Assembly: GCA_903813345.2 (NCBI GenBank)
Contig: CAIIXF020000003.1
Coordinates: 22,272,931 to 22,336,930, forward strand
Direction of reading: 5' to 3'
DNA length: 64,000 nt
DNA from: Owenia fusiformis
Lineage: Eukaryota; Annelida; Polychaeta; Sabellida; Oweniidae
Under the pieces are notes generated by a model. That model was not told where the DNA came from and made no database searches. It saw only the letters and a program-made list of their open reading frames with translations. Made by a program: the position numbers and the translations under genes. Each line of letters opens with the position of its first letter. Position 1 is the stretch's first letter. This document shows positions 1 to 64,000 of this stretch, piece after piece.

Positions 1-884
1 TTGCGGGTTTCTTTGCTGCCACTTTATAATATTTTCTAAAATTTCAAAAAGCAAGAAAGAAACTTTTGATCGAGTTTTTCTTTTATTTTTGGATTAGAAT
101 ACAAAGAATATATTGGATTGAAAACTACCTGGATAATATGTGTACTTTGTAGGATTGTCACTTCTCAGCCGCAGCTGCACTGGTAGCCATAAATTTTGTA
201 TTTTAGTAAAATCGATTTTAGGATCAGTTATTAAACGCTCGGTAGGCTATCGCTCGTATCCATAATAAGTGTTAACATAAGAGCTAGGCCCAAGTGACTT
301 ACAACCCCCCCCCCCCTCCATTCCACACCGTTCGCTCTCACAGCGAGGAGGGGGATAACTCACAATCCCAATCAATTAGGCGCAGGGGCCTTTTATGGCC
401 TCCATGCAATGTTGCATTTATTGAAGCAATAATTCTGTCAATATTTCAGCAATATGCTAGACTAGCAAACGTTTCCCCAGTTATCGAGTTTTATTTGAAC
501 AAGATGATAAATGACTTTGTCAAGTACCATGAGCAAGGCTGAGCTGTGTACAGTATCACGTGATACCCCACGTGATGCGTCTAATTGAACCCCGCCCCCA
601 AAGTTAGAAGTCCATCTTGTACGAAACTCCAGAGAGGCTGCGGTCCAACGTCCACAATAGTAGTGAAATTTGACCCGAGGAATCCCTGGGAACTACTAAG
701 TCCAGAGTACAAGTCTTGCTGAGCTGGTCACGGTGACCTGAGACGGGAAAATGAGTGACAGATCGTCATCAGAAGGTAAAAATAGAACATCACTAATTTT
801 CAATCATGAGATTTGGAGAAATCACATGACATCATGATAGATTCTAAATCTAAATGGAATATAAATTTATTTATAAATAGATAC
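1..884. other. Left edge, no firm gene
   Basis: I see no supported coding sequence here. The stretch has a poly-C run near 305-318 and a less AT-rich part at about 600-775. The latter ends with an ATG at 751 that opens eight codons (MSDRSSSE) followed by a donor-like GAAG/GTAAAA. This could be a small first exon of the plus-strand gene downstream. However, its phase (1) does not join directly to the exon at 5305, because that join would make a stop, so an extra exon would be needed. It may equally be chance. Confidence 0.25.
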
Positions 885-1215
885 CACTGGCGGATATGGG
901 GGGGGGGCCCAGGGGCCCGGGCCCCCCCCCCTCGGGTGGGCCCAGAAAAAAAAAATTGGGCCCAAAAAAATTTTTGAGCAAAAAAAGGCCTTGTGGCCCC
1001 AAAAAGTGGGCCTTTTTGGTCATAAATGGGCCTTCTAAGGCCTTATTTTTTCATTTTAGGCCAAATTTTGAAGAAAATGGGCCTCAAAATTTCAAAATTT
1101 GGGCCCACATTTTGGTTTTAGGGGCCTAAAAATTTTTTCCGCGCAAGCGCGGACATTTTTTTCTCGGGCAAGAAGTTTGGGCCCCCCCCCTTGTTGGTTC
1201 CCAGATCCGCCCCTG
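885..1215. mobile_element. MITE with GGCGGAT inverted ends, very G/C-run rich
   Basis: The ends are inverted copies of one another: CACTGGCGGATATGGG on the left, and the complement of the right end reads CAGGGGCGGATCTGGG. A GATAC pentamer sits directly outside both ends (880-884 and 1216-1220) and looks like a target-site duplication. The inside is built from GGGCCC, poly-G, poly-C and poly-A runs, which is unlike the AT-rich flanks. Short open frames here are low-complexity by-products. The superfamily is not decided; a 5-bp duplication alone does not settle it. Confidence 0.7.
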
Positions 1216-2028
1216 GATACTGTTACCTTGCTGAATAGGTAAGTTACATATTTGTTTGTTTGTTTACTTCTGTTTTGATGACTCTGCGTGTTTGCTTTTA
1301 TATCACATGGTCGACTGAACACACATGTGCATGTTCAATGGTGCACAACTTTTAAAAGCTCAAGAAATATGGAATTAATTTAATAACACAACAGTGTCTG
1401 TACACTACATATACACATGTAGTCTATTGCTTATTCTCAAGTACTTCTCAATATTTGGCTTTCACTTTAGAATAAGGTGGTAAACAAAGACTATGCTAAT
1501 CTTGGCTTGTGGTACTTTTGTATACTGGTATCATGTATACACATTCAGTGTCAATTTCACCCTCTAAATGATATTACTTTCCAAAATAGGGATCTTGTTT
1601 CACTTTATAATTTATCCTTGGATAACATTAGAGAAAGTAAAACATTGTGTATCAAACTCAACTCATGTAAACAAATATTAGGAGCATGGTGCATTGTTAT
1701 TCAGTGCTTTATTTTAACAAAAAATGATTGCCTCCAATTGATCATTTTTGAGTTTTAAATTTGAAGATTTTTTTGCAATGATCCTGATGGTGATCCCAGG
1801 TCAAGACATTGATGGTGAAGATTTTAGTAATGAAGGAAAACCTTTTTAAAATATGCATCTCTTTTATTGTATTGTCTTGTGTATTTAGTGCTAATATGTT
1901 ATAAAAACCCATATTTCATGTATGTAATATTAACATTAACGTTTTATTAAAATTCACTTGTTTTGGTCACATTCAAATCAATCGTATCAATTTTGATAGG
2001 ATTTGTTGTATGGTTGCAGTATACAGAC

Positions 2029-2195
2029 ACCCAGCTTTTGCCAAAATTTCCAGGGGGGAAGGTTCACATTTGACAGTTTTAGCCCCAAAATGGTCAAAAT
2101 CACTCGAAAAGTTATCATAATGGTGAAAAACTGCATGATTTTTAAAAGATTTTTTGGGAAGGGGGGGGGGGAGAAAAACCCTAGGTAGGATAGGG
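2029..2195 (+). mobile_element. Partial copy of the G-run MITE (GCCCGTAGCCAGG family)
   Basis: This matches the inside of the better copy at 19421-19590: TTTCCAGGGGGG, then TTCACATTTGACA, a GCCCCAAAATGG-like segment, AAAACTGCATGATTTT and a long G run. The terminal GTAGCCAGG ends are decayed. It is a non-coding relic. Confidence 0.6.
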
Positions 2196-2610
2196 GGAGA
2201 GGTAATGAGGTCTATTTACTAATTTTAGAAACATGGAATCCATTTGAATCATTTGAAGACACTATATCACCAGACTTTAGTTTTCTTTAGTTTTTTCTCA
2301 GCTACTGAGCTTATATATCCACTGAGGATTTCTTTATTTTATTGTTTCACATGACAGGTTGACCTGTTGGTGGCATGGAATGATACCATGAACATAATAG
2401 GACACAAGAAACAATTTAAAGGCTTATGAACTAAGAGTATCATCTGGTCATGTTTATTTAACTACTCTAACATGTCTTCACTATGATGACTCTTATTTTC
2501 TTAGTTTTTTTCTGGAGTACAAGATGATACCAGAAACTGGATATCATTACATGTTTCGTAGTCAATGACTTTGGTTATTGTCATTTTTTGATTGTGCTTT
2601 AGCATCACTG

Positions 2611-2730
2611 ATTGCAAATGTAGTATTTTCCATCCTTCTCATTACAAATGTAGTATTTTCCATCCCACTCACTGCATATATAGTATTTTCCAACCCACTC
2701 ACTGCAAATGTAGTATTTTCCATTCTATGT
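2611..2730 (+). repeat. Tandem array, 30-bp unit, four copies
   Basis: Four consecutive 30-bp units begin at 2611, 2641, 2671 and 2701. Each carries a CAAATGTAGTATTTTCCAT-like core, with a few substitutions between copies. Because 30 is a multiple of three, the array gives short open frames on both strands; these are not genes. Confidence 0.85.
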
Positions 2731-5304
2731 TTATATTTAAATCTTAAGAACAATGATACTTTATTTAAGAGTACTTCCTTTTTATTTTAGTCACATTTCC
2801 ATGAATTGCTGAGCTCATGTTTCTTACAGTACTTGTGTTTCATCATGTCTCAACAATTTCTCCATTTTCAAAAGTTGCACATTTTGGGAAATAAGCTAAT
2901 TGTAGCAGGGTTCCTGAAGGGCACCCCAAGAAAATATGGCAAAATTGAGTAATTGTTCTATGTATGTGATGGTTGAAGGGTCACCTCAAGGCATTTTAGC
3001 GGCTGTGTATAAGACAGGATATGTTGAAAAATTTAAGCAAAAAAGCTCAGAGCTTCCGATGTGATGTATAGCACACTTTTATTTTCAAAGTTTGATACAT
3101 ATGATATAAAATTTATAAATACACATAAACGATAAATGTTGTTGATTGTTTAGAATCAGTTCATTAGCCACAGCTGCTTATGGGCATGGCCTCAACAAGA
3201 TGTTAGATACAGAAAATGTACAAAAATGGCCACATATCGAGGATTATTCTAGGTCGGCTGTTCACCTATGTCTGTATTTGGGGCTTGAAATAGAGCTTGT
3301 TAAATGATGAATTCAAGTATTTGCATATTTCGGTTAAGTTAATTATTAACGATTGTAGATAACGTATGATATGAACATGATTATTAGTATGGCCTCGTTT
3401 TCATTTTGTGTTTTTCATCCGTTTTAGAAATGATTCAAAAGTGTTACTTTTCTTCTGTGTCAATTGATATTTTCACGATCATATTTTATATTATGGAATT
3501 TTTGATCAATTACTTTTCAAAATTAAAAATAACAGATAGAGATAATCAGTTCTCGATGGCCTAAATAATTATCAGAAACAAGATGGCCGGCACCCGATGA
3601 AGATTAAATATATTGCATGATTACAAGGGTTAATGATTAACTCTATCTTAATATGGAATAAAACGACAACAACATGAAGGAAAAGGATACCACAGAAGGA
3701 GATAACAAAGGAAATTCACATTTTCAATGTAATTAATGTATTATTTTAAGTGGAACTATTGCTCCATTTGAAAAATGAAAGAAAATCTGCATTTTGTAAA
3801 TTTAGCTATTGTATATCATTTATTCGATAGTTATTACCTTATAATAAAAATTGTAATGGTGTGTCCTACAATATCTCAATAATAAATATAGCACAAATAA
3901 TGTTGTTGGGAAAATAAGTAAAAGCCCAGGAATAGGTAAATCTTTAGAGACACCTATAATACCACTTGTGTATGTTCTTATGTATGACCAGTACAGGTAT
4001 TTATAGAGTTTATTTGGTTAGTTTTCCCTTTTAAAAATCACACAATTTTATGATTCCATACTTTATCTTGTATTTGTGGTTTTATAATGATAGAATCCTT
4101 ATCACTTGTCAACAGTATCAAATGAAGTGGCAATATAGTTCCCTCCTTTGGCAGTTCTATAAACTTCCTAATACACACTTCAAATAAAGGAGTTCCTTTC
4201 CCAACTTCCCCTATATCGTATACACAGTCACCTGACCAAGATCAACAAATCAGGTAAAAGAGCTTGAGGTGATACATACTGGTTTAAAACTTGGCTTTAA
4301 CTAGATTAACAAAATTATACATGTAGCTAGTATGGACACCTATTGTTCAAATATTGTTTTTTTTATGGTTTCACAAACCAAATGTTTTATGTTAATATAG
4401 CGCTTCTCCTGGATCGCTTCAAAATCCATGGATATCATGAGAAAGTTAAAGATAAGTTGCACAAATTCAAAGTTTGCTTGCTATGTTTTCTTTCTGACTG
4501 CATGAGTATTAGTATATAAAAGGCCATGTGATTTGACACAAGAACAGCCATATCATTCAGTCTCCTTAAGGAGAAGGCTCTCCATCATTATTTCCTGGAG
4601 GAAAGTTTTCCAACTATTTTCCGCCAAAGGAAAAAACTCCCCAACTATTTATTGCAAAAGTAAATTATTTAACACTTAGGGAGAAGCTTTTCAACTATTG
4701 TCTCTTGATGCTGAAACCCTTGGTGCTCTCAGTTAAATTTCATGTAGGGATAATTTATGTGGGGTCTACTTTTTATCCTTCATTTCTCCTCATAAAGATA
4801 CTTTGATCATGCACTCTTTTCTACTGAAGATTATTCTTTTTTTGTCTTGGTTACATCTTGATGGCCCAAATAGTAATTAGTATTCTATGTATAAAACAGA
4901 TATGAGAGGCAGTTTGGATACTGTTAACTTTGTGATCATCCTAAAAAGAGTTGTCATGGCCTTTCAAGTTTCAAATGAGTTTGGATGTGAAATAATGCCA
5001 CTCTGTTAAATGAAGGCATAAAGGTCTGTTACTGAATTTTTATTGGCCTATTTTGATTGGGTAAATGACATGTGTTGACAGTCACCAATTTTTTGGTGAA
5101 TGGTGTTCATGGTGTAATAGATGTTGTTTGGAGTTTGACGTCTGTAACAAATGGCAGGTGGAAATATTTTGCATGTTACTGCCTTGTTTGTTGAATGTAA
5201 TGGATGCATCAGCATACCCTTTTCAAGAATTTTCACATCTAAAAAGCTATATCAGATCTATCCTAGTCAGAGGTAATAATTATTACTAAGCATCTGTGTC
5301 ACAG

Positions 5305-5431
5305 GGTAACAATCCAAATATGTCTTTTGTAGATGACTCTAACCAGTATGCACCGCAGGGAGTCCAGTACACAGACCTACAGAATGCCAAGCACTTCATA
5401 CAACAGCAACCTCAGTCACATATAGTTCAGG
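5305..5431 (+). CDS. HNF4: Candidate N-terminal (A/B domain) exon of HNF4
   Basis: A CACAG acceptor precedes GGTAACAAT and the exon ends CAGG/GTAATG. It encodes 42 residues plus one base, rich in Gln and Asn ([15 protein letters not shown], then [17 protein letters not shown]). The phase-1 end joins the DNA-binding exon at 25043 to give [10 protein letters not shown]. An N-terminal Gln-rich activation region fits HNF4, but A/B regions are poorly conserved, so the link rests on phase, strand and absence of another gene between. The alternative is an unrelated open stretch. An internal Met (NMSF) could serve as start. Confidence 0.55.
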
Positions 5432-8400
5432 GTAATGGTATTTTTTTATACATTGCAGTGATCTCCCCATCGTTGAATAAACTTATGGGGTACTTCACTC
5501 CGAGTTCAAAATTTGGATATTTCATATTGACAATCTTCTTGCACCAAATTATGAATTTGGAAATTACATTCCATCATGTAGATAATCTATTTGCACCCAG
5601 TTAAGAATTTCCTGTATTATCACCAAGATTTTGATTTAACTTGCATTATGATAAAAGTTTGCGTATTTGATAAAAATTCGGTCAACATTTTTGATTGGTT
5701 GATTGCTCTTCTATTACCAAAGAGTGCAATTGACACAGTCATTGTTATATACTTTTCCTGGAGACAATAGATAGATCTAAAGGATATATACTGTTCCTTC
5801 AAAGTCAGGGTTAGAATAATTTTCACAATTCAAAAGATAAGGCCATTGAAAAAAATTTCTGAGGAGAATATACATGTACTATTGCATGTAGCTTCTTTAA
5901 ACTAGCAGGTTCCTTTTTTGGACAGTTCTAAATCAAGTTTATTTTTAGCTGAATAATGTGACCTTAGAATGACTCCTGTGATAAAAGTAACAATTGTTTT
6001 TTTGAAGAATAGTCACCCTTGATTGATAACTTCAATGTGTGATGCTTGCAATTCGAACAAGACAGAGTGATAAATTATTACATGTTAAAGAGCAAAATAG
6101 CTATCATGTAGTTTACCCAGCATGCCTAAAACCTAATCAGATCATGGCACTAGTTTGCTCTTGCACTTGTAAAAAATTCAAGTTGAATGAATAAGTGGTT
6201 TTCCTGGAATTTCAATGAAATGATTTATTTGATGCCTGCCTGCATGCCCATCAGCACAAGAAGGTTATTAGCATTGTTATTTTCATTGTTATGGTGAAAA
6301 AAAAATTCCAAATGTGCCAAACTGGACCAAGCATATCCCTATTGGATCGAGGCTCTCTGTAATAAAACATATTATGGCAAATTAAACGGATGTTGTTCAA
6401 GAGGGCCCTCGAGAGCACCTGTTGAAATGTGTTTATACTTTCGATGACATATATGTTCCATCATCACTAAAAGGTGTCAGGTATAGTAAAAAAAAGTTGT
6501 TCTTTTCACACATATTGAAACATTCAAGATATTTTTTCTTTCTGAAGTTCCATTTAATTGGTAATATCCATCTATTATCTACTATCTGCTGTCCATTGGT
6601 TGTAAGGTGGTTGTTTGTTTACCAATAATTTTGCAAGAACTCTGAAAATATAAACAGGGTTACAACAGGATGTTTTAGACTTCAGTTTGAGGCCTTGACC
6701 TGAAAATCTTGAAGTTTACCATCTGCGTCTCTCAAATAAGTAAAAGTGGTAATAGTATGAAAATATAAGATATACAGGTAGTAGAAAAATGTATAAAACA
6801 AGGCATTAACCTGCAAAATGTCCCCACCTGCCATTTGTTACAGACACCAAACACTGAATGGCTACTGCTGGCTCTCAAATACCAAACACTGAATGTCAAA
6901 CACCTTCCACAAAAAAGTTGGAGACTATAACAATATGTCAACACTTGTAGTGGTGACATAATAAATATGAGCAAACAATAAAATGATATTAACATTTGTA
7001 TTACTTCAAGAAAATAAAAATATTAGGTAATTTATCCAGGGTTTAGAGAGAAAAGGTGTGAAATTGCCATGACAATAGATATTTGAAGCCCAGGGTTACT
7101 ATGTTGATTTACCCTTGAGTTGTTGTTGAAAACTCCTCCAAAGGTTCTGGGAAGGGTCTTTTATCCAATGGCCTAATCTGGATTTAACCTTAAACCTTTA
7201 TATTAAGCATTCTTTGGACCCTCCAGATTTTGACCCATTTTACTCAAAACCTTTTTATATTTTTTAACATTGAAAAAGGACGGAATATTTTTATTGGTTG
7301 GTATCTAGGTTACAGGTCATTCTGACATTGATGTCATATCAGTGTCAAGAATCTATGTTGAATCTCTCCCTTTTGTACATTTCCCCTCTTAATATAAGGA
7401 ATGGGGGACATGGGCAGTGGTTGTTCCTTCAGGTAAACCTTAACGCTACGCATCTATGGAACATCCTTTTTGTACGCACATTCCTAAAATACTTACTCAT
7501 ATAGTTATATTTGGATAAAATTAACAATGGTTAAAAATGCTTTTAGGGGAAGAATCTACATGTCATGACACTAAAATACAAAGTCTGCTAATAAAATTTA
7601 TAAGATGCTATAAGTTGGACCCATAATCCAAAGATAATATGCCTTATATGGACTATGATGGCATCTCTAAAAATTGATAATGACTCATTGAACAAATTAT
7701 GTTGAACCCATTGCTTAATGATTAAGGAATAAATAATGATAGGCCATTCAATATGGTGAAATTCAGCACGAGTTGGACAGAATGTCGTACAAAGCACGAA
7801 CCGAAGGTGAGTGCATTTGTACTGACATTCTGTCCAACGAGTGCTGAATTTCACCATATTGAATGGCCTATCATTATTTATTCCGATTCAAACATATAAA
7901 AAATGAAAACATTGTTCAGAGAATTGGGGATTGGAGCTACATGAGATACACCAAACTCGAGCTTGCTGTTATTTTCGCCATTCCCAGGTGTGACGTCACA
8001 ATGCAAATACAATACGTAGATTCCCGGATGATTGGATAGAGCACATTCGTGCATCTATGGAGAATTAGAGAACGTTCTATATTGGCTATGCTGCATTCTG
8101 ATTGGTTGAGAAATTCAATTAGAGCACGGTCATGTTTGAATCTTGATTCAATATATCTTGTTTTTAACAATGAATCTATACAGAAATGATGTCAAGTATC
8201 AAAGCCAAAGTATCAAAGCCAGAGCATTGAAAGCTATCTATTTTATATTTTAACCTTTTGGCACATACTATTTATGAAGATGAAAATCTGAATGAATGAA
8301 TACCGAGTCTTTTAATTATCTATATAATATTTTTGATTTTGATGGTTTTCAAATATACCATATTTGCATAATAACTGTAGGTTGCTACTAACAACTGTTG

Positions 8401-11400
8401 CTGTTACTTTATATATATTTTTTTGTAATTGATTATTGGATTAATTTGTTAATTAATGAGCCATTGTTTTTGCTTGTTTTTGTTCTCTAATGTTGCCCCT
8501 TGTGTTCTCATTCTCATATTGTAAAAGTACATAGATCCGTCTTCCAACATTTCAAAATAGCAAATGTGAAAAGTTCACATTACAACCAGGCCAATTTGTA
8601 CCTCCAAATAATATCTGGAAATCCCAAATGAATACTTGCCTCAAAGTACCCAACAGTAATTTCTTTATATATTAAAAGTATAACAGGAAAAGTACATTCT
8701 CTGTATTGCATAGGACATGAGCACTTTGTGTAACTTTATCTAACTTAGTCATTGTCACATGTGAGTGTTAAACGAAAACATGGTATCTTATTTCATTGTT
8801 AACCTCTTAACATCCCTTGGAGAACCTAAAACAATCATTCAAATATTTTCAAAGCAAAAAAGATCTGATTTTCATTTTCATTGTCAAAGTGTTTAAACAT
8901 CTATATTCAATGTTTAACAAGTGTTTCATGAAATATTGAAGTGCGATTGTGAAATTATATTTTCAGCTACAAGGGCGATCAGCTGTTATGGAGTCATATC
9001 TGGGTTAACTTGGCCATAAAGTTCCAGGGCCTGCTTGTGCATTATACCAGATAAAGAAAACATATTGTTTGTTACAGCGATTACCATTGAAATATATGGA
9101 GCAGGTTTTTATCTGGGGTTGTACGGTTTTTAACAGGATATCGTAGTTGTTGGCAAAATAGAAAACTAGTTCACTGAAACTTTTAGTTGCAGAGACGAAT
9201 ATGATGAGAAAGTTCGAACCAAAAAAGAAGTCCATGTGATTTTTAAATAGATAAGGATTTTTCCAGTTAAACTAGTTTTAGTTCACCTAAGGAAAATGCC
9301 TGCTTTCTGGCAAGAAGGTATGATTTATAATAGTATATATTTCAATGAAAGTACAAGCATGATAATGTAATTTTTATTTAGTAATTTAGTTTTACATGTA
9401 TAAACATCTTTATCACATTTGTCACATTTTATAATGTTTGTCATCATTGCTGTATCTGTCATCTTTATCACATTTATCTCTTTTCATCATCATTTTCATT
9501 TCTTTCATCTTTATCTCATCATGTTCATTGACTTATCCGTCATATTTGTTACTTTTCATCTAATTTGTCATCACTGCCCTATCTGTCATATTTATCAGAT
9601 TTGTCACTTTTCACCATGTTTGTCATCATTGCCATTTCTGTCATACTTATCAGATTTGTCACTTTTCATCATGTTTGTCATGTTTTTCATATCTGTCATA
9701 TTTATCACATTTGTCGCTTTTCACTTTTCATTGTGTTTGTCATCATTCTCATGTCTGTCATATTTATCAGATTTGTTACTTTTCATTATTTTTGTCATCA
9801 TTTTAATCACAATGGTCACTTTTCATCATAATTGTCATCATTTTCATATCTGTCATATTTATCACATTTGTCTCTTTTCACTTTTCATTGTGTTTGTCAT
9901 CATTCTCATTTCTGTCATATTTATCAGATTTGTCACTTTTTATCATGTTTGTCATCAATGTCATATCTGTCATATTTATCAAATCTGTCACTTTTCATTA
10001 TGTTTGTCATTATTTTAATCACAATTAATGGTCACTTTTCTTCATGTTTGTCATCATTGTCATTTCTGTCACATTCATCACATTTGTCACTTTTCATCAT
10101 GTTTGTCATGTTTTTCATATCTGTCATATTTATCACATTTGTCGCTTTTCACTTTTCATTGTGTTTGTCATCATTCTCATGTCTGTCATATTTATCAGAT
10201 TTGTTACTTTTCATTATTTTTGTCATCATTTTAATTACAATGGTCACTTTTCATCATAATTGTCATCATTTTCATTTCTGTCATATTTATCAGGTTTGTC
10301 CACTGGCTATATCATATTTGTCACCATTGTTGACACTGCCAGTTTCATCATTTTGCCATCATAGTAATATCGTCATTGTCATTTGTCAGCTATCTTCTTT
10401 GTCTTTTTCATATTTTTCATCTTCTTCGTAATGTAACTGTTATGTTATGTTTATGTTCTTATGTTATGTCAGGCTCGTAGCTTGCTTTTGCCAAGGGGGT
10501 TCACTTTACCGAAAAATTCCAGGGGGTTCACCTTGACAAAGGAGTGGTATCGATATGGAGAACTGAATTCAAAAATGTTTTTCTCTTAAACCAATCATTG
10601 AAAACATTCTGTAAAAAAACACGGTATTTTGTGTAATGTTGACTGATTGACAACAATTTAGTGCGAAAATTATTTAGAAATATTTTACGTAACTGTTTTT
10701 GTTAACATTTTTTGTTTTTTTAAGTGCAACTTTTTTTGCTCCTTTCTACCAATTCTTGAGAATGAAATAAAATGTCTTTCCGAACCTTGTTGGAACAAAA
10801 TAGCATATACAGCATGTTTTTAGACCTCTCAATATTATAGTTATACAAAGGAATTTTTGGTTGATTTTAAAAAGTATTCAAAAAATTTAAACAAAAACCC
10901 CGAAATAGATAAAACCTTAGATAAACCATTAATTTCATTAACAAGATACTTTTTTTAAATCAACCAAACTTTCCTTTGTATGATTACAATATTGAGAGAC
11001 ATAAACACGTTGTGACATAAACGTTGTGTTTATGTCATTTTGTTCCAATGAGGTTCCGATAGATGTTTCATTTCTTTCCGAACATATGATACCAAGAACA
11101 AAAGAAGTGTCCGATGTGTTTTCAAAAACAATAAAGATGAATTATATATATTTTTCAAATTATATTGTTACCATTCAAAAGATGACTATTAAATTGAAGA
11201 TGTGTTAAAGTTTTAGATTTTTTATGACTGGTTTAAGAGAAACGTATGTTCAAAAAGTTCTCCATATCGATACCACTCCTTTGACCCCAAATCACACGAA
11301 AAATGCTCAGAATCATGAAATACTGCATGATTTTGAAAGAACTTTTGGCTAGGGGGCTACAGACCTGTATGTTTTGATGTAATGTTATGTTTATGTTATG

Positions 11401-14400
11401 TTACATTGTGATACGCTATGTTATTAATGATAAAACACAAAAGGCAACTACTTAAAAAATAAAAAGCTAAGTCACTAAGCAAAGAATCACATGGTACATA
11501 AAATTCAAAACTGTCAATTGCTGTTTGCTTACTTGCTGTTTAATGAAACTATGTTGAAAAGAAGTTGCGACATTATGTCATGGTGAGCCTCTATTTGAAT
11601 AAACCCACCCTGCATTAGAGGTAGTACAGGTTTACTTACATCCAGGCACCTCTGTTGTCTCTCAGAGTTTGTGCAACCTGTTCAACATTCCTATCAAGTC
11701 ATGCTTATTTCACTCATTTTTCTCTAAAACATGAATGAACTTCATGATTTTCTGTGTTTTCTTTACAATTTAGAGTATGCAGTACATGTCTATGCACTTT
11801 ATTTCTCACTTATTCTTCTTATTTTTATTCTATTTTGCATTTTTATTGTAGCAATCATGATATTTTGTTTTACCCAGTGGCAGCTCTATCTGTGAGCATC
11901 CCTATTCATTTTGTTTATTGTTTTATGACTATTTACTAGTAGATTATTATTTAAACGTCCAAAATGTTTGCGATATTATGTCATAATTTAATGGTAATTT
12001 CTCATAATTCCTATGTTCCTCTGTATTTTGAGGAAAATGAAGGACTTTCACGATGATTGCACATGTAAGGACATTATTTGTGAGACACCTGATAATGCAG
12101 TATGATATATGTGAAAATAGGTCAAAAAGGTCACATGTCATCTTTGATAGGAACTGTAATAAATGATCAACTCTCTGTCAAAATGTGGCCTTTATATGTA
12201 GTAGTCTCAACTTAAGCTCGGGAGAAAATGTCACATTTTTAAAAAGTTCTGAGAATTTTTTTCGATGTTGGAAGAAAGTCAGGTAAAATCTGGAATTATG
12301 ATGTCTGGGTTTGCGCTTAGTTGGGACACGGGTAAGTGGCTATTAAGTTTGTTTTTCTGGCAATGATTTCAGTGTTTGAATTAAACCCGCAAGAATTGTT
12401 GACCGACGGACACAAATTCCAATGTTCAAATTAAATCTGCTACATAAAGCTTTTCTTATCAAATTTTCATATAGGCCTTTACTACCATTGACCATTGGAA
12501 TATTGGCTCAATGTCTCATTTTGGTGAATTATTTCAGTTATTTAAACTTGAATTATGAGAAGGAAGTGGAATTTGATTGTTGACAGAAAATCCGTGATCA
12601 GCTGATTCTTTAAAAACTTAATTTTAATTTAGTTAAAAAGATTTCCTTAACTAAAGTTGGAATTTGATTGTTGACAGAATATAAGCTGTTTTAATATTTT
12701 TTAAAGACTTAATTTTATCAATTAATTTAGTTACATTTACTAAAGTTGGAGTTTGATTGTTGGAAGAATATCAATCATCAGTTGGTACAGGAATAATATA
12801 GCAGAATTTTTGATATTCTTTTAAACTTCAACAATTTGATAATAGAATGCCATGCTTTATGGTTCTCATAGGCACAAATTTATTTGGAAGTATATTAAAA
12901 TTTTAGTAAAATTGACTGTTGTTTGTAACTAATAGAATGTTGTGTCAATTTTGAAATTCAATCAGGCAAGTAAGAAACATGCCTAGCCATCGACAATGTA
13001 CAGTGACAAAATATATGGGTGTACATTTTAGCTGTACATTGTCACGGTTGAAGCAACAATTGTGATGTAGGTTTTAATCTTGAAAGCCCATGATATATCT
13101 AAGGAATATGATGAAGTATTTCATGTTTAATTTCATGTGCAAGACTTTTAACTTTCTAATTATGTTAACAGATTCTCAAGCACAGCAAGTTTTTTTTAGG
13201 TAATTCCACCCACATCCATGTGAATATAACCAACATTTTCCAACCACTCAATTATATGTGTGGAATTACTTAGAAAAAATTCGAAAGAAAGAAAGAAATC
13301 TTTTCTGAAGGGAATGCAGCCCCACTTTTCTCTCATGAATGAGGATCAAATTGATGGCTACTGTTTTAGATATAATTGCTTATGAAACATAAACATTATA
13401 GTCAAATAAGTTCCTTTTAGTTAAAGGCCATATACATGGAAAAGAATGTCAATGTAAAAAATAAAACATCCATGATGTATTTCAGTTTGGGCATTTGACT
13501 TACCAGACACAATGTACTCATTTAGTTATAATGATTTAGAAAAAGTCACACTCACACAGTCACACTGTGTTAATTTGCTTAATTCAAAAAGCACATTGAC
13601 ACTTTAAGATATGGATGGATAAATGTGGATAATCATTCTGGGGGAGATGCTGCAAATTATAACTTCTGACATACATGTATTGAGAAGAAGATACCATGGA
13701 TTAGCACCCCTTGCTTTCTAATGGTATATGCCACATTTATAAGACATTTGAGACAGCTCTGATTCATATTCTGTGTCTGTGCTCGATATATAGTTCAACT
13801 TTTAAGACCTTTATTTGTTACCTTGAGTCATACCAACGAGCTCTTTACAACAACGGCAGAATCCTAAGTAGGGCCATCATTCTCTTTTTAATTAATTTGC
13901 AATTCACTAGTTAAGTAAAATTATCTCAGACTTAACATTAAAATTAATAAGTGATGTCCGATTGTATTGAAAATGTTAATTAGTTGAAGAAAGATTTGTC
14001 TTATTTTCGACAAGTGGTTCAATTAGAAGACTTACTTTTGAAGATAATTTCAAAGTGCAAGTTTTTAATATATAGATAATTAATGAGTTTGAAGTCCAGA
14101 TTACAAGAGTTTATAAAATGGCATCATTTATGATGTTAAAGATTTAGAGGGGCCCATTCTTGTCATGATTGATAACTTCACAGCCTTTCGTGACCCTGGG
14201 AGATTCAACGTATGCATTAATGTATACTTGGAGAGGAAGGCTTGAGGATCTCATGCAGCCCCAATCCCAAATAACGCCCAGAGGAATTATGAATTGTATT
14301 TGCAAAAAGTCAAAATTGGCAAGCATTTTATCAAAATAAGTATTATGCTATAGACTTCTAAAAACCACCATTCGATCCCCTTCCTACCCTCATCCTCCAT

Positions 14401-17400
14401 GATGAGTGATGACACGATCATGTCACTTTAAGTTCAAACATTTTTCATGGTGTTGATACTTTCTGTAGCTTCTATTGTTGCCCAAACAGGCTAATTAGAA
14501 GATAAGTCCCCTGGATAACACTGCACTACCTGCTACCAAGACCCCATTGTATTACAGTTATCTATATTATGACATCACATGATGGTTCGTCCCATAATTC
14601 ATTGCAAGGTCACGTGCCAAGCATTTACCAATCAGATGATATCAGAGTGTATGCAGGTGTATGGAAACTGATGGGTTGTGCATACCTCTTGTGATTACAA
14701 TTCATATATATTATTACTTATCTGTATACTTATTTATCACTACTACTTATCTTTGGCCTGCACTGAGTAGATAACATAATTTTATTCTATATGACTTCCC
14801 TATGTTTAAATTACTAAACGTGGCATAATCATTTTTGTAATATCTTGGTAGAATTTGAATGAACTCCAAAATTATCTGACTTTTTAATCATTCTTTTATT
14901 TGATTCATATTGATTGATTTATACATAGACCAGAATCAGATTTTTCTCGGTATTTTTCATTTTCAAACTTAATCTATGTGATGTTTTACAGACAAGGTTG
15001 TGCTATATGTAGATTTTAATATTTGAAAGCATCTTCAATTTTGAAATATTGGTGACATTAAATGGTCATAAATCTGTGTCCTAAATTATGAACTATTCAC
15101 TTGACTTATTGTGGCTTTCTCATTGGGATATTTCAGGATGTTTCTTTCAGCATGGTTTTGTCAGTAGAAATTTTATATATTCTGTAACACCATTGTTATT
15201 TGTAATCAGTGGCATTTGGCACTAAGCATTCAGTGTTTAATATTTGATATCTGTAACCCATAGTTACACTATTGTAATTGTAACAGGGTGGTTACATTTT
15301 GTTATGCTACTGCCTTGGTATAAATCTAGGTAAAGTAATCCATCTTGGATTTGTGTGATATCTTCAAATGTTTATCAGTATTAAATCTGCCACTTGAATC
15401 CTATCACGAAACACTTTATACTTCATACATGATATATTAACGCTAACTAACATTTTAAGGTCTTTTTAGTGGATACTACTTGGGGATTCTTAGATATTTT
15501 AAAGGATCTTTCTTAATATTTGTAATATATGAGTTTTTGATATCAGAGCTAGAGGTATGCAAACATATTTCTTTTGATATTTCGTCTATCAGATAATTTC
15601 AATTAAAAATCTGAAACCTCTTGTGTTTTAGCATATGAAATTACATTTTAAGACAGTTCATACATAATTATATTTTTAACATTGAGGTCACCTTAAACCT
15701 GACTTACACCACTCATATGCTCTACTTTCTAGTTAATTGAATTGTGTTGACTGTGTGGCTTTAATTGCTCTATGTTGTACAACATTAGTATGGTGATTAC
15801 TATGCAATCAAATGTTACCATGGCAATCACATTGATTGGCAACTATTTTATAATTTTGAACCTGATTGATTGAATCACAATATGATAAAATACTAATTAT
15901 TATCATCATTGCAATATAATATATTAAGGTAGGCAATGGGATTTAGAATGTCCAAATAATAAGATAATAGAAATAGTCATTCTACTTTAAAGATCATGTT
16001 AAAAGAAAAAATCATATTTTATGCCTAAATATAAAAACTATTTAACTAATTGCCTAAATTTTTCATGGATTTATTCTTGCATCTATGGTCTTAAATATAA
16101 TATTTAACCTCTTAACCTCCAGACTCTAAGTAAAGTAGGAATTAAAACCAGCATTTTTTGCCATTTTACATTTAACTAGACAATGGTAAGAATTGATCTT
16201 TTCTACGGATTCCAAACCATACTTTGTATAGATTAGGGTAGAATTGTTCGAGAATGGGTCTCAGGAATATTTTTTGTGACAATAAATCTTGTCATTCTTG
16301 GTTGTCAAGGGAACACATAGAAAATGAAATACTTGAAACAGTGCCTTGATGTAGACTTGGGAATACTTGGGAATATATTTTACCCTTGGTATACGCAGCT
16401 AACGAAAATTGACCGGTACGGGTCAAAAGCTGGACCAGTACGGGTTAACGGTTTTATTTGAATTTAAAATAGCCATATATATATATATATATCTTTTATT
16501 GACTCTTTAGATGTCATGACCTGACATATTAGTCATTACAAAATGAAATTTCACAGAACAACACTACACTACACTAATATATACAATTTATACAAAAAAC
16601 TTGTTATTTACATATGTTATAATATACTTTAGGTGTGATGCATCCAAAATGTTAATCTCCAGGCAAGTTTAAGTTTTTGAATGATTTTGTAATAAAACTT
16701 CCAACTTGCTTAATTTGCACATATTTATCTTTTGAAGATATTAACATAATGAATGTATTTTCAGGATCATGTTGATCAACATTAATTTTGCTAGTGATGT
16801 TGTCAAACAATATTTTTCTATTTTCTCTATGTAAATGGCATTTAATCATGAAATGAACCTCATTTTCTATTTCCCCACAAAAGTTACATAATCTTTCATA
16901 TTCAGGTTTTGGCCGTGGTTTTACATGTCTACCCAGTTCTATTTGTAATTTATGTGAACTTAATCTCAGTTGTGAAATTGATTGCCTGTGATTTTTGTTT
17001 TGAAGGCTTAAATATTGTTCTCTTTCAAAAGTTGTTTTGAATTTAATGTATGTTCTTAAAACTGGGTATAATTGTAAATCACACTTCCATTTCTCCTTAT
17101 AATTTTGGTACAATATTTTAGTTAGGTTCGTTTTAAATACATAGTCATCCTCAACAACTTGTTCATTCCAAGTGCTTTGGAGATTACAATCTTTTAAAAT
17201 ATTATGAACCTTACTTGACCAAGTATTTTTAAATCCTAAACTGTACATTTCATAATCATATAGATATGCTTTATAAAGGAGGTTATCTGGACAAAGTTGT
17301 ATAAGCCGTATCCAATATTTAATAAGATGAATATCAAAGCACAAACTAAGTGGAAAACGACCCAGCTCTCCATAGACTGCTTGGGTTGCAGTTGATGTTT

Positions 17401-20400
17401 TCACACCAAGGATGCTTTTTAAAAAGGACAGGTGAATAGTTTCAAGTGACTTGATATGTTTTTTACTTGACCATATTTCTGAACCATACATCAAAATTGG
17501 TTGGACAAGTGAATCAAATAAATGTAAGGCAACGGATATGGGAATGTCATTAAACTTGTGATATTGTTGCTTTATTCAAATAAAGCTTTTCTAGATTGTT
17601 CTTTAAGATAGCATATTTGTTTATCAAAATTATTTTTACTGTTGAAGATACACCCTAGGTATTTGTAGTCTTCTACACATGCAATCACTTCATCATTGAA
17701 TTTAAAAGTTTCATCTGATTTAGAGTTAAAAATAATAGCCTTTGTTTTAACTGTGTTGACAACAAGATGATAGTTTCTGCAAAAATCAAAGAGAGAGTCT
17801 AGCATAGATTGCGCCCCAGATTTAGAGCTAGCCATTAATACTAAGTCATCAGCCCAAAGTAGATGGTTCAAAGAAACACATTCAAACTCGATACCATGTT
17901 CTGAGGGAAGAAAATCTTTCAAGTCATCCAAAAAATGGTTGAAATAACTTGCTCAATATTGACTTCCTCGTGTCTAATTTGAAATATATGATGCCTCCCG
18001 ATGCTTTTAAGTACCCCAATTTTTTACAGATTTTTAAACGGACCAAAACTCTCTAAATGCGCATTTATGCTCTTTTCTCTCGAGAACGACTGTCTCATTT
18101 TCACGATAACTTTTATTTAGTACTTCTAACATATAAGATCTATTTTTCCCCATCAAGGTATGATGTAAATGACATGCTATTTACATCTTGTGAGTTTCAA
18201 TGATGCGCGTTTGATTTTATAAAAAATGCCAAACTTTGTGACAAAGAATTTCATCCTGCTTGCAGCGAGAAGACGGACTGGTTCGGGGCAATCTGCTTGC
18301 AGCGAGAAGACGGACCGGTTCGGGGCAATTACATCATACCTTGATGGGGAAAAATAGATCTTATATGTTAGAAGTACTAACTAAAAGTTATCGTGAAAAT
18401 GAGACAGTCGTTCTCGAGAGAAAAGAGCATAAATGCGCGTTTAGAGAGTTTTGGTCCGTTTAAAAATCTGTAAAAAATTGGGGTACTTAAAAGCATCGGG
18501 AGGCATCATATATTTCAAATTAGACACAAGGAAGTCAATATTGAGCAAGTTATGGCTGTTTTAAGTTCAAATAAAACCGTTAACCCATACCGGTCCAGCT
18601 TTTGACCCGTACCGGTCAATTTTCGTTAGCTGCGTATACCAAGGGTGATATTTGGTGACAAATAATCTTGTCGCTCTTGGTTGTCAAGGGAACACTTAGA
18701 AAATGCAATACTTGAAACAATGCCTGATGCCATATGTAGACTTATAGATACTCATCATTGTGTGGTAGTACCCTGGAGACCTTCATAAGCCATATCTACC
18801 TGTATTATCTCAACATGTATTCATATTTGACTTACCAGTTATCAACACGTAAACAACTCAATCTCGGCATTATCCTAAACCTTTAATTACAATTTACAAT
18901 TACTATAACATGCGATTTGTCCATAATTAATTGAGTGAAGTGATTGGCGTGTAACATATCTGCACAATGTTAGAATCTGAATTTATAAAATTCTCATTAA
19001 TTTTTCACTTGTTCTGCTTATTTCTCTCTATTTTGTGAATAAACATGACTATATAGTCACATTTTATTGTTAGGTTATTTCTGTTATCTTTAACATATTA
19101 GGGATTTATATTGAGAGAGAAGCCAAGAGACATGCACCCTCCTTATAAAACAAAATTAATTTGAAAATTTATCACTCTAACAAGTAATATTGTTATCTTA
19201 TACGACTGTAAATTAAGGTTTTTAAGTTAGGTAAAATAAAGTTATCTTAAAATAGAAATTTTAATTGATAATTTGTCTTCATCATTTTCGTTGTCTTGAT
19301 GATGTTCGTTAGTCCTTAACACTAATTACCAACAGTTTGAATTTCAGGTTACATATTTTTAAGACATGACTTTTTTGGTTTTCTCAACATGGATCATGCA
19401 TGGTTATACGCCAAGACCTGGCAGGCCCGTAGCCAGGATTTGCCAAGGGGGATTCAGTTTTCAAAAATATCCAGGGGGGGTTTACATTTGACAATTTTGG
19501 TCCAAATATGGCTAAAATCACTTAATTTTTGGCCAGGGGGGGGGTTCGGCCGAACTCTGCGAACCCCCCCCCTGGCTACGGGCTTGCCTTGAAATCAAAT
19601 ATTTACTATGCAGTGATCTCCCCAACATTAAAGCAAGTGGGTGCTGCACCCACTTGAGATTTTAAAAATAGGTTCGCACCCACCTGAGAATCAACTTGCA
19701 CCTACTTGAAAATGAGAAAAATCATGAAAAATATTATTTTACAAAATCTGGTTTAAATTTTGAAAATAACAATTTTGCATTCTCGCAAAATGTTAATTTT
19801 TAAATAGGACAGTAAATCCCATAAACTGAATATCCTTTGGAAATTACAAAATAAAAATAGAGGTTGATGTCCAACACTTTATTTTGTGGATGTTGTCAAT
19901 AGAATTTCTAAACATCTACTGTTTATATCTGTAAGTTGAGTCTCTCACATGTTCTCAATTATAGATCTTCAAAAACAGAAATAAATGATGCTGTCCAAAT
20001 TTTGATGACTCTCGCTATAAGGATTTGTTTCTATGAGTTTTTTCTAGGAAAATTGGTTTTTTTACTCTGAGGTTGGTTCCCATGAGGTTTCTCGTGATGA
20101 TCGGTTTTTCACAATGACGTTTGCCACAATGAGGTTTACCACAATGAGTTTTGTTACAATGAAGATTGTTACAATGTAGTTTGTCACAATGATTTCATTT
20201 ATTTGGCATATTGGACCTTTAAGTCACTACAGCAAATGTGACTGAGACATTGCAAATGGTAATACATGTGTTATTACATTTGACTGTATTTTATAATAAT
20301 ATTGTGCAATGCAGTTCATCTTTGTGTACCTCACTGTAATGAATATAATTTAATAATATGGCAAATGTTGAGCAATACAATCTAAATGTTATGCAATATT

Positions 20401-23400
20401 CTGAAGATATTATTATGCAATGTTTTAAAATATTTTGTTGTTTAATTTGCTGAGATGTGTGGTGGTGTAAAACCAGCAGAGATACAAGTCCCATTGTTCC
20501 ATAATTCACAACTAAACTCCTATCAGGCTTGTAAATCCATTGGAAAATCCTATAAGAATTAAAATGAGGTACCCTATGAAAGTTGATTGTACCTTACATG
20601 TGACTGGAGGTTAAACTGATATATCTCCTATTGTTCTCGTCAACTGCCTATATCCATATTCGGTCTTTTAATTTCGGCTCAAGCTTGCCACTAGAACTTT
20701 AAAATTTCGATCGATGTAAATTCCAAGTTAGATGCATTTCAGCTACACCTGGTTCCCATAGCAACAATGAATTTAGCCTTACTCTCCATGGTTACAGGTA
20801 ACTTGTTTTGTTTTGTGCCATTCACTTCCATTCGTGTTGCTATAAATTAGAATTTGATCTTTGATGTTTGGGGGTAAAGGTGATCGAGCCAGGATGAAGT
20901 TCAATTTATAAAGGAAACAGCTTGATATTCTCTCAGTTGGTTTATCAAGCTATTTGCTATATGGACTATGGAACTAATTACTCGGTTAAAGTTCATAAAG
21001 CTCATATTTAAGGAATGAAATCAGGAAATAGAATCATTAATAAATTCGTGGTCATGTGCGGTTAATACATGATACCAATTTGTTTTGAAATGTAAAGTAC
21101 AGTTGCACAGATTCTCAGATGTCTAGTTAAATTGTCCGTTCTGTTAAATAGGACCCAAAGTAGAAACTGAACAAATGAATGCAGAACTTTTTGACTTCAT
21201 TTGCCCTGGCAATTTTAGAAATTATGTTTTAAAAAATCTTGCGACTGTCTGTCAAGTATTGAGTCACTCTCTAAAATTAAAATCATACAAATTTAAAAGT
21301 TTGAATCAGTGCTCATAAGAATTAGATTTTCAATTCAAAACTTGTATCTTTTCTATTAATTAATATGTTTATGTTACAACACCATATGTTACAATAAATA
21401 TTTGCTTGTAGTAAAAACTGGAGACCAGCATACATAATTATTGTTCATTATTTAATCTTATAATTATGCTTATAATGTACATATTAATTGTAAAACTGAA
21501 TCAATTAAATACCACTTGGAAAGATACAGTTTTTCTGTACCTCAGATGACTGATGAAAAGGTTAACTTTTGTGAGAATTTCCAGATTTTTGATGTTAGCA
21601 ATCTACTGGTGGAATTGAATAATTATTGAGATTTGTAATGGGGGGGGGTAGTCAGTTTTGTTTAGTTTTTGCCTAATAGATGATGAAAATTAGAAACATC
21701 ATTTTGACATGTATTTGATGTGTAAAGTCATAATAAACGCTACAAATAAAAAATTGAAAAAAATGGAAGATGTGATACATGTCTATATGAGTTTTTGTGA
21801 GAGTTTTGTTGATTTTGAAAGTAAAACAATTAAGACGGTACTTGATGTTTTTCAGAATATTTAGATTTATTTAGATTTATTTGCAGCATTTATCATTTAC
21901 TATCTGACTTAATATAGAACTAGTTTGAGAATGACATATCTTTAAGATAACACGATTAGAATATACAATATGAATGCAGAACCTTAATCCGATTTGAATT
22001 AATTGTTTTAATAGAATTAACACTCAATCAATGTAATATTTTTAAATATATTTTTAATTTGATTTGAAAATGTTGAACGTTTAGCAAGTGCAAATCTAGA
22101 AATTTAACATGAGAGCCATTTTTAAAATTGCAAATACTCCTCAGAAAAGAACGGAATAGACAAAGAATAAAATAAACAGACATAAAATTAATGTTTTAAA
22201 ATAGAAATAAAATGCAATAAATTATTAAAATTAAAATTTTAAAGAGAAATCCCCAAAATCCCATCTTGGTCCATCAAGGTATTTCATGACCGAGGGAATA
22301 CTCTGGTTTATTAATATGCAAAATCCATGACTGGTATAAATTCCAAGCAGGGGATTTTATTGAATAAATCAAAGTAGTACATGACAACTTTCAAATGCTG
22401 AGAACATATGAGATAAAAGCTTATCTCTGACTCCATAAAGGAGATAAATGGATTGGTAAATATTCAATGATAAACTTATGAGAATGCACTGGTAAATAAT
22501 CTAACCTGCTACCTAAATCACTACCAAGCTTTAGATATGACAAACTTTAAAATGCCGCATTTGTATAAACATATTTGATGATATTGGTATTTGATGATAT
22601 TAGTATTTTTCCATAGTTTAGAATTTGAGATTCATACCTGGATATGTAAGCTATTGCCCCAGTCAGTTGAGCCTCATATCAATCCTGAATATGGATCCTG
22701 AAGCACTCAATGCTATAATAATACCACCAAGAAGTGGGGGCATATTAGCACCTTTTTGTGACAAGAATTTGAAATTTTGGAACTGTAACATATAGTTACA
22801 CTTTCACAATTGCAAATAGGTGGTGACATTTTGTTCTGTAAAAATGCCTTGTTGTAATTATTTTAATGATTAATTTGAAATTATTTGTTGTTGAGCCTTT
22901 AAGGAGGAAATAGAGCAGTGTATGAGTCTTTAAGAAAAAGGGTGTGCTCACATATGCCCTTCACTGTGTACCATGCAAATTGATGCACAAAATCTAGATA
23001 ACATGATTCATGATTCTTCTTGAGATATCAAAAATTAATTTAATAAATTTTGTTTGTGATAAGAGTGGTATCTATTAAGTAGACTGCACATGTATCTGGC
23101 AAAAGTGTTTAGATTGAAAAACGGTGAAGTAATTAACAAGAAAAATAGCAATCAGGCATGGTTTTAGCAATATAAATTATTTGAAAAAATCTAAAAATCT
23201 GAAACTCCATTCAAATTTTAAAGATAAATGTCATGAATAAACATGAGAAATCGGATATTTTAAGCCATGGTAGTCATTATTGAAAAGATAGTAATGTGAC
23301 ATATTTTGGTTAATAAGTTATCAGGATTGGATTTGATACAATATATTGAATGTGGCTTAGATCTCAAAATTAGGGACTGTCTCAGATCTGTTATACGATA

Positions 23401-26400
23401 ACCTGAAATAAAGCACATTTTCGACCAGAATATTCCACCTTATTATGTATAAGAATTTAGTGTAGAACTTAAGGTGGTCACAGTTATTTTATGGTTTTCT
23501 CAAAGGGGATGGTGTCACTATTTGAAATTATTCGCTACCTCAGAACTTATGATATGGTCCCTTTTATTGATATACGTGTACATGTTGAATTTGTGGGTAT
23601 GCCCTTCAGTTGGTCCTGAAGAGACACACACTCTCTGCATTCTAGCTTAGTCAACAACAGTCAACTTCAGTCAACAACATACAGCTGTATACCGGCTTTG
23701 GAACTTAACATGAAATTGATCTTAAAACATTAATTTTAGGGCTATGATTTGGAGAAAATGAAACTGTTGAAGTTTGTAAAACTGTACATGATGTAATAAG
23801 ATTAAAATATGGAAGTCAGCATAGATTAAAAGAAATGTCTACATTTCTCAAATTCTGAGAAGCCAATTTGAGATAATCAAAATATTAACATTATACGAAT
23901 CTAAATTTTTGAGTAAAGAAACCATAACAATATAACTAGGACTTCAATCAAAACTATACCAGAAGAGTTAACATAGGATTGCATAAATACTTCTGTAAAT
24001 AGACAATTTAATTCAATGTTAGAAATGCCTGGTTTACGGATGGAATCAGGTATTGAATACACTCCTGGTATGCAGTTATCAGACTTGCAGCCATTTCTGG
24101 ATATGGGGCTTGAAAGCTTAACCACAGTTTCTCCAGGTAAATTCAGGTGTTTTTGTAGAATACATGAGGAATGACAAAGCAAAAAATAGAAAAACAAAAC
24201 TTCACAATTGTAGTATAAATGTAGACACTGCAAGCATGTAGTGTTGTAGAATACATGTGAGTTAAAAAGTTTAAGTTTAATTGTAACTGCAGGATTTTTT
24301 TAACATATTTGAATTCAGTATAACTTACGTAATTGTATGCTAAAAACATAATATAAATGGGTTAATGCTACGGATTGCACTGCTTAGGTTTATAGAATTA
24401 TTATAATGATGCCTAAAGTTTTAATTTCAGAGTAAAAAAAGTATATCTATTATGACGAATTATGATAAATTATAGCTGGAAGCATACAAAAACATAATAG
24501 GTTATTCATTAGTGGTTATTTTGGTTATTCTTTAGTGATGTGATGATTTTGTTATATTTTAGTTATGCTATTCATGCAGTTACTTTGTATTGTTTTGTAG
24601 TTTTGGTTATTGTTTTTGTTTACTTTAGAGTGGTTATTTTGGTTTGGTATCAACAACTTTACAAATTGGCTAACATATCATATCTTTGGTTTTATATGTC
24701 TTTACACAACCTTGTACCTAAATGAACAATACAATATAAGAAGTAGTCTTATTGTAGAAATGTTTGCAAATATGAGATATGTTTGTTAATGTACTTGAAT
24801 GTTGGTTTATATGTAAAATACTTGTTAACATCTGAAATATATGTTAATATTGTAGTTAATATATTAATATAGAGATGTAATTAATAAATGAGAATAAACT
24901 CAGAATATCCAGAAATATCAAATTAAATTCAAGGTCATAAGGGGATATCAGGTCATACATAAAAAATATGTGTGCTTTATCATTTAAACCTAAAGTTACT
25001 AAATATTAACCATTATTAAAGTAATTGAAATATGTTTTTCAGATGCGCCTGACATGACACTGACATCTGTTGGGCAAGGGGCGCTAGCGCAGTCAGTGAC
25101 ATCGCAAAACCTACTGGCTAATCAAGGAATCAGTCAGTACTGTGCCATATGCGCTGATAGAGCCACCGGGAAACATTACGGGGCAGCGAGCTGTGACGGC
25201 TGCAAGGGATTCTTCAGACGAAGTGTCCGAAAGAATCATGTGTACACGTGTAGGTTTAACAGGAACTGTGTCGTCGACAAAGACAAAAGGAATCAGTGCC
25301 GATATTGTCGACTAAAGAAATGCTTCAGGGCTGGAATGAGAAAAGAAGGTGAGTGGGGCAATAGAAAGGAACTGGGGAAAAAAATACATTAAAAATTAAT
25401 TTGTTATATTTTACGTTATGATTACTGGGGGGGGGGGATATTGACTAGGATCAAACACTCAGGATCCCAAAACTTCCTTATTTAGTAATCCCAACATATA
25501 TGCTTATCCCTCAGTACATCCCATATGTATTAAAGCATATTTGTTCACCAATTGCACACAAGTTATTTCAAGTGGGAGGGACAGACTTGTTTGATTGTTT
25601 GATAAAGTTATCCAACAATTTGCTGATTAATTAAGGAAATACCCCCTCATTGCAATAAATCAACAAACCATAAACAAACAAAAATAAGTAAAAATGTATT
25701 AATTCCAAAAAATGGATATTTTCTTATTAAGAAACACGTGTATTTGTTTTAACATTTTCAATTGATAATAAATTGTCAGATATTTTTTTCACAAATGTTG
25801 AATAACATTTCTTGGAGATTTTGGGGAAAATATGTTAAGGACAGTCTGTTGTAGAAGTGTGAGGAGATAGAAGAATGTGTTAATCTTTTGGGTCTATTTG
25901 CAAATATGTTACCAAATGTATTGTAAATATGAGTCACAATCAGCTGTTAAATAGCACTGCAAGATATGACATATTAAGAATATTATGAAATATCATGGAA
26001 GAGAAATAACCAGGTTTTACAATGGATGAGGTCTATAGAGTATGTGGGAGGGGCTGTAGAAGGGTGGGGGTAATGTCACATGTCATAAAAATAATTTATT
26101 GAAACATCATGCTTATAAGCTATTGGAAGGCGAAGTATGCCAGAAAAACAAAGAAAACATTTGAAGCAGAACCAGTATTGTGAATGATAGATTTTATTCA
26201 TAATGCAGTGATCTCCCTAGCATTAAAGGAAGTGGATGAAGCACCCACCTGAGATTTTAAAAAACGTGAGAATTCATTTGCACCCACTTGAAAATGAGAA
26301 AAATTATGAAATATGGGCATATTTCAGTCTGAATTGTGAAAATAATAATTTTGCACCCACTTGAGAAAAAAATCCTGTATAGAGGCCTGTAAGAGAGTCC

Positions 26401-29400
26401 AAAAATTTGAAAAATGTAATTAAATCTCAATAAATAATAAAAACTGATGAATAAACTTACATTTCACATGTAAGAATTAAGAGATTAGTAACTGTACTAA
26501 CGATAATGTGACTCTGAATCATAAGTTGTAAGCAAGCCAGGCAAAACAAGGTACAACAGGGAATCTTCATGTATCATCTCCTGCTGTAGGCTTCAAGTAA
26601 AAAATCCTTATTTAAATAAACAAACAAATGTTCGTCCCACTATGTTTCCATGGCAAACACCAAATAGTTAACTAGGGTGACAATCAAAATGAAATTGGCT
26701 ATTTTTGTTAGAACATTTTTTTATATACTCAATTAAGTAATTCATAATATGGGTAGGGTTAGCAGACATGGATATGACATGTATAATATACATGCTATAC
26801 CTATGATCTCATAGGAAATATAGATTGCTAAATGACATCATTAAATTAATTATTTAAAAGTACTGGGTGTAACAAAATATAGAAAATTGAACTATTGCAT
26901 TAAAATTACAACCCCGTTATAAATGTCTTTAATTATGCGTTATATTCACTAATCATTCTTAGGTATCATTTTATCCAAATTTATCCTTCATGAAATTTTA
27001 ATTGTATTTACAGCTGTCCAAAATGAACGAGATCGTATCAGTGTACGACGCACAAGTTATGATGAAGTTGGTCAAAATGGTGCTCTATCTGTCAGCACGT
27101 TGCTCAATGCGGAGATTCTTTCCCGACAGGTTAGTCAGGTTGGTATAGGTGGCACTAGTGAGAAGTTGGTTATGATTTACACAATCACGAAAAATGATTT
27201 ATCAACAATCTACAATTTAATGTTACACCCTGTATATTCAATATACAGTTCTAAGAATACATTAAAGGGGCACCAAAGTGTAGAGAATGTGAAATGTTGG
27301 AAGCAATATGTTCAAAAATCATGCAAAAAATATCTGGTCAAATATAGAAGTTATTGAAGACACACATTTGCTGAAATTCATTAGATTTGAAGAGGGGTTG
27401 TCAACTTTTTCAAAACCATAACCAGATAATCAGAAAAATAAATCAGAGCTGGGAACATTTTAGAAAATATGTATGGATAATTTTTCAGAAAATAGCTGAA
27501 CCTCTCTCTTTGTTGCCCCTTTAACTTCTCAATGGATTACCTGGTTTTCTATTGGCTTTGAATAAGACTGAATGAAAATTGATTAATTCAGTTTGTAATT
27601 CTTTGTAATTAATCAATAATATAGTAATTAATTATGATTACATTTTTTATTGATTATTTCTCTCTGTTTTACTCTTTTAATTATTTTTTATTTATTTGTT
27701 TATGCTTTCTATTATTTTTGATATTTATTGGGTATATGCATAGCCAGATTTCTTTGTTGTGCTTATTTGCTTTAATTTAATATCTGTAATGTAATATGAT
27801 TTAAATCACCAAATTATTGGTGTGTACTAGATTAAAGTTAATTCAAATTTAGTTTTACAGCTTGATATAATACTTTGATATAAAGGATATGCTTAACCAC
27901 AAAACATATAAAACGTGTGATTTAAAATCTTTCTGTGATTATGAATATTTCTCTGATTATAGTCAATTTGTCAGATTTAATTTAATTTATTCATTCATTA
28001 TCAGATCATAAATGTTTCAAAATATGTAACATATCTAGAATTATATTTGCATGTTCCAGATCTCATCACCCATATCAAATGCAGACATTGCATTAAAAAA
28101 GATCGCCACTATAAATGACGTGTGTGACTCCATGAAACAGCAGTTGCTGATCCTTGTTGAGTGGGCCAAGTATATCCCAAGCTTCTGTGAGCTACCACTG
28201 GATGATCAGGTACTATCTTCTGTGTTTGAAAATATTTATTCAGTTTCATTATTTATTATTTATGAAAAAGATACATTATCAGGTTATATTTTTAATTGCA
28301 AAATGGATCTGAAAAGGCATTATTTCAATTACTCTAGTCCTAGAACAAGATTAAATTCTGTTTTCATATTATAATTTATATTATAATTTATATGTACAGT
28401 GTAATGTTAAAAGTGGGCCAAAGAGTTTTTATTTTGGTCTCATTTTGGCATAAATAAATAAAATATAGTGAGAAATAAAATATAATGCCCTTGTACCTGA
28501 ATAACTTATGACACACTTTCTATACTGTCAATAGGTGGCACTACTGAGGGCACATGCTGGAGAGCATCTCTTGTTGGGACTTTCACGACGCTCCATGCCA
28601 TTCAAGGACCTTTGTCTCCTTGGCAACGACTTCATAATCCCAAGGAACACAACTGAAATGGATCTCCATCGAGTTGTTAATCGTATCCTGGATGAGCTTG
28701 TGCGACCCCTGAGGGAGGTCCAGATTGATGATTCTGAGTTTGCCTGTCTCAAGGCAATTGTTTTCTTTGACCCTGGTGAGTTTGAATATGTGTAAAAGTA
28801 GATTAGTTTTGATATGAAAAAGATGTTTTAATAAAAATGCATATTGGCAAATTTCATGTTTCAAGTAACTTTGCTGAGCTGGAGTTAAACAGAAGCAAAC
28901 TGCAGATTTTTTAGATCTTGAAAATAATCTTTGTTAAATGAACACCTTTCCTGAAAAAATACTTCATATTGGTCAAAACATTATATTATATCTGGGCATT
29001 ATGTCAGCGCTATCCAAGTAGTATGTCATTTATATTTCAGCATTATTTGCTGTTTTATTTAAGTATCACATTAACTGTATCTTAGAGTCAATATGGTTGT
29101 ATTTCAGCAATGTATTTTAAAATTATAGACCCTATTTCATTATTTTTTCAAATGCATCATTGATTGTACCGAGTCCACAGACATATTGCCCCTATATGCA
29201 CCTGCCAATATTTCCAGAAGCCAAGGGGATAAGTGATATACAGAAGATCAAGGCAATGCGCTACCAAGTTCAGATCAACCTGGAGGACTATATTAATGAC
29301 CGCCAGTATGACTCCCGCGGGAGATTCGGGGAGATCCTCCTCATGTTACCTAACCTACAGAGCATAACATGGCAGATGATTGAGCAAATACAATTTGCAA

Positions 29401-30159
29401 AAATATTCGGAATGGCCAAGATAGACAATCTACTGCAGGAGATGCTCCTTGGAGGTAATCATTATATTTGATTATTAATTAAGGTGACATTACAAGATAA
29501 AATTAGAGGCCAAGTCAATATATACACCCAGAATCTCGAAATTCTAAATTGAATAAAATGACATATTATAACTTTACAAAGGTTCTGGCAAGACTCTCAT
29601 CTAAATCACGGCCCTATAATATAGAATTGTCAAATTTTATATAGAACAATCAACATGTAATATTAAATTCTGTTAATCATGTGTTAATCCTAAAAATAAA
29701 CGTTCATGGTTCTGTTTTCTCTGTTCAGGTGCGTCCAATGATATGCCCCACCCCTCATCAGCAGCACTTCACCCCCATATGATCAATGCCGGGCAGCACG
29801 GCCTTGGGGCCAGTGAGTTGCAAAATGGGGCTCCCACCACACAGGAGGTTCTCTCTGTGGTCCAGGGGCATAACGCAGATGGCGCCACGGGTATACACTC
29901 TCAGCAGGAGAGGTTGGATAGGGTCACGGTTAATCTCACTAGTGAACCTGCCGTTATCCCTATGAATCACTCGGGGGAGCCATTAGTACATCATAACGTG
30001 GATCCATCACTACCAAGATCACACGCACCAAGCCCCATCGAAGCTCACTTGACAAATGGTCACCCGGGAACTCCGTACAGTAATGGACATCATGACCACA
30101 CCCCAATACCATCTCCACCAATGACAAACATGACAGCATTCAAGCGTGAAGTCATGTGA
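5305..30159 (+). CDS. HNF4: Nuclear receptor HNF4 (NR2A), spliced gene
   Basis: HNF4 is a constitutively nuclear receptor that binds DNA as a homodimer and controls gut, liver-like and lipid-metabolism genes. Exons read as 5305-5431, 25043-25348, 27014-27129, 28060-28209, 28535-28775, 29218-29454 and 29729-30159. They sum to 1608 nt in one frame (535 aa plus stop). The second exon holds the DNA-binding domain, from [15 protein letters not shown] through the P-box CDGCKG to [17 protein letters not shown]. Exons 4-6 hold the ligand-binding domain ([78 protein letters not shown]). This ends in the AF-2 helix [11 protein letters not shown] Pro/His-rich F domain closes with FKREVM, like the TKQEVI end of vertebrate HNF4A (474 aa). 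The first exon is assigned from phase (G+AT makes Asp) and is less certain; a further 5' exon with the start codon is probably missing. Confidence 0.93.
6806..6963. repeat. Dispersed repeat family R1 (AGGCATTAAC...GGTGACATA)
   Basis: This copy shares ordered blocks with 41608-41735: AGGCATTAAC, GCAAAATGTCC, CACCTGCCAT, TTACAGA, AAAAAAGTTGGAGACTATAA, CAATATGTCA and GTGGTGA. Shorter or reverse fragments occur near 5130, 15182-15325, 22775-22860 and 41243-41290. No coding capacity or obvious terminal repeats are seen. It may be a SINE or a MITE; no polymerase III boxes could be recognised. Confidence 0.55.
7726..7884. mobile_element. Palindromic MITE with ~75-bp arms
   Basis: The left arm begins GGAATAAATAATGATAGGCC and the right arm ends with its complement. 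The arms run about 75 bp with few mismatches, around a short loop near 7805. Transcribed, it would fold into one long hairpin. A related but more diverged palindrome lies at about 44218-44372; both are preceded by ATTAAG and followed by CGATTC-AACAT. No protein is encoded. Confidence 0.75.
9419..10435 (+). repeat. Pyrimidine-rich minisatellite with ~428-bp higher-order repeat
   Basis: About 1 kb is built from short related words (TTTGTCAT, CACTTTTCAT, ATCTGTCATATTTATCA). A larger block is repeated almost unchanged, with GTTTGTCATGTTTTTCATAT at about 9673 and again near 10101, a step of 428 bp. Scarcity of stops in all plus frames yields 199-codon open frames rich in Phe, His, Ser and Ile. These are repeat translations and not credible proteins. 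Confidence 0.85.
10468..11365 (+). mobile_element. G-run MITE split by an inserted foldback element
   Basis: The left piece (10468-10541) starts GGCTCGTAGCTTGCTTTTGCC and continues into the AGGGGGTTCACC part of the G-run MITE. The right piece (11283-11365) resumes with the CCCCAAATCA, ACTGCATGATTTTGAAAGAA and GGCTAGGGGGCTAC segments. The gap between is filled by the inverted-repeat element at 10542-11282. Confidence 0.65.
10542..11282. mobile_element. Foldback DNA element, ~740 bp
   Basis: The outer ends are inverted copies (AAAGGAGTGGTATCGATATGG on the left, its complement at 11262-11282). Further inward paired blocks include CTTAAACCA/TGGTTTAAG, TTTCCGAACCT with GGTTCCG, and GAGAGGTC-type segments around TCTCAATATTA near 10.84 and 10.99 kb. 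The whole unit folds back on itself with decayed arms. No transposase is encoded. A clear target duplication could not be read because the host repeat is itself irregular. Confidence 0.6.
12567..12790 (+). repeat. Tandem repeat, ~90-bp unit, about 2.5 copies
   Basis: The motif TGGAATTTGATTGTTGACAG starts at 12567 and 12658, and a variant (TGGAGTTTGATTGTTGGAAG) starts at 12747. The sequence between them (ACTTAATTTTA, AATTTAGTTA, ACTAAAGT) also recurs. It is non-coding. Confidence 0.75.
16381..18648. mobile_element. DNA transposon relic with long TIRs, interrupted by a LINE
   Basis: The termini are inverted copies: CCCTTGGTATACGCAGCTAA at the left, its complement at the right. Pairing continues for about 330 bp (GACCGGTACGGGTC, then ACTTGCTCAATATTGACTTCC, TCTCGAGAACGACTGTCTCA and CATCAAGGTATGATGTAA). 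The left arm is cut after about 16477 and resumes near 17943, with LINE sequence between. The loop holds two ~37-bp tandem units (about 18255-18330, CTTGCAGCGAGAAGACGGAC). No transposase remains. Direct repeats of about 110 bp (16260-16375 and 18650-18760, sharing TCTTGGTTGTCAAGGGAACAC) flank the element, so it sits between two halves of a local duplication. Confidence 0.8.
16478..17943 (-). mobile_element. 5'-truncated non-LTR retrotransposon (LINE), RT C-terminal half
   Basis: Read on the minus strand, the first open frame (17931-17572) has the reverse-transcriptase catalytic segment [16 protein letters not shown] and the following [14 protein letters not shown] and [10 protein letters not shown] blocks. 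A second frame (about 17571-16652, best seen from 17494) continues with [17 protein letters not shown], and ends with a Cys-His motif ([20 protein letters not shown]) typical of LINE ORF2 C-termini. One frame change separates the two. The 3' end is CAATAAAAG followed by a (TA)n tail at 16478-16492. It lacks the endonuclease and N-terminal RT, so it is dead on arrival. It lies inside the left arm of the 16381-18648 transposon. Confidence 0.85.
19421..19590 (+). mobile_element. G-run MITE, best copy (GCCCGTAGCCAGG inverted ends)
   Basis: The left end is GGCAGGCCCGTAGCCAGGAT; the right end, CCCCTGGCTACGGGCTTGCC, is nearly its complement. The inside has poly-G segments, TTCAAAAATATCCAGG, TTTACATTTGACAATTTTGG and a second G run. 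Related pieces are at 2029-2195, 10468-11365 and 49706-51040, with weaker fragments near 31390, 33395, 34530 and 56340. It is non-coding. Confidence 0.75.
19611..19760. repeat. Dispersed repeat family R2 (GCAGTGATCTCCC...)
   Basis: This shares TGCAGTGATCTCCC, CATTAAAG, AAGTGG, GCACCCAC, CTGAGATTTTAAAAA and ACTTGAAAATGAGAAAAAT, in that order, with 26205-26365. A fragment lies at 5448-5530. It contains a perfect 21-nt palindrome at 19635-19655 (AAGTGGGTGC-T-GCACCCACTT). The origin of the family is unknown; no coding capacity. Confidence 0.6.
20063..20195 (+). repeat. Degenerate ~15-bp tandem repeat
   Basis: Six or more units of the form TTTG(C/T)CACAATGAGG(T) run through this stretch, for example TTTGCCACAATGAGG, TTTACCACAATGAG, TTTGTTACAATGAAG and TTTGTCACAATGATT. 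Non-coding. Confidence 0.7.
25043..25348 (+). CDS. HNF4: HNF4 exon encoding the DNA-binding domain
   Basis: This exon begins after TTTTTCAG and ends GAAG/GTGAGT, phase 1 at both ends. All eight zinc-binding cysteines of the two zinc fingers are present, starting with [14 protein letters not shown] and ending with the [13 protein letters not shown] helix. The P-box CDGCKG is the NR2-type half-site reader. The DNA-binding domain is nearly unchanged from vertebrate HNF4A. The exon is less AT-rich than its surroundings, as expected for constrained coding sequence. A poly-G run (about 25427-25437) lies in the following intron. Confidence 0.95.
26205..26365. repeat. Second clear copy of dispersed repeat R2
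   Basis: It has the same ordered blocks as 19611-19760 (TGCAGTGATCTCCC, CATTAAAGGAAGTGG, GCACCCACCTGAGATTTT, CACCCACTTGAAAATGAG), with about 15-20% differences by eye. It lies in the intron after the DNA-binding-domain exon. Confidence 0.6.
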
Positions 30160-33100
30160 CATTTAAATGAATCAGGTGACAATCATGTGACATAAGACAT
30201 GTGACAATCATGTGATGCAATTGACATCAACATTATGACATTATTTTTATGAATTAACACCTGGCTAGCTTGCCGATGTTGTGCAGTAAGAGCTAACACT
30301 AACACTGTATCCGAAAATATCTTAATATTCTTTTTTACAAATGTGCCAAATAAAATGAGAAAACGTCCTCACAGGAGAGACTTGATAGTTAAATACTGTC
30401 AGGCTCTTTTTAATGAATTTATTTTGATCAATGTATCCGTTGGTGTTCTCAAAATCTAAGAAAGCCAATAGATTCATTTGTAATCAATCCCTAGGTCTTC
30501 TTAGATGGTATTCTATTCTAGTTTCAACTGAAGTCTCAAGTTCTGAATGCCAATTCTTTAAAAGGTGCTAAACTGATAAAAACTGCCAGAAACCATATGT
30601 GTACTTGCCCCTCAAAGCATTATACACAATTAATGTTTTGATGAATGGAGATCAGTGTAGTTTTTTTGTAAGGATAAATTCATTGGTGCTTGAAATTTGA
30701 GGATGGTGCAATTCTTTCAGTAGTAATTTCATACAGAGTTGCGGGGGGCTGGTTAAAAACTTGTGAAACTTATTTAACGTAGCCACTGAAATATTGATGA
30801 AATAAGTTTCGCAAAAGTGACCCAGTGATACCCGACTCTGCCCCTTCAGGTTCCCAAAATACATAGGTGTGTATAGCTTTTTAACAAAGTATAATCAAAC
30901 TAAAAACTTTACATTTTTATTACAAAACTGCATGCTTGAATGATATATAAAAATACATTTACATTCCACAATATAGCGAAAGTATTATATTTGATGTATA
31001 TCTACTTAGATAGATATGGAAAAATGTTTCAAATATATTGTTGAACGTTTCAAATATATTATAGAAATTATTATCCTATTTTTGAAGTAAATTCTGTAAT
31101 ATTTTAATAAAAAAATCACAAGAAGCAATTAAGAAGATTGCAACTTACAGTAAACAATTATTAAGTACATATTTTTCATGAAATACTGTAGATTTCTCTT
31201 CAAATCTGTACACTCTAGAACACTTCCCTCCAAAAGGTTGGTAACCCACACACTCATATTTGACCATGAGTTAAAGCATGGCAATTCAAAAACATCATCA
31301 AATTTTTCATGGGATCTATTTTATTAATATTGAGAAGGACAGTTCAAATGAGTACAAAAACAAGCTTTAAAACGCTATGAAAGGGGATTCAGTATTGCCA
31401 AACTTTTGGAGGGGGGTGTAAGTTGGTAGCTGTATTTTCAATTTAGTGAAGGAACCAGCTGTTAATGCTTATGAATATGCAGATGTTAATGCTTATAAAT
31501 ACTATATCTAGTATATGCAGGTGTAAATGCTTATAAGTGTAATAGCATAAGCATTAAAATACAGTGTATTGTTTTATGATTTAGTGAAGTCATAGTTCTT
31601 AGTAAATAGTTTGATAAAATGAACATGTAAATTACAATTTAGTGGAAAATGAACTTTACAGGGAACATGAGGCAATCATTTGTATATTGAAAACTTGTAT
31701 TTTATAGAAATTTTGTTTGTACATAAATGTATATTGTATGTTTTATAATGTGAATGTGTTGAATTATATGTAATGTACATACATTGAACATGTACAGTGT
31801 ATATACTGTACGTGTTTATATATACAGTACATTTAAATTCATAAACTGGTAAAATGTACAGCCTATGTAATATGTACATGTTACTTTGTGTATGTTAATT
31901 ATGAACTGATAATGATGTACAGTACATGTTAATAAACTGTACATGTTATTAATAGAATGTAGATGTTGATATGTACATGTTAATGTGTACATGTTAATAA
32001 TATGTAACCTTTGTAAAACATTTCAGTTTACTATTTGAACATGTTTCTTTATTGTATTGTATTGTATTGTAAATATAAATAAGTGCTTTATGTAAAATTG
32101 TTTTATATACCAGTGATAAATGTGTTTTCTTGCCAACAAGTCATTCCAAGATGATCATACGGTTAGTACAGTAGTTATTAACCAAGTAGAAATAATGTAA
32201 ATGTAGTACAGTAGTACAGTACATGTAGTACATAAGTACATGTACATTGATGTAGAACTACAGAAAAGATGACATGTTTACGGGAGAATCTGTACATATT
32301 ATAATAAACATGTACATATAGATATGTAATTGCTTTAAATGTTATGATAAGTGACATTGATACACTGTGAGAACAAACATTTGAACATTTGTATATATTT
32401 CCTCAAGAACTATGGATTATGACGTAGTCTCAGAATAAAGATACGAAAATATGATGAGTAGAAGTTCTAGTCGAACAATTATATTAGTAATATTTGTGAT
32501 GTTATGGAGGTTAAGTTAGCAATGTTTTGAAGGATGAATGCTAAACATGTAAAATGATGGCTGGAACTTTTTCCCCCTTTTGTGGCCTTTATTTTATTGA
32601 GTATGAATTAGTGAAAATAAATGCAGTAGTAATTAATCACCTGTATAAACCAATAGAGAGGGGGCATCACAATATTACATTAAACTTTCAAGGTCAATCT
32701 TTACCTCTCTAATTGTATGAGTTCTCCAATAGAGTTTTAACTGTAAACTAAAATTTAGGTACCTGCCATGTAATTGGTTAATACAATACATATCCAGGTG
32801 TGAACCAAATGGATTGCAGATTTCCATAAATGATACATTACGAGTCATAAGTTTTTAGATTTTGTTGGATAGATTCAAGGTCATTTTTTAAACCAAAGGA
32901 AGTATGTATTTTATAAATGCAAATTCTACCTTCTATAATTTGCATTATGTCCAGTATATTTTGAATGAATGTACTTCATGATCGAGAATGACTTATTTTA
33001 GTAAAGAGTTTAATGTAGCTTTTGTAAATGTACATATGGTCTCGTCATACACTGTACAGCATGGATAATGTAACATATACGCTGCAAATCAAATTTAAGC

Positions 33101-33270
33101 AATCAAAACCCAATGCAATAACAATTTTTCTATCCAGAAATATGTACATAAATATTTTATGCTGATTATATATGACTGATTGTGTGTCAATTGACTGATG
33201 AATATGCTGATTTTTGATTCTATTTTTACTACAATGAAATAAATTCAATAAAAAAACTTGTTTTCGTGTT
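30160..33270 (+). other. HNF4: Probable HNF4 3' UTR and trailer
   Basis: There is no coding sequence after the stop at 30157-30159. Candidate AATAAA signals occur at several places (near 30349, 31931, 32303, 32433 and 33238-33250), so the transcript end could be short or about 3 kb away. The stretch 31700-32320 is dominated by TGTACATG/TACATGT words. Seven perfect Pumilio-type octamers (TGTAHATA) lie at 31718, 31774, 32291, 32311, 32390, 33029 and 33143. Assignment as 3' UTR is inferred from position only. Confidence 0.5.
31750..32320 (+). repeat. TACATGT-rich degenerate tandem region
   Basis: Many near-copies of TGTACATGTTAAT and AGTACATGTAGTACA occur at irregular steps of about 15-30 bp, for example near 31875, 31923, 31942, 31972, 31988 and 32219-32245. 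The words are partly self-complementary, so the stretch can form many small hairpins. Non-coding. Confidence 0.65.
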
Positions 33271-33766
33271 CTTTTAATCATCCCTTCAAATTATCTTTAC
33301 ATTTATAAAAATGTTCAACTTGTTTACTGACATTATCTGCTGAATTAAAATGAGGAAAAATCAGACAACTTTTTGCTCATGTCTTGACGTAGTCAGCTTT
33401 TGCTATGGTGGGGGGGGGGTGGTAAATGCAAAACCAAGCAAGAGTCGTTTGGATTGCCTTATACATCATATTTGAAGGCAGTAATCATACCTTGAATTCT
33501 GTGAACTACAAGTACACTGTTAGTCCAACGTATGAAATAAATCTAACATAAACTAAAATTCATTATATTAAGCTTTTCATTTATTCATAGGATATATGTT
33601 TTCTTTTAAATGATATATCAAAAAACTTTTACATGATACAAACTGATTATTTCAATTCTAGGTTGTTCATTCATTGGTTTGAAAGTGTAATATTGTATCT
33701 CCAAAAGAGAAGCCCCTCACAAATTCATGATACTTCAAATACTATAACTGGAGTGACACAACCTAG

Positions 33767-33917
33767 TACAGTGAAACCTGTCAAGTGGAACAACTCCTCT
33801 ATTAACGGAACACTTTTAACAGTCCCAAGACCAATTGACTTGATGTTAAATGAACCTCAAAAGTGGAACACCTTTTAAAGGAACCAAAGGTGTGCCACTT
33901 AGGCAGGTTTTACTGTA
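33767..33917. mobile_element. Tc1/mariner-type MITE (TA-CAGT...AACCTG ends)
   Basis: Left end TACAGTGAAACCTGTCAAGTGG; the right end GGCAGGTTTTACTGTA is its near complement, both including a flanking TA. A TA target and CAGT-AACCTG ends are typical of Tc1/mariner/pogo-derived MITEs. Inner paired words (GTGGAACA, GGAACAC) are also present. A half copy (TACAGTAGAATCTGTC) lies at 41187. No transposase. Confidence 0.7.
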
Positions 33918-34970
33918 CATGCAAATGAAGCTCAATTTTATAGAACATTTGAAAGGGTATATACTGCAAGCATGGGTAGTACCCATGTACATATTGTTTA
34001 TGCATTATATAACATCCATGACAAAAGTACATAATTCTGTTTCAGACTGGCCTGTTGTTGTGTTACCCAGACACCATAATTATCAAGAATATATTACTCG
34101 TTATAAACAATATGTTTTCATATTTGATAATTGATCATTTAAGACATGTTCTCAACTTTCTAAATCGCAAGGTTACCTCAGAAAAATGTTCAGTCTTGAT
34201 AATAATATGGTGGGTATATCCCTAAATACCCTTGCAGGTATATCCCCATAAGATGTCTCTAAAATCTTTACCATTGTGTATATTGTGTTCCATAATATGT
34301 TGTAACCATAGTTCAACCATAATCTAATATAATTGGTCACCCATATTTTACCCAGAAAACAATGATCCCCTATTACAAGAATCTGTAAGAACCTAATGCA
34401 AATGTGTTCTATTAAAGGGAGAATCAGATACAAGAACAAGGTAAGGTTTTCTAAAATTGTCATTTAATCTTTGGTGTTACAGTACCCCATTGCTCCAGAT
34501 GGAGAAAATGGAATTAAATACATGCCATGCCCATAGCCAGCTTTTGGAAGGGGGGGGGGCATAAAAGTTTGTCCTCGAGCCCCTCTCCCCGCTGGGCCTG
34601 CATAAATAGCTCAAAAATGCATTAATTCCAATACGGTATACCAGAGCCCCTCTTACTGTCTTATCTGCCATTTGCATTCACTTTGGAAGATAAAGACGGG
34701 GGGGGGGGGGGGGGGGGGGGCGAGGTTATTGCGATGCATCAATTCCATTTGCTCAAACAGATCAAAACATTATTTACATCATATTTACATAATCACTTAA
34801 TAAGTTAAATATAATACACAATTAATTTGTATTATAATTACATAGATAACCTTTGTGACTGACAATGGATAGCAGAGCTGTCTTAAATGTCTTAGATGTG
34901 TCTTGCTTCTAAAACCTCAAACAAATAAGTTACACATCATTCTGATACAAAGTGCCAACAATCCAGTATG

Positions 34971-35047
34971 TACGAGGGTGGTCCCAGAAGTAATGCACTA
35001 TATGTTCTAACTTTATATAGTGCATTACTTCTGGGACAACCCTCGTA
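34971..35047. mobile_element. 77-bp mariner-type hairpin MITE
   Basis: TACGAGGGTGGTCCCAGAAG at the left is mirrored by CTTCTGGGACAACCCTCGTA at the right. The arms are about 33 bp with one mismatch, around a loop of about 10 nt, and TA lies at both borders. CGAGGGT-type ends followed by AAGTAATGC are typical of mariner terminal repeats. Little more than the two TIRs remains. The size resembles a microRNA precursor hairpin. Confidence 0.8.
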
Positions 35048-35662
35048 TAACTGCTGATTGTAACTATTAAGAAAAAACAATTAATTTTGTCAGAAAAAAC
35101 ATCCCTACATGTACAGGATATCTTAATATACTAATTAATCATCCAATCATATGCCCACCTTTTTGAGAAACATAATATTATCAAATGTTTGTCTTATTAT
35201 TCATATACGTAGTGTACATGCATATAAATCAAAATTGCATAAAACAATGGTCTCTTTAGAGAGGTAATTAATGTATTATCATAATTTATTCATCTTTCAC
35301 ACAACTGTCATAGTCACACTATTCCTAACAACACTGATAACTAAAACTGCAATAGTCTATTAAAGTATATCAAGAGCAATAAGCCTAAATCGATCTTCTT
35401 GTGACTTTCAATCTTCAGTAAAAGTAACTGTACTAATTTACTTGATCAGGATCTAAAGAAGAAGTCAGTTAATTATATTTTCAAAGGAAATATCCATCAA
35501 GGAATATCAATAATTCAGCAATATTAATTTAAGGTTAAACAACAAAAACATTAAACAAACTAAAAATAGACTTATTGCCATGACTAGTCACATAAATCTA
35601 CCAAAGTGCAATTAGAACCTTTGTTTGTGAGTCCATTACAAAGTGACCCTCCACCTCTATTG

Positions 35663-35821
35663 CTTCAGTCACATTTGATCTACGGCAACCATATGGCAGC
35701 CAAAATTTGAGAGTAATGTGCAGCATAAAATACAGGGATAACAGTATGCTGTAGACTTTCTATATCAATTTTGTGAGGCTATAGACGACATACGCCCTCG
35801 TAGAGCAAATGTGACTGAGGC
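35663..35821. mobile_element. MITE with CAGTCACATTTG inverted ends
   Basis: CTTCAGTCACATTTGATCTACG at the left pairs with CGTAGAGCAAATGTGACTGAG at the right. Total length is about 159 bp. A solo end of the same kind (CAGCAAATGTGACTGAGAC) is at about 20229. Non-coding; superfamily unknown. Confidence 0.65.
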
Positions 35822-36141
35822 TTACCTTATAGTAAACAATTCTCCTAATTTTATATTCTCATTTTTACCCTCATGTAAATTTATTTTTAGGTTAAAATGG
35901 TATTACTTAATGTATGCTGTAAATGCTCTAGATTTTCACCAATACTTCAGTGCTCCTAAAGTGTCCTTGGAGATATGATTAAAACACATACATTAGAAAC
36001 CCTGCGTGGAGGTGAGAAATATAATCAAGTTCAATTTAATGAACCCTGCAGATTGGTTGCATATAAGGCACGTTTCAAAGGTTCCCAAACAAGGGTGCAT
36101 CATTTCAGTATAGTCTAAACAACATGACTGCAAATATGACA

Positions 36142-36330
36142 CTAGAGAAAAGGAATGTGAAACCTGCGACGTAAACTAGATCGACGTTGATTTTCAAGCC
36201 GTTTGCTTTTTCTTCTCCGCCTTCCAATATTAAGAAAGTCATCATCACCATCGGAGTCTTCATCTGCGTCATCATCAGAGTCTAATTTTGTACGTGATGA
36301 GTGGGTCCACAATCCTACAGTACCATCCCA
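36142..36330 (-). CDS. DCAF11: DCAF11 last exon with acidic/basic tail
   Basis: It starts after a TTCTAG acceptor with WDGTVGLWTHSSR, the end of the last WD repeat. An Asp/Glu run (DSDDDADEDSDGDDDF) and a basic segment (GRRRRKSKRLENQRRSSLRRR) follow, with the stop at 36142-36144. The human protein has a different, Ser/Pro-rich end, so this tail is lineage-specific. A nuclear localisation signal is inferred from the basic clusters. Confidence 0.9.
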   Translation of the reverse strand, partial: WDGTVGLWTHSSRTKLDSDDDADEDSDGDDDFLNIGRRRRKSKRLENQRRSSLRRRFHIPFL

Positions 36331-39300
36331 CTAGAAACAGAAAATACATGATTATGCATATGTTTATTATATAATGTATGGTATAAATAAATTGAAAAAT
36401 ATGCATGCTTAAATAATATTACATAAGAACTCCCATAGCCGGTGACAGAAAAACTGATCCTATTCTGAGGGAGGTTTTTGTAAAAAAAATATTCAAATTC
36501 AACTAATTTTAGACTATGAGATATAAAGGAGCAACAAAGACAAGATGAGATGAGAATAACTGAATTGTAAAATGTAAAAATTCTACAGGATTTTTTGTTT
36601 TGATTACAAACATTCCAGGTCATGCCTTATTTTTCTGCAAGAAAAGATTCCTTACTTTCTGCATTTCCAAACCCAAATGTCGTTGTCGTTTGGAAAGAAC
36701 AAGACAAAGAGACAAAGGTTATTGTGATAGATTTCTTACATTTTCATTCTCTTTTCTTAGCTGCCACTTTAAATACTTACTGAAGTGCTGACAATCTTGT
36801 GTTCATAAGGGTGCCATGAGACATCTCTGACACAATTCTGATGGCCATCTTCTAATTTGGAAACTATCTCTCCAGTCAGTATATCATAGACTGAAATATA
36901 TTATAGACTGCAAAGTATCACTGATGAAAATATATGATATACTGAAATGTATCGTAGACTAAAATATATCGTAGACTGAAATGTATAATAGGGTGAAATG
37001 TATCACGTACTGAACAATAAGGCTGAATTGAGGCTTCAATATATCCTAGATGTCTTTATATTAAAGATCAAAATTTAACATAATGTTCTTCATAATTTGA
37101 AAAATTGATATTTTGACTCATAATTCTATTATTTGTCATTAAAAATTGGGGTCAACTAGATGCCAACAAACAATTTACAAGGCATTAGCATTAACATTAA
37201 CCAATCGTAACAAATCACTTCCTGGTGATTTCATAACAAAACAATAACCAGTCTCAGCTAAAATCTAGATATGCCATACAGTATACAATTTTCCCAGTCC
37301 ACATGAACTACATTAATGAAACAACTCATATTAAAGAACTTCAAGACTTACTGACGACAGATCCTGTAGCACAGCCAGTAAAAAGGTAGCGTTGCCCAGT
37401 TGTAAATGATGGAGAGAATCTACAGCGTACCAGAGTGTTCAGCACACAGTGCCCTCTATATGTCATTATGGAGGAATCACCAGGCAGTTTCTTACCAGTT
37501 TTGGCTTGTACTAAAACATGCATTTTTTCATGATGAGAAAATCTAAACTTATCCCACCCACCCAAAATTTTAGCTGAATTGAAGAATATTCAAAAGTAAA
37601 AAAAAATGTCAAGACTTTTTGGGCAACCCTTGGATATAATTTTATAGATATATCATTATAACAATCAATAAGGTTATCAATTAAAAACAAAAATAGGCAT
37701 TTCAAACAAATTTCTTTACATATTTTCATGAACTTGTATGACCTTGGTCTAGGCTCTTTCATCTTATTTCTTTATGGAAAGCTTCCAGTTAAAAGATGAG
37801 AATAAACATGTCAATGAAACTCCTACCTTTTCTAGGTACAGCCTGCCATCTATAGTCCCAATTTTGTTTTGTAACTGCCCTTCGAGATGCCTGAAAATAA
37901 TACAGATAATTTATCTAATAGATGTTAAATCCAGGCTTTATTTCATCCATTGTTGTATGGTTTTAATGCTACGACCACCATGGATGCATATGCGCAACGA
38001 TTTTTAGGTTTATGAATTCAGAATTTATGATTGAAGATACCCATGTTTTCAAAATTGGGTATTCAAAGATAATGATGCTTTAGGATTGTATACCATTAAT
38101 GAGTAGGATTTGAGAAAAAATACATGTACTTAATATCCCAGATGTGAGTAGAAATAATCTAAATTTATGTCATTAAAATTTAGAAATGTGGTTTTGAAAA
38201 GAGTTCATCAACTTTGAAAATTTTATTTTCTTTGAAAATGTGACTTCTAGGTTGGGGAGATTCCCCATAGAGCCCATGTTGTAAAACCACAAAATGTGAA
38301 ATATCTTTTCTTGTGTTGGGCAGATAATATTTTCTTTTACTGGACATATTCTAATTTGTATAACTATCAGATACATAAAGGTAATATGAAAAGTAAACCA
38401 TTAAAACTCCTGCATATTCAAGTTTAAGGGAATTTTGTAATACCATGCCATGTTAATTCCCCCGAATCAGCCACCTGGTGGCGAAACTGGTAAATACCTA
38501 CTCGCATCTGAGTCATTCAACAAGATAGAAGGGCAATACAGAGATGAGAAGCAAAACAACTAAGGCCAATATACTCATACGATTAAAAATTCTTGTTGTG
38601 TATTAAAAAACATATTTGAATCAACTGAAGACATAAACATAATGCTGACTAAGGGAAAAGATAATGCCAAGAAGGAGGAAAAAGAATATCATTCTCCAGC
38701 ACATGTGACTTAACATTTTATATCTTGTACTTACATCAATAGCTTCCTGAGATGAGAATTTACGGATATCCCATAGTTTAATGCTCTGGTCTTTACTGTT
38801 ACTGGCCAAGTATCTTGCATCACCCTGTAATGTTATAGTAAATAGCAAATCAACATTTTTAAAGGTCTTTTTGGGCAGGGTCACTATGCAATTAAACCAG
38901 CGTGTCATTAACTTAATTTTGAGAAAACTGTTGGACACAAGTAGACACGTCACATTCCCATAGAGAAGCGAAAATATGGATTAATAGTACTGCATGAAAA
39001 GAATGAGATAAGCCATAGAAAATAGGTAAACTTGGTAATAAATAGGAAAATCCATATTTGCGCTTTAAAAAAGAGACACATTTGGACCGGGTCCCTCATG
39101 AAAACAACAAAAACAAAAGTTAATGAACTTTAGTTATTTAATATATGACCAGAGATGAATCTACACAGACACAAAAAAAAACAATGTCCTTACCTTGCTT
39201 GCAATGAAGGTAATGCCATCACTATGTCCAGCTAGGGTCCCAACAGGATTGGGTGATTCTTCATTTAGAGTGCGTCTATCCCACACCTTGACCAGCCCAT

Positions 39301-42300
39301 CATCACCACCGCTATAGAGTATATGAGAAGAGTCGTCACCATAGGCAACAGCGTTGATATCATCCTCATGGGCATCAATCTGGATATAACAGAGTTGTAA
39401 TATTCATCACACTTAAATGCTATAGAGTATGTGAGAAGAGTCGTCACCATAGGCAACAGCATTGATATCACCCTCATGGGCATCAATCTGGATATAACAG
39501 AGTTGTAATATTCATCACACTTAAATGCTATAGAGTATATGAGAAGAGTCGTCACCATAGGCAACAGCATTGATATCATCCTCATGGGCATCAATCTGGA
39601 TATAACAGTGTTATAATATTTGTCACACGGAAATGCAATACTGTTTGCTACTTGGAATGCTGAGAGAAAATATATACCCACCAAACAGATGATACATTTG
39701 AAATTGTTACAGCATTGTTCAGAAAATAAATATCTTCTTTGAAATTTGTCAAATTAGAGCAGCTTAATTTTTCATATAATTTCGATACAGTACTTACTCT
39801 TAGACTCCTTTGATTGCTCTCTCTATCATATATGTATATACAACCATCATTTGCGCTGAAATTGGAAATGATAAAATATACCACAAGCAGAACAAGAACA
39901 CAAATGTGTACAACATGTCCCCATCAATGGGTGATCCTATATACTGCAATTATTTTAAATGATAAAATATACCACAAGAAGAAAAACCTGTATATATGAG
40001 CAACTTCCTAATATGAACGCTTCTTAGTGTGAACACTTTTTACATTTTTAATATACCATAGACTTCCTGGTTAAAAGACCTTAAAATGTGAGCACCTGCC
40101 TATAACAAACATTTGTAGCACAAGAATCAGCCATGAATTCCTTCATTTTATGTATTTTCAAGATATTTATTCTGAATTATGCACATTTCTGCATCAAACA
40201 AATTGACTTATTTCCAATATTAATTCAGTTATTGCTATTGTGATGATGCGCATGCATTCGATATAATACTGCAAATATATTGAAAAAATCATCAAAGTTT
40301 CTTACCCGCCTAAAATTTCTGAGTTGTCCATTGAGAAACTTAGAGAGAAGATTGCAAATCTACCATAGTTTGGTGCAAGGTGCAATGCATTATGGGTAAT
40401 ACTTTCTCCATATATGTTGCATAAATGGACTGAAAAGCAAGGTCAAAGGTCAGTTTTACAACACTCAAGAACTGACATCTATATTGTATAGGGTACAAGC
40501 AAGTAAAAGTTGTTTACCTGACTTCATGAAACCCCCAAAATAATCAGGCTTGCTGTCAAAAATGACAATCCCATATAACCCCAGATGAAAAGATATCCCT
40601 TCATTCTTTCAATCTAAAAAGTAATCACATTTCATATCGTTTCAGTGTTGCAATAATGACCAATGACTTTGCTTCTTCCCTCATATATCTTACCCTCCCA
40701 GTAACTCGTGATTGCTGTGTGAAAATTCTAAGGAGAATATTGAAAAGTTGCGATCATAATCAGTGGGCACCATGTTGAGGGCTTCATGAACAGTATGATC
40801 CCCGTAGATGTTGCATAGATGAACTGGAAGAAACACAAGGTTAACTTAGAAGCATAGAATGATACTAAAATACACCTAGGTGTCCCCTTAAGGCACCTTG
40901 ATTTACAAAGGCATATTACTCCAAGTACTCTGTGTATTTTACTACCAGTAACAAAACAATGTTTGATGTGCATGAAGTAATGAATTGGGAGAGTTTCAAA
41001 TGTTGATGTCCCTGAAGCAGAAGTAATAGAGTATAAGACAACTAGACAAAAAACATAATAAAAGGTCACTTACTACACTCAGACCAGCTGGAGTATACCA
41101 TGTAGTTACCATCAGGGCTAAAAAAAAATAAACAAAATAATACAGTATTCTGATATCTCTAAATAGTGTATACGTTATATCTTAGTACAGTAGAATCTGT
41201 CAGCCAGAACACCTTTGTAAATGGAAAATCTTATCTTATACAAAAAGTTGGAGATAACAATATATCAGCACTTCTGGTGGTGACACTTCTGACTGTGTTA
41301 ATTGCTTGCCTCTCTGTCTTCATTTAAACTGTATGTAACACAGAGTGCATGCAAAGGTAGGATGTCCCACGGAGTAGAAAGTCACACCAGAGTAGAAAGC
41401 CCTGACATTACAGTTCATTTGTAAACTCTATTTTTCTGAGAAGATTGAAATGTTCTCACCTGAATGCTGTGTCTAGGACGCTCCAACCAACATCTCTGGC
41501 AACTATTGTCTTAAACTCATCAAATTCTCCATTTAATGTAGAATATAACCTGATATTCTGATCTGAAAATAAAGATTCATCAAGATGTCAACACAAATAT
41601 TGGACAAGGCATTAACATGCAAAATGTCCTCACCTGCCATTTTTTACAGATGCCGACCAACGAACACCGTCAACAAAAAAGTTGGAGACTATAACAATAT
41701 GTCACCATTTTTGGTGGTGAGATAATAAACTTAAGGCACAGGAAGTCACCACCTGTGAAGTTACTTCAAATTGTTACAAAAGTGTAACATTTTTTACACC
41801 TGTGACCTGTGACACAGAGTCTATTATGGCCTAAAAATCCTGATGCTTTTTGCTAAACCAAGGAAGTTTGGGTATATTGACTTTTATGAAAATTTGAAAA
41901 ATATAACAAGTAATCCTATTTCTGCCTTAAACTGTAAAAATAACCGTAACAAACATAGTATGCTTTACTTGACTGGATTCATGCCAATGACCTTGACCTA
42001 CTTACCCTGGCAAGCAGACATGAAGACATTGCCATCTTTAGAGTAAGTCCCACAAAATACTTTACTCTGAAACTTGGCCACAACCTCATGATGGTTTGGG
42101 AGAAATCTGAAACATATACAAAAGCTCTTATACTCGTATATATTAAGGATATACCAGTGTAACCCTTGCGACAATGGTGATATATTTTTAAATTACAGAA
42201 ATAGAAAATTAACACCTCTATGAAAAGCTCATTTGTTAACTTCACGTTTGACAAGTGTTCTGTATTAAATATCAAGGACGCAGAATGACGATATATGACG

Positions 42301-45300
42301 CTTTACGACATTGTATTCCATAGCAACTAAGAGATTCTCATTTTCAATGTTGTTTGATCATGACGTCATATAACACTTTTGTTAATTGGTTCTCGGAATA
42401 TGATACCATTATCTGTGACGTCAGTGACATATTGCCCCATCAACAAATAAACAAACAAATGAACTGTACGTCATCAATTCTTCCAAATAATTCAGTAATT
42501 TTTTGTATATTCTTGTTTCATTCCAGTTTCGTATCCGTTTCTTTCGTTTATCCCAGCAGTATATGTGTATGTGTCCATTTATTACAAACCCGACAAATCT
42601 AATTTGTAACTTGCTTCTGATTTTGCTACAGTCTGTATGAGTTTTCATTAAGTTATAGTCTATAGCCTATGTATTGACCAGGGGTATTTAATATCAAAAG
42701 GCAACTGTAAAATACAGTATTCTATTTTGGAATTTCTATAATTCATGTATACACTTATTACATGAATCATTTGTATGTATTTCTATTGAAATCATTACCT
42801 TGTTCCGTTTTTCCTTTCTGTCAAAACAAATACCATCAAACATGTGAAACAAGCCATTCAAAATTTTGTTCAATTTATGTTATTATTCTATTTTTTTTTT
42901 AAATTATAGTTACCAGTTAAAAATATCTTCCCAGTGAGTATTAACGACCATGATCGGACATGCCGGATACAATGCGAAAAACGTCCATAGCCGTTCACAA
43001 AAACACATTATTCGTGTACTACATTCAGTAGACGTATCTTGCTCAAATCCGACATAAGTGGGGACCTCGGGGTGAGGAATGCAAAGGGAATGTACAACCC
43101 CACCCGAAAATCATCAAAAAGCACGCATGCTATATATCATGAGCGAAATCATTCATGCCTGATCTGTGAGGTTATACTTGTGAAGGCAGTTCATAAGACA
43201 GGACATGTTGAGTTTTCACAATTGTTAACCTCAAATGTAACGTTATCCTTTCCCGAAAAATGAACAGAAATATTAGCATATTAGAATAGGAGTCAATTAT
43301 GGCTATTTTTAGCCATTTTAAATCATCGTTTATTGAATGAATGTCTTACTGGGGCATCTAGCCCTCAATTTATTCATAATTTATAATATTTTGGAATGAT
43401 GTTTGTCATGCTAGTTTATGTTTTTGTGAGCCGTCGATTTTGTTAATTCTTGAGAAAGGCGTCATATATTTAGTTAAATTATGACGCGAATTGACCAGTG
43501 GCTTTTGTATCATTGTTAAAGCACACCAATCTTCAACGGCATTTTCAAGCGTAAAACAGACCGTTGACCCTATGTTTTTTTAATATCAAAATAAACAAGA
43601 GAACACCTTTTTTAGAATAAGCAAATAAAAAAAATACCACAATCCATTGGAAATTTTCGTAATTTTCGATTCAAAACGTGTCAAAATGCGAAAATGAAAA
43701 AGATATGTTTTTAATGGAAAAACGTTACAAAAATTCACAAATATTGTTGGGGTAGGGGTAACACTTTAAGTGAAAAAAGTAAGAAAAAATGTCCTGAGTG
43801 TACCAATCTTCGAACCAATATAATTATGTATAAAGGAAGTTTATCTAGGCTCGAAAAATATCGTCAATACTCCCTAGATCATCATTTTATCGATGACATA
43901 TAGGAAAATATGTTTTTTTTGCTTTGGAATCAATGGCGCCTCAAATGTTCAAATGTTGATAACGTCACACCTATTTTCAGAAGCTTCTCATGAAAAAACT
44001 AATCCGTTGACCTACCTTTTTTATTACATTTTTCGAATCGCTACATCTAGGTCTATAATAAAAACCTAGTTTCGTTGAGATTGAAAATGGTCGATTTTTT
44101 CGGAGGTTACACTGGTATATCCTTAAATACAACAATCATTGCTAGGATTACAACCTTGCATATCAAATGCATGATACATGAGCTACATACATACCCAGTA
44201 TTTATTATAATAATTAAGAAATATAGACCGAATAGCAGGGGTAATATCGGATAGGCACAAACGTTTTCTGTAACCCGAACGAAAGAAGGGAGTGAGGGGT
44301 TCGAAAGCTTTTGTGCCTAGCCCTAAGGGGTGTATTCGTTGATATTACCCCTACTCTGAGGTCTATATTACGATTCGAACATGAAAACTCACCAAAATGT
44401 TTCGAATATTGATTATGGTCCATCATTACTACGTCCCGCCGTTATGACGTCACACATCAGTTGTGTCACCAGGGGCATTATTTGGGAATATACCCCGGGT
44501 GAAATGTTGACTTTGTTCACAGTTTATAGAAGGTGTGAAGTCATGTTCGAATACATTATACATACTACATGTAAAAAACATACATACCCAGTATTTATGA
44601 TGCAACAATCTCCAGGCGAAAATCGTTGTTTCCCACGCATTCCTACTTCTCTCTAAAAACATAAATAAAATGTTGTTTAGTATACAAGCCAATATCCAAA
44701 CCTCGACTTTTTCTACCAAGTGATCTCTTTTTTAGTTTATTCATTTTCTAATATTTTGGTTCTTTGCCAAAGTTTGCCAAGTTGCATGATATTTGCAACT
44801 GTATTAAGAAAATATGTAGCATATTTTCATTTTTTTACCTTTTGTAACATCTGAGGAAGTGTTGTTTTTTGGCCATAGGGAAATTTCTGTCTTCTCCCAG
44901 AGCTCATGAGCAATTCCTGCTTTAGTTCATGCATCTGAAAATATTATGTCATCCAATAATGGTCCTTTAATTTTGGGCAACATTTTAAAGCAATTTTCAT
45001 TTTTGAGCAATTTTTCAATTTTTCACATCCTTTTACTGACAAAATTGCTAAATAGTCCATCTTCTTAAAATACCAGACCTGTGACCCAGCATAAGGTCCA
45101 TTAAGAATTGATTCCATATATAACCTAACAGTAACTACAGTTAACTGATAAACATAAATTACAACTGCGTGTTGCATTATTCTTTTTTTAATAAGTTAGG
45201 ATAATTAATAAAGCTCACATTTATCCTGGATGGGCGTTACTGCCATTTAATATGAGTACATGTACATACATGTATTATAAACAGATTATATTAAAGATGC

Positions 45301-46445
45301 ATGCATGAAATAAGTTTTGACTTACATCTATATTGCTGGTATCAGGATTCGATTCAGCTGGAATCAGAGAGAATGCAAAGCTGTTGATATTAAAACAAGA
45401 TTTATATGTGATATTTATTTGCTAATTAATTATTTGGATAATGACCTATGCATATTCAAAAATGTGAGTTTGCATATTTTCTGATCTAAAAGAAAAATTG
45501 CACCAATAAAAAACAGATACAGGGAGACACATTGAGTTTAGAAGATTATTTCAAATACAATGAGTAATTTTAAAGATCAACTGTTTTTACAAAAGTTATC
45601 TGCCCAACTATTTTTATCAATAATTTTATTTCCTAAAACTCACCTTTAGGACGCTCATGTCCAAAGTTGTCTATATCCCCCATATCATCTTCTTCATCCT
45701 CCTCATTCTCCATGTCATCCTCCCCATAGACTGATGGCATCAATCGTACCTGACCACTGAAAATAAACAGAGTTAAAAATCTAGTCCTCCAAATTCCATG
45801 ATTATAGTATAACACTCTTATACACATGGGGTAACTTAGTCCTGGGGCTACTCAACCATGTGGTTATTTCCACCTTGACTTATATTTGAATTCATGCATG
45901 TTTGGTTATGAAAGCTGATCCATCATCCACTATACATTGAAAAACAAGAGAGAAGTACTAGAAACGACCCATGGTTTCACTCATCTGGGAAGCTGTAGTG
46001 TAACAAGCCTGGGATACTAGACCTGAAAGGGAGTGTGTCACATGTCATTTTCATTTCCTGTTTACATTTCTGAAAGCTACCCCAACACCTTAAATTTTGA
46101 AACTTTGATCGATTGATGAATGAAGATAAATTAGAATGATGTGAATAGTTACAGGAGCAAAATCAACCCCAATACATTGAACGAGATCTCCCATAGTTTG
46201 AGACGGCTGCCTTACGACCCGCCTTACGACAATGGAGATCTCGAAAACATGCTCTGAAAAGAAAGAAGTAGGTCTTACCTTCTGATCAAATAGCTCAGAA
46301 TTGTTGCCAAATCATCAGTGCCCTCTGCTCCTTCCCCATCTGAAGTGGTTGGGGCATCTTCTGAAGTCGTCTGTGCACCCTCGTCTGACATATTCCTTGA
46401 CCTCCCAGACCCTCGGCGTTGACTAATGGAAAGTCGAGAACCCAT
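36142..46445 (-). CDS. DCAF11: DDB1- and CUL4-associated factor 11 (WD40 protein), 16 exon positions
   Basis: DCAF11 is a substrate receptor that docks on DDB1 in CUL4 E3 ubiquitin ligases. Exons in transcript order are 46445-46279, 45756-45644, 45357-45326, 44934-44839, 44652-44588, 42106-42006, 41562-41460, 41117-41074, then either 40823-40694 or 40429-40306. They continue 39855-39798, 39379-39194, 38824-38735, 37890-37827, 37510-37352, 36890-36781 and 36330-36142. With either exon 9 the total divides by three (566 or 568 aa; human 546). The start MGSR matches human. Conserved blocks are GQVRLMPS, FCGTYSKDGNVFMSACQ, ARDVGWSVLDTAF, HEDDINAVAYGDDSS, SNSKDQSIKLWDIRKFSS, QNWDYRWQ, LPGDSSIMTYRGH and NCVRDVSWHP. 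DWD-box candidates are KVWDRR and KLWDIR. The tail is acidic then basic (DSDDDADEDSDGDDD, GRRRRKSKR), a likely nuclear signal. Confidence 0.95.
36891..37020 (-). repeat. Degenerate ~19-bp repeats copying the exon 15 acceptor
   Basis: On the plus strand, words like ATCATAGACTGAAATATA recur: TTATAGACTGC, GATATACTGAAATGTATC, GTAGACTAAAATATATC, GTAGACTGAAATGTAT. On the coding (minus) strand each reads as TTTCAG followed by TCTA, i.e. a copy of the exon 15 splice acceptor at 36890/36891. The array lies just upstream of the true acceptor and presents several decoy 3' splice sites. Confidence 0.7.
39194..39379 (-). CDS. DCAF11: DCAF11 exon 11, WD repeat HEDDINAV...FIASK
   Basis: Sixty-two codons, phase 0 at both ends. 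It encodes IDAHEDDINAVAYGDDSS, ILYSGGDDGLVKVWDRRT and GTLAGHSDGITFIASK, closely matching human (HEDDVNAVAFADISSQ, FSGGDDAICKVWDRRT, GHQDGITFIDSK). The KVWDRR segment is a DWD-box candidate for DDB1 contact. The first 70 bases and the preceding acceptor are duplicated twice more just upstream (see 39296-39620). Confidence 0.93.
39296..39620 (-). repeat. 108-bp tandem triplication covering exon 11 head and its acceptor
   Basis: The shared words start every 108 bp; GGCATCAATC is at 39371, 39479 and 39587. Each unit holds intron end, TATATCCAG acceptor and the first ~70 coding bases (GATGCCCATGAGG through CTCTATAG on the minus strand). Only the copy nearest the exon body continues in frame. Using an upstream acceptor would read into ATT-TAA within the next unit's intron part, so the extra copies are decoys or poison exons. 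Copies differ at only a few sites, pointing to a recent duplication. Confidence 0.9.
40306..40429 (-). CDS. DCAF11: DCAF11 alternative exon 9 (downstream version)
   Basis: Acceptor TTTTCAG/TCC, donor GGCGG/GTAAG. Entered in phase 1 and left in phase 2, it reads IHLCNIYGESITHNALHLAP, NYGRFAIFSLSF, SMDNSEILGG. It aligns without gaps to the human stretch HICNIYGEGDTHTALDLRP...VLGG (41 residues). It replaces, and cannot follow, the exon at 40694-40823, since using both breaks the frame. This version is closer to the vertebrate protein, so it is probably the ancestral type. Confidence 0.92.
40694..40823 (-). CDS. DCAF11: DCAF11 alternative exon 9 (upstream version)
   Basis: Acceptor TTCCAG/TTC, donor GGGAGG/GTAAG, with the same entry and exit phases as the other version. 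It reads IHLCNIYGDHTVHEALNMVP, TDYDRNFSIFSLEF, SHSNHELLGG. It is two codons longer and differs at roughly half of positions from the 40306-40429 version. It keeps the HLCNIYG start, the F-IFSL core and the LGG end, so it looks selected for function and not decayed. The 264-bp intron between the two is short. Confidence 0.92.
41608..41735. repeat. Dispersed repeat family R1, copy in DCAF11 intron
   Basis: Same block order as 6806-6963 (AGGCATTAAC, GCAAAATGTCC, CACCTGCCAT, TTACAGA, AAAAAAGTTGGAGACTATAA, CAATATGTCA, GGTGGTGA). A shorter fragment is at 41243-41290. It lies between DCAF11 exons 6 and 7. Confidence 0.55.
42107..44587 (-). other. DCAF11: Largest DCAF11 intron (between exons 5 and 6)
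   Basis: About 2.5 kb without supported coding sequence. It holds the palindromic MITE at about 44218-44372. A short duplicate of the exon 5 donor side (ACATACATACCCAGTATTTA) lies near 44186-44206, matching 44579-44598. Between about 42.9 and 44.1 kb the base composition is slightly less AT-rich and CpG more frequent than elsewhere, but no element is recognised. Confidence 0.5.
44218..44372. mobile_element. Diverged palindromic MITE related to 7726-7884
   Basis: Left words AATATAGACC, AGGGGTAATATC and TAGGCACAAA are mirrored at the right (TTTTGTGCCTA, GATATTACCCCT, GGTCTATATT). Like the 7.7 kb copy it is preceded by ATTAAG and followed by CGATTC-AACAT. Arms are more diverged than in the 7.7 kb copy. 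Confidence 0.6.
46279..46445 (-). CDS. DCAF11: DCAF11 first coding exon
   Basis: The ATG at 46445-46443 opens MGSRLSISQRRGSGRSR, and the exon ends with TDDLATILSYLIR at donor AG/GTAAG. The MGSR start and the following Ser/Gly/Arg-rich then acidic segment fit the human N-terminus. LATILSYLIRSGQVRL after splicing matches human LAQVLAYLLRRGQVRL. The promoter and any untranslated exon upstream could not be located; transposons begin at 46898. Confidence 0.92.
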
Positions 46446-46907
46446 GCGATACCCTGGAACTCATTGAAATAGTGTCTAAAATGGAGAAGTTTCAATGTTT
46501 ACAAAATATTTATGTAAAGTTAAAAAGTTAACAAGTTCAAGGTCATTAAAAACACGGATCTGCTATACTTAATTTTAGAAAATACACACCTACGTGATCA
46601 TTAGAAATGCATAGTGATTTATCTAAAACATAAATGAATTATAAGAAAATGTATCAAATTATTTTAAAACTTGCAGTTGATTAGTTTTGATCAGCATGAT
46701 GACTAAATATTGATTCTTGTCATGGATTAGGAGCAGGAAAAACTTTTGGCAGGAAAGGAAAAGGTAAATATTTCAAATATATCTTGCTTGATTATCTCAT
46801 GATGTTGATGCTTTGAATACTTAAATAATGCAGAAATTAAATGTAGTTTACTAGGGTAGGTTTTGTTCAAATCTGGATGAAATTACATTTCGACTTGCAT
46901 TTAGGCC

Positions 46908-48263
46908 TAGTATGTATCCAACAGACCGAATATAATATTCGGTCTGTTATGATTGATATATTTCCTGTGGAAATCGCGGTGATATTTTTTGCACATTAAT
47001 TTCTCGTTTATTATTAGAATGTTCACCTTGAAAATTGGTGAATATGTTGAAGAGATGTTCATCTTAAACTAGAAGCAAAATTATTTGTATAAGGCGGGTA
47101 CAAGTTACTCACGTCGAGAGCTACCATGTTAGATTTTGAAAGTATAGCTCTCCATCGTGAGGATCTCCCAGCTGAAGAATTGTGACATCTAAATTTGATC
47201 AGCGCCAGTCACCGGCTTGCTGTTTGTCTCAAACTGTAGCCTACATATGGGCTCATATGTGTCTACTTTCCCCGTGCATGTAGGATCGCGGATGTGCTTC
47301 TATGGCGATCAGGAGTTCTAATCGTTTTTTGTTTGATACCCATTTCCAATATGGCGGTTAAACGGAAATACTATCGACGCATGCGCAACTTGGGAAACGT
47401 CAAGCCGCCATATTGAATATACCTGGCCAAAACTTTTGACACGACCAATAAAATGAAGTCCTGATCGATACATAGGGCAGTGAGACGTTCTATAGTTGAG
47501 CTGAATGAAAGATGGCGATGTAGGAATATTTTCAGGTATATAATGTGCAACATGAGTCCGCTGAATTCCCTGAAATTTTCTTTGAAGTCAGGATTCTTAA
47601 GCTGTTGATTCTAGCGATAGAGAGCTATACTTTCAAAATCTAAGTAGCTCTCGACGGGAGTAAGGTACAAGTTGATATAAAATAATGAAATGTTCAGACT
47701 CACCGAAACTTCAGGATGTGTTCATAAGTAGATCGCGAAATCAATGTCAAGGACGTTTGAGTTCACGAGATTCAAACGAGATATGCAAATTTTGAACTTT
47801 GACAACACATGACCACTTGATTACCTCGGCCTTCTTCATGAATATTTCTGCTCTATTTACTATAAATGAAGAAAATTAATCGGGATAATGATAATAAATG
47901 ACTAGATCTAATAAATTCCCGCACAAATGGAATTTAGCATACGCTTCCGTTATGTTGCTCCGTCCGCTCCACGTGTTATTTGTTTACAAATAGACTGACG
48001 TCACTGGCTAAATCTCGTTTATCGTGAGAATTGGCATTGCCAAAATGGCTTGACCTAATCAATGGCTTCGCTACAAGAAGCGTCTGTACATTTTATGAAT
48101 ATCTTCAGTAAGAGGACAATATACGAAAAAATAATATTGTAAGTTCTTTATAAGGTAATCATTTTATCATTAAACAAACTTATTTGTAACATTTATACAA
48201 CACCACATTTTACAATAGGTGACTTACAGTCTGAATATTTATTCAGACGAAGGATACAGTCTA
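46908..48263 (+). mobile_element. Inverted-repeat DNA element 'TAG-tATCC', copy 1, carrying an inner element
   Basis: It begins TAGTATGTATCCAACAGACC and ends GGATACAGTCTA; the end's complement, TAGACTGTATCC, is similar to the start. A CATTTAGGCC duplication flanks it (46898-46907 and 48264-48273). Each terminus holds a small hairpin (CAGACCGAAT with ATTCGGTCTG; AGTCTGAAT with ATTCAGAC). After removal of the inner 47105-47663 element it is about 790 bp long, like copy 2. No protein is encoded. Target duplications of 9-10 bp suggest a MULE-like mobiliser, but that is inference. Confidence 0.85.
47105..47663. mobile_element. Nested element with 8-bp target duplication, inside copy 1
   Basis: The ends are TTACTCACGTCGAGAGCT and AGCTCTCGACGGGAGTAA, with inverted pairing going on for about 45 bp (TTAGATTTTGAAAGTATAGC). 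GGTACAAG stands directly on both sides (47097-47104 and 47664-47671). Copies 2 and 3 of the outer element have the uninterrupted site (AGGCGGGTACAAGTTGATAT), so the borders are certain. An 8-bp duplication fits hAT- or P-type transposons. Non-autonomous. Confidence 0.88.
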
Positions 48264-48283
48264 CATTTAGGCCGGGCATTTAG

Positions 48284-48672
48284 AGTCCATTTCACTGCTT
48301 CATTTCGTCAGTAGAACGGCAAAAATAAGAAATTGGGAGACCATTGTGCAATAATATATGGAAAAGTATATTCATAATGTACATGAATGACATTTGTATA
48401 TCTTGGATTGCTTCTAGTTTGGCTTATAAAGTGTGTGGCCTCTTATATTTGGATGTTTCTCTGCCATGTTATTTTCAATAAGATTAACATGGCTGAAATT
48501 CTTCAAATTACAAGACGGCACAGGCTTATTGCACAAAAAACTAAAAAATCTGAAATATACAAATGTCATTCATGTACATTATGAATATACTTTTCCATAT
48601 ATTATTGCACAATGGTCTCCCAATTTCTTATTTTTGCCGTTCTACTGACGAAATGAAGCAGTGAAATGGACT
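48284..48672. mobile_element. Long palindrome element, 118-bp perfect arms
   Basis: 48284-48401 and 48555-48672 are perfect inverted copies over 118 bp (AGTCCATTTCACTGCTTC to GACATTTGTATAT). The sequence between is itself imperfectly palindromic around about 48478 (GCCATGTTA with TAACATGGC), so the whole 389 bp is one hairpin. TTAG borders both ends (48280-48283 and 48673-48676). Internal words such as CTGAAATATACAAA and AAATTACAA also occur in the palindrome at 51580-51866. No credible protein is encoded. Confidence 0.85.
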
Positions 48673-48676
48673 TTAG

Positions 48677-49705
48677 GACCTGGCTAAAAATATCTGCATC
48701 TCATCTGGTAACTTAGCCTAAGCTTACATGTTTAGGCCTACAGTGCTGACAGTAAATAATCAAGAGTGGGTTCTCAAACTAAACAGAGGTCCTACCAAAA
48801 TGGATTTGCCTATATACCCCTGAGACTCTTCAGGCCCGTAGCTAGTCCAACAACATTAGACCTAGCCTGGGCCTCGTTTCTTATCTGACATGTCTTATGG
48901 CCCCGGCTAGGTCTAACCTCCATGATCATTTTGCCCTTGATGCGTTAATTTAATCGTTCCGCAGTTTTCGATAAGCGGAACTAATTAAACCCTGAAACCA
49001 TGGTAATATTACACAAAGAATGTTATTCAAGCATGCATACATACCTTATGAATACATACACACCATCCCGTATCCCCCTTAGACCCTATTGATGCATAAT
49101 TACGAAAATATTGGAGACAGGTTTGGAATATGACGAAAATGTCGTCAGCTTTGGTAACATCGAAATTGCAAATCGTATCAGAAATTAACCATCATCGCGG
49201 CACTGCATTTACAATTAGTAGGTTTGCAATTAATAACTATTTCGCGTGTATACACGCGCTATATAAATCAATCAAAGATACCTGTTATCCTCAAAATTTA
49301 TCTTCTAATGCGAGTAATCACGATAATAATTATCAATCTATTTGACAACAATTTCGTTTCGCTAGTAGTTTAATTTTACGATCCGGGACACTCGGACGAA
49401 CAGACATAATGACGGACATGCTGAAATGTTATTTTAGAGATCGGTAAGTGTAGCCTCATTTTACGAGTATAAATGAACATTTAACACAATAATATTGTGT
49501 TCAATCGCTTGATGTTATGTGTTTTTATATTATTGTTTTTATATTATTGTCAAGTATCAATTGCATGTTATCGCGGCAAAATGGTTTCGATGGATCCAGA
49601 ACTTGCATCAAAGGAAAGAATAGTAAAGAGGTTAAACTCAATAACGGCCCCAAAAAATTCCTAATACAGTAAAGAACGCCGTTATTGAGTTTAACGACGT
49701 TGAAC
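48677..49705. other. Unassigned stretch between transposons
   Basis: It holds an old fragment of the G-run MITE end (CAGGCCCGTAGCTAGTCC, about 48832) and a small inverted repeat at 49631-49695 with 18-19-bp arms (GTTAAACTCAATAACGG and complement). At 49409-49443 there is a start codon followed by about 12 codons and a good donor (MTDMLKCYFRD, GATCG/GTAAGT), which could be an orphan first exon. No partner exon was found. Confidence 0.4.
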
Positions 49706-49866
49706 TAGCCCGTAGCCAGAATTTGTTCAGTTTTCAAAAATTTCCAGGGGGGGGTTCACATTTGACAATTTTGGCCCAAATATGGCCAAAATCACTTGAG
49801 AAGTGCTCAAAATGGTGAAAAACTGCATGATTTTGAAAGAATTTTTGGCCAGGGGGGGGTTCGCCC

Positions 49867-50655
49867 TAGACTGTATCCTTCGTCTGAATAAATTCAGACT
49901 GTAAGTCACCTATTGTAAAATGTGGTGTTGTATAAATGTTACAAATAAGTTTGTTTAATGATAAAATGATTACCTTATAAAGAACTTACAATATTATTTT
50001 TTCGTATATTGTCCTCTTACTGAAGATATTCATAAAATGTACAGACGCTTCTTGTAGCGAAGCCATTGATTAGGTCAAGCCATTTTGGCAATGCCAATTC
50101 TCACGATAAACGAGATTTAGCCAGTGACATCAGTCTATTTGTAAACAAATAACACGTGGAGCGGACGGAGCAACATTACGGAAGCGTATTGATAAATTCC
50201 ATTTGTGCGGGAATTTATTAGATCTAGTCATTTATTATCATTATCCCGATTAATTTTCGTCATTTGTAGTAAATAGAGCGGAAATATTCATGAAGAAGGC
50301 CGAGGTAATCAAGTGGTCATGTGTTGTCAAAGTTCAAAAATTTGCATATCTCGTTTGGATCTCGTGAACTCAAACGTCCTTGACATTGATTTCGCGATCT
50401 ACTTATGAACACATCCTGAAGTTTTGGTGAGTCTGAACATTTCATTATTTTATATCAACTTGTACCCGCCTTATACAAATATTTTTGCTTCTAGTTTAAG
50501 ATGAACATCTCTTCAACATATTCATCAATTTTCAAGGTGAACATTCTTGTAATAAACGAGAAATTTATGTGCAAAAAATATCACCGCTATTTCCACAGGA
50601 AATATATCAATCATAACAGACCGAATATTATATTCAGTCTGTTGGATACATACTA
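49867..50655 (-). mobile_element. Inverted-repeat DNA element 'TAG-tATCC', copy 2
   Basis: In reverse orientation to copy 1, it runs from TAGACTGTATCCTTCGTCTG to the complement of the TAGTATGTATCC end. GGGTTCGCCC flanks it (49857-49866 and 50656-50665). It is 789 bp and nearly identical to copy 1 without the nested element. Together copies 1 and 2 form a ~770-bp inverted repeat spanning 46.9-50.7 kb. Confidence 0.88.
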
Positions 50656-50683
50656 GGGTTCGCCCGAACCCTGCGAACCCCCC

Positions 50684-51028
50684 TAGTATGTATCCAACAG
50701 ACCGAATATAATATTCGGTCTGTTATGATTGATACCCGTGGCATGGAAATCGCGGCGATATTTTGTGCACATAAATCTCTCGTTTATTACAAAAATGTTC
50801 ACCTTGAGAATTGGTGAATACGTTGAAGAGATGTTCATCTTAAACTAGAAGCACAAATTTTTGTATAAGGCGGGTACAAGTTGATATAAAATAATGAAAT
50901 GTTCAGACTCACCAAAACTTCAGGATGTGTTCATAAGTAGATCGTAGATTATTTGTAACATTTATACAACCACATTTTACAATAGGTGACTTACAGTCTG
51001 AATTTATCCAGACGAAGGATACAGTCTA
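50684..51028 (+). mobile_element. Inverted-repeat DNA element 'TAG-tATCC', copy 3, internally deleted
   Basis: It has both ends (TAGTATGTATCC, GGATACAGTCTA) and a GAACCCCCC duplication (50675-50683 and 51029-51037). The inside jumps from AAGTAGATCG to ATTTGTAACATTT, removing about 450 bp relative to copy 2. It has its own target duplication, so it inserted as a separate event, in the same MITE and 28 bp from copy 2. Confidence 0.85.
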
Positions 51029-51579
51029 GAACCCCCCTGGCTACTGGCCTGCTCTTATCTGATAGATAGAATGTACAAATAAAAACAAAAGTTTTGCTAT
51101 ACATGTAGGTAAAAAGTGGTTTTACCTGTTAATTCTGTCATTGGTCCGCCATTTTTGCGGAAGTCACACTGAAACACCATGGAATGAAACAAAATCACTA
51201 GAAAAAAAAACATGACACACATCGTGCGCATGGGCACTTAGTTAAAACCAATCAGATTATTTGATTATTTTGCGAACATGAATTATTTGCTTCTGAGCAC
51301 ACCATTAAAAGCTAACCACAATAAACAAACCTAGCCGAGATTACCCTTACTTGATTTTAGTGAAATGTTTCAAACTTGTGACAAATGCATTATGCATACA
51401 CTGGTATGAAGCCTTGGAGACACTCATTTTGGTATGATTTACGGTGTATTCTTTTCTGCAGTTTGGGGGAGTTTGGGACATAAAATGTTAAAATTCAAGA
51501 AAATATGCCAACTATACGACTTATCAATTATTTTGTATCAGCATTGCACAGTAAAAGTTTAAATGTTTGGAAGTTCATG

Positions 51580-51866
51580 TACTTTGAATTTAAAAAATAA
51601 GCAATCAAATGACTATAGTGCAACAGTATATGAAAAAATTGAAACAATATGTACAAGTCCTAACCTTTGTATATTTCAGATAGTTATGTTTAATGTGCAG
51701 CAAAGCTGTGGCCTTTTGTAATTTAGGGAGTTTCAGCCAATTTTTTCGAAAATAAAATGGTAGAGAACTAAAATATACAAAAGTTAGGACATGTATAAAT
51801 GTTTCCATTTTTACATATTCTGTTTCAATATGGTCCTTGAATTGCTTATTTTTTCGATTCAAAGTA
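51580..51866. mobile_element. Older palindrome element, related to 48284-48672
   Basis: TACTTTGAATTTAAAAAATAAGC at the left is mirrored by GCTTATTTTTTCGATTCAAAGTA at the right. Pairing, at perhaps 75-80% by eye, continues to a centre near 51745. The complement strand shares CCATTTTATTTTC, GGCTGAAA, AAATTACAA, CACAG and CTGAAATATACAAA, in that order, with the 48.3 kb palindrome. Both therefore belong to one family that is palindromic throughout. Confidence 0.7.
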
Positions 51867-51875
51867 GTTCAAAAC

Positions 51876-54800
51876 ATCAGAAACAAGTCAAATTCTTTAC
51901 TTCAGAGAATATTTTTAATTTATTGAGACTTTCGACTAATATCCCTTAGTCTTTTTCAAAATATAACAGCATGTATACATTTATGTGACGTCATAAACAG
52001 ACAATGGAAAATTTAATTATGTAACAAATGACCTAGTAACCTAAAAAATAACAACAACAAAAAAAACATAGATACGAAAAAACGAATGACCTAATAATAA
52101 CCTTAAGATAAATATATCATCGTTATGGTAACAATTAAACTCAAATATTACTATTGCATACTTTGCTATACCATTCTTAATTTACAATATTTTATGATAC
52201 AAATTGTCCAACTGATACCCATTATCTCTGTTCATTTTAGGTTGCATTGTTATCCCATCGAACGAAGTTCGGAGGGATATAGGGAACGCCTCCGTCCGTC
52301 CGTCCGTACGTACGTACGTACGTACGTCCGTCCGTCTGTCCGTCCGTCCGGGCAATAACTCAAATACCATTGGCCCGATTTTGTTCATATTTTGTACACA
52401 TATACCCTATGGGGGTAGAAGTTCTGCTCGAAAGCCGATTTTCAAAATGGCCGCTCATTTCAAAATGGCGGCCATTTTAGTGCCGATTTTACAGTAATTT
52501 AGGTACAATATGTAAAACTGTAATAGCAATATGTTTTAAATGTCAAAAAATTATAAAGGACATTAATAAAGCTACAAATGTAGATATTAATAAAGCACAT
52601 GGCAGCCATCTTGAAAAATGGCGGCCTTTACTCGTTATTTTACGATTTTTGCTGTAACTCGAAAAAGAGTGGAGCGATTTTGTTCATATTTGGTATGTGA
52701 ATACTATAAACATTGTACACTGTCTACAGACACTTTTGGTAGAAGGCGGCAATTTTGAAATTTTTTTTAAAAAATGGCCGCCATTTTAACGTTTTTTACT
52801 ATAACTCGAAAAGTAGTGAAGCGATTTTGTTCATATTTGGTATGTGAATACTATAAGCATGGCACACTGTCTAATGACACTTTTGGTAGAAGGTGGCCAT
52901 TTTGAAAAATGGCCGCCATTTTAACATATTTTTCTATAACTCAAAAAGTAGTGGAGCAATTTTGTTCATATTTGGTATGTTTCATATTTTATATGTGAAT
53001 ACTATAAGCATGGCACACTGTCTAATGACACTTTGGGAAGTAGGCGGCCATTTTGAAAAATGGCCATCATATTTACGTTTACTATAACTTGAAAAGTAGT
53101 GAAGCGATTTTGTACATATTTGATATGTGAATACTCATGAGCCTTGCACACTGTCTCATGACACTTCGGATAGTAGGCGGCCTTTTTAAAAAATGGCTGT
53201 CATTTTTACATTTTTTTCTATAACTCAAAAAGTAGTGGAGCGATTTTGTTCATATTTGATATGTGAATACTCTAAGCATGGCACATTGTCTTTACAAGTA
53301 CATGTGTGCGATTTTTCAAAAATTTTATAGGTGGCTACTTAAAAGCATATTATTTCTTCTGATGACAACTTGGCTAGTGAGCAACCATTTTGAAAATGAT
53401 GGCCTTTCTGTGTGTTGTTTTATGATATTTGCTATATATTTCGTTTGTAAAAATGCCAGCCATTTCTGTTCGATGGGATTCGCTACGCTTTGGCGTTGCC
53501 GTTGTTCTGGTTTTAATATGAATTGCTTCCTTAACCCTACGTTTAAGATCATGACTCTCATTATCAATGATTTTTACATTGTTCCAGTTTATATTATGAT
53601 CATATTCCATGGAATGTTCAATAACCGCAGAAGCAAGACCTCCAGTCGACAGTAATGTGGGTCTACGATGTTCTCTGATTCTAGTAACTAGTTCCCGCTT
53701 TGTTTCACCTACATAAGTGGCAATACAGTCTTTACAATCAATTTTGTAAATTACACCGGACTTCTTTTGATCATTAGTTTTGTCCTTTAAATGCACCAAC
53801 TGTTTCTTGATAGTATTCTGCGATGAGAAACATACTCGGACACGATGCCTTTTAAAAATACGTCGTAACTGGTTGGAAATACTAGGGATATACGGAAGAA
53901 CTGCAGTACACCTTATATCGTCATCATTTCTTGTTCTGTTTACATTATTTGTCGCATGTCTTTCACCTTCTTTAATCAGCCATTCCGGGTACCCACACTC
54001 CTTTAATGATCGGCAAACCAGTTCCTTTTCTTTCTTTAGATCTTCCTCTTTAGTTACCAATGTTTCTGCCCTCCTAAAGAGGGATTTGACAACTCCTCTT
54101 TTAGTATCAAGAGAATGATTTGATTGGAAATGCAAATACTGATTTGTGTGCGTTGGTCTCGGTAAACACTAAATGACAAAGATCCGTCTTGTTCAATCTG
54201 GGACATCGTATCCAAAAATGGGAGACGTTTATCGGCGGAACATACTTCCTTGGTGAATTTTATTCTCTCGTGTTGTTTATTCAAATGTTCACTAAACGAT
54301 TGTTCATCATCCCTCTTTATGATCACAAACGTGTCGTCAACAAATCGACCCCAAAATTTTGGAGGAATTGGAGCATTTTCAATGGCCTTTTCTTCAAGAT
54401 TTTCCATGAACAGATTCGCTATGATCGGAGATAGGGGCGATCCCATTGCTGCACCTTCTTTTTGAATATAAAATTGGTTATCACGAATAAAGTAAGTGGT
54501 CTGAAGACAAAATTTCAAAAGTTCACCAATACTTCACGGTCTAAGTCCTGTTCTCTGTGGTAAAGTATCATCTGCTTCGAGTTTCTGCACTGCAATTGTC
54601 ACTGCCTCTACAACCGGAACACTAGTAAACAACGACTTAACATCATAAGACACAGTGCACTCTGTTTCATCAACTTTATGATTTTTTACTTTTTGAACAA
54701 AGTCTTCAGTATTCTTAATGCTATAACCATTTTCTCCAACTAATGGCTTCAAAATGTCGGCAAGGTATTTTGCCAAATTGTACGTGAGACTTCCAATACT

Positions 54801-54884
54801 GGATAGTATTGGTCTCAATGGTATGTTTAAGTCTCAATAAATTAAAAATATTCTCTGAAGTAAAGAATTTGACTTGTTTCTGAT
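51876..54884 (-). mobile_element. Penelope-like retroelement, broken, with 56-bp perfect terminal inverted repeats
   Basis: On the minus strand, the RT part shows RPILSSIGSLTYNLAKYLAD, VSYDVKSLFTSVPV, GAAMGSPLSPIIANLFME and FVDDTFVI (54820-54050). A linker and a GIY-YIG endonuclease (GVIYKIDCKDC, YVGETKRELVTRIREHR, about 53760-53450) follow. This RT-plus-GIY-YIG order defines Penelope-like elements. The N-terminal part is absent and the reading frame is broken in a few places. Positions 51876-51931 and 54829-54884 are perfect inverted copies. Inverted or direct terminal repeats are known for this class. Its 3' side holds the 52246-53395 repeat array. Confidence 0.85.
52246..53395 (+). repeat. 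CCGT/ACGT microsatellite plus ~140-bp tandem array (GGCGGCCATTTT)
   Basis: It opens with CATCGAACGAAGTTCGGAGG, then (CCGT)n/(ACGT)n at 52289-52351, then GGGCAATAACTCAAATACC. Five or six units of about 135-147 bp follow. Each has AAAATGGCCGCCATTTT, TATAACTCGAAAAGTAGTG, GCGATTTTGTTCATATTTGG, TATGTGAATACT and CACACTGTCT. The unit has CpG-containing, palindromic GGCCGCC cores. It is non-coding and lies within the span of the Penelope-like element, so it is either an insertion or part of that copy's 3' region. Confidence 0.75.
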
Positions 54885-56720
54885 ATATTAACCAGAGAGA
54901 TGAACTTACATAGAACTAGTTCAAAACATTTTACTGTAGGCTGTAGGCTAGTAGGCTAGGCCTAAGTGGTTGGTCAGTTATGGCATTACTTGGTAAGAGG
55001 GATAATCTTAGATGCTATCATACAAAATTAATATAAGTTGCTAGAAATATCTTCATTTATTCCATAGTTAGCATGATATTTATAGGCTAACATGTGAAAA
55101 TAAAAACAGTATTTTTGCAATCAGTGGTAAAATATGATATTTTTGACAAATTTTCACTTAACCATAGCATACGGTTTTTTAGCCATGACATACGGCGCCG
55201 TATGCGATGGTTTATGGATTCTTGCTACTTCAGACTCAAAACGAGGCTAAGTGTCAACATCGCTGGATCCTTTGGAAAATTCGAATTAAATATATCATAT
55301 CCATTCGTGGATAAAAATCATATCACTCATAAATCATAGGATATCCTCTATATATGTACGTACAAAGATTCTATTATACATTGGCATTACCTGAATTAGA
55401 CGTGGATTTAAACTTATCAGCCCCTCCCTGTTGTATATTGTATTTTGGTTCCGCCATATTTTGGCGAGCAATACCTCATTGGTATATTCAGTATTTTTTA
55501 CACTTAAAGACAGAGCTAGAAACTCCTCCTTTGAGGAACCCTGTGTTGTACACCGCTAGACACCATAGTCATCAGAATACATGTTACAATCATTTGCTGC
55601 TTATTACATGGTATTGTGAAGCTGTCTTGGCCTCAATCAACTTAGTTGGTTCCTAGCACCTGTATTTGGCATCCTACTACAGGTCACCAGATGATAAAAG
55701 TCAAGCGCAGCCTGGTTGAACTTCAGAAATCCCTGGACATCTTCCCTAAACAATACTTCCAATCACACACTTGGGTCAGCAGTGATTTTAATCCCTTGCA
55801 CTTCTCATGGGGCATTGTAGAAGCACAAATTCCATGAATTCTACCTAGCATGCCAGATCACCATTCACCAACTCCTTTCTAGCCTGCGTTCTCCCATCTG
55901 TTCTTTTTATTTATTTTAAGGGGTTGAATTTATTGTAACCTGAAACATTTACCTGTATTAATCTGAAAGGAACTGCATGGTACCTTTATCCTGGCTATGA
56001 CCATAGGCAGTTCGAGCCAGCGCCAGCCTTTTATCCTAAGTCAGCAGCACTCTAGTAATTCAGATAATCAGTTTGTCTATATAATCTATATTGGTTAAAC
56101 CTACATGCCAGAGCCTGGTTTTGAATCCAGAACCTAGTCATTACTCCACACAGATTCAACCATACAAATACCAACAAATACATATACCACACATTGGCAT
56201 ACCCCCCCCCCCCTGCTCCCCTCCATAATCAATAAAAATAAAACCATTAGCTTTAAAATGCTTTTTATTTGAAGTTTCTAGCTCAATTTTGAAGGAAGTT
56301 TCATCAATTTTTATAAAATTCAAATCAAATCTTAAATTTTTTTTGGCTCGAACCCCCCCCCCCCCCCCCCCGCCCCCTTCCTACCGGAAACCAAAAATGT
56401 TGGTGAACGCAACCACCCTGACTGAAAACTTGCTACGCCCATGCCACAGCCTTTTATTTTATACAAGTCACTGTTCAGTCAAACACCCTGAATTACATAC
56501 TGCACAAACATATTTGTCTGAACTTGGAATCATACCCCGTGCTAATCGATACCCTAGAATGGTAACCTTGGGTCGACTTTTGTTGAAATTCACTCCTTGA
56601 TTGAAAAAGTGTATTTCCACCATTGAGTTTTTTTATCAATCAATCAAACGCATCAAGCTAATAATGATATCTAATAATCGAGAAGGTACATCATAGTACT
56701 CCATGAAACATCATTTTCAC
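54885..56720. other. Intergenic stretch, nothing firm
   Basis: AT-rich sequence with two long poly-C runs (about 56203-56213 and 56351-56371), the second next to a decayed G-run-MITE fragment (GCTCGAACCCC ... GCTACGCCC). No exon, RNA gene or transposase was supported. Two short words resembling polymerase III B boxes (CAGTTCGAGCC near 56008) were not accompanied by an A box. Confidence 0.45.
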
Positions 56721-56724
56721 AATT

Positions 56725-59400
56725 ATTATTATTATGAGCTTTATTATACTTGTATCCCACATTTGGGCAAAGTGTACAGCTTAAACAGAAAAAAAAATGA
56801 AAAAGCTTAACTAATTATCTATATAGTATATTAACTAATCAAAGGGTGCTTGATCATCCGTTTATGGTCGTAAATTCGCTGACCAGTCTAGAGTATCAAC
56901 AGTTCCTTTATCGATAGTATCTTTGATACTATGCCCTACATGTATGTCTTGACTTAAAACCGTAAACGGAATGAATGAGTAAAATTCGTAATTACATTCT
57001 TAATTACCATAGTTTTACAAAATAATGAAACATCTTAACTAAATAACGTTTAATTCGTCTAGTGTAGTCACTGATGATCAGTTTAGATTACCATCAGGCC
57101 CCGAATCTAGTATCTTTGATACTGTTGCCTATATCTTGGCCGAGATCCATAAAAGTTATTGTTGCTGGTCATGTTATTGTTGTTACGATGTGCTGGTTGG
57201 GAGAGATTACAAAACTTTCTAACCGTGCGAAGTATATTCCTGCAGAGCATTCTAGTTCCTTGTTCGTTAATATGTACGTTATCTCTGTAGAGATGGGGTT
57301 TCGGTTGGCCATTCAGTCCAAGATTGTCATTGGGGCAGCATGTGACGTTGTCGTTATCGTGGAATAGTACTTCCAATTGGCTAGCTATAGATTTCTGACG
57401 GAGGTTCCATTTTGGGTTGTCTTTTCTCGGTGGTGGTAAGGACACTACAATCTTCAAGTTCGGAGCCTTTGTTTCGTTGAGTTTGACCAGTTCCTCCATC
57501 GATTTGATGATCCTTTCATCTGATTGTACTGATTTGACATCATTACTTAACACCTGGAACACTGTTATGTCTGGTTTTGAAGTTGAACCATTTACGTAAT
57601 CTTTAGCCTGTTGAATTGTATAGGCCTGTTCAACTGACACGTTAAGTCCGCTCATCCTCTTGCCATCCACATGGGACAAAATGCTTGATCCGATTAGTTT
57701 AACAGTTGGTTCCTTCTCGCTATTCTCATCGTTGGTTATTTCTATTAGATTGTTAGATTTCCTGGTTACCACTGTGTAAGGCGTGTCGTCTTTCTTCTCG
57801 TGTGCTAATTTTTTGCACTGGAGTTTGAGTTCAAAATTTTCCTCTTCCTTATCTTCTAAATACTGGTTTTTATTTTTTATTCTTTGTTGTAGCTCTTCCA
57901 TTTCATTCTTATTTGATCTGATAACTGAATCCTGTTTCTCCACTTTCTTCCTCAGTGTGTTAAGATCGTGAAGTTCATCATCTTGTTTGGATATTACTTG
58001 CATCTTTGATTGAATCTTTTCATTTAGTTCTTCGATTTCCTTGTTTTTTGAACTTATAATTGTTTGTTGGTGATCAATTTCACTTTGATACGCCTTAATT
58101 TTTCTGGCTTGGTCTGTAACAAAATCAGCTTGTTCTTTTCTTATCTTTCTTACTCTGCGTAATTCTGTATCATGCTCGCAAGTCGATTCTTCTCCTGAGC
58201 ATCGCGTTTCTTTCTGTGATACGTTGTTCACACTCACTTTGTCTATTAGATCGCAAACTGTATTTTCTAATTTTTCCATCTTTCTAGTTATTTTTGACAG
58301 TTCTTGCTGAAGGATGCTGGTCTCACAACTCTTTGTATTATTGGATTCGGTTTCAGACACGTTATCTGTTGAAGTTACTTTTGTTTTTTTGTCGCCATCC
58401 TTATTTTTTACAGTTAGAGTCTCGTTATTTACAATTGGAGTCTCGTTATTTTTTACAGTTGGAGTCTCGTTATTTACAGTTGGAGTCTCGTTATTTACAG
58501 TTAGAGTCTCGTTATTTACAGCTGGATTTTCGTTATCGTGATTATTGTGGTTCATGATGTTATTTTCGTGAACGTTGTTATCTTCCAAATCCTCTATCTC
58601 GTTCTCGTCCTGTGCATTTTCATGGTCTGGTTGAGTACATCTTAGTTTTACATTTGTGACCTCGTTGTCGTGATAATCATTGTTTATGGTATCATTTTCT
58701 GTGCTTTTTATCTCATGATCGTTAATATCGGTTGTAGATGTTATGCTCTTTATCTGTGTATTTGACTGATCTTGAGTATTGTCCTTTTTTTCTGTGTTTG
58801 ATTGCTTGATCTGATAAGTAGTGCTTTTCAAGATTGGAAACACCTGGGATTTGAATTCAGTGATGTTATTTCCTTGTATTTGAATGGTTCCAGTTGTTAA
58901 GAAAACTGTTACTTTATACTCTGATGCTTCTACACTGATCTTCTTTAGATCCTCACAGATTTCCATTTGTTTGTTGTTATAGTCTTCATAATATAGGTGT
59001 AATGTTATTATCCAGTTTAACAACCCATCTTGATTCGTTCTGAACACACAGTATGTATCTGAGCTGCAATGTTCATTGAGAGAGTCCAGCGTTGCTAATT
59101 TAGATTTAGATCCGGTTGCTTTCTTTAGTTTACTCGGAACGTGCTTCCTGTAATGACTACCAATGGTTTGAATACGTTTCACAACTTCCTTGTTGGACAT
59201 AAAGACTTTAAAATCAGACATCGTAGCTACCCGGTTATTTCACTAAATATGATTACTGAACGTTACACTGTATGAAACGAATTTTACACTGCACGAAACG
59301 TTGTCTTTTTAACGTAGTCAAATAGCAACGTTTTTAGAGTTAGTATATGGGGTCTATCGACCGCAGTCGCCGATAATACAATTAAAATGTCAAAACGTGA
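56725..59400 (-). mobile_element. ORF1-only LINE-like element (half-LINE)
   Basis: The minus strand carries one intact intronless ORF (59221-57107) followed by ~370 bp of 3' sequence. That ends TTTAAGCTGTACACTTTGCCC, ATACAAGTATAATAAAGCTC and (ATA)n at about 56736-56725. A short 3' end with AATAAAG-like words and a simple-repeat tail is typical of LINE 3' termini. No reverse transcriptase lies between the ORF and the tail. The right border is uncertain (somewhere in 59222-59450) and no clean target duplication was seen. The analogy is mammalian HAL1, an L1 derivative keeping only ORF1. Confidence 0.5.
57107..59221 (-). CDS. 704-aa coiled-coil protein with SGNH-hydrolase-like C-terminus
   Basis: Single open frame, start MSDFKVFMSNKEVV. 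Residues 1-150 form a folded N-terminal region with VTVFLTTGTIQIQGNNITEF near 105-124, a segment type I associate with transposon-borne proteins. Residues 150-295 are Asn/Thr/Glu-rich with short repeats (NNETPTV, NNETLTV). About 300-480 is a coiled coil. About 510-680 resembles an SGNH/GDSL esterase: LIGSSILSH (Ser block), VFQVLSNDV (Asn block) and DNVHINEQGT (Asp-x-x-His block). The C-terminus is basic and Arg/Tyr/Asn-rich (SRPRYRQQYQRY), fitting nucleic-acid binding. Esterase domains occur in ORF1 of CR1/L2-type LINEs, so ORF1 is the favoured reading. A host gene is the alternative. Its start is 540 bp from the ANO10-like ATG, head to head. Confidence 0.7.
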   Translation of the reverse strand: MSDFKVFMSNKEVVKRIQTIGSHYRKHVPSKLKKATGSKSKLATLDSLNEHCSSDTYCVFRTNQDGLLNWIITLHLYYEDYNNKQMEICEDLKKISVEASEYKVTVFLTTGTIQIQGNNITEFKSQVFPILKSTTYQIKQSNTEKKDNTQDQSNTQIKSITSTTDINDHEIKSTENDTINNDYHDNEVTNVKLRCTQPDHENAQDENEIEDLEDNNVHENNIMNHNNHDNENPAVNNETLTVNNETPTVNNETPTVKNNETPIVNNETLTVKNKDGDKKTKVTSTDNVSETESNNTKSCETSILQQELSKITRKMEKLENTVCDLIDKVSVNNVSQKETRCSGEESTCEHDTELRRVRKIRKEQADFVTDQARKIKAYQSEIDHQQTIISSKNKEIEELNEKIQSKMQVISKQDDELHDLNTLRKKVEKQDSVIRSNKNEMEELQQRIKNKNQYLEDKEEENFELKLQCKKLAHEKKDDTPYTVVTRKSNNLIEITNDENSEKEPTVKLIGSSILSHVDGKRMSGLNVSVEQAYTIQQAKDYVNGSTSKPDITVFQVLSNDVKSVQSDERIIKSMEELVKLNETKAPNLKIVVSLPPPRKDNPKWNLRQKSIASQLEVLFHDNDNVTCCPNDNLGLNGQPKPHLYRDNVHINEQGTRMLCRNILRTVRKFCNLSQPAHRNNNNMTSNNNFYGSRPRYRQQYQRY

Positions 59401-59654
59401 TATAAACTGTTGTCGTAACCTGTTTTAGCGTTTTGTTCTTCATACAATCCTTGCGTTAAGGTAAGTAAATCCTTTGTATAAAGTTCCTTGTTGAGTTTAT
59501 TCACTCCAATATGTCGGGATATACGATATTTGAGTATTAATTTGGAGAGCGCATTTTTAGTCTGCTTTCAATAAGAAGACCCCTTGACATATACAATTGA
59601 TTAAGTATTTGATGAGGTAACATTGTCAATTTAAATCTTGTTGAATATTTTCAG
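59222..59654. promoter_or_regulatory. Shared upstream region between the 704-aa ORF and the ANO10-like gene
   Basis: The two start codons face away from each other across 539 bp. On the plus strand a good donor (GCGTTAAG/GTAAGTAAA) at 59460/59461 and an acceptor (ATATTTTCAG) at 59654 mark a likely untranslated first exon of the ANO10-like gene, so its promoter should be near 59.3-59.4 kb. No TATA box or named factor site was recognised. Confidence 0.4.
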
Positions 59655-59760
59655 ATCTGTTGAATACATTTCTGAGTTCTGAGGATGTAGTTGGCATTAC
59701 TGCAGCAGTCTTCCACTTCGCCAATTTCTCCTTATACTGAAGACACTACAGCATTCAAGA

Positions 59761-62700
59761 ATGGAAGAAATTCCGCCTAAAGACAGCGAGGCATCAAGCA
59801 AAGGGAGCACAGCACAACGGTCATTTCAGACTTATGTTGTACTGGAGCTCAATTATGAGGCACCACCAGCTACTGTAGAATGGGTAATTTATGTATTTTA
59901 TTACTTGGTTACATATATTTTGTAATATACATTTATACTAACTTTATCCCTGGGTGATTTAAAGTTTGTTCCTGGGATTATATCCTGGGGCCAAGGCCCT
60001 AGGTCCCAAGGGTATATATACATGTATAACAGATTTTTAGCTTTCAAATTAAACCCATAAAATGACAGAGGTGTTGCTGATTAGTCATCATACTTTTTCA
60101 GATAAGTTGTTAATTTTGTAGAAATTGATCATATCCTACCTAGATTTTGCGAATCTACGAGCCATGCAAGGCTGATCGCGCTCTGTGGAAATGGAAAACT
60201 GGGAGAAGTGACCAATTAGTCATAATATTATACAGCTAATTCAATTGTATATTTCAGTTGTTGTCACATATACAGTCCCCCAAGTCCAGAGGTGGAGCAC
60301 AGTTAGAGGCCATCACAGTACTGAACCATAAAGGCCAGGTAAATAATTAGATATTTCATCATTATTTTGTCTCAATGAAAATATATTTAATAGTACATCA
60401 CCATAGAAACATGCCTCTATGTATTATACATGCAGGCATTTTTCTATGGTGATGTGAATGTCTGTCAATGGTGATGGGCACATACTTAAATTTGTTGATT
60501 TTTGATATTGGCAATAACAATTCCATATATCGTATTTAATTGTCCTTTATGACTTCGTCATAGTAGTAACCATGGTGATAATTGAAACAGAGTTGAACTT
60601 AAGAGTTCCACTTCAAAATAACTTGAGGGTTTGCTTCTATGTTGTTCAACTATATACAATGCACTTTAGAATGGTGAAAAATAATAAAATTTTAATATCT
60701 TAATCAATTTCTCGTCATCACGAAAATAAAAATTGTTCACCTACTTTGAAAGAAAATCCCGAAGAGCACTGAAACGTTTCACTCAAGTCAAATCATCACA
60801 CACACTGACATCATTTGTACTTATGTTCAACAGGATAACATACCAGTTATTGGGAGCCTGATGGGGAAAAATGATGGGCCTTCTAAGCCAGTATGATATT
60901 TTCTAAAATATACTCTGTAGTTCTGACAGTGCATGCCTAAAGTAGTGTAGACTAATCCTCACAATGTCAATCTAAAATGTGGTCTTCAATTGTGCATGTT
61001 ATGTGTATAATACAATTTGCAACTTTGGGATGACTGATATTTAGTGAATCGTACTTAATTTTTTAAACCAAGTTATGACGGCGCCATTTTCAGATTTTTT
61101 GATTGTATTGTTAGAACTTGACGTGTCTATTCCGACCATCATGGAGAAATTTCTCTGATGATGGAAATTTTTGTTGCCTTGATGTATGCTCGGCTGTACA
61201 TATGCTGTACGCCTATGCATTTTGCATTGCGACAATGTGACAGAGAAGGGGTTGGTTATGAAATATTTTTGCTTTTTTCTTCCTGGCTATGCCACTGATA
61301 TATCATATTTTTTGCAATTCAAATCTTGCCTCGAAACTATTCGATATTAATTAACGATTGTTGCACCCCAACATTTTTTATTGTACAAATGCACTTGATT
61401 TAGTTCATTTTTGTTGAAATATTTTGTCTATTATTTAAATAGATAATTGAATGTATTATACATGTGTATTAGCTTTGTAACTTGCTTTTCTTTAGATATT
61501 TGCATGACTAGCTGCTGCTTAAATAACATTATAACATACAACTTGTGTGTTTATGGTAAGACAAGCAAAGGAAGTATGAGTTGTAATCTTGCTGAAAACC
61601 TGTGTGTTAATGACAACATTTGCTGGAAATCTAATAACATTTTGGGTTAAAATCTTGCTCTCTAATTATAGATATTGTAATTAAAAACATTGAATTCATA
61701 AAAATAAAATCAGCCTAACAACATACCCCCAAACATGAATTGCACTTTCCACTTATTGATACAGACTCTATTCTAAACTTTTCCGATTATATAACAATTC
61801 TATTATATGTTTGTTTGATGCTTTTTTCAACTTTTTGACATAGTTTGGCACTTATAGACCACCTTTTAATATGTAATTTCTAGCTTGAACATATCTTATG
61901 ATTAAATTCCTTTTTGCTTTTTTGAATACACTTTCTAGTATGAATACATTTCCTAGTGTGAATTGTAACTTAGTTTAGATACATTTTCTAGTATGAATCC
62001 ATATCCTAATGTAGATGCATTTTAGTATGGATACATTTCCTAGTTTGGAGACATTTTCTAGTGTGAATACTTTTTCTTCTATGAATATATTATCTAGTGT
62101 AAACAGATTTCCTAGAACGAATACAATTTTAACATCTAGTTTGGATCCATTTCCTAATATTGAAATGTTATGTAACTAGTTCAATGAGTTTATCATGTGA
62201 GTCTACTAACTAATTTAATATGTTCAAACTAGAGCGCCATCTGGTGGCTGAATAAACACGTTTTAATGTGAACACTTGTCTTCGTTTCATAAATATGAAT
62301 ACATTTCCTCATCTGAATACATTTTTTTGTGTACTTTTTCTTAAAATAAAAATCTTCACTATATTGTACAATAACAGTGTTAAAGTGTTAACTGTCCTTT
62401 TGATAGGGTGGTACATTGTCGAGTGGCTTGTCGTGCTGTAATTTGTGATGTGTGCTGAAATAGAATGCTATAGATAGAAGGAACTGTTTGAAATAGTTGT
62501 ATTATTTGTATTCTCAAATTTAGGAAAAAATTGCTTCGTAAAAGTAAACTGATGCAGATCATCTCACGTTCTTGCACCACATTTTGTAAGAATCAAATTT
62601 ATATGATATGAAACTCAAAAATTGTAATTTTTGTATTAAAAATATAATGATTTTATGTTTCCTATTTTAGGAGAAGATTGTTCACTTGAGTATCGATACA

Positions 62701-62806
62701 GAACGCATGCTTCTATTAGCAGAACTCATGGAGATTCGCAAAGTTTACGCAGATGGAACTTTACGAGAGTTCCTCCGTGAGGATAGGGATAATTTCAAAG
62801 ATTCTG
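59761..62806 (+). CDS. ANO10: Anoctamin-10-like (TMEM16K) N-terminal exons, gene continues past window
   Basis: Coding exons are 59761-59883 (in an exon starting 59655), 60258-60338, 60834-60890 and 62671-62806, with phases 0, 0, 0 and 1. They read MEEIPPKDSEASSKG, then FQTYVVLELNYEAPPATVEW, LLSHIQSPKSRGGAQLEAIT, DNIPVIGSLMGKNDGPSKP, EKIVHLSIDTERMLLLAE and DGTLREFLREDRDNFKDSG. This follows the human ANO10 N-terminus (FTPLVVIELAQD, EETKEWL, KKDGGAQL, GASKIRMLLGAE, TMRAFTYRTRQNFKGFD). Anoctamins are ten-helix membrane scramblases or channels; ANO10 acts in the endoplasmic reticulum. Only the cytosolic N-terminal domain is in the window. The 57-nt third coding exon is the least certain. ANO8 is the main alternative but matches less well. 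Confidence 0.8.
61925..62170 (+). repeat. Degenerate ~20-bp repeats (ACATTTCCTAGTGTGAAT)
   Basis: A dozen or so units of the form ACATTT(C/T)CTAGTATGAAT follow one another, for example at 61928, 61943, 61979, 62031, 62050 and 62093. A similar block, TTCCTAATATGAACGCTTC and TTAGTGTGAACAC, is at 40006-40040 in DCAF11. Non-coding, inside an ANO10-like intron. Confidence 0.65.
62232..62251 (-). promoter_or_regulatory. CTCF-type motif
   Basis: On the minus strand this reads CAGCCACCAGATGGCGCTCT, matching the bilaterian CTCF core CCACNAGRKGGCGCT closely. It lies in an ANO10-like intron. A weaker relative (CAGCCACCTGGTGGCGAA) is at 38468-38485 in a DCAF11 intron. Binding is inferred from the motif only. 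Confidence 0.4.
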
Positions 62807-64000
62807 GTAAGTAGTCTACTAATCATTCTCATATGTAACATCTACCATCAATATGCAATCGTAATATTAGGCTTTTTCCATATTGGAATAACATAAATTA
62901 AAAATATTACATTGTTATACCTTTATTTACCAGGCTGACATGTGCTAAATTAACATGTATAGACCCTACATAAAACTAGTTGACACAATCTCACTTTATT
63001 TCCAGTATAGTAGCTTGGGTGTAACAATATTTTAACATAACATAATAGCTTTTATGTAATGTGTAGAATCTTAGATATTAGTTGCAGTTGTTGTCATAAC
63101 AGATAAATATCAAAATATTGATGCATGCTCGTGTTCTCAAATGTATTTTTATTGCACTTATGGAATTGTTTTGCTGGCAGTGTGCTTGTGGACATAAATG
63201 AAATTGTGATGGCTTCCGCCCCATCCCACTCTATGCTATGCAGTATTGGAGCGGATTTTTATCTTTGTGAAGCCATTTTGAATTCTGAGAATTTGGGATG
63301 TTTTTATACTAAGATTATTGTCATCACACTTCAAGCAAAATCATGCTCATGCTAAGTGTATTGACCCTGTGCATCAGTGTGACGTCATGCCTTTGTCCGG
63401 CCAGAAAATATTGCTGGCCGTCTAGAAAACGTCATAAGCAACCAGTGCTCAAAATGGCGACGAAGTGATGAGAAAAAGTTAAACGAGTATGGCTTAATGC
63501 TGCGTTGCTGTTGAATGTTCGAATAGAGAACAAGTCGGCATTACGTTTTATCGCTTTCCGAGTGACAAGAAGTCACCTGTAAAAAGAAAGCTATGGATAA
63601 ATGCTGTAAAAAGGCAAAACTGGGAACCAAAAGAACACGATCGACTTTGCAGCCCTCATTTCTTGCCAGGTACAGTGTAGTAATCGGAACAGACCTGGTT
63701 TTCTAAATAATAAGTAAAATAAAATTTTATTAATTATAAAGTTATCAGCAAATAATGCACATTCAAATACCACGCATTGTGTTAATAACGCTATCATTAA
63801 ACACGAGGGAAGTAGGCCTATGTAAGTAATATTATGTGACTGTCGGTGAGCCACGTTGATTTTCACGGGCATTTATGCATGTACTTTTTATGGAGAAAAC
63901 TAAGAACTTAAAATAAACCTTTGTAATATTTCTTTGGATATTGATGTGCGCTTCACTCGAATATCAATCATAGTGTTTGCAACCCGTTTTAATTTTTAAA
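62807..64000 (+). other. ANO10: ANO10-like intron running off the window
   Basis: Apart from the THAP fragment there is no supported exon here. A palindromic word (CCGGCCAGAAAATATTGCTGGCCG, 63397-63420, one mismatch) and GACGTCAT (63381-63388) lie 70-110 bp upstream of the THAP domain. They could be remains of its promoter or of a transposon end. Confidence 0.4.
63489..63669 (+). pseudogene. THAP zinc-finger domain fragment
   Basis: From 63498 the frame reads CCVAVECSNREQ, ITFYRFPSDK, RKLWINAVKRQNWEP and HDRLCSPHFLPG. It then meets a splice-donor-like CCAG/GTACAGT at 63669/63670. The Cys-x4-Cys, the FYRFP core, the invariant Trp, and the C-x2-H end all fit a THAP DNA-binding domain, as in host THAP proteins and P-element transposases. 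A good start ATG-GCT (63489) is followed at once by TAA before the first Cys, so as written the domain has no start. It may be a relic of a P-type transposon or a retired THAP first exon inside an ANO10-like intron. Its phase does not make it an ANO10 exon. Confidence 0.7.

Follow-up and report, generated by a model that had tools for sequence, protein, structure and literature searches.

Mutually exclusive exons (MXEs) form a known general class, represented by a human atlas (PMC5740500) and a set of tandem exon substitutions (PMC9741552), and the main texts of these two papers contain no mention of WD40 or DCAF/DCAF11. A mutually exclusive pair in a WD40-repeat protein was described for coronin-1D, in which exons 5a and 5b code for part of the coronin domain and one of the two resembles the single-exon relatives more closely (PMC3203266). 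The CUL4 receptor DCAF11/WDR23 has been linked to the turnover of NRF2/SKN-1 and has been put to use in targeted degradation (PMC6692315, PMC13373504). Its described isoforms include human isoforms 1 and 2, which differ at residues 45-70 (PMC13373504), and WDR-23A and WDR-23B of C. elegans, which differ in the N-terminal region (PMC6692315). According to PMC13373504, an experimental structure of DCAF11 had yet to be reported; the PDB does contain one under the entry 9ptu.

The window analysed here (the whole stretch of 64,000 nt of Owenia fusiformis DNA, to which all positions refer) carries a DCAF11/WDR23 gene in which one internal exon has probably been duplicated in tandem, with either version A or version B of the same WD40 segment entering each productive mRNA. 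Mutually exclusive use of A and B was the best reading of the sequence. The pair resembled the MXE class in its adjacent homologous internal exons with the same phases, in the frame incompatibility of joint inclusion and in a moderate protein divergence with a conserved core (PMC5740500, PMC9741552); unlike the members of that class, it is predicted from sequence alone. As in coronin-1D, the pair lies in a WD40-repeat protein and one copy is closer to single-exon relatives, whereas coronin-1D is actin-related, has its pair reported in tetrapods and is not a CUL4 receptor (PMC3203266). The human and C. elegans isoforms likewise come from this same gene and have partly different roles, but their differences concern localisation and the N-terminal part (PMC13373504, PMC6692315), whereas the difference predicted here falls in the propeller. 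A search of the open-licence literature, which is without most subscription papers and bioRxiv preprints, found no report of an exchangeable propeller exon in DCAF11, in agreement with the statement in the earlier note that no such pair is known from vertebrate DCAF11.

The gene is DCAF11/WDR23 by full-length similarity. In a search of the PDB, residues 1-521 of the product matched chain 9ptu_A with an E value of 1e-185, and the second-best match was a generic WD-40 protein (6.7e-45). The molecule name of 9ptu_A in the PDB is DDB1- and CUL4-associated factor 11, which we take to be the human protein. The coding model on the minus strand comprised 16 exons per isoform and 17 in total (Table 1). 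The conserved WDxR motif stated for DCAF11 (PMC13373504) was present in the predicted protein as a putative DDB1-binding motif, and the WDRR and WDIR of isoform B were aligned to the WDRR and WDIR of 9ptu_A. The genome searched comprised 498 Mb in 525 contigs, and a search with 285 residues of isoform B found no second DCAF11 locus in it. This search produced 14 matches, of which 10 were in the DCAF11 gene; the remaining four, at other loci, were weak matches to WD40 sequence with E values from 7.5e-6 to 9.9e-4. The peptide of exon A, searched against the genome up to an E value of 10, matched exons A and B only, both in the DCAF11 gene. A paralogue or retrocopy, from which exon A might have come or which might have pointed indirectly to transcription, was rejected since the genome searches showed none. 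Finally, a scan of viral and prokaryote contig collections for DCAF11 produced 7 and 30 pattern matches, respectively, with 0 relatives by tblastn, as expected of such DNA.

Table 1. Features of the DCAF11/WDR23 gene and of the alternative exon pair (positions in the window).
Feature	Position	Strand	Description
DCAF11/WDR23 gene	36142..46445	minus	coding exons 1-16, alternative pair at position 9
Constitutive exon 8	41074..41117	minus	44 nt, donor GTA/gtaagt, exit phase 1
Exon A	40694..40823	minus	130 nt, phase 1 to 2, more diverged version
A-B intron	40430..40693	minus	264 nt, branch-point-like CTGAC at 40453
Exon B	40306..40429	minus	124 nt, phase 1 to 2, canonical version
TGCATG motif	40251..40256	minus	about 50 nt downstream of the B donor
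Constitutive exon 10	39798..39855	minus	58 nt, entry phase 2
Constitutive exon 11	39194..39379	minus	contains VWDRR (residue 334 in isoform B)
Constitutive exon 12	38735..38824	minus	contains LWDIR (residue 381 in isoform B)

Exons A and B are homologous internal exons lying next to each other; their phases are the same and their lengths similar. The earlier note had placed the splice boundaries of the region at 41074, 40823, 40694, 40429, 40306 and 39855, and these were found to be correct together with their GT-AG sites and phases. Its prediction that including both exons or neither would break the frame also held, as the reading frame ran into a stop after 296 aa with both exons and after 258 aa with neither; the summed length of A and B is 254 nt, which is not divisible by three. 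Owing to this frame incompatibility, joined or skipped mRNAs would be non-productive. Either exon alone gave a complete open protein, as had been proposed, with lengths of 566 aa (A alone) and 564 aa (B alone) in place of the claimed 568 and 566 aa. The claimed lengths are explained, by arithmetic only, by an alternative AG for exon 14 located six bases upstream, before TACAAG. Exon 14 has two candidate acceptors at this place (37505-37510, six bases apart), the choice between which would add or drop two residues. The acceptor used in the model was chosen because it aligns gap-free to 9ptu_A, and its score was low (2.8).

Splice sites were scored in a leave-one-out manner with a score built from the other introns of the gene, a training set of only 15 donors and 15 acceptors. 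On this scale the donors of A and B scored 11.0 and 9.5, respectively, within a range of 5.3 to 11.3 for the other introns of the gene, and the acceptors scored 7.2 and 5.8 within a range of 0.6 to 12.0. Among the candidate sites of the gene, exon A ranked 3/589 for its donor and 19/526 for its acceptor, and exon B ranked 10/589 and 33/526. The view that both versions look functional was sustained in so far as both are splice-competent by sequence, phase-matched and frame-exclusive, and the more diverged copy, A, shows constraint as coding sequence.

Exon B is the canonical version. It aligned to 9ptu_A without gaps and with 23/40 identical residues (24/41 over 41 columns), and exon A had 19/40 identical residues (20/41 when the final, shared glycine is counted) as well as two additional residues. 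Of the 23 residues common to B and 9ptu_A, 18 were retained in A. Between A and B, 24/40 residues were identical and 30/40 were identical or similar (BLOSUM62 above 0), and the proportion of differing residues, previously put at about half, was in fact about 40% (16/40 aligned positions and two residues present only in A). The three-way comparison showed 10 sites at which A, B and 9ptu_A all differ and 6 sites at which A and B agree against 9ptu_A. The propeller outside the exchanged segment was identical to 9ptu_A at 204/297 positions, and so, compared with the 24/41 of B, both versions of the segment are less conserved than the remaining propeller. Exon A was below every other 41-column stretch of the propeller, for which the minimum was 21/41 and the median 28 over 216 overlapping windows. 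The Pfam WD40 scores of the two isoforms were near-equal with 117.6 bits for isoform B and 115.7 bits for isoform A. By general WD40 anatomy, the segment would run from the last part of one blade across the linker into the first strands of the following blade, and the two residues peculiar to A would lie in this linker. 9ptu_A matches B and contains no A-like segment; as the comparison is with a single protein chain, it is compatible with an alternative exon in the gene of 9ptu_A.

Over the 40 aligned codons, A and B differed at 50/120 nucleotides, with 17, 9 and 24 differences at codon positions 1, 2 and 3, respectively. A comparison of substitutions between the versions, as had been suggested, gave a pN of 0.29 against a saturated pS of 0.90 (Nei-Gojobori counts). 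When 50 random changes were placed on B, a stop appeared in 90% of 20000 runs and the observed identity was never reached. This result could reflect constraint on B only and therefore a two-branch null was run, in which B changes at synonymous sites only and A drifts freely for an equal time. A run was counted as a match when A was free of stops, differed from B at 24 or more third positions and shared 24 or more residues with it. The null started from B, allowed no amino-acid change in B and disregarded the length difference of two codons; each of these choices works in favour of the null. Nine times between 0.1 and 1.5 were simulated, and 0/3000 runs matched at every one of them. Identity was kept by all runs at time 0.1, by 72% at 0.2 and by 16% at 0.3, so that a young duplicate kept its identity without the third-position divergence while an old duplicate had the divergence with its identity lost. 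Rejection of free drift indicates that A has been maintained as coding sequence of DCAF11 through most of its history. Overall, both exons appear to have been under coding constraint over their history, and A reads as an old duplicate that was constrained for most of it, which is not proof of present use.

The rejection of free drift is compatible with A having recently fallen out of use. It is unlikely, however, that A was long a working alternative which is now skipped, with B alone being used. Such a history would fit the more diverged state of A, which has 5 unique departures from 9ptu_A against 1 in B (small numbers), as well as its match to 9ptu_A below every comparable stretch of the propeller, but A has no stop or frameshift and its donor and acceptor are good sites that both rank ahead of those of B. 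A role for A as a poison exon was judged very unlikely. The normal mRNA would then contain B without A, and transcripts that take in both exons would reduce DCAF11 output through NMD, with A making no protein of its own. Unproductive splicing is a common way of tuning expression, and the stop of the A+B transcript is indeed followed by many exons downstream. However, a poison exon need not retain 18 of the 23 positions at which B equals 9ptu_A, nor need it hold second-position changes to 9/40 against 24/40 at third positions.

An error of assembly or of recent duplication as the origin of the second exon is extremely unlikely. A recent tandem array does adjoin the pair at 39311-39640, but 50 differences in 120 nucleotides are far above allele or read error and the remainder of the DCAF11 gene is single in the genome.

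Under mutually exclusive use of A and B, both exon versions would be used in vivo and the choice between them would be set by trans-acting factors. Exclusion would be enforced mainly through the frame, as transcripts with both exons or neither would be out of frame and degraded by NMD. Intron length, splice-site type and exact intron complementarity revealed no dedicated exclusion device. Both A and B had GT-AG sites of U2 look. The criterion for steric interference between MXEs is a distance of less than 50 bp from donor to branch point (PMC5740500). The A-B intron is 264 nt long with CTGAC, a candidate branch point by sequence, 23 nt before its 3' end, and a steric block between A and B therefore appears unlikely. 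The longest exact complement among the three introns was 9 nt (exact Watson-Crick runs in one genome), which leaves a docking-site mechanism without support here. A single TGCATG site, an RBFOX-type motif, was present in the three introns, with about 0.08 expected per 200 nt and as one of five motifs scanned; as a regulatory site downstream of B it is a lead only.

Both isoforms keep WDRR and WDIR and would form the same CUL4 ligase, since the two motifs are in constitutive exons 11 and 12 and DDB1 binding would thus be common to both. The isoforms would differ in one stretch of the propeller, giving another local surface and possibly another substrate preference, and we infer that the A/B swap may alter substrate choice or stability. 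A propeller splice switch of this kind, if used, would serve as a natural experiment on the residues that set the substrate choice of DCAF11, and would bring a ubiquitin-ligase receptor into the group of proteins regulated by exon swapping.

The identities among the three sequences were near-equal (24 for A and B, 23 for B and 9ptu_A and 19 for A and 9ptu_A, each of 40). They are compatible with an old duplication, either in the lineage of this animal or at about the time of its split from vertebrates. Residual homology around A and B was limited to 9- and 10-nt matches beyond the exon starts, and a 19-nt match (17/19) between the two stretches was the start of the exons themselves. It is doubtful, though conceivable, that an old duplication, perhaps of the age of the animal's phylum or older, provides two alternative propeller faces and that splicing rewires the targets of DCAF11 (e.g. 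stress-response factors) by tissue.

Several repeats and inserts were also identified in the gene. The tandem array at 39311-39640 (minus strand) had a period of 108, 3.1 copies and 94% matches. Within it, the acceptor and the first 69 nt of exon 11 were copied twice upstream, with starts at 39595 and 39487 compared to 39379 for the true exon. A transcript spliced to either upstream copy of the acceptor, and not spliced further, would run into a stop directly after SSHILYSI. The array resembles a recent duplication by which two decoy acceptors were created. A short dispersed repeat at approximately 39871-39962, 85-97% identical at dozens of the genome places scored, ended a few tens of bases upstream of the exon 10 acceptor. 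Intron 5 contained an insert of about 2 kb (42143-44126) whose terminal inverted repeats are 22 nt long and perfect. When 1851 bases of this insert were searched against the genome, at least 48 matches including itself were obtained (40 of 186 candidates scored), many of them nearly full length with 89-94% identity among the candidates scored, and the insert looks like a member of a DNA-transposon family. In addition, the 3' end of exon 5 and its donor were copied within intron 5 (44185-44208 and 44578-44601), the copies of 24 nt being 96% identical and 393 nt apart.
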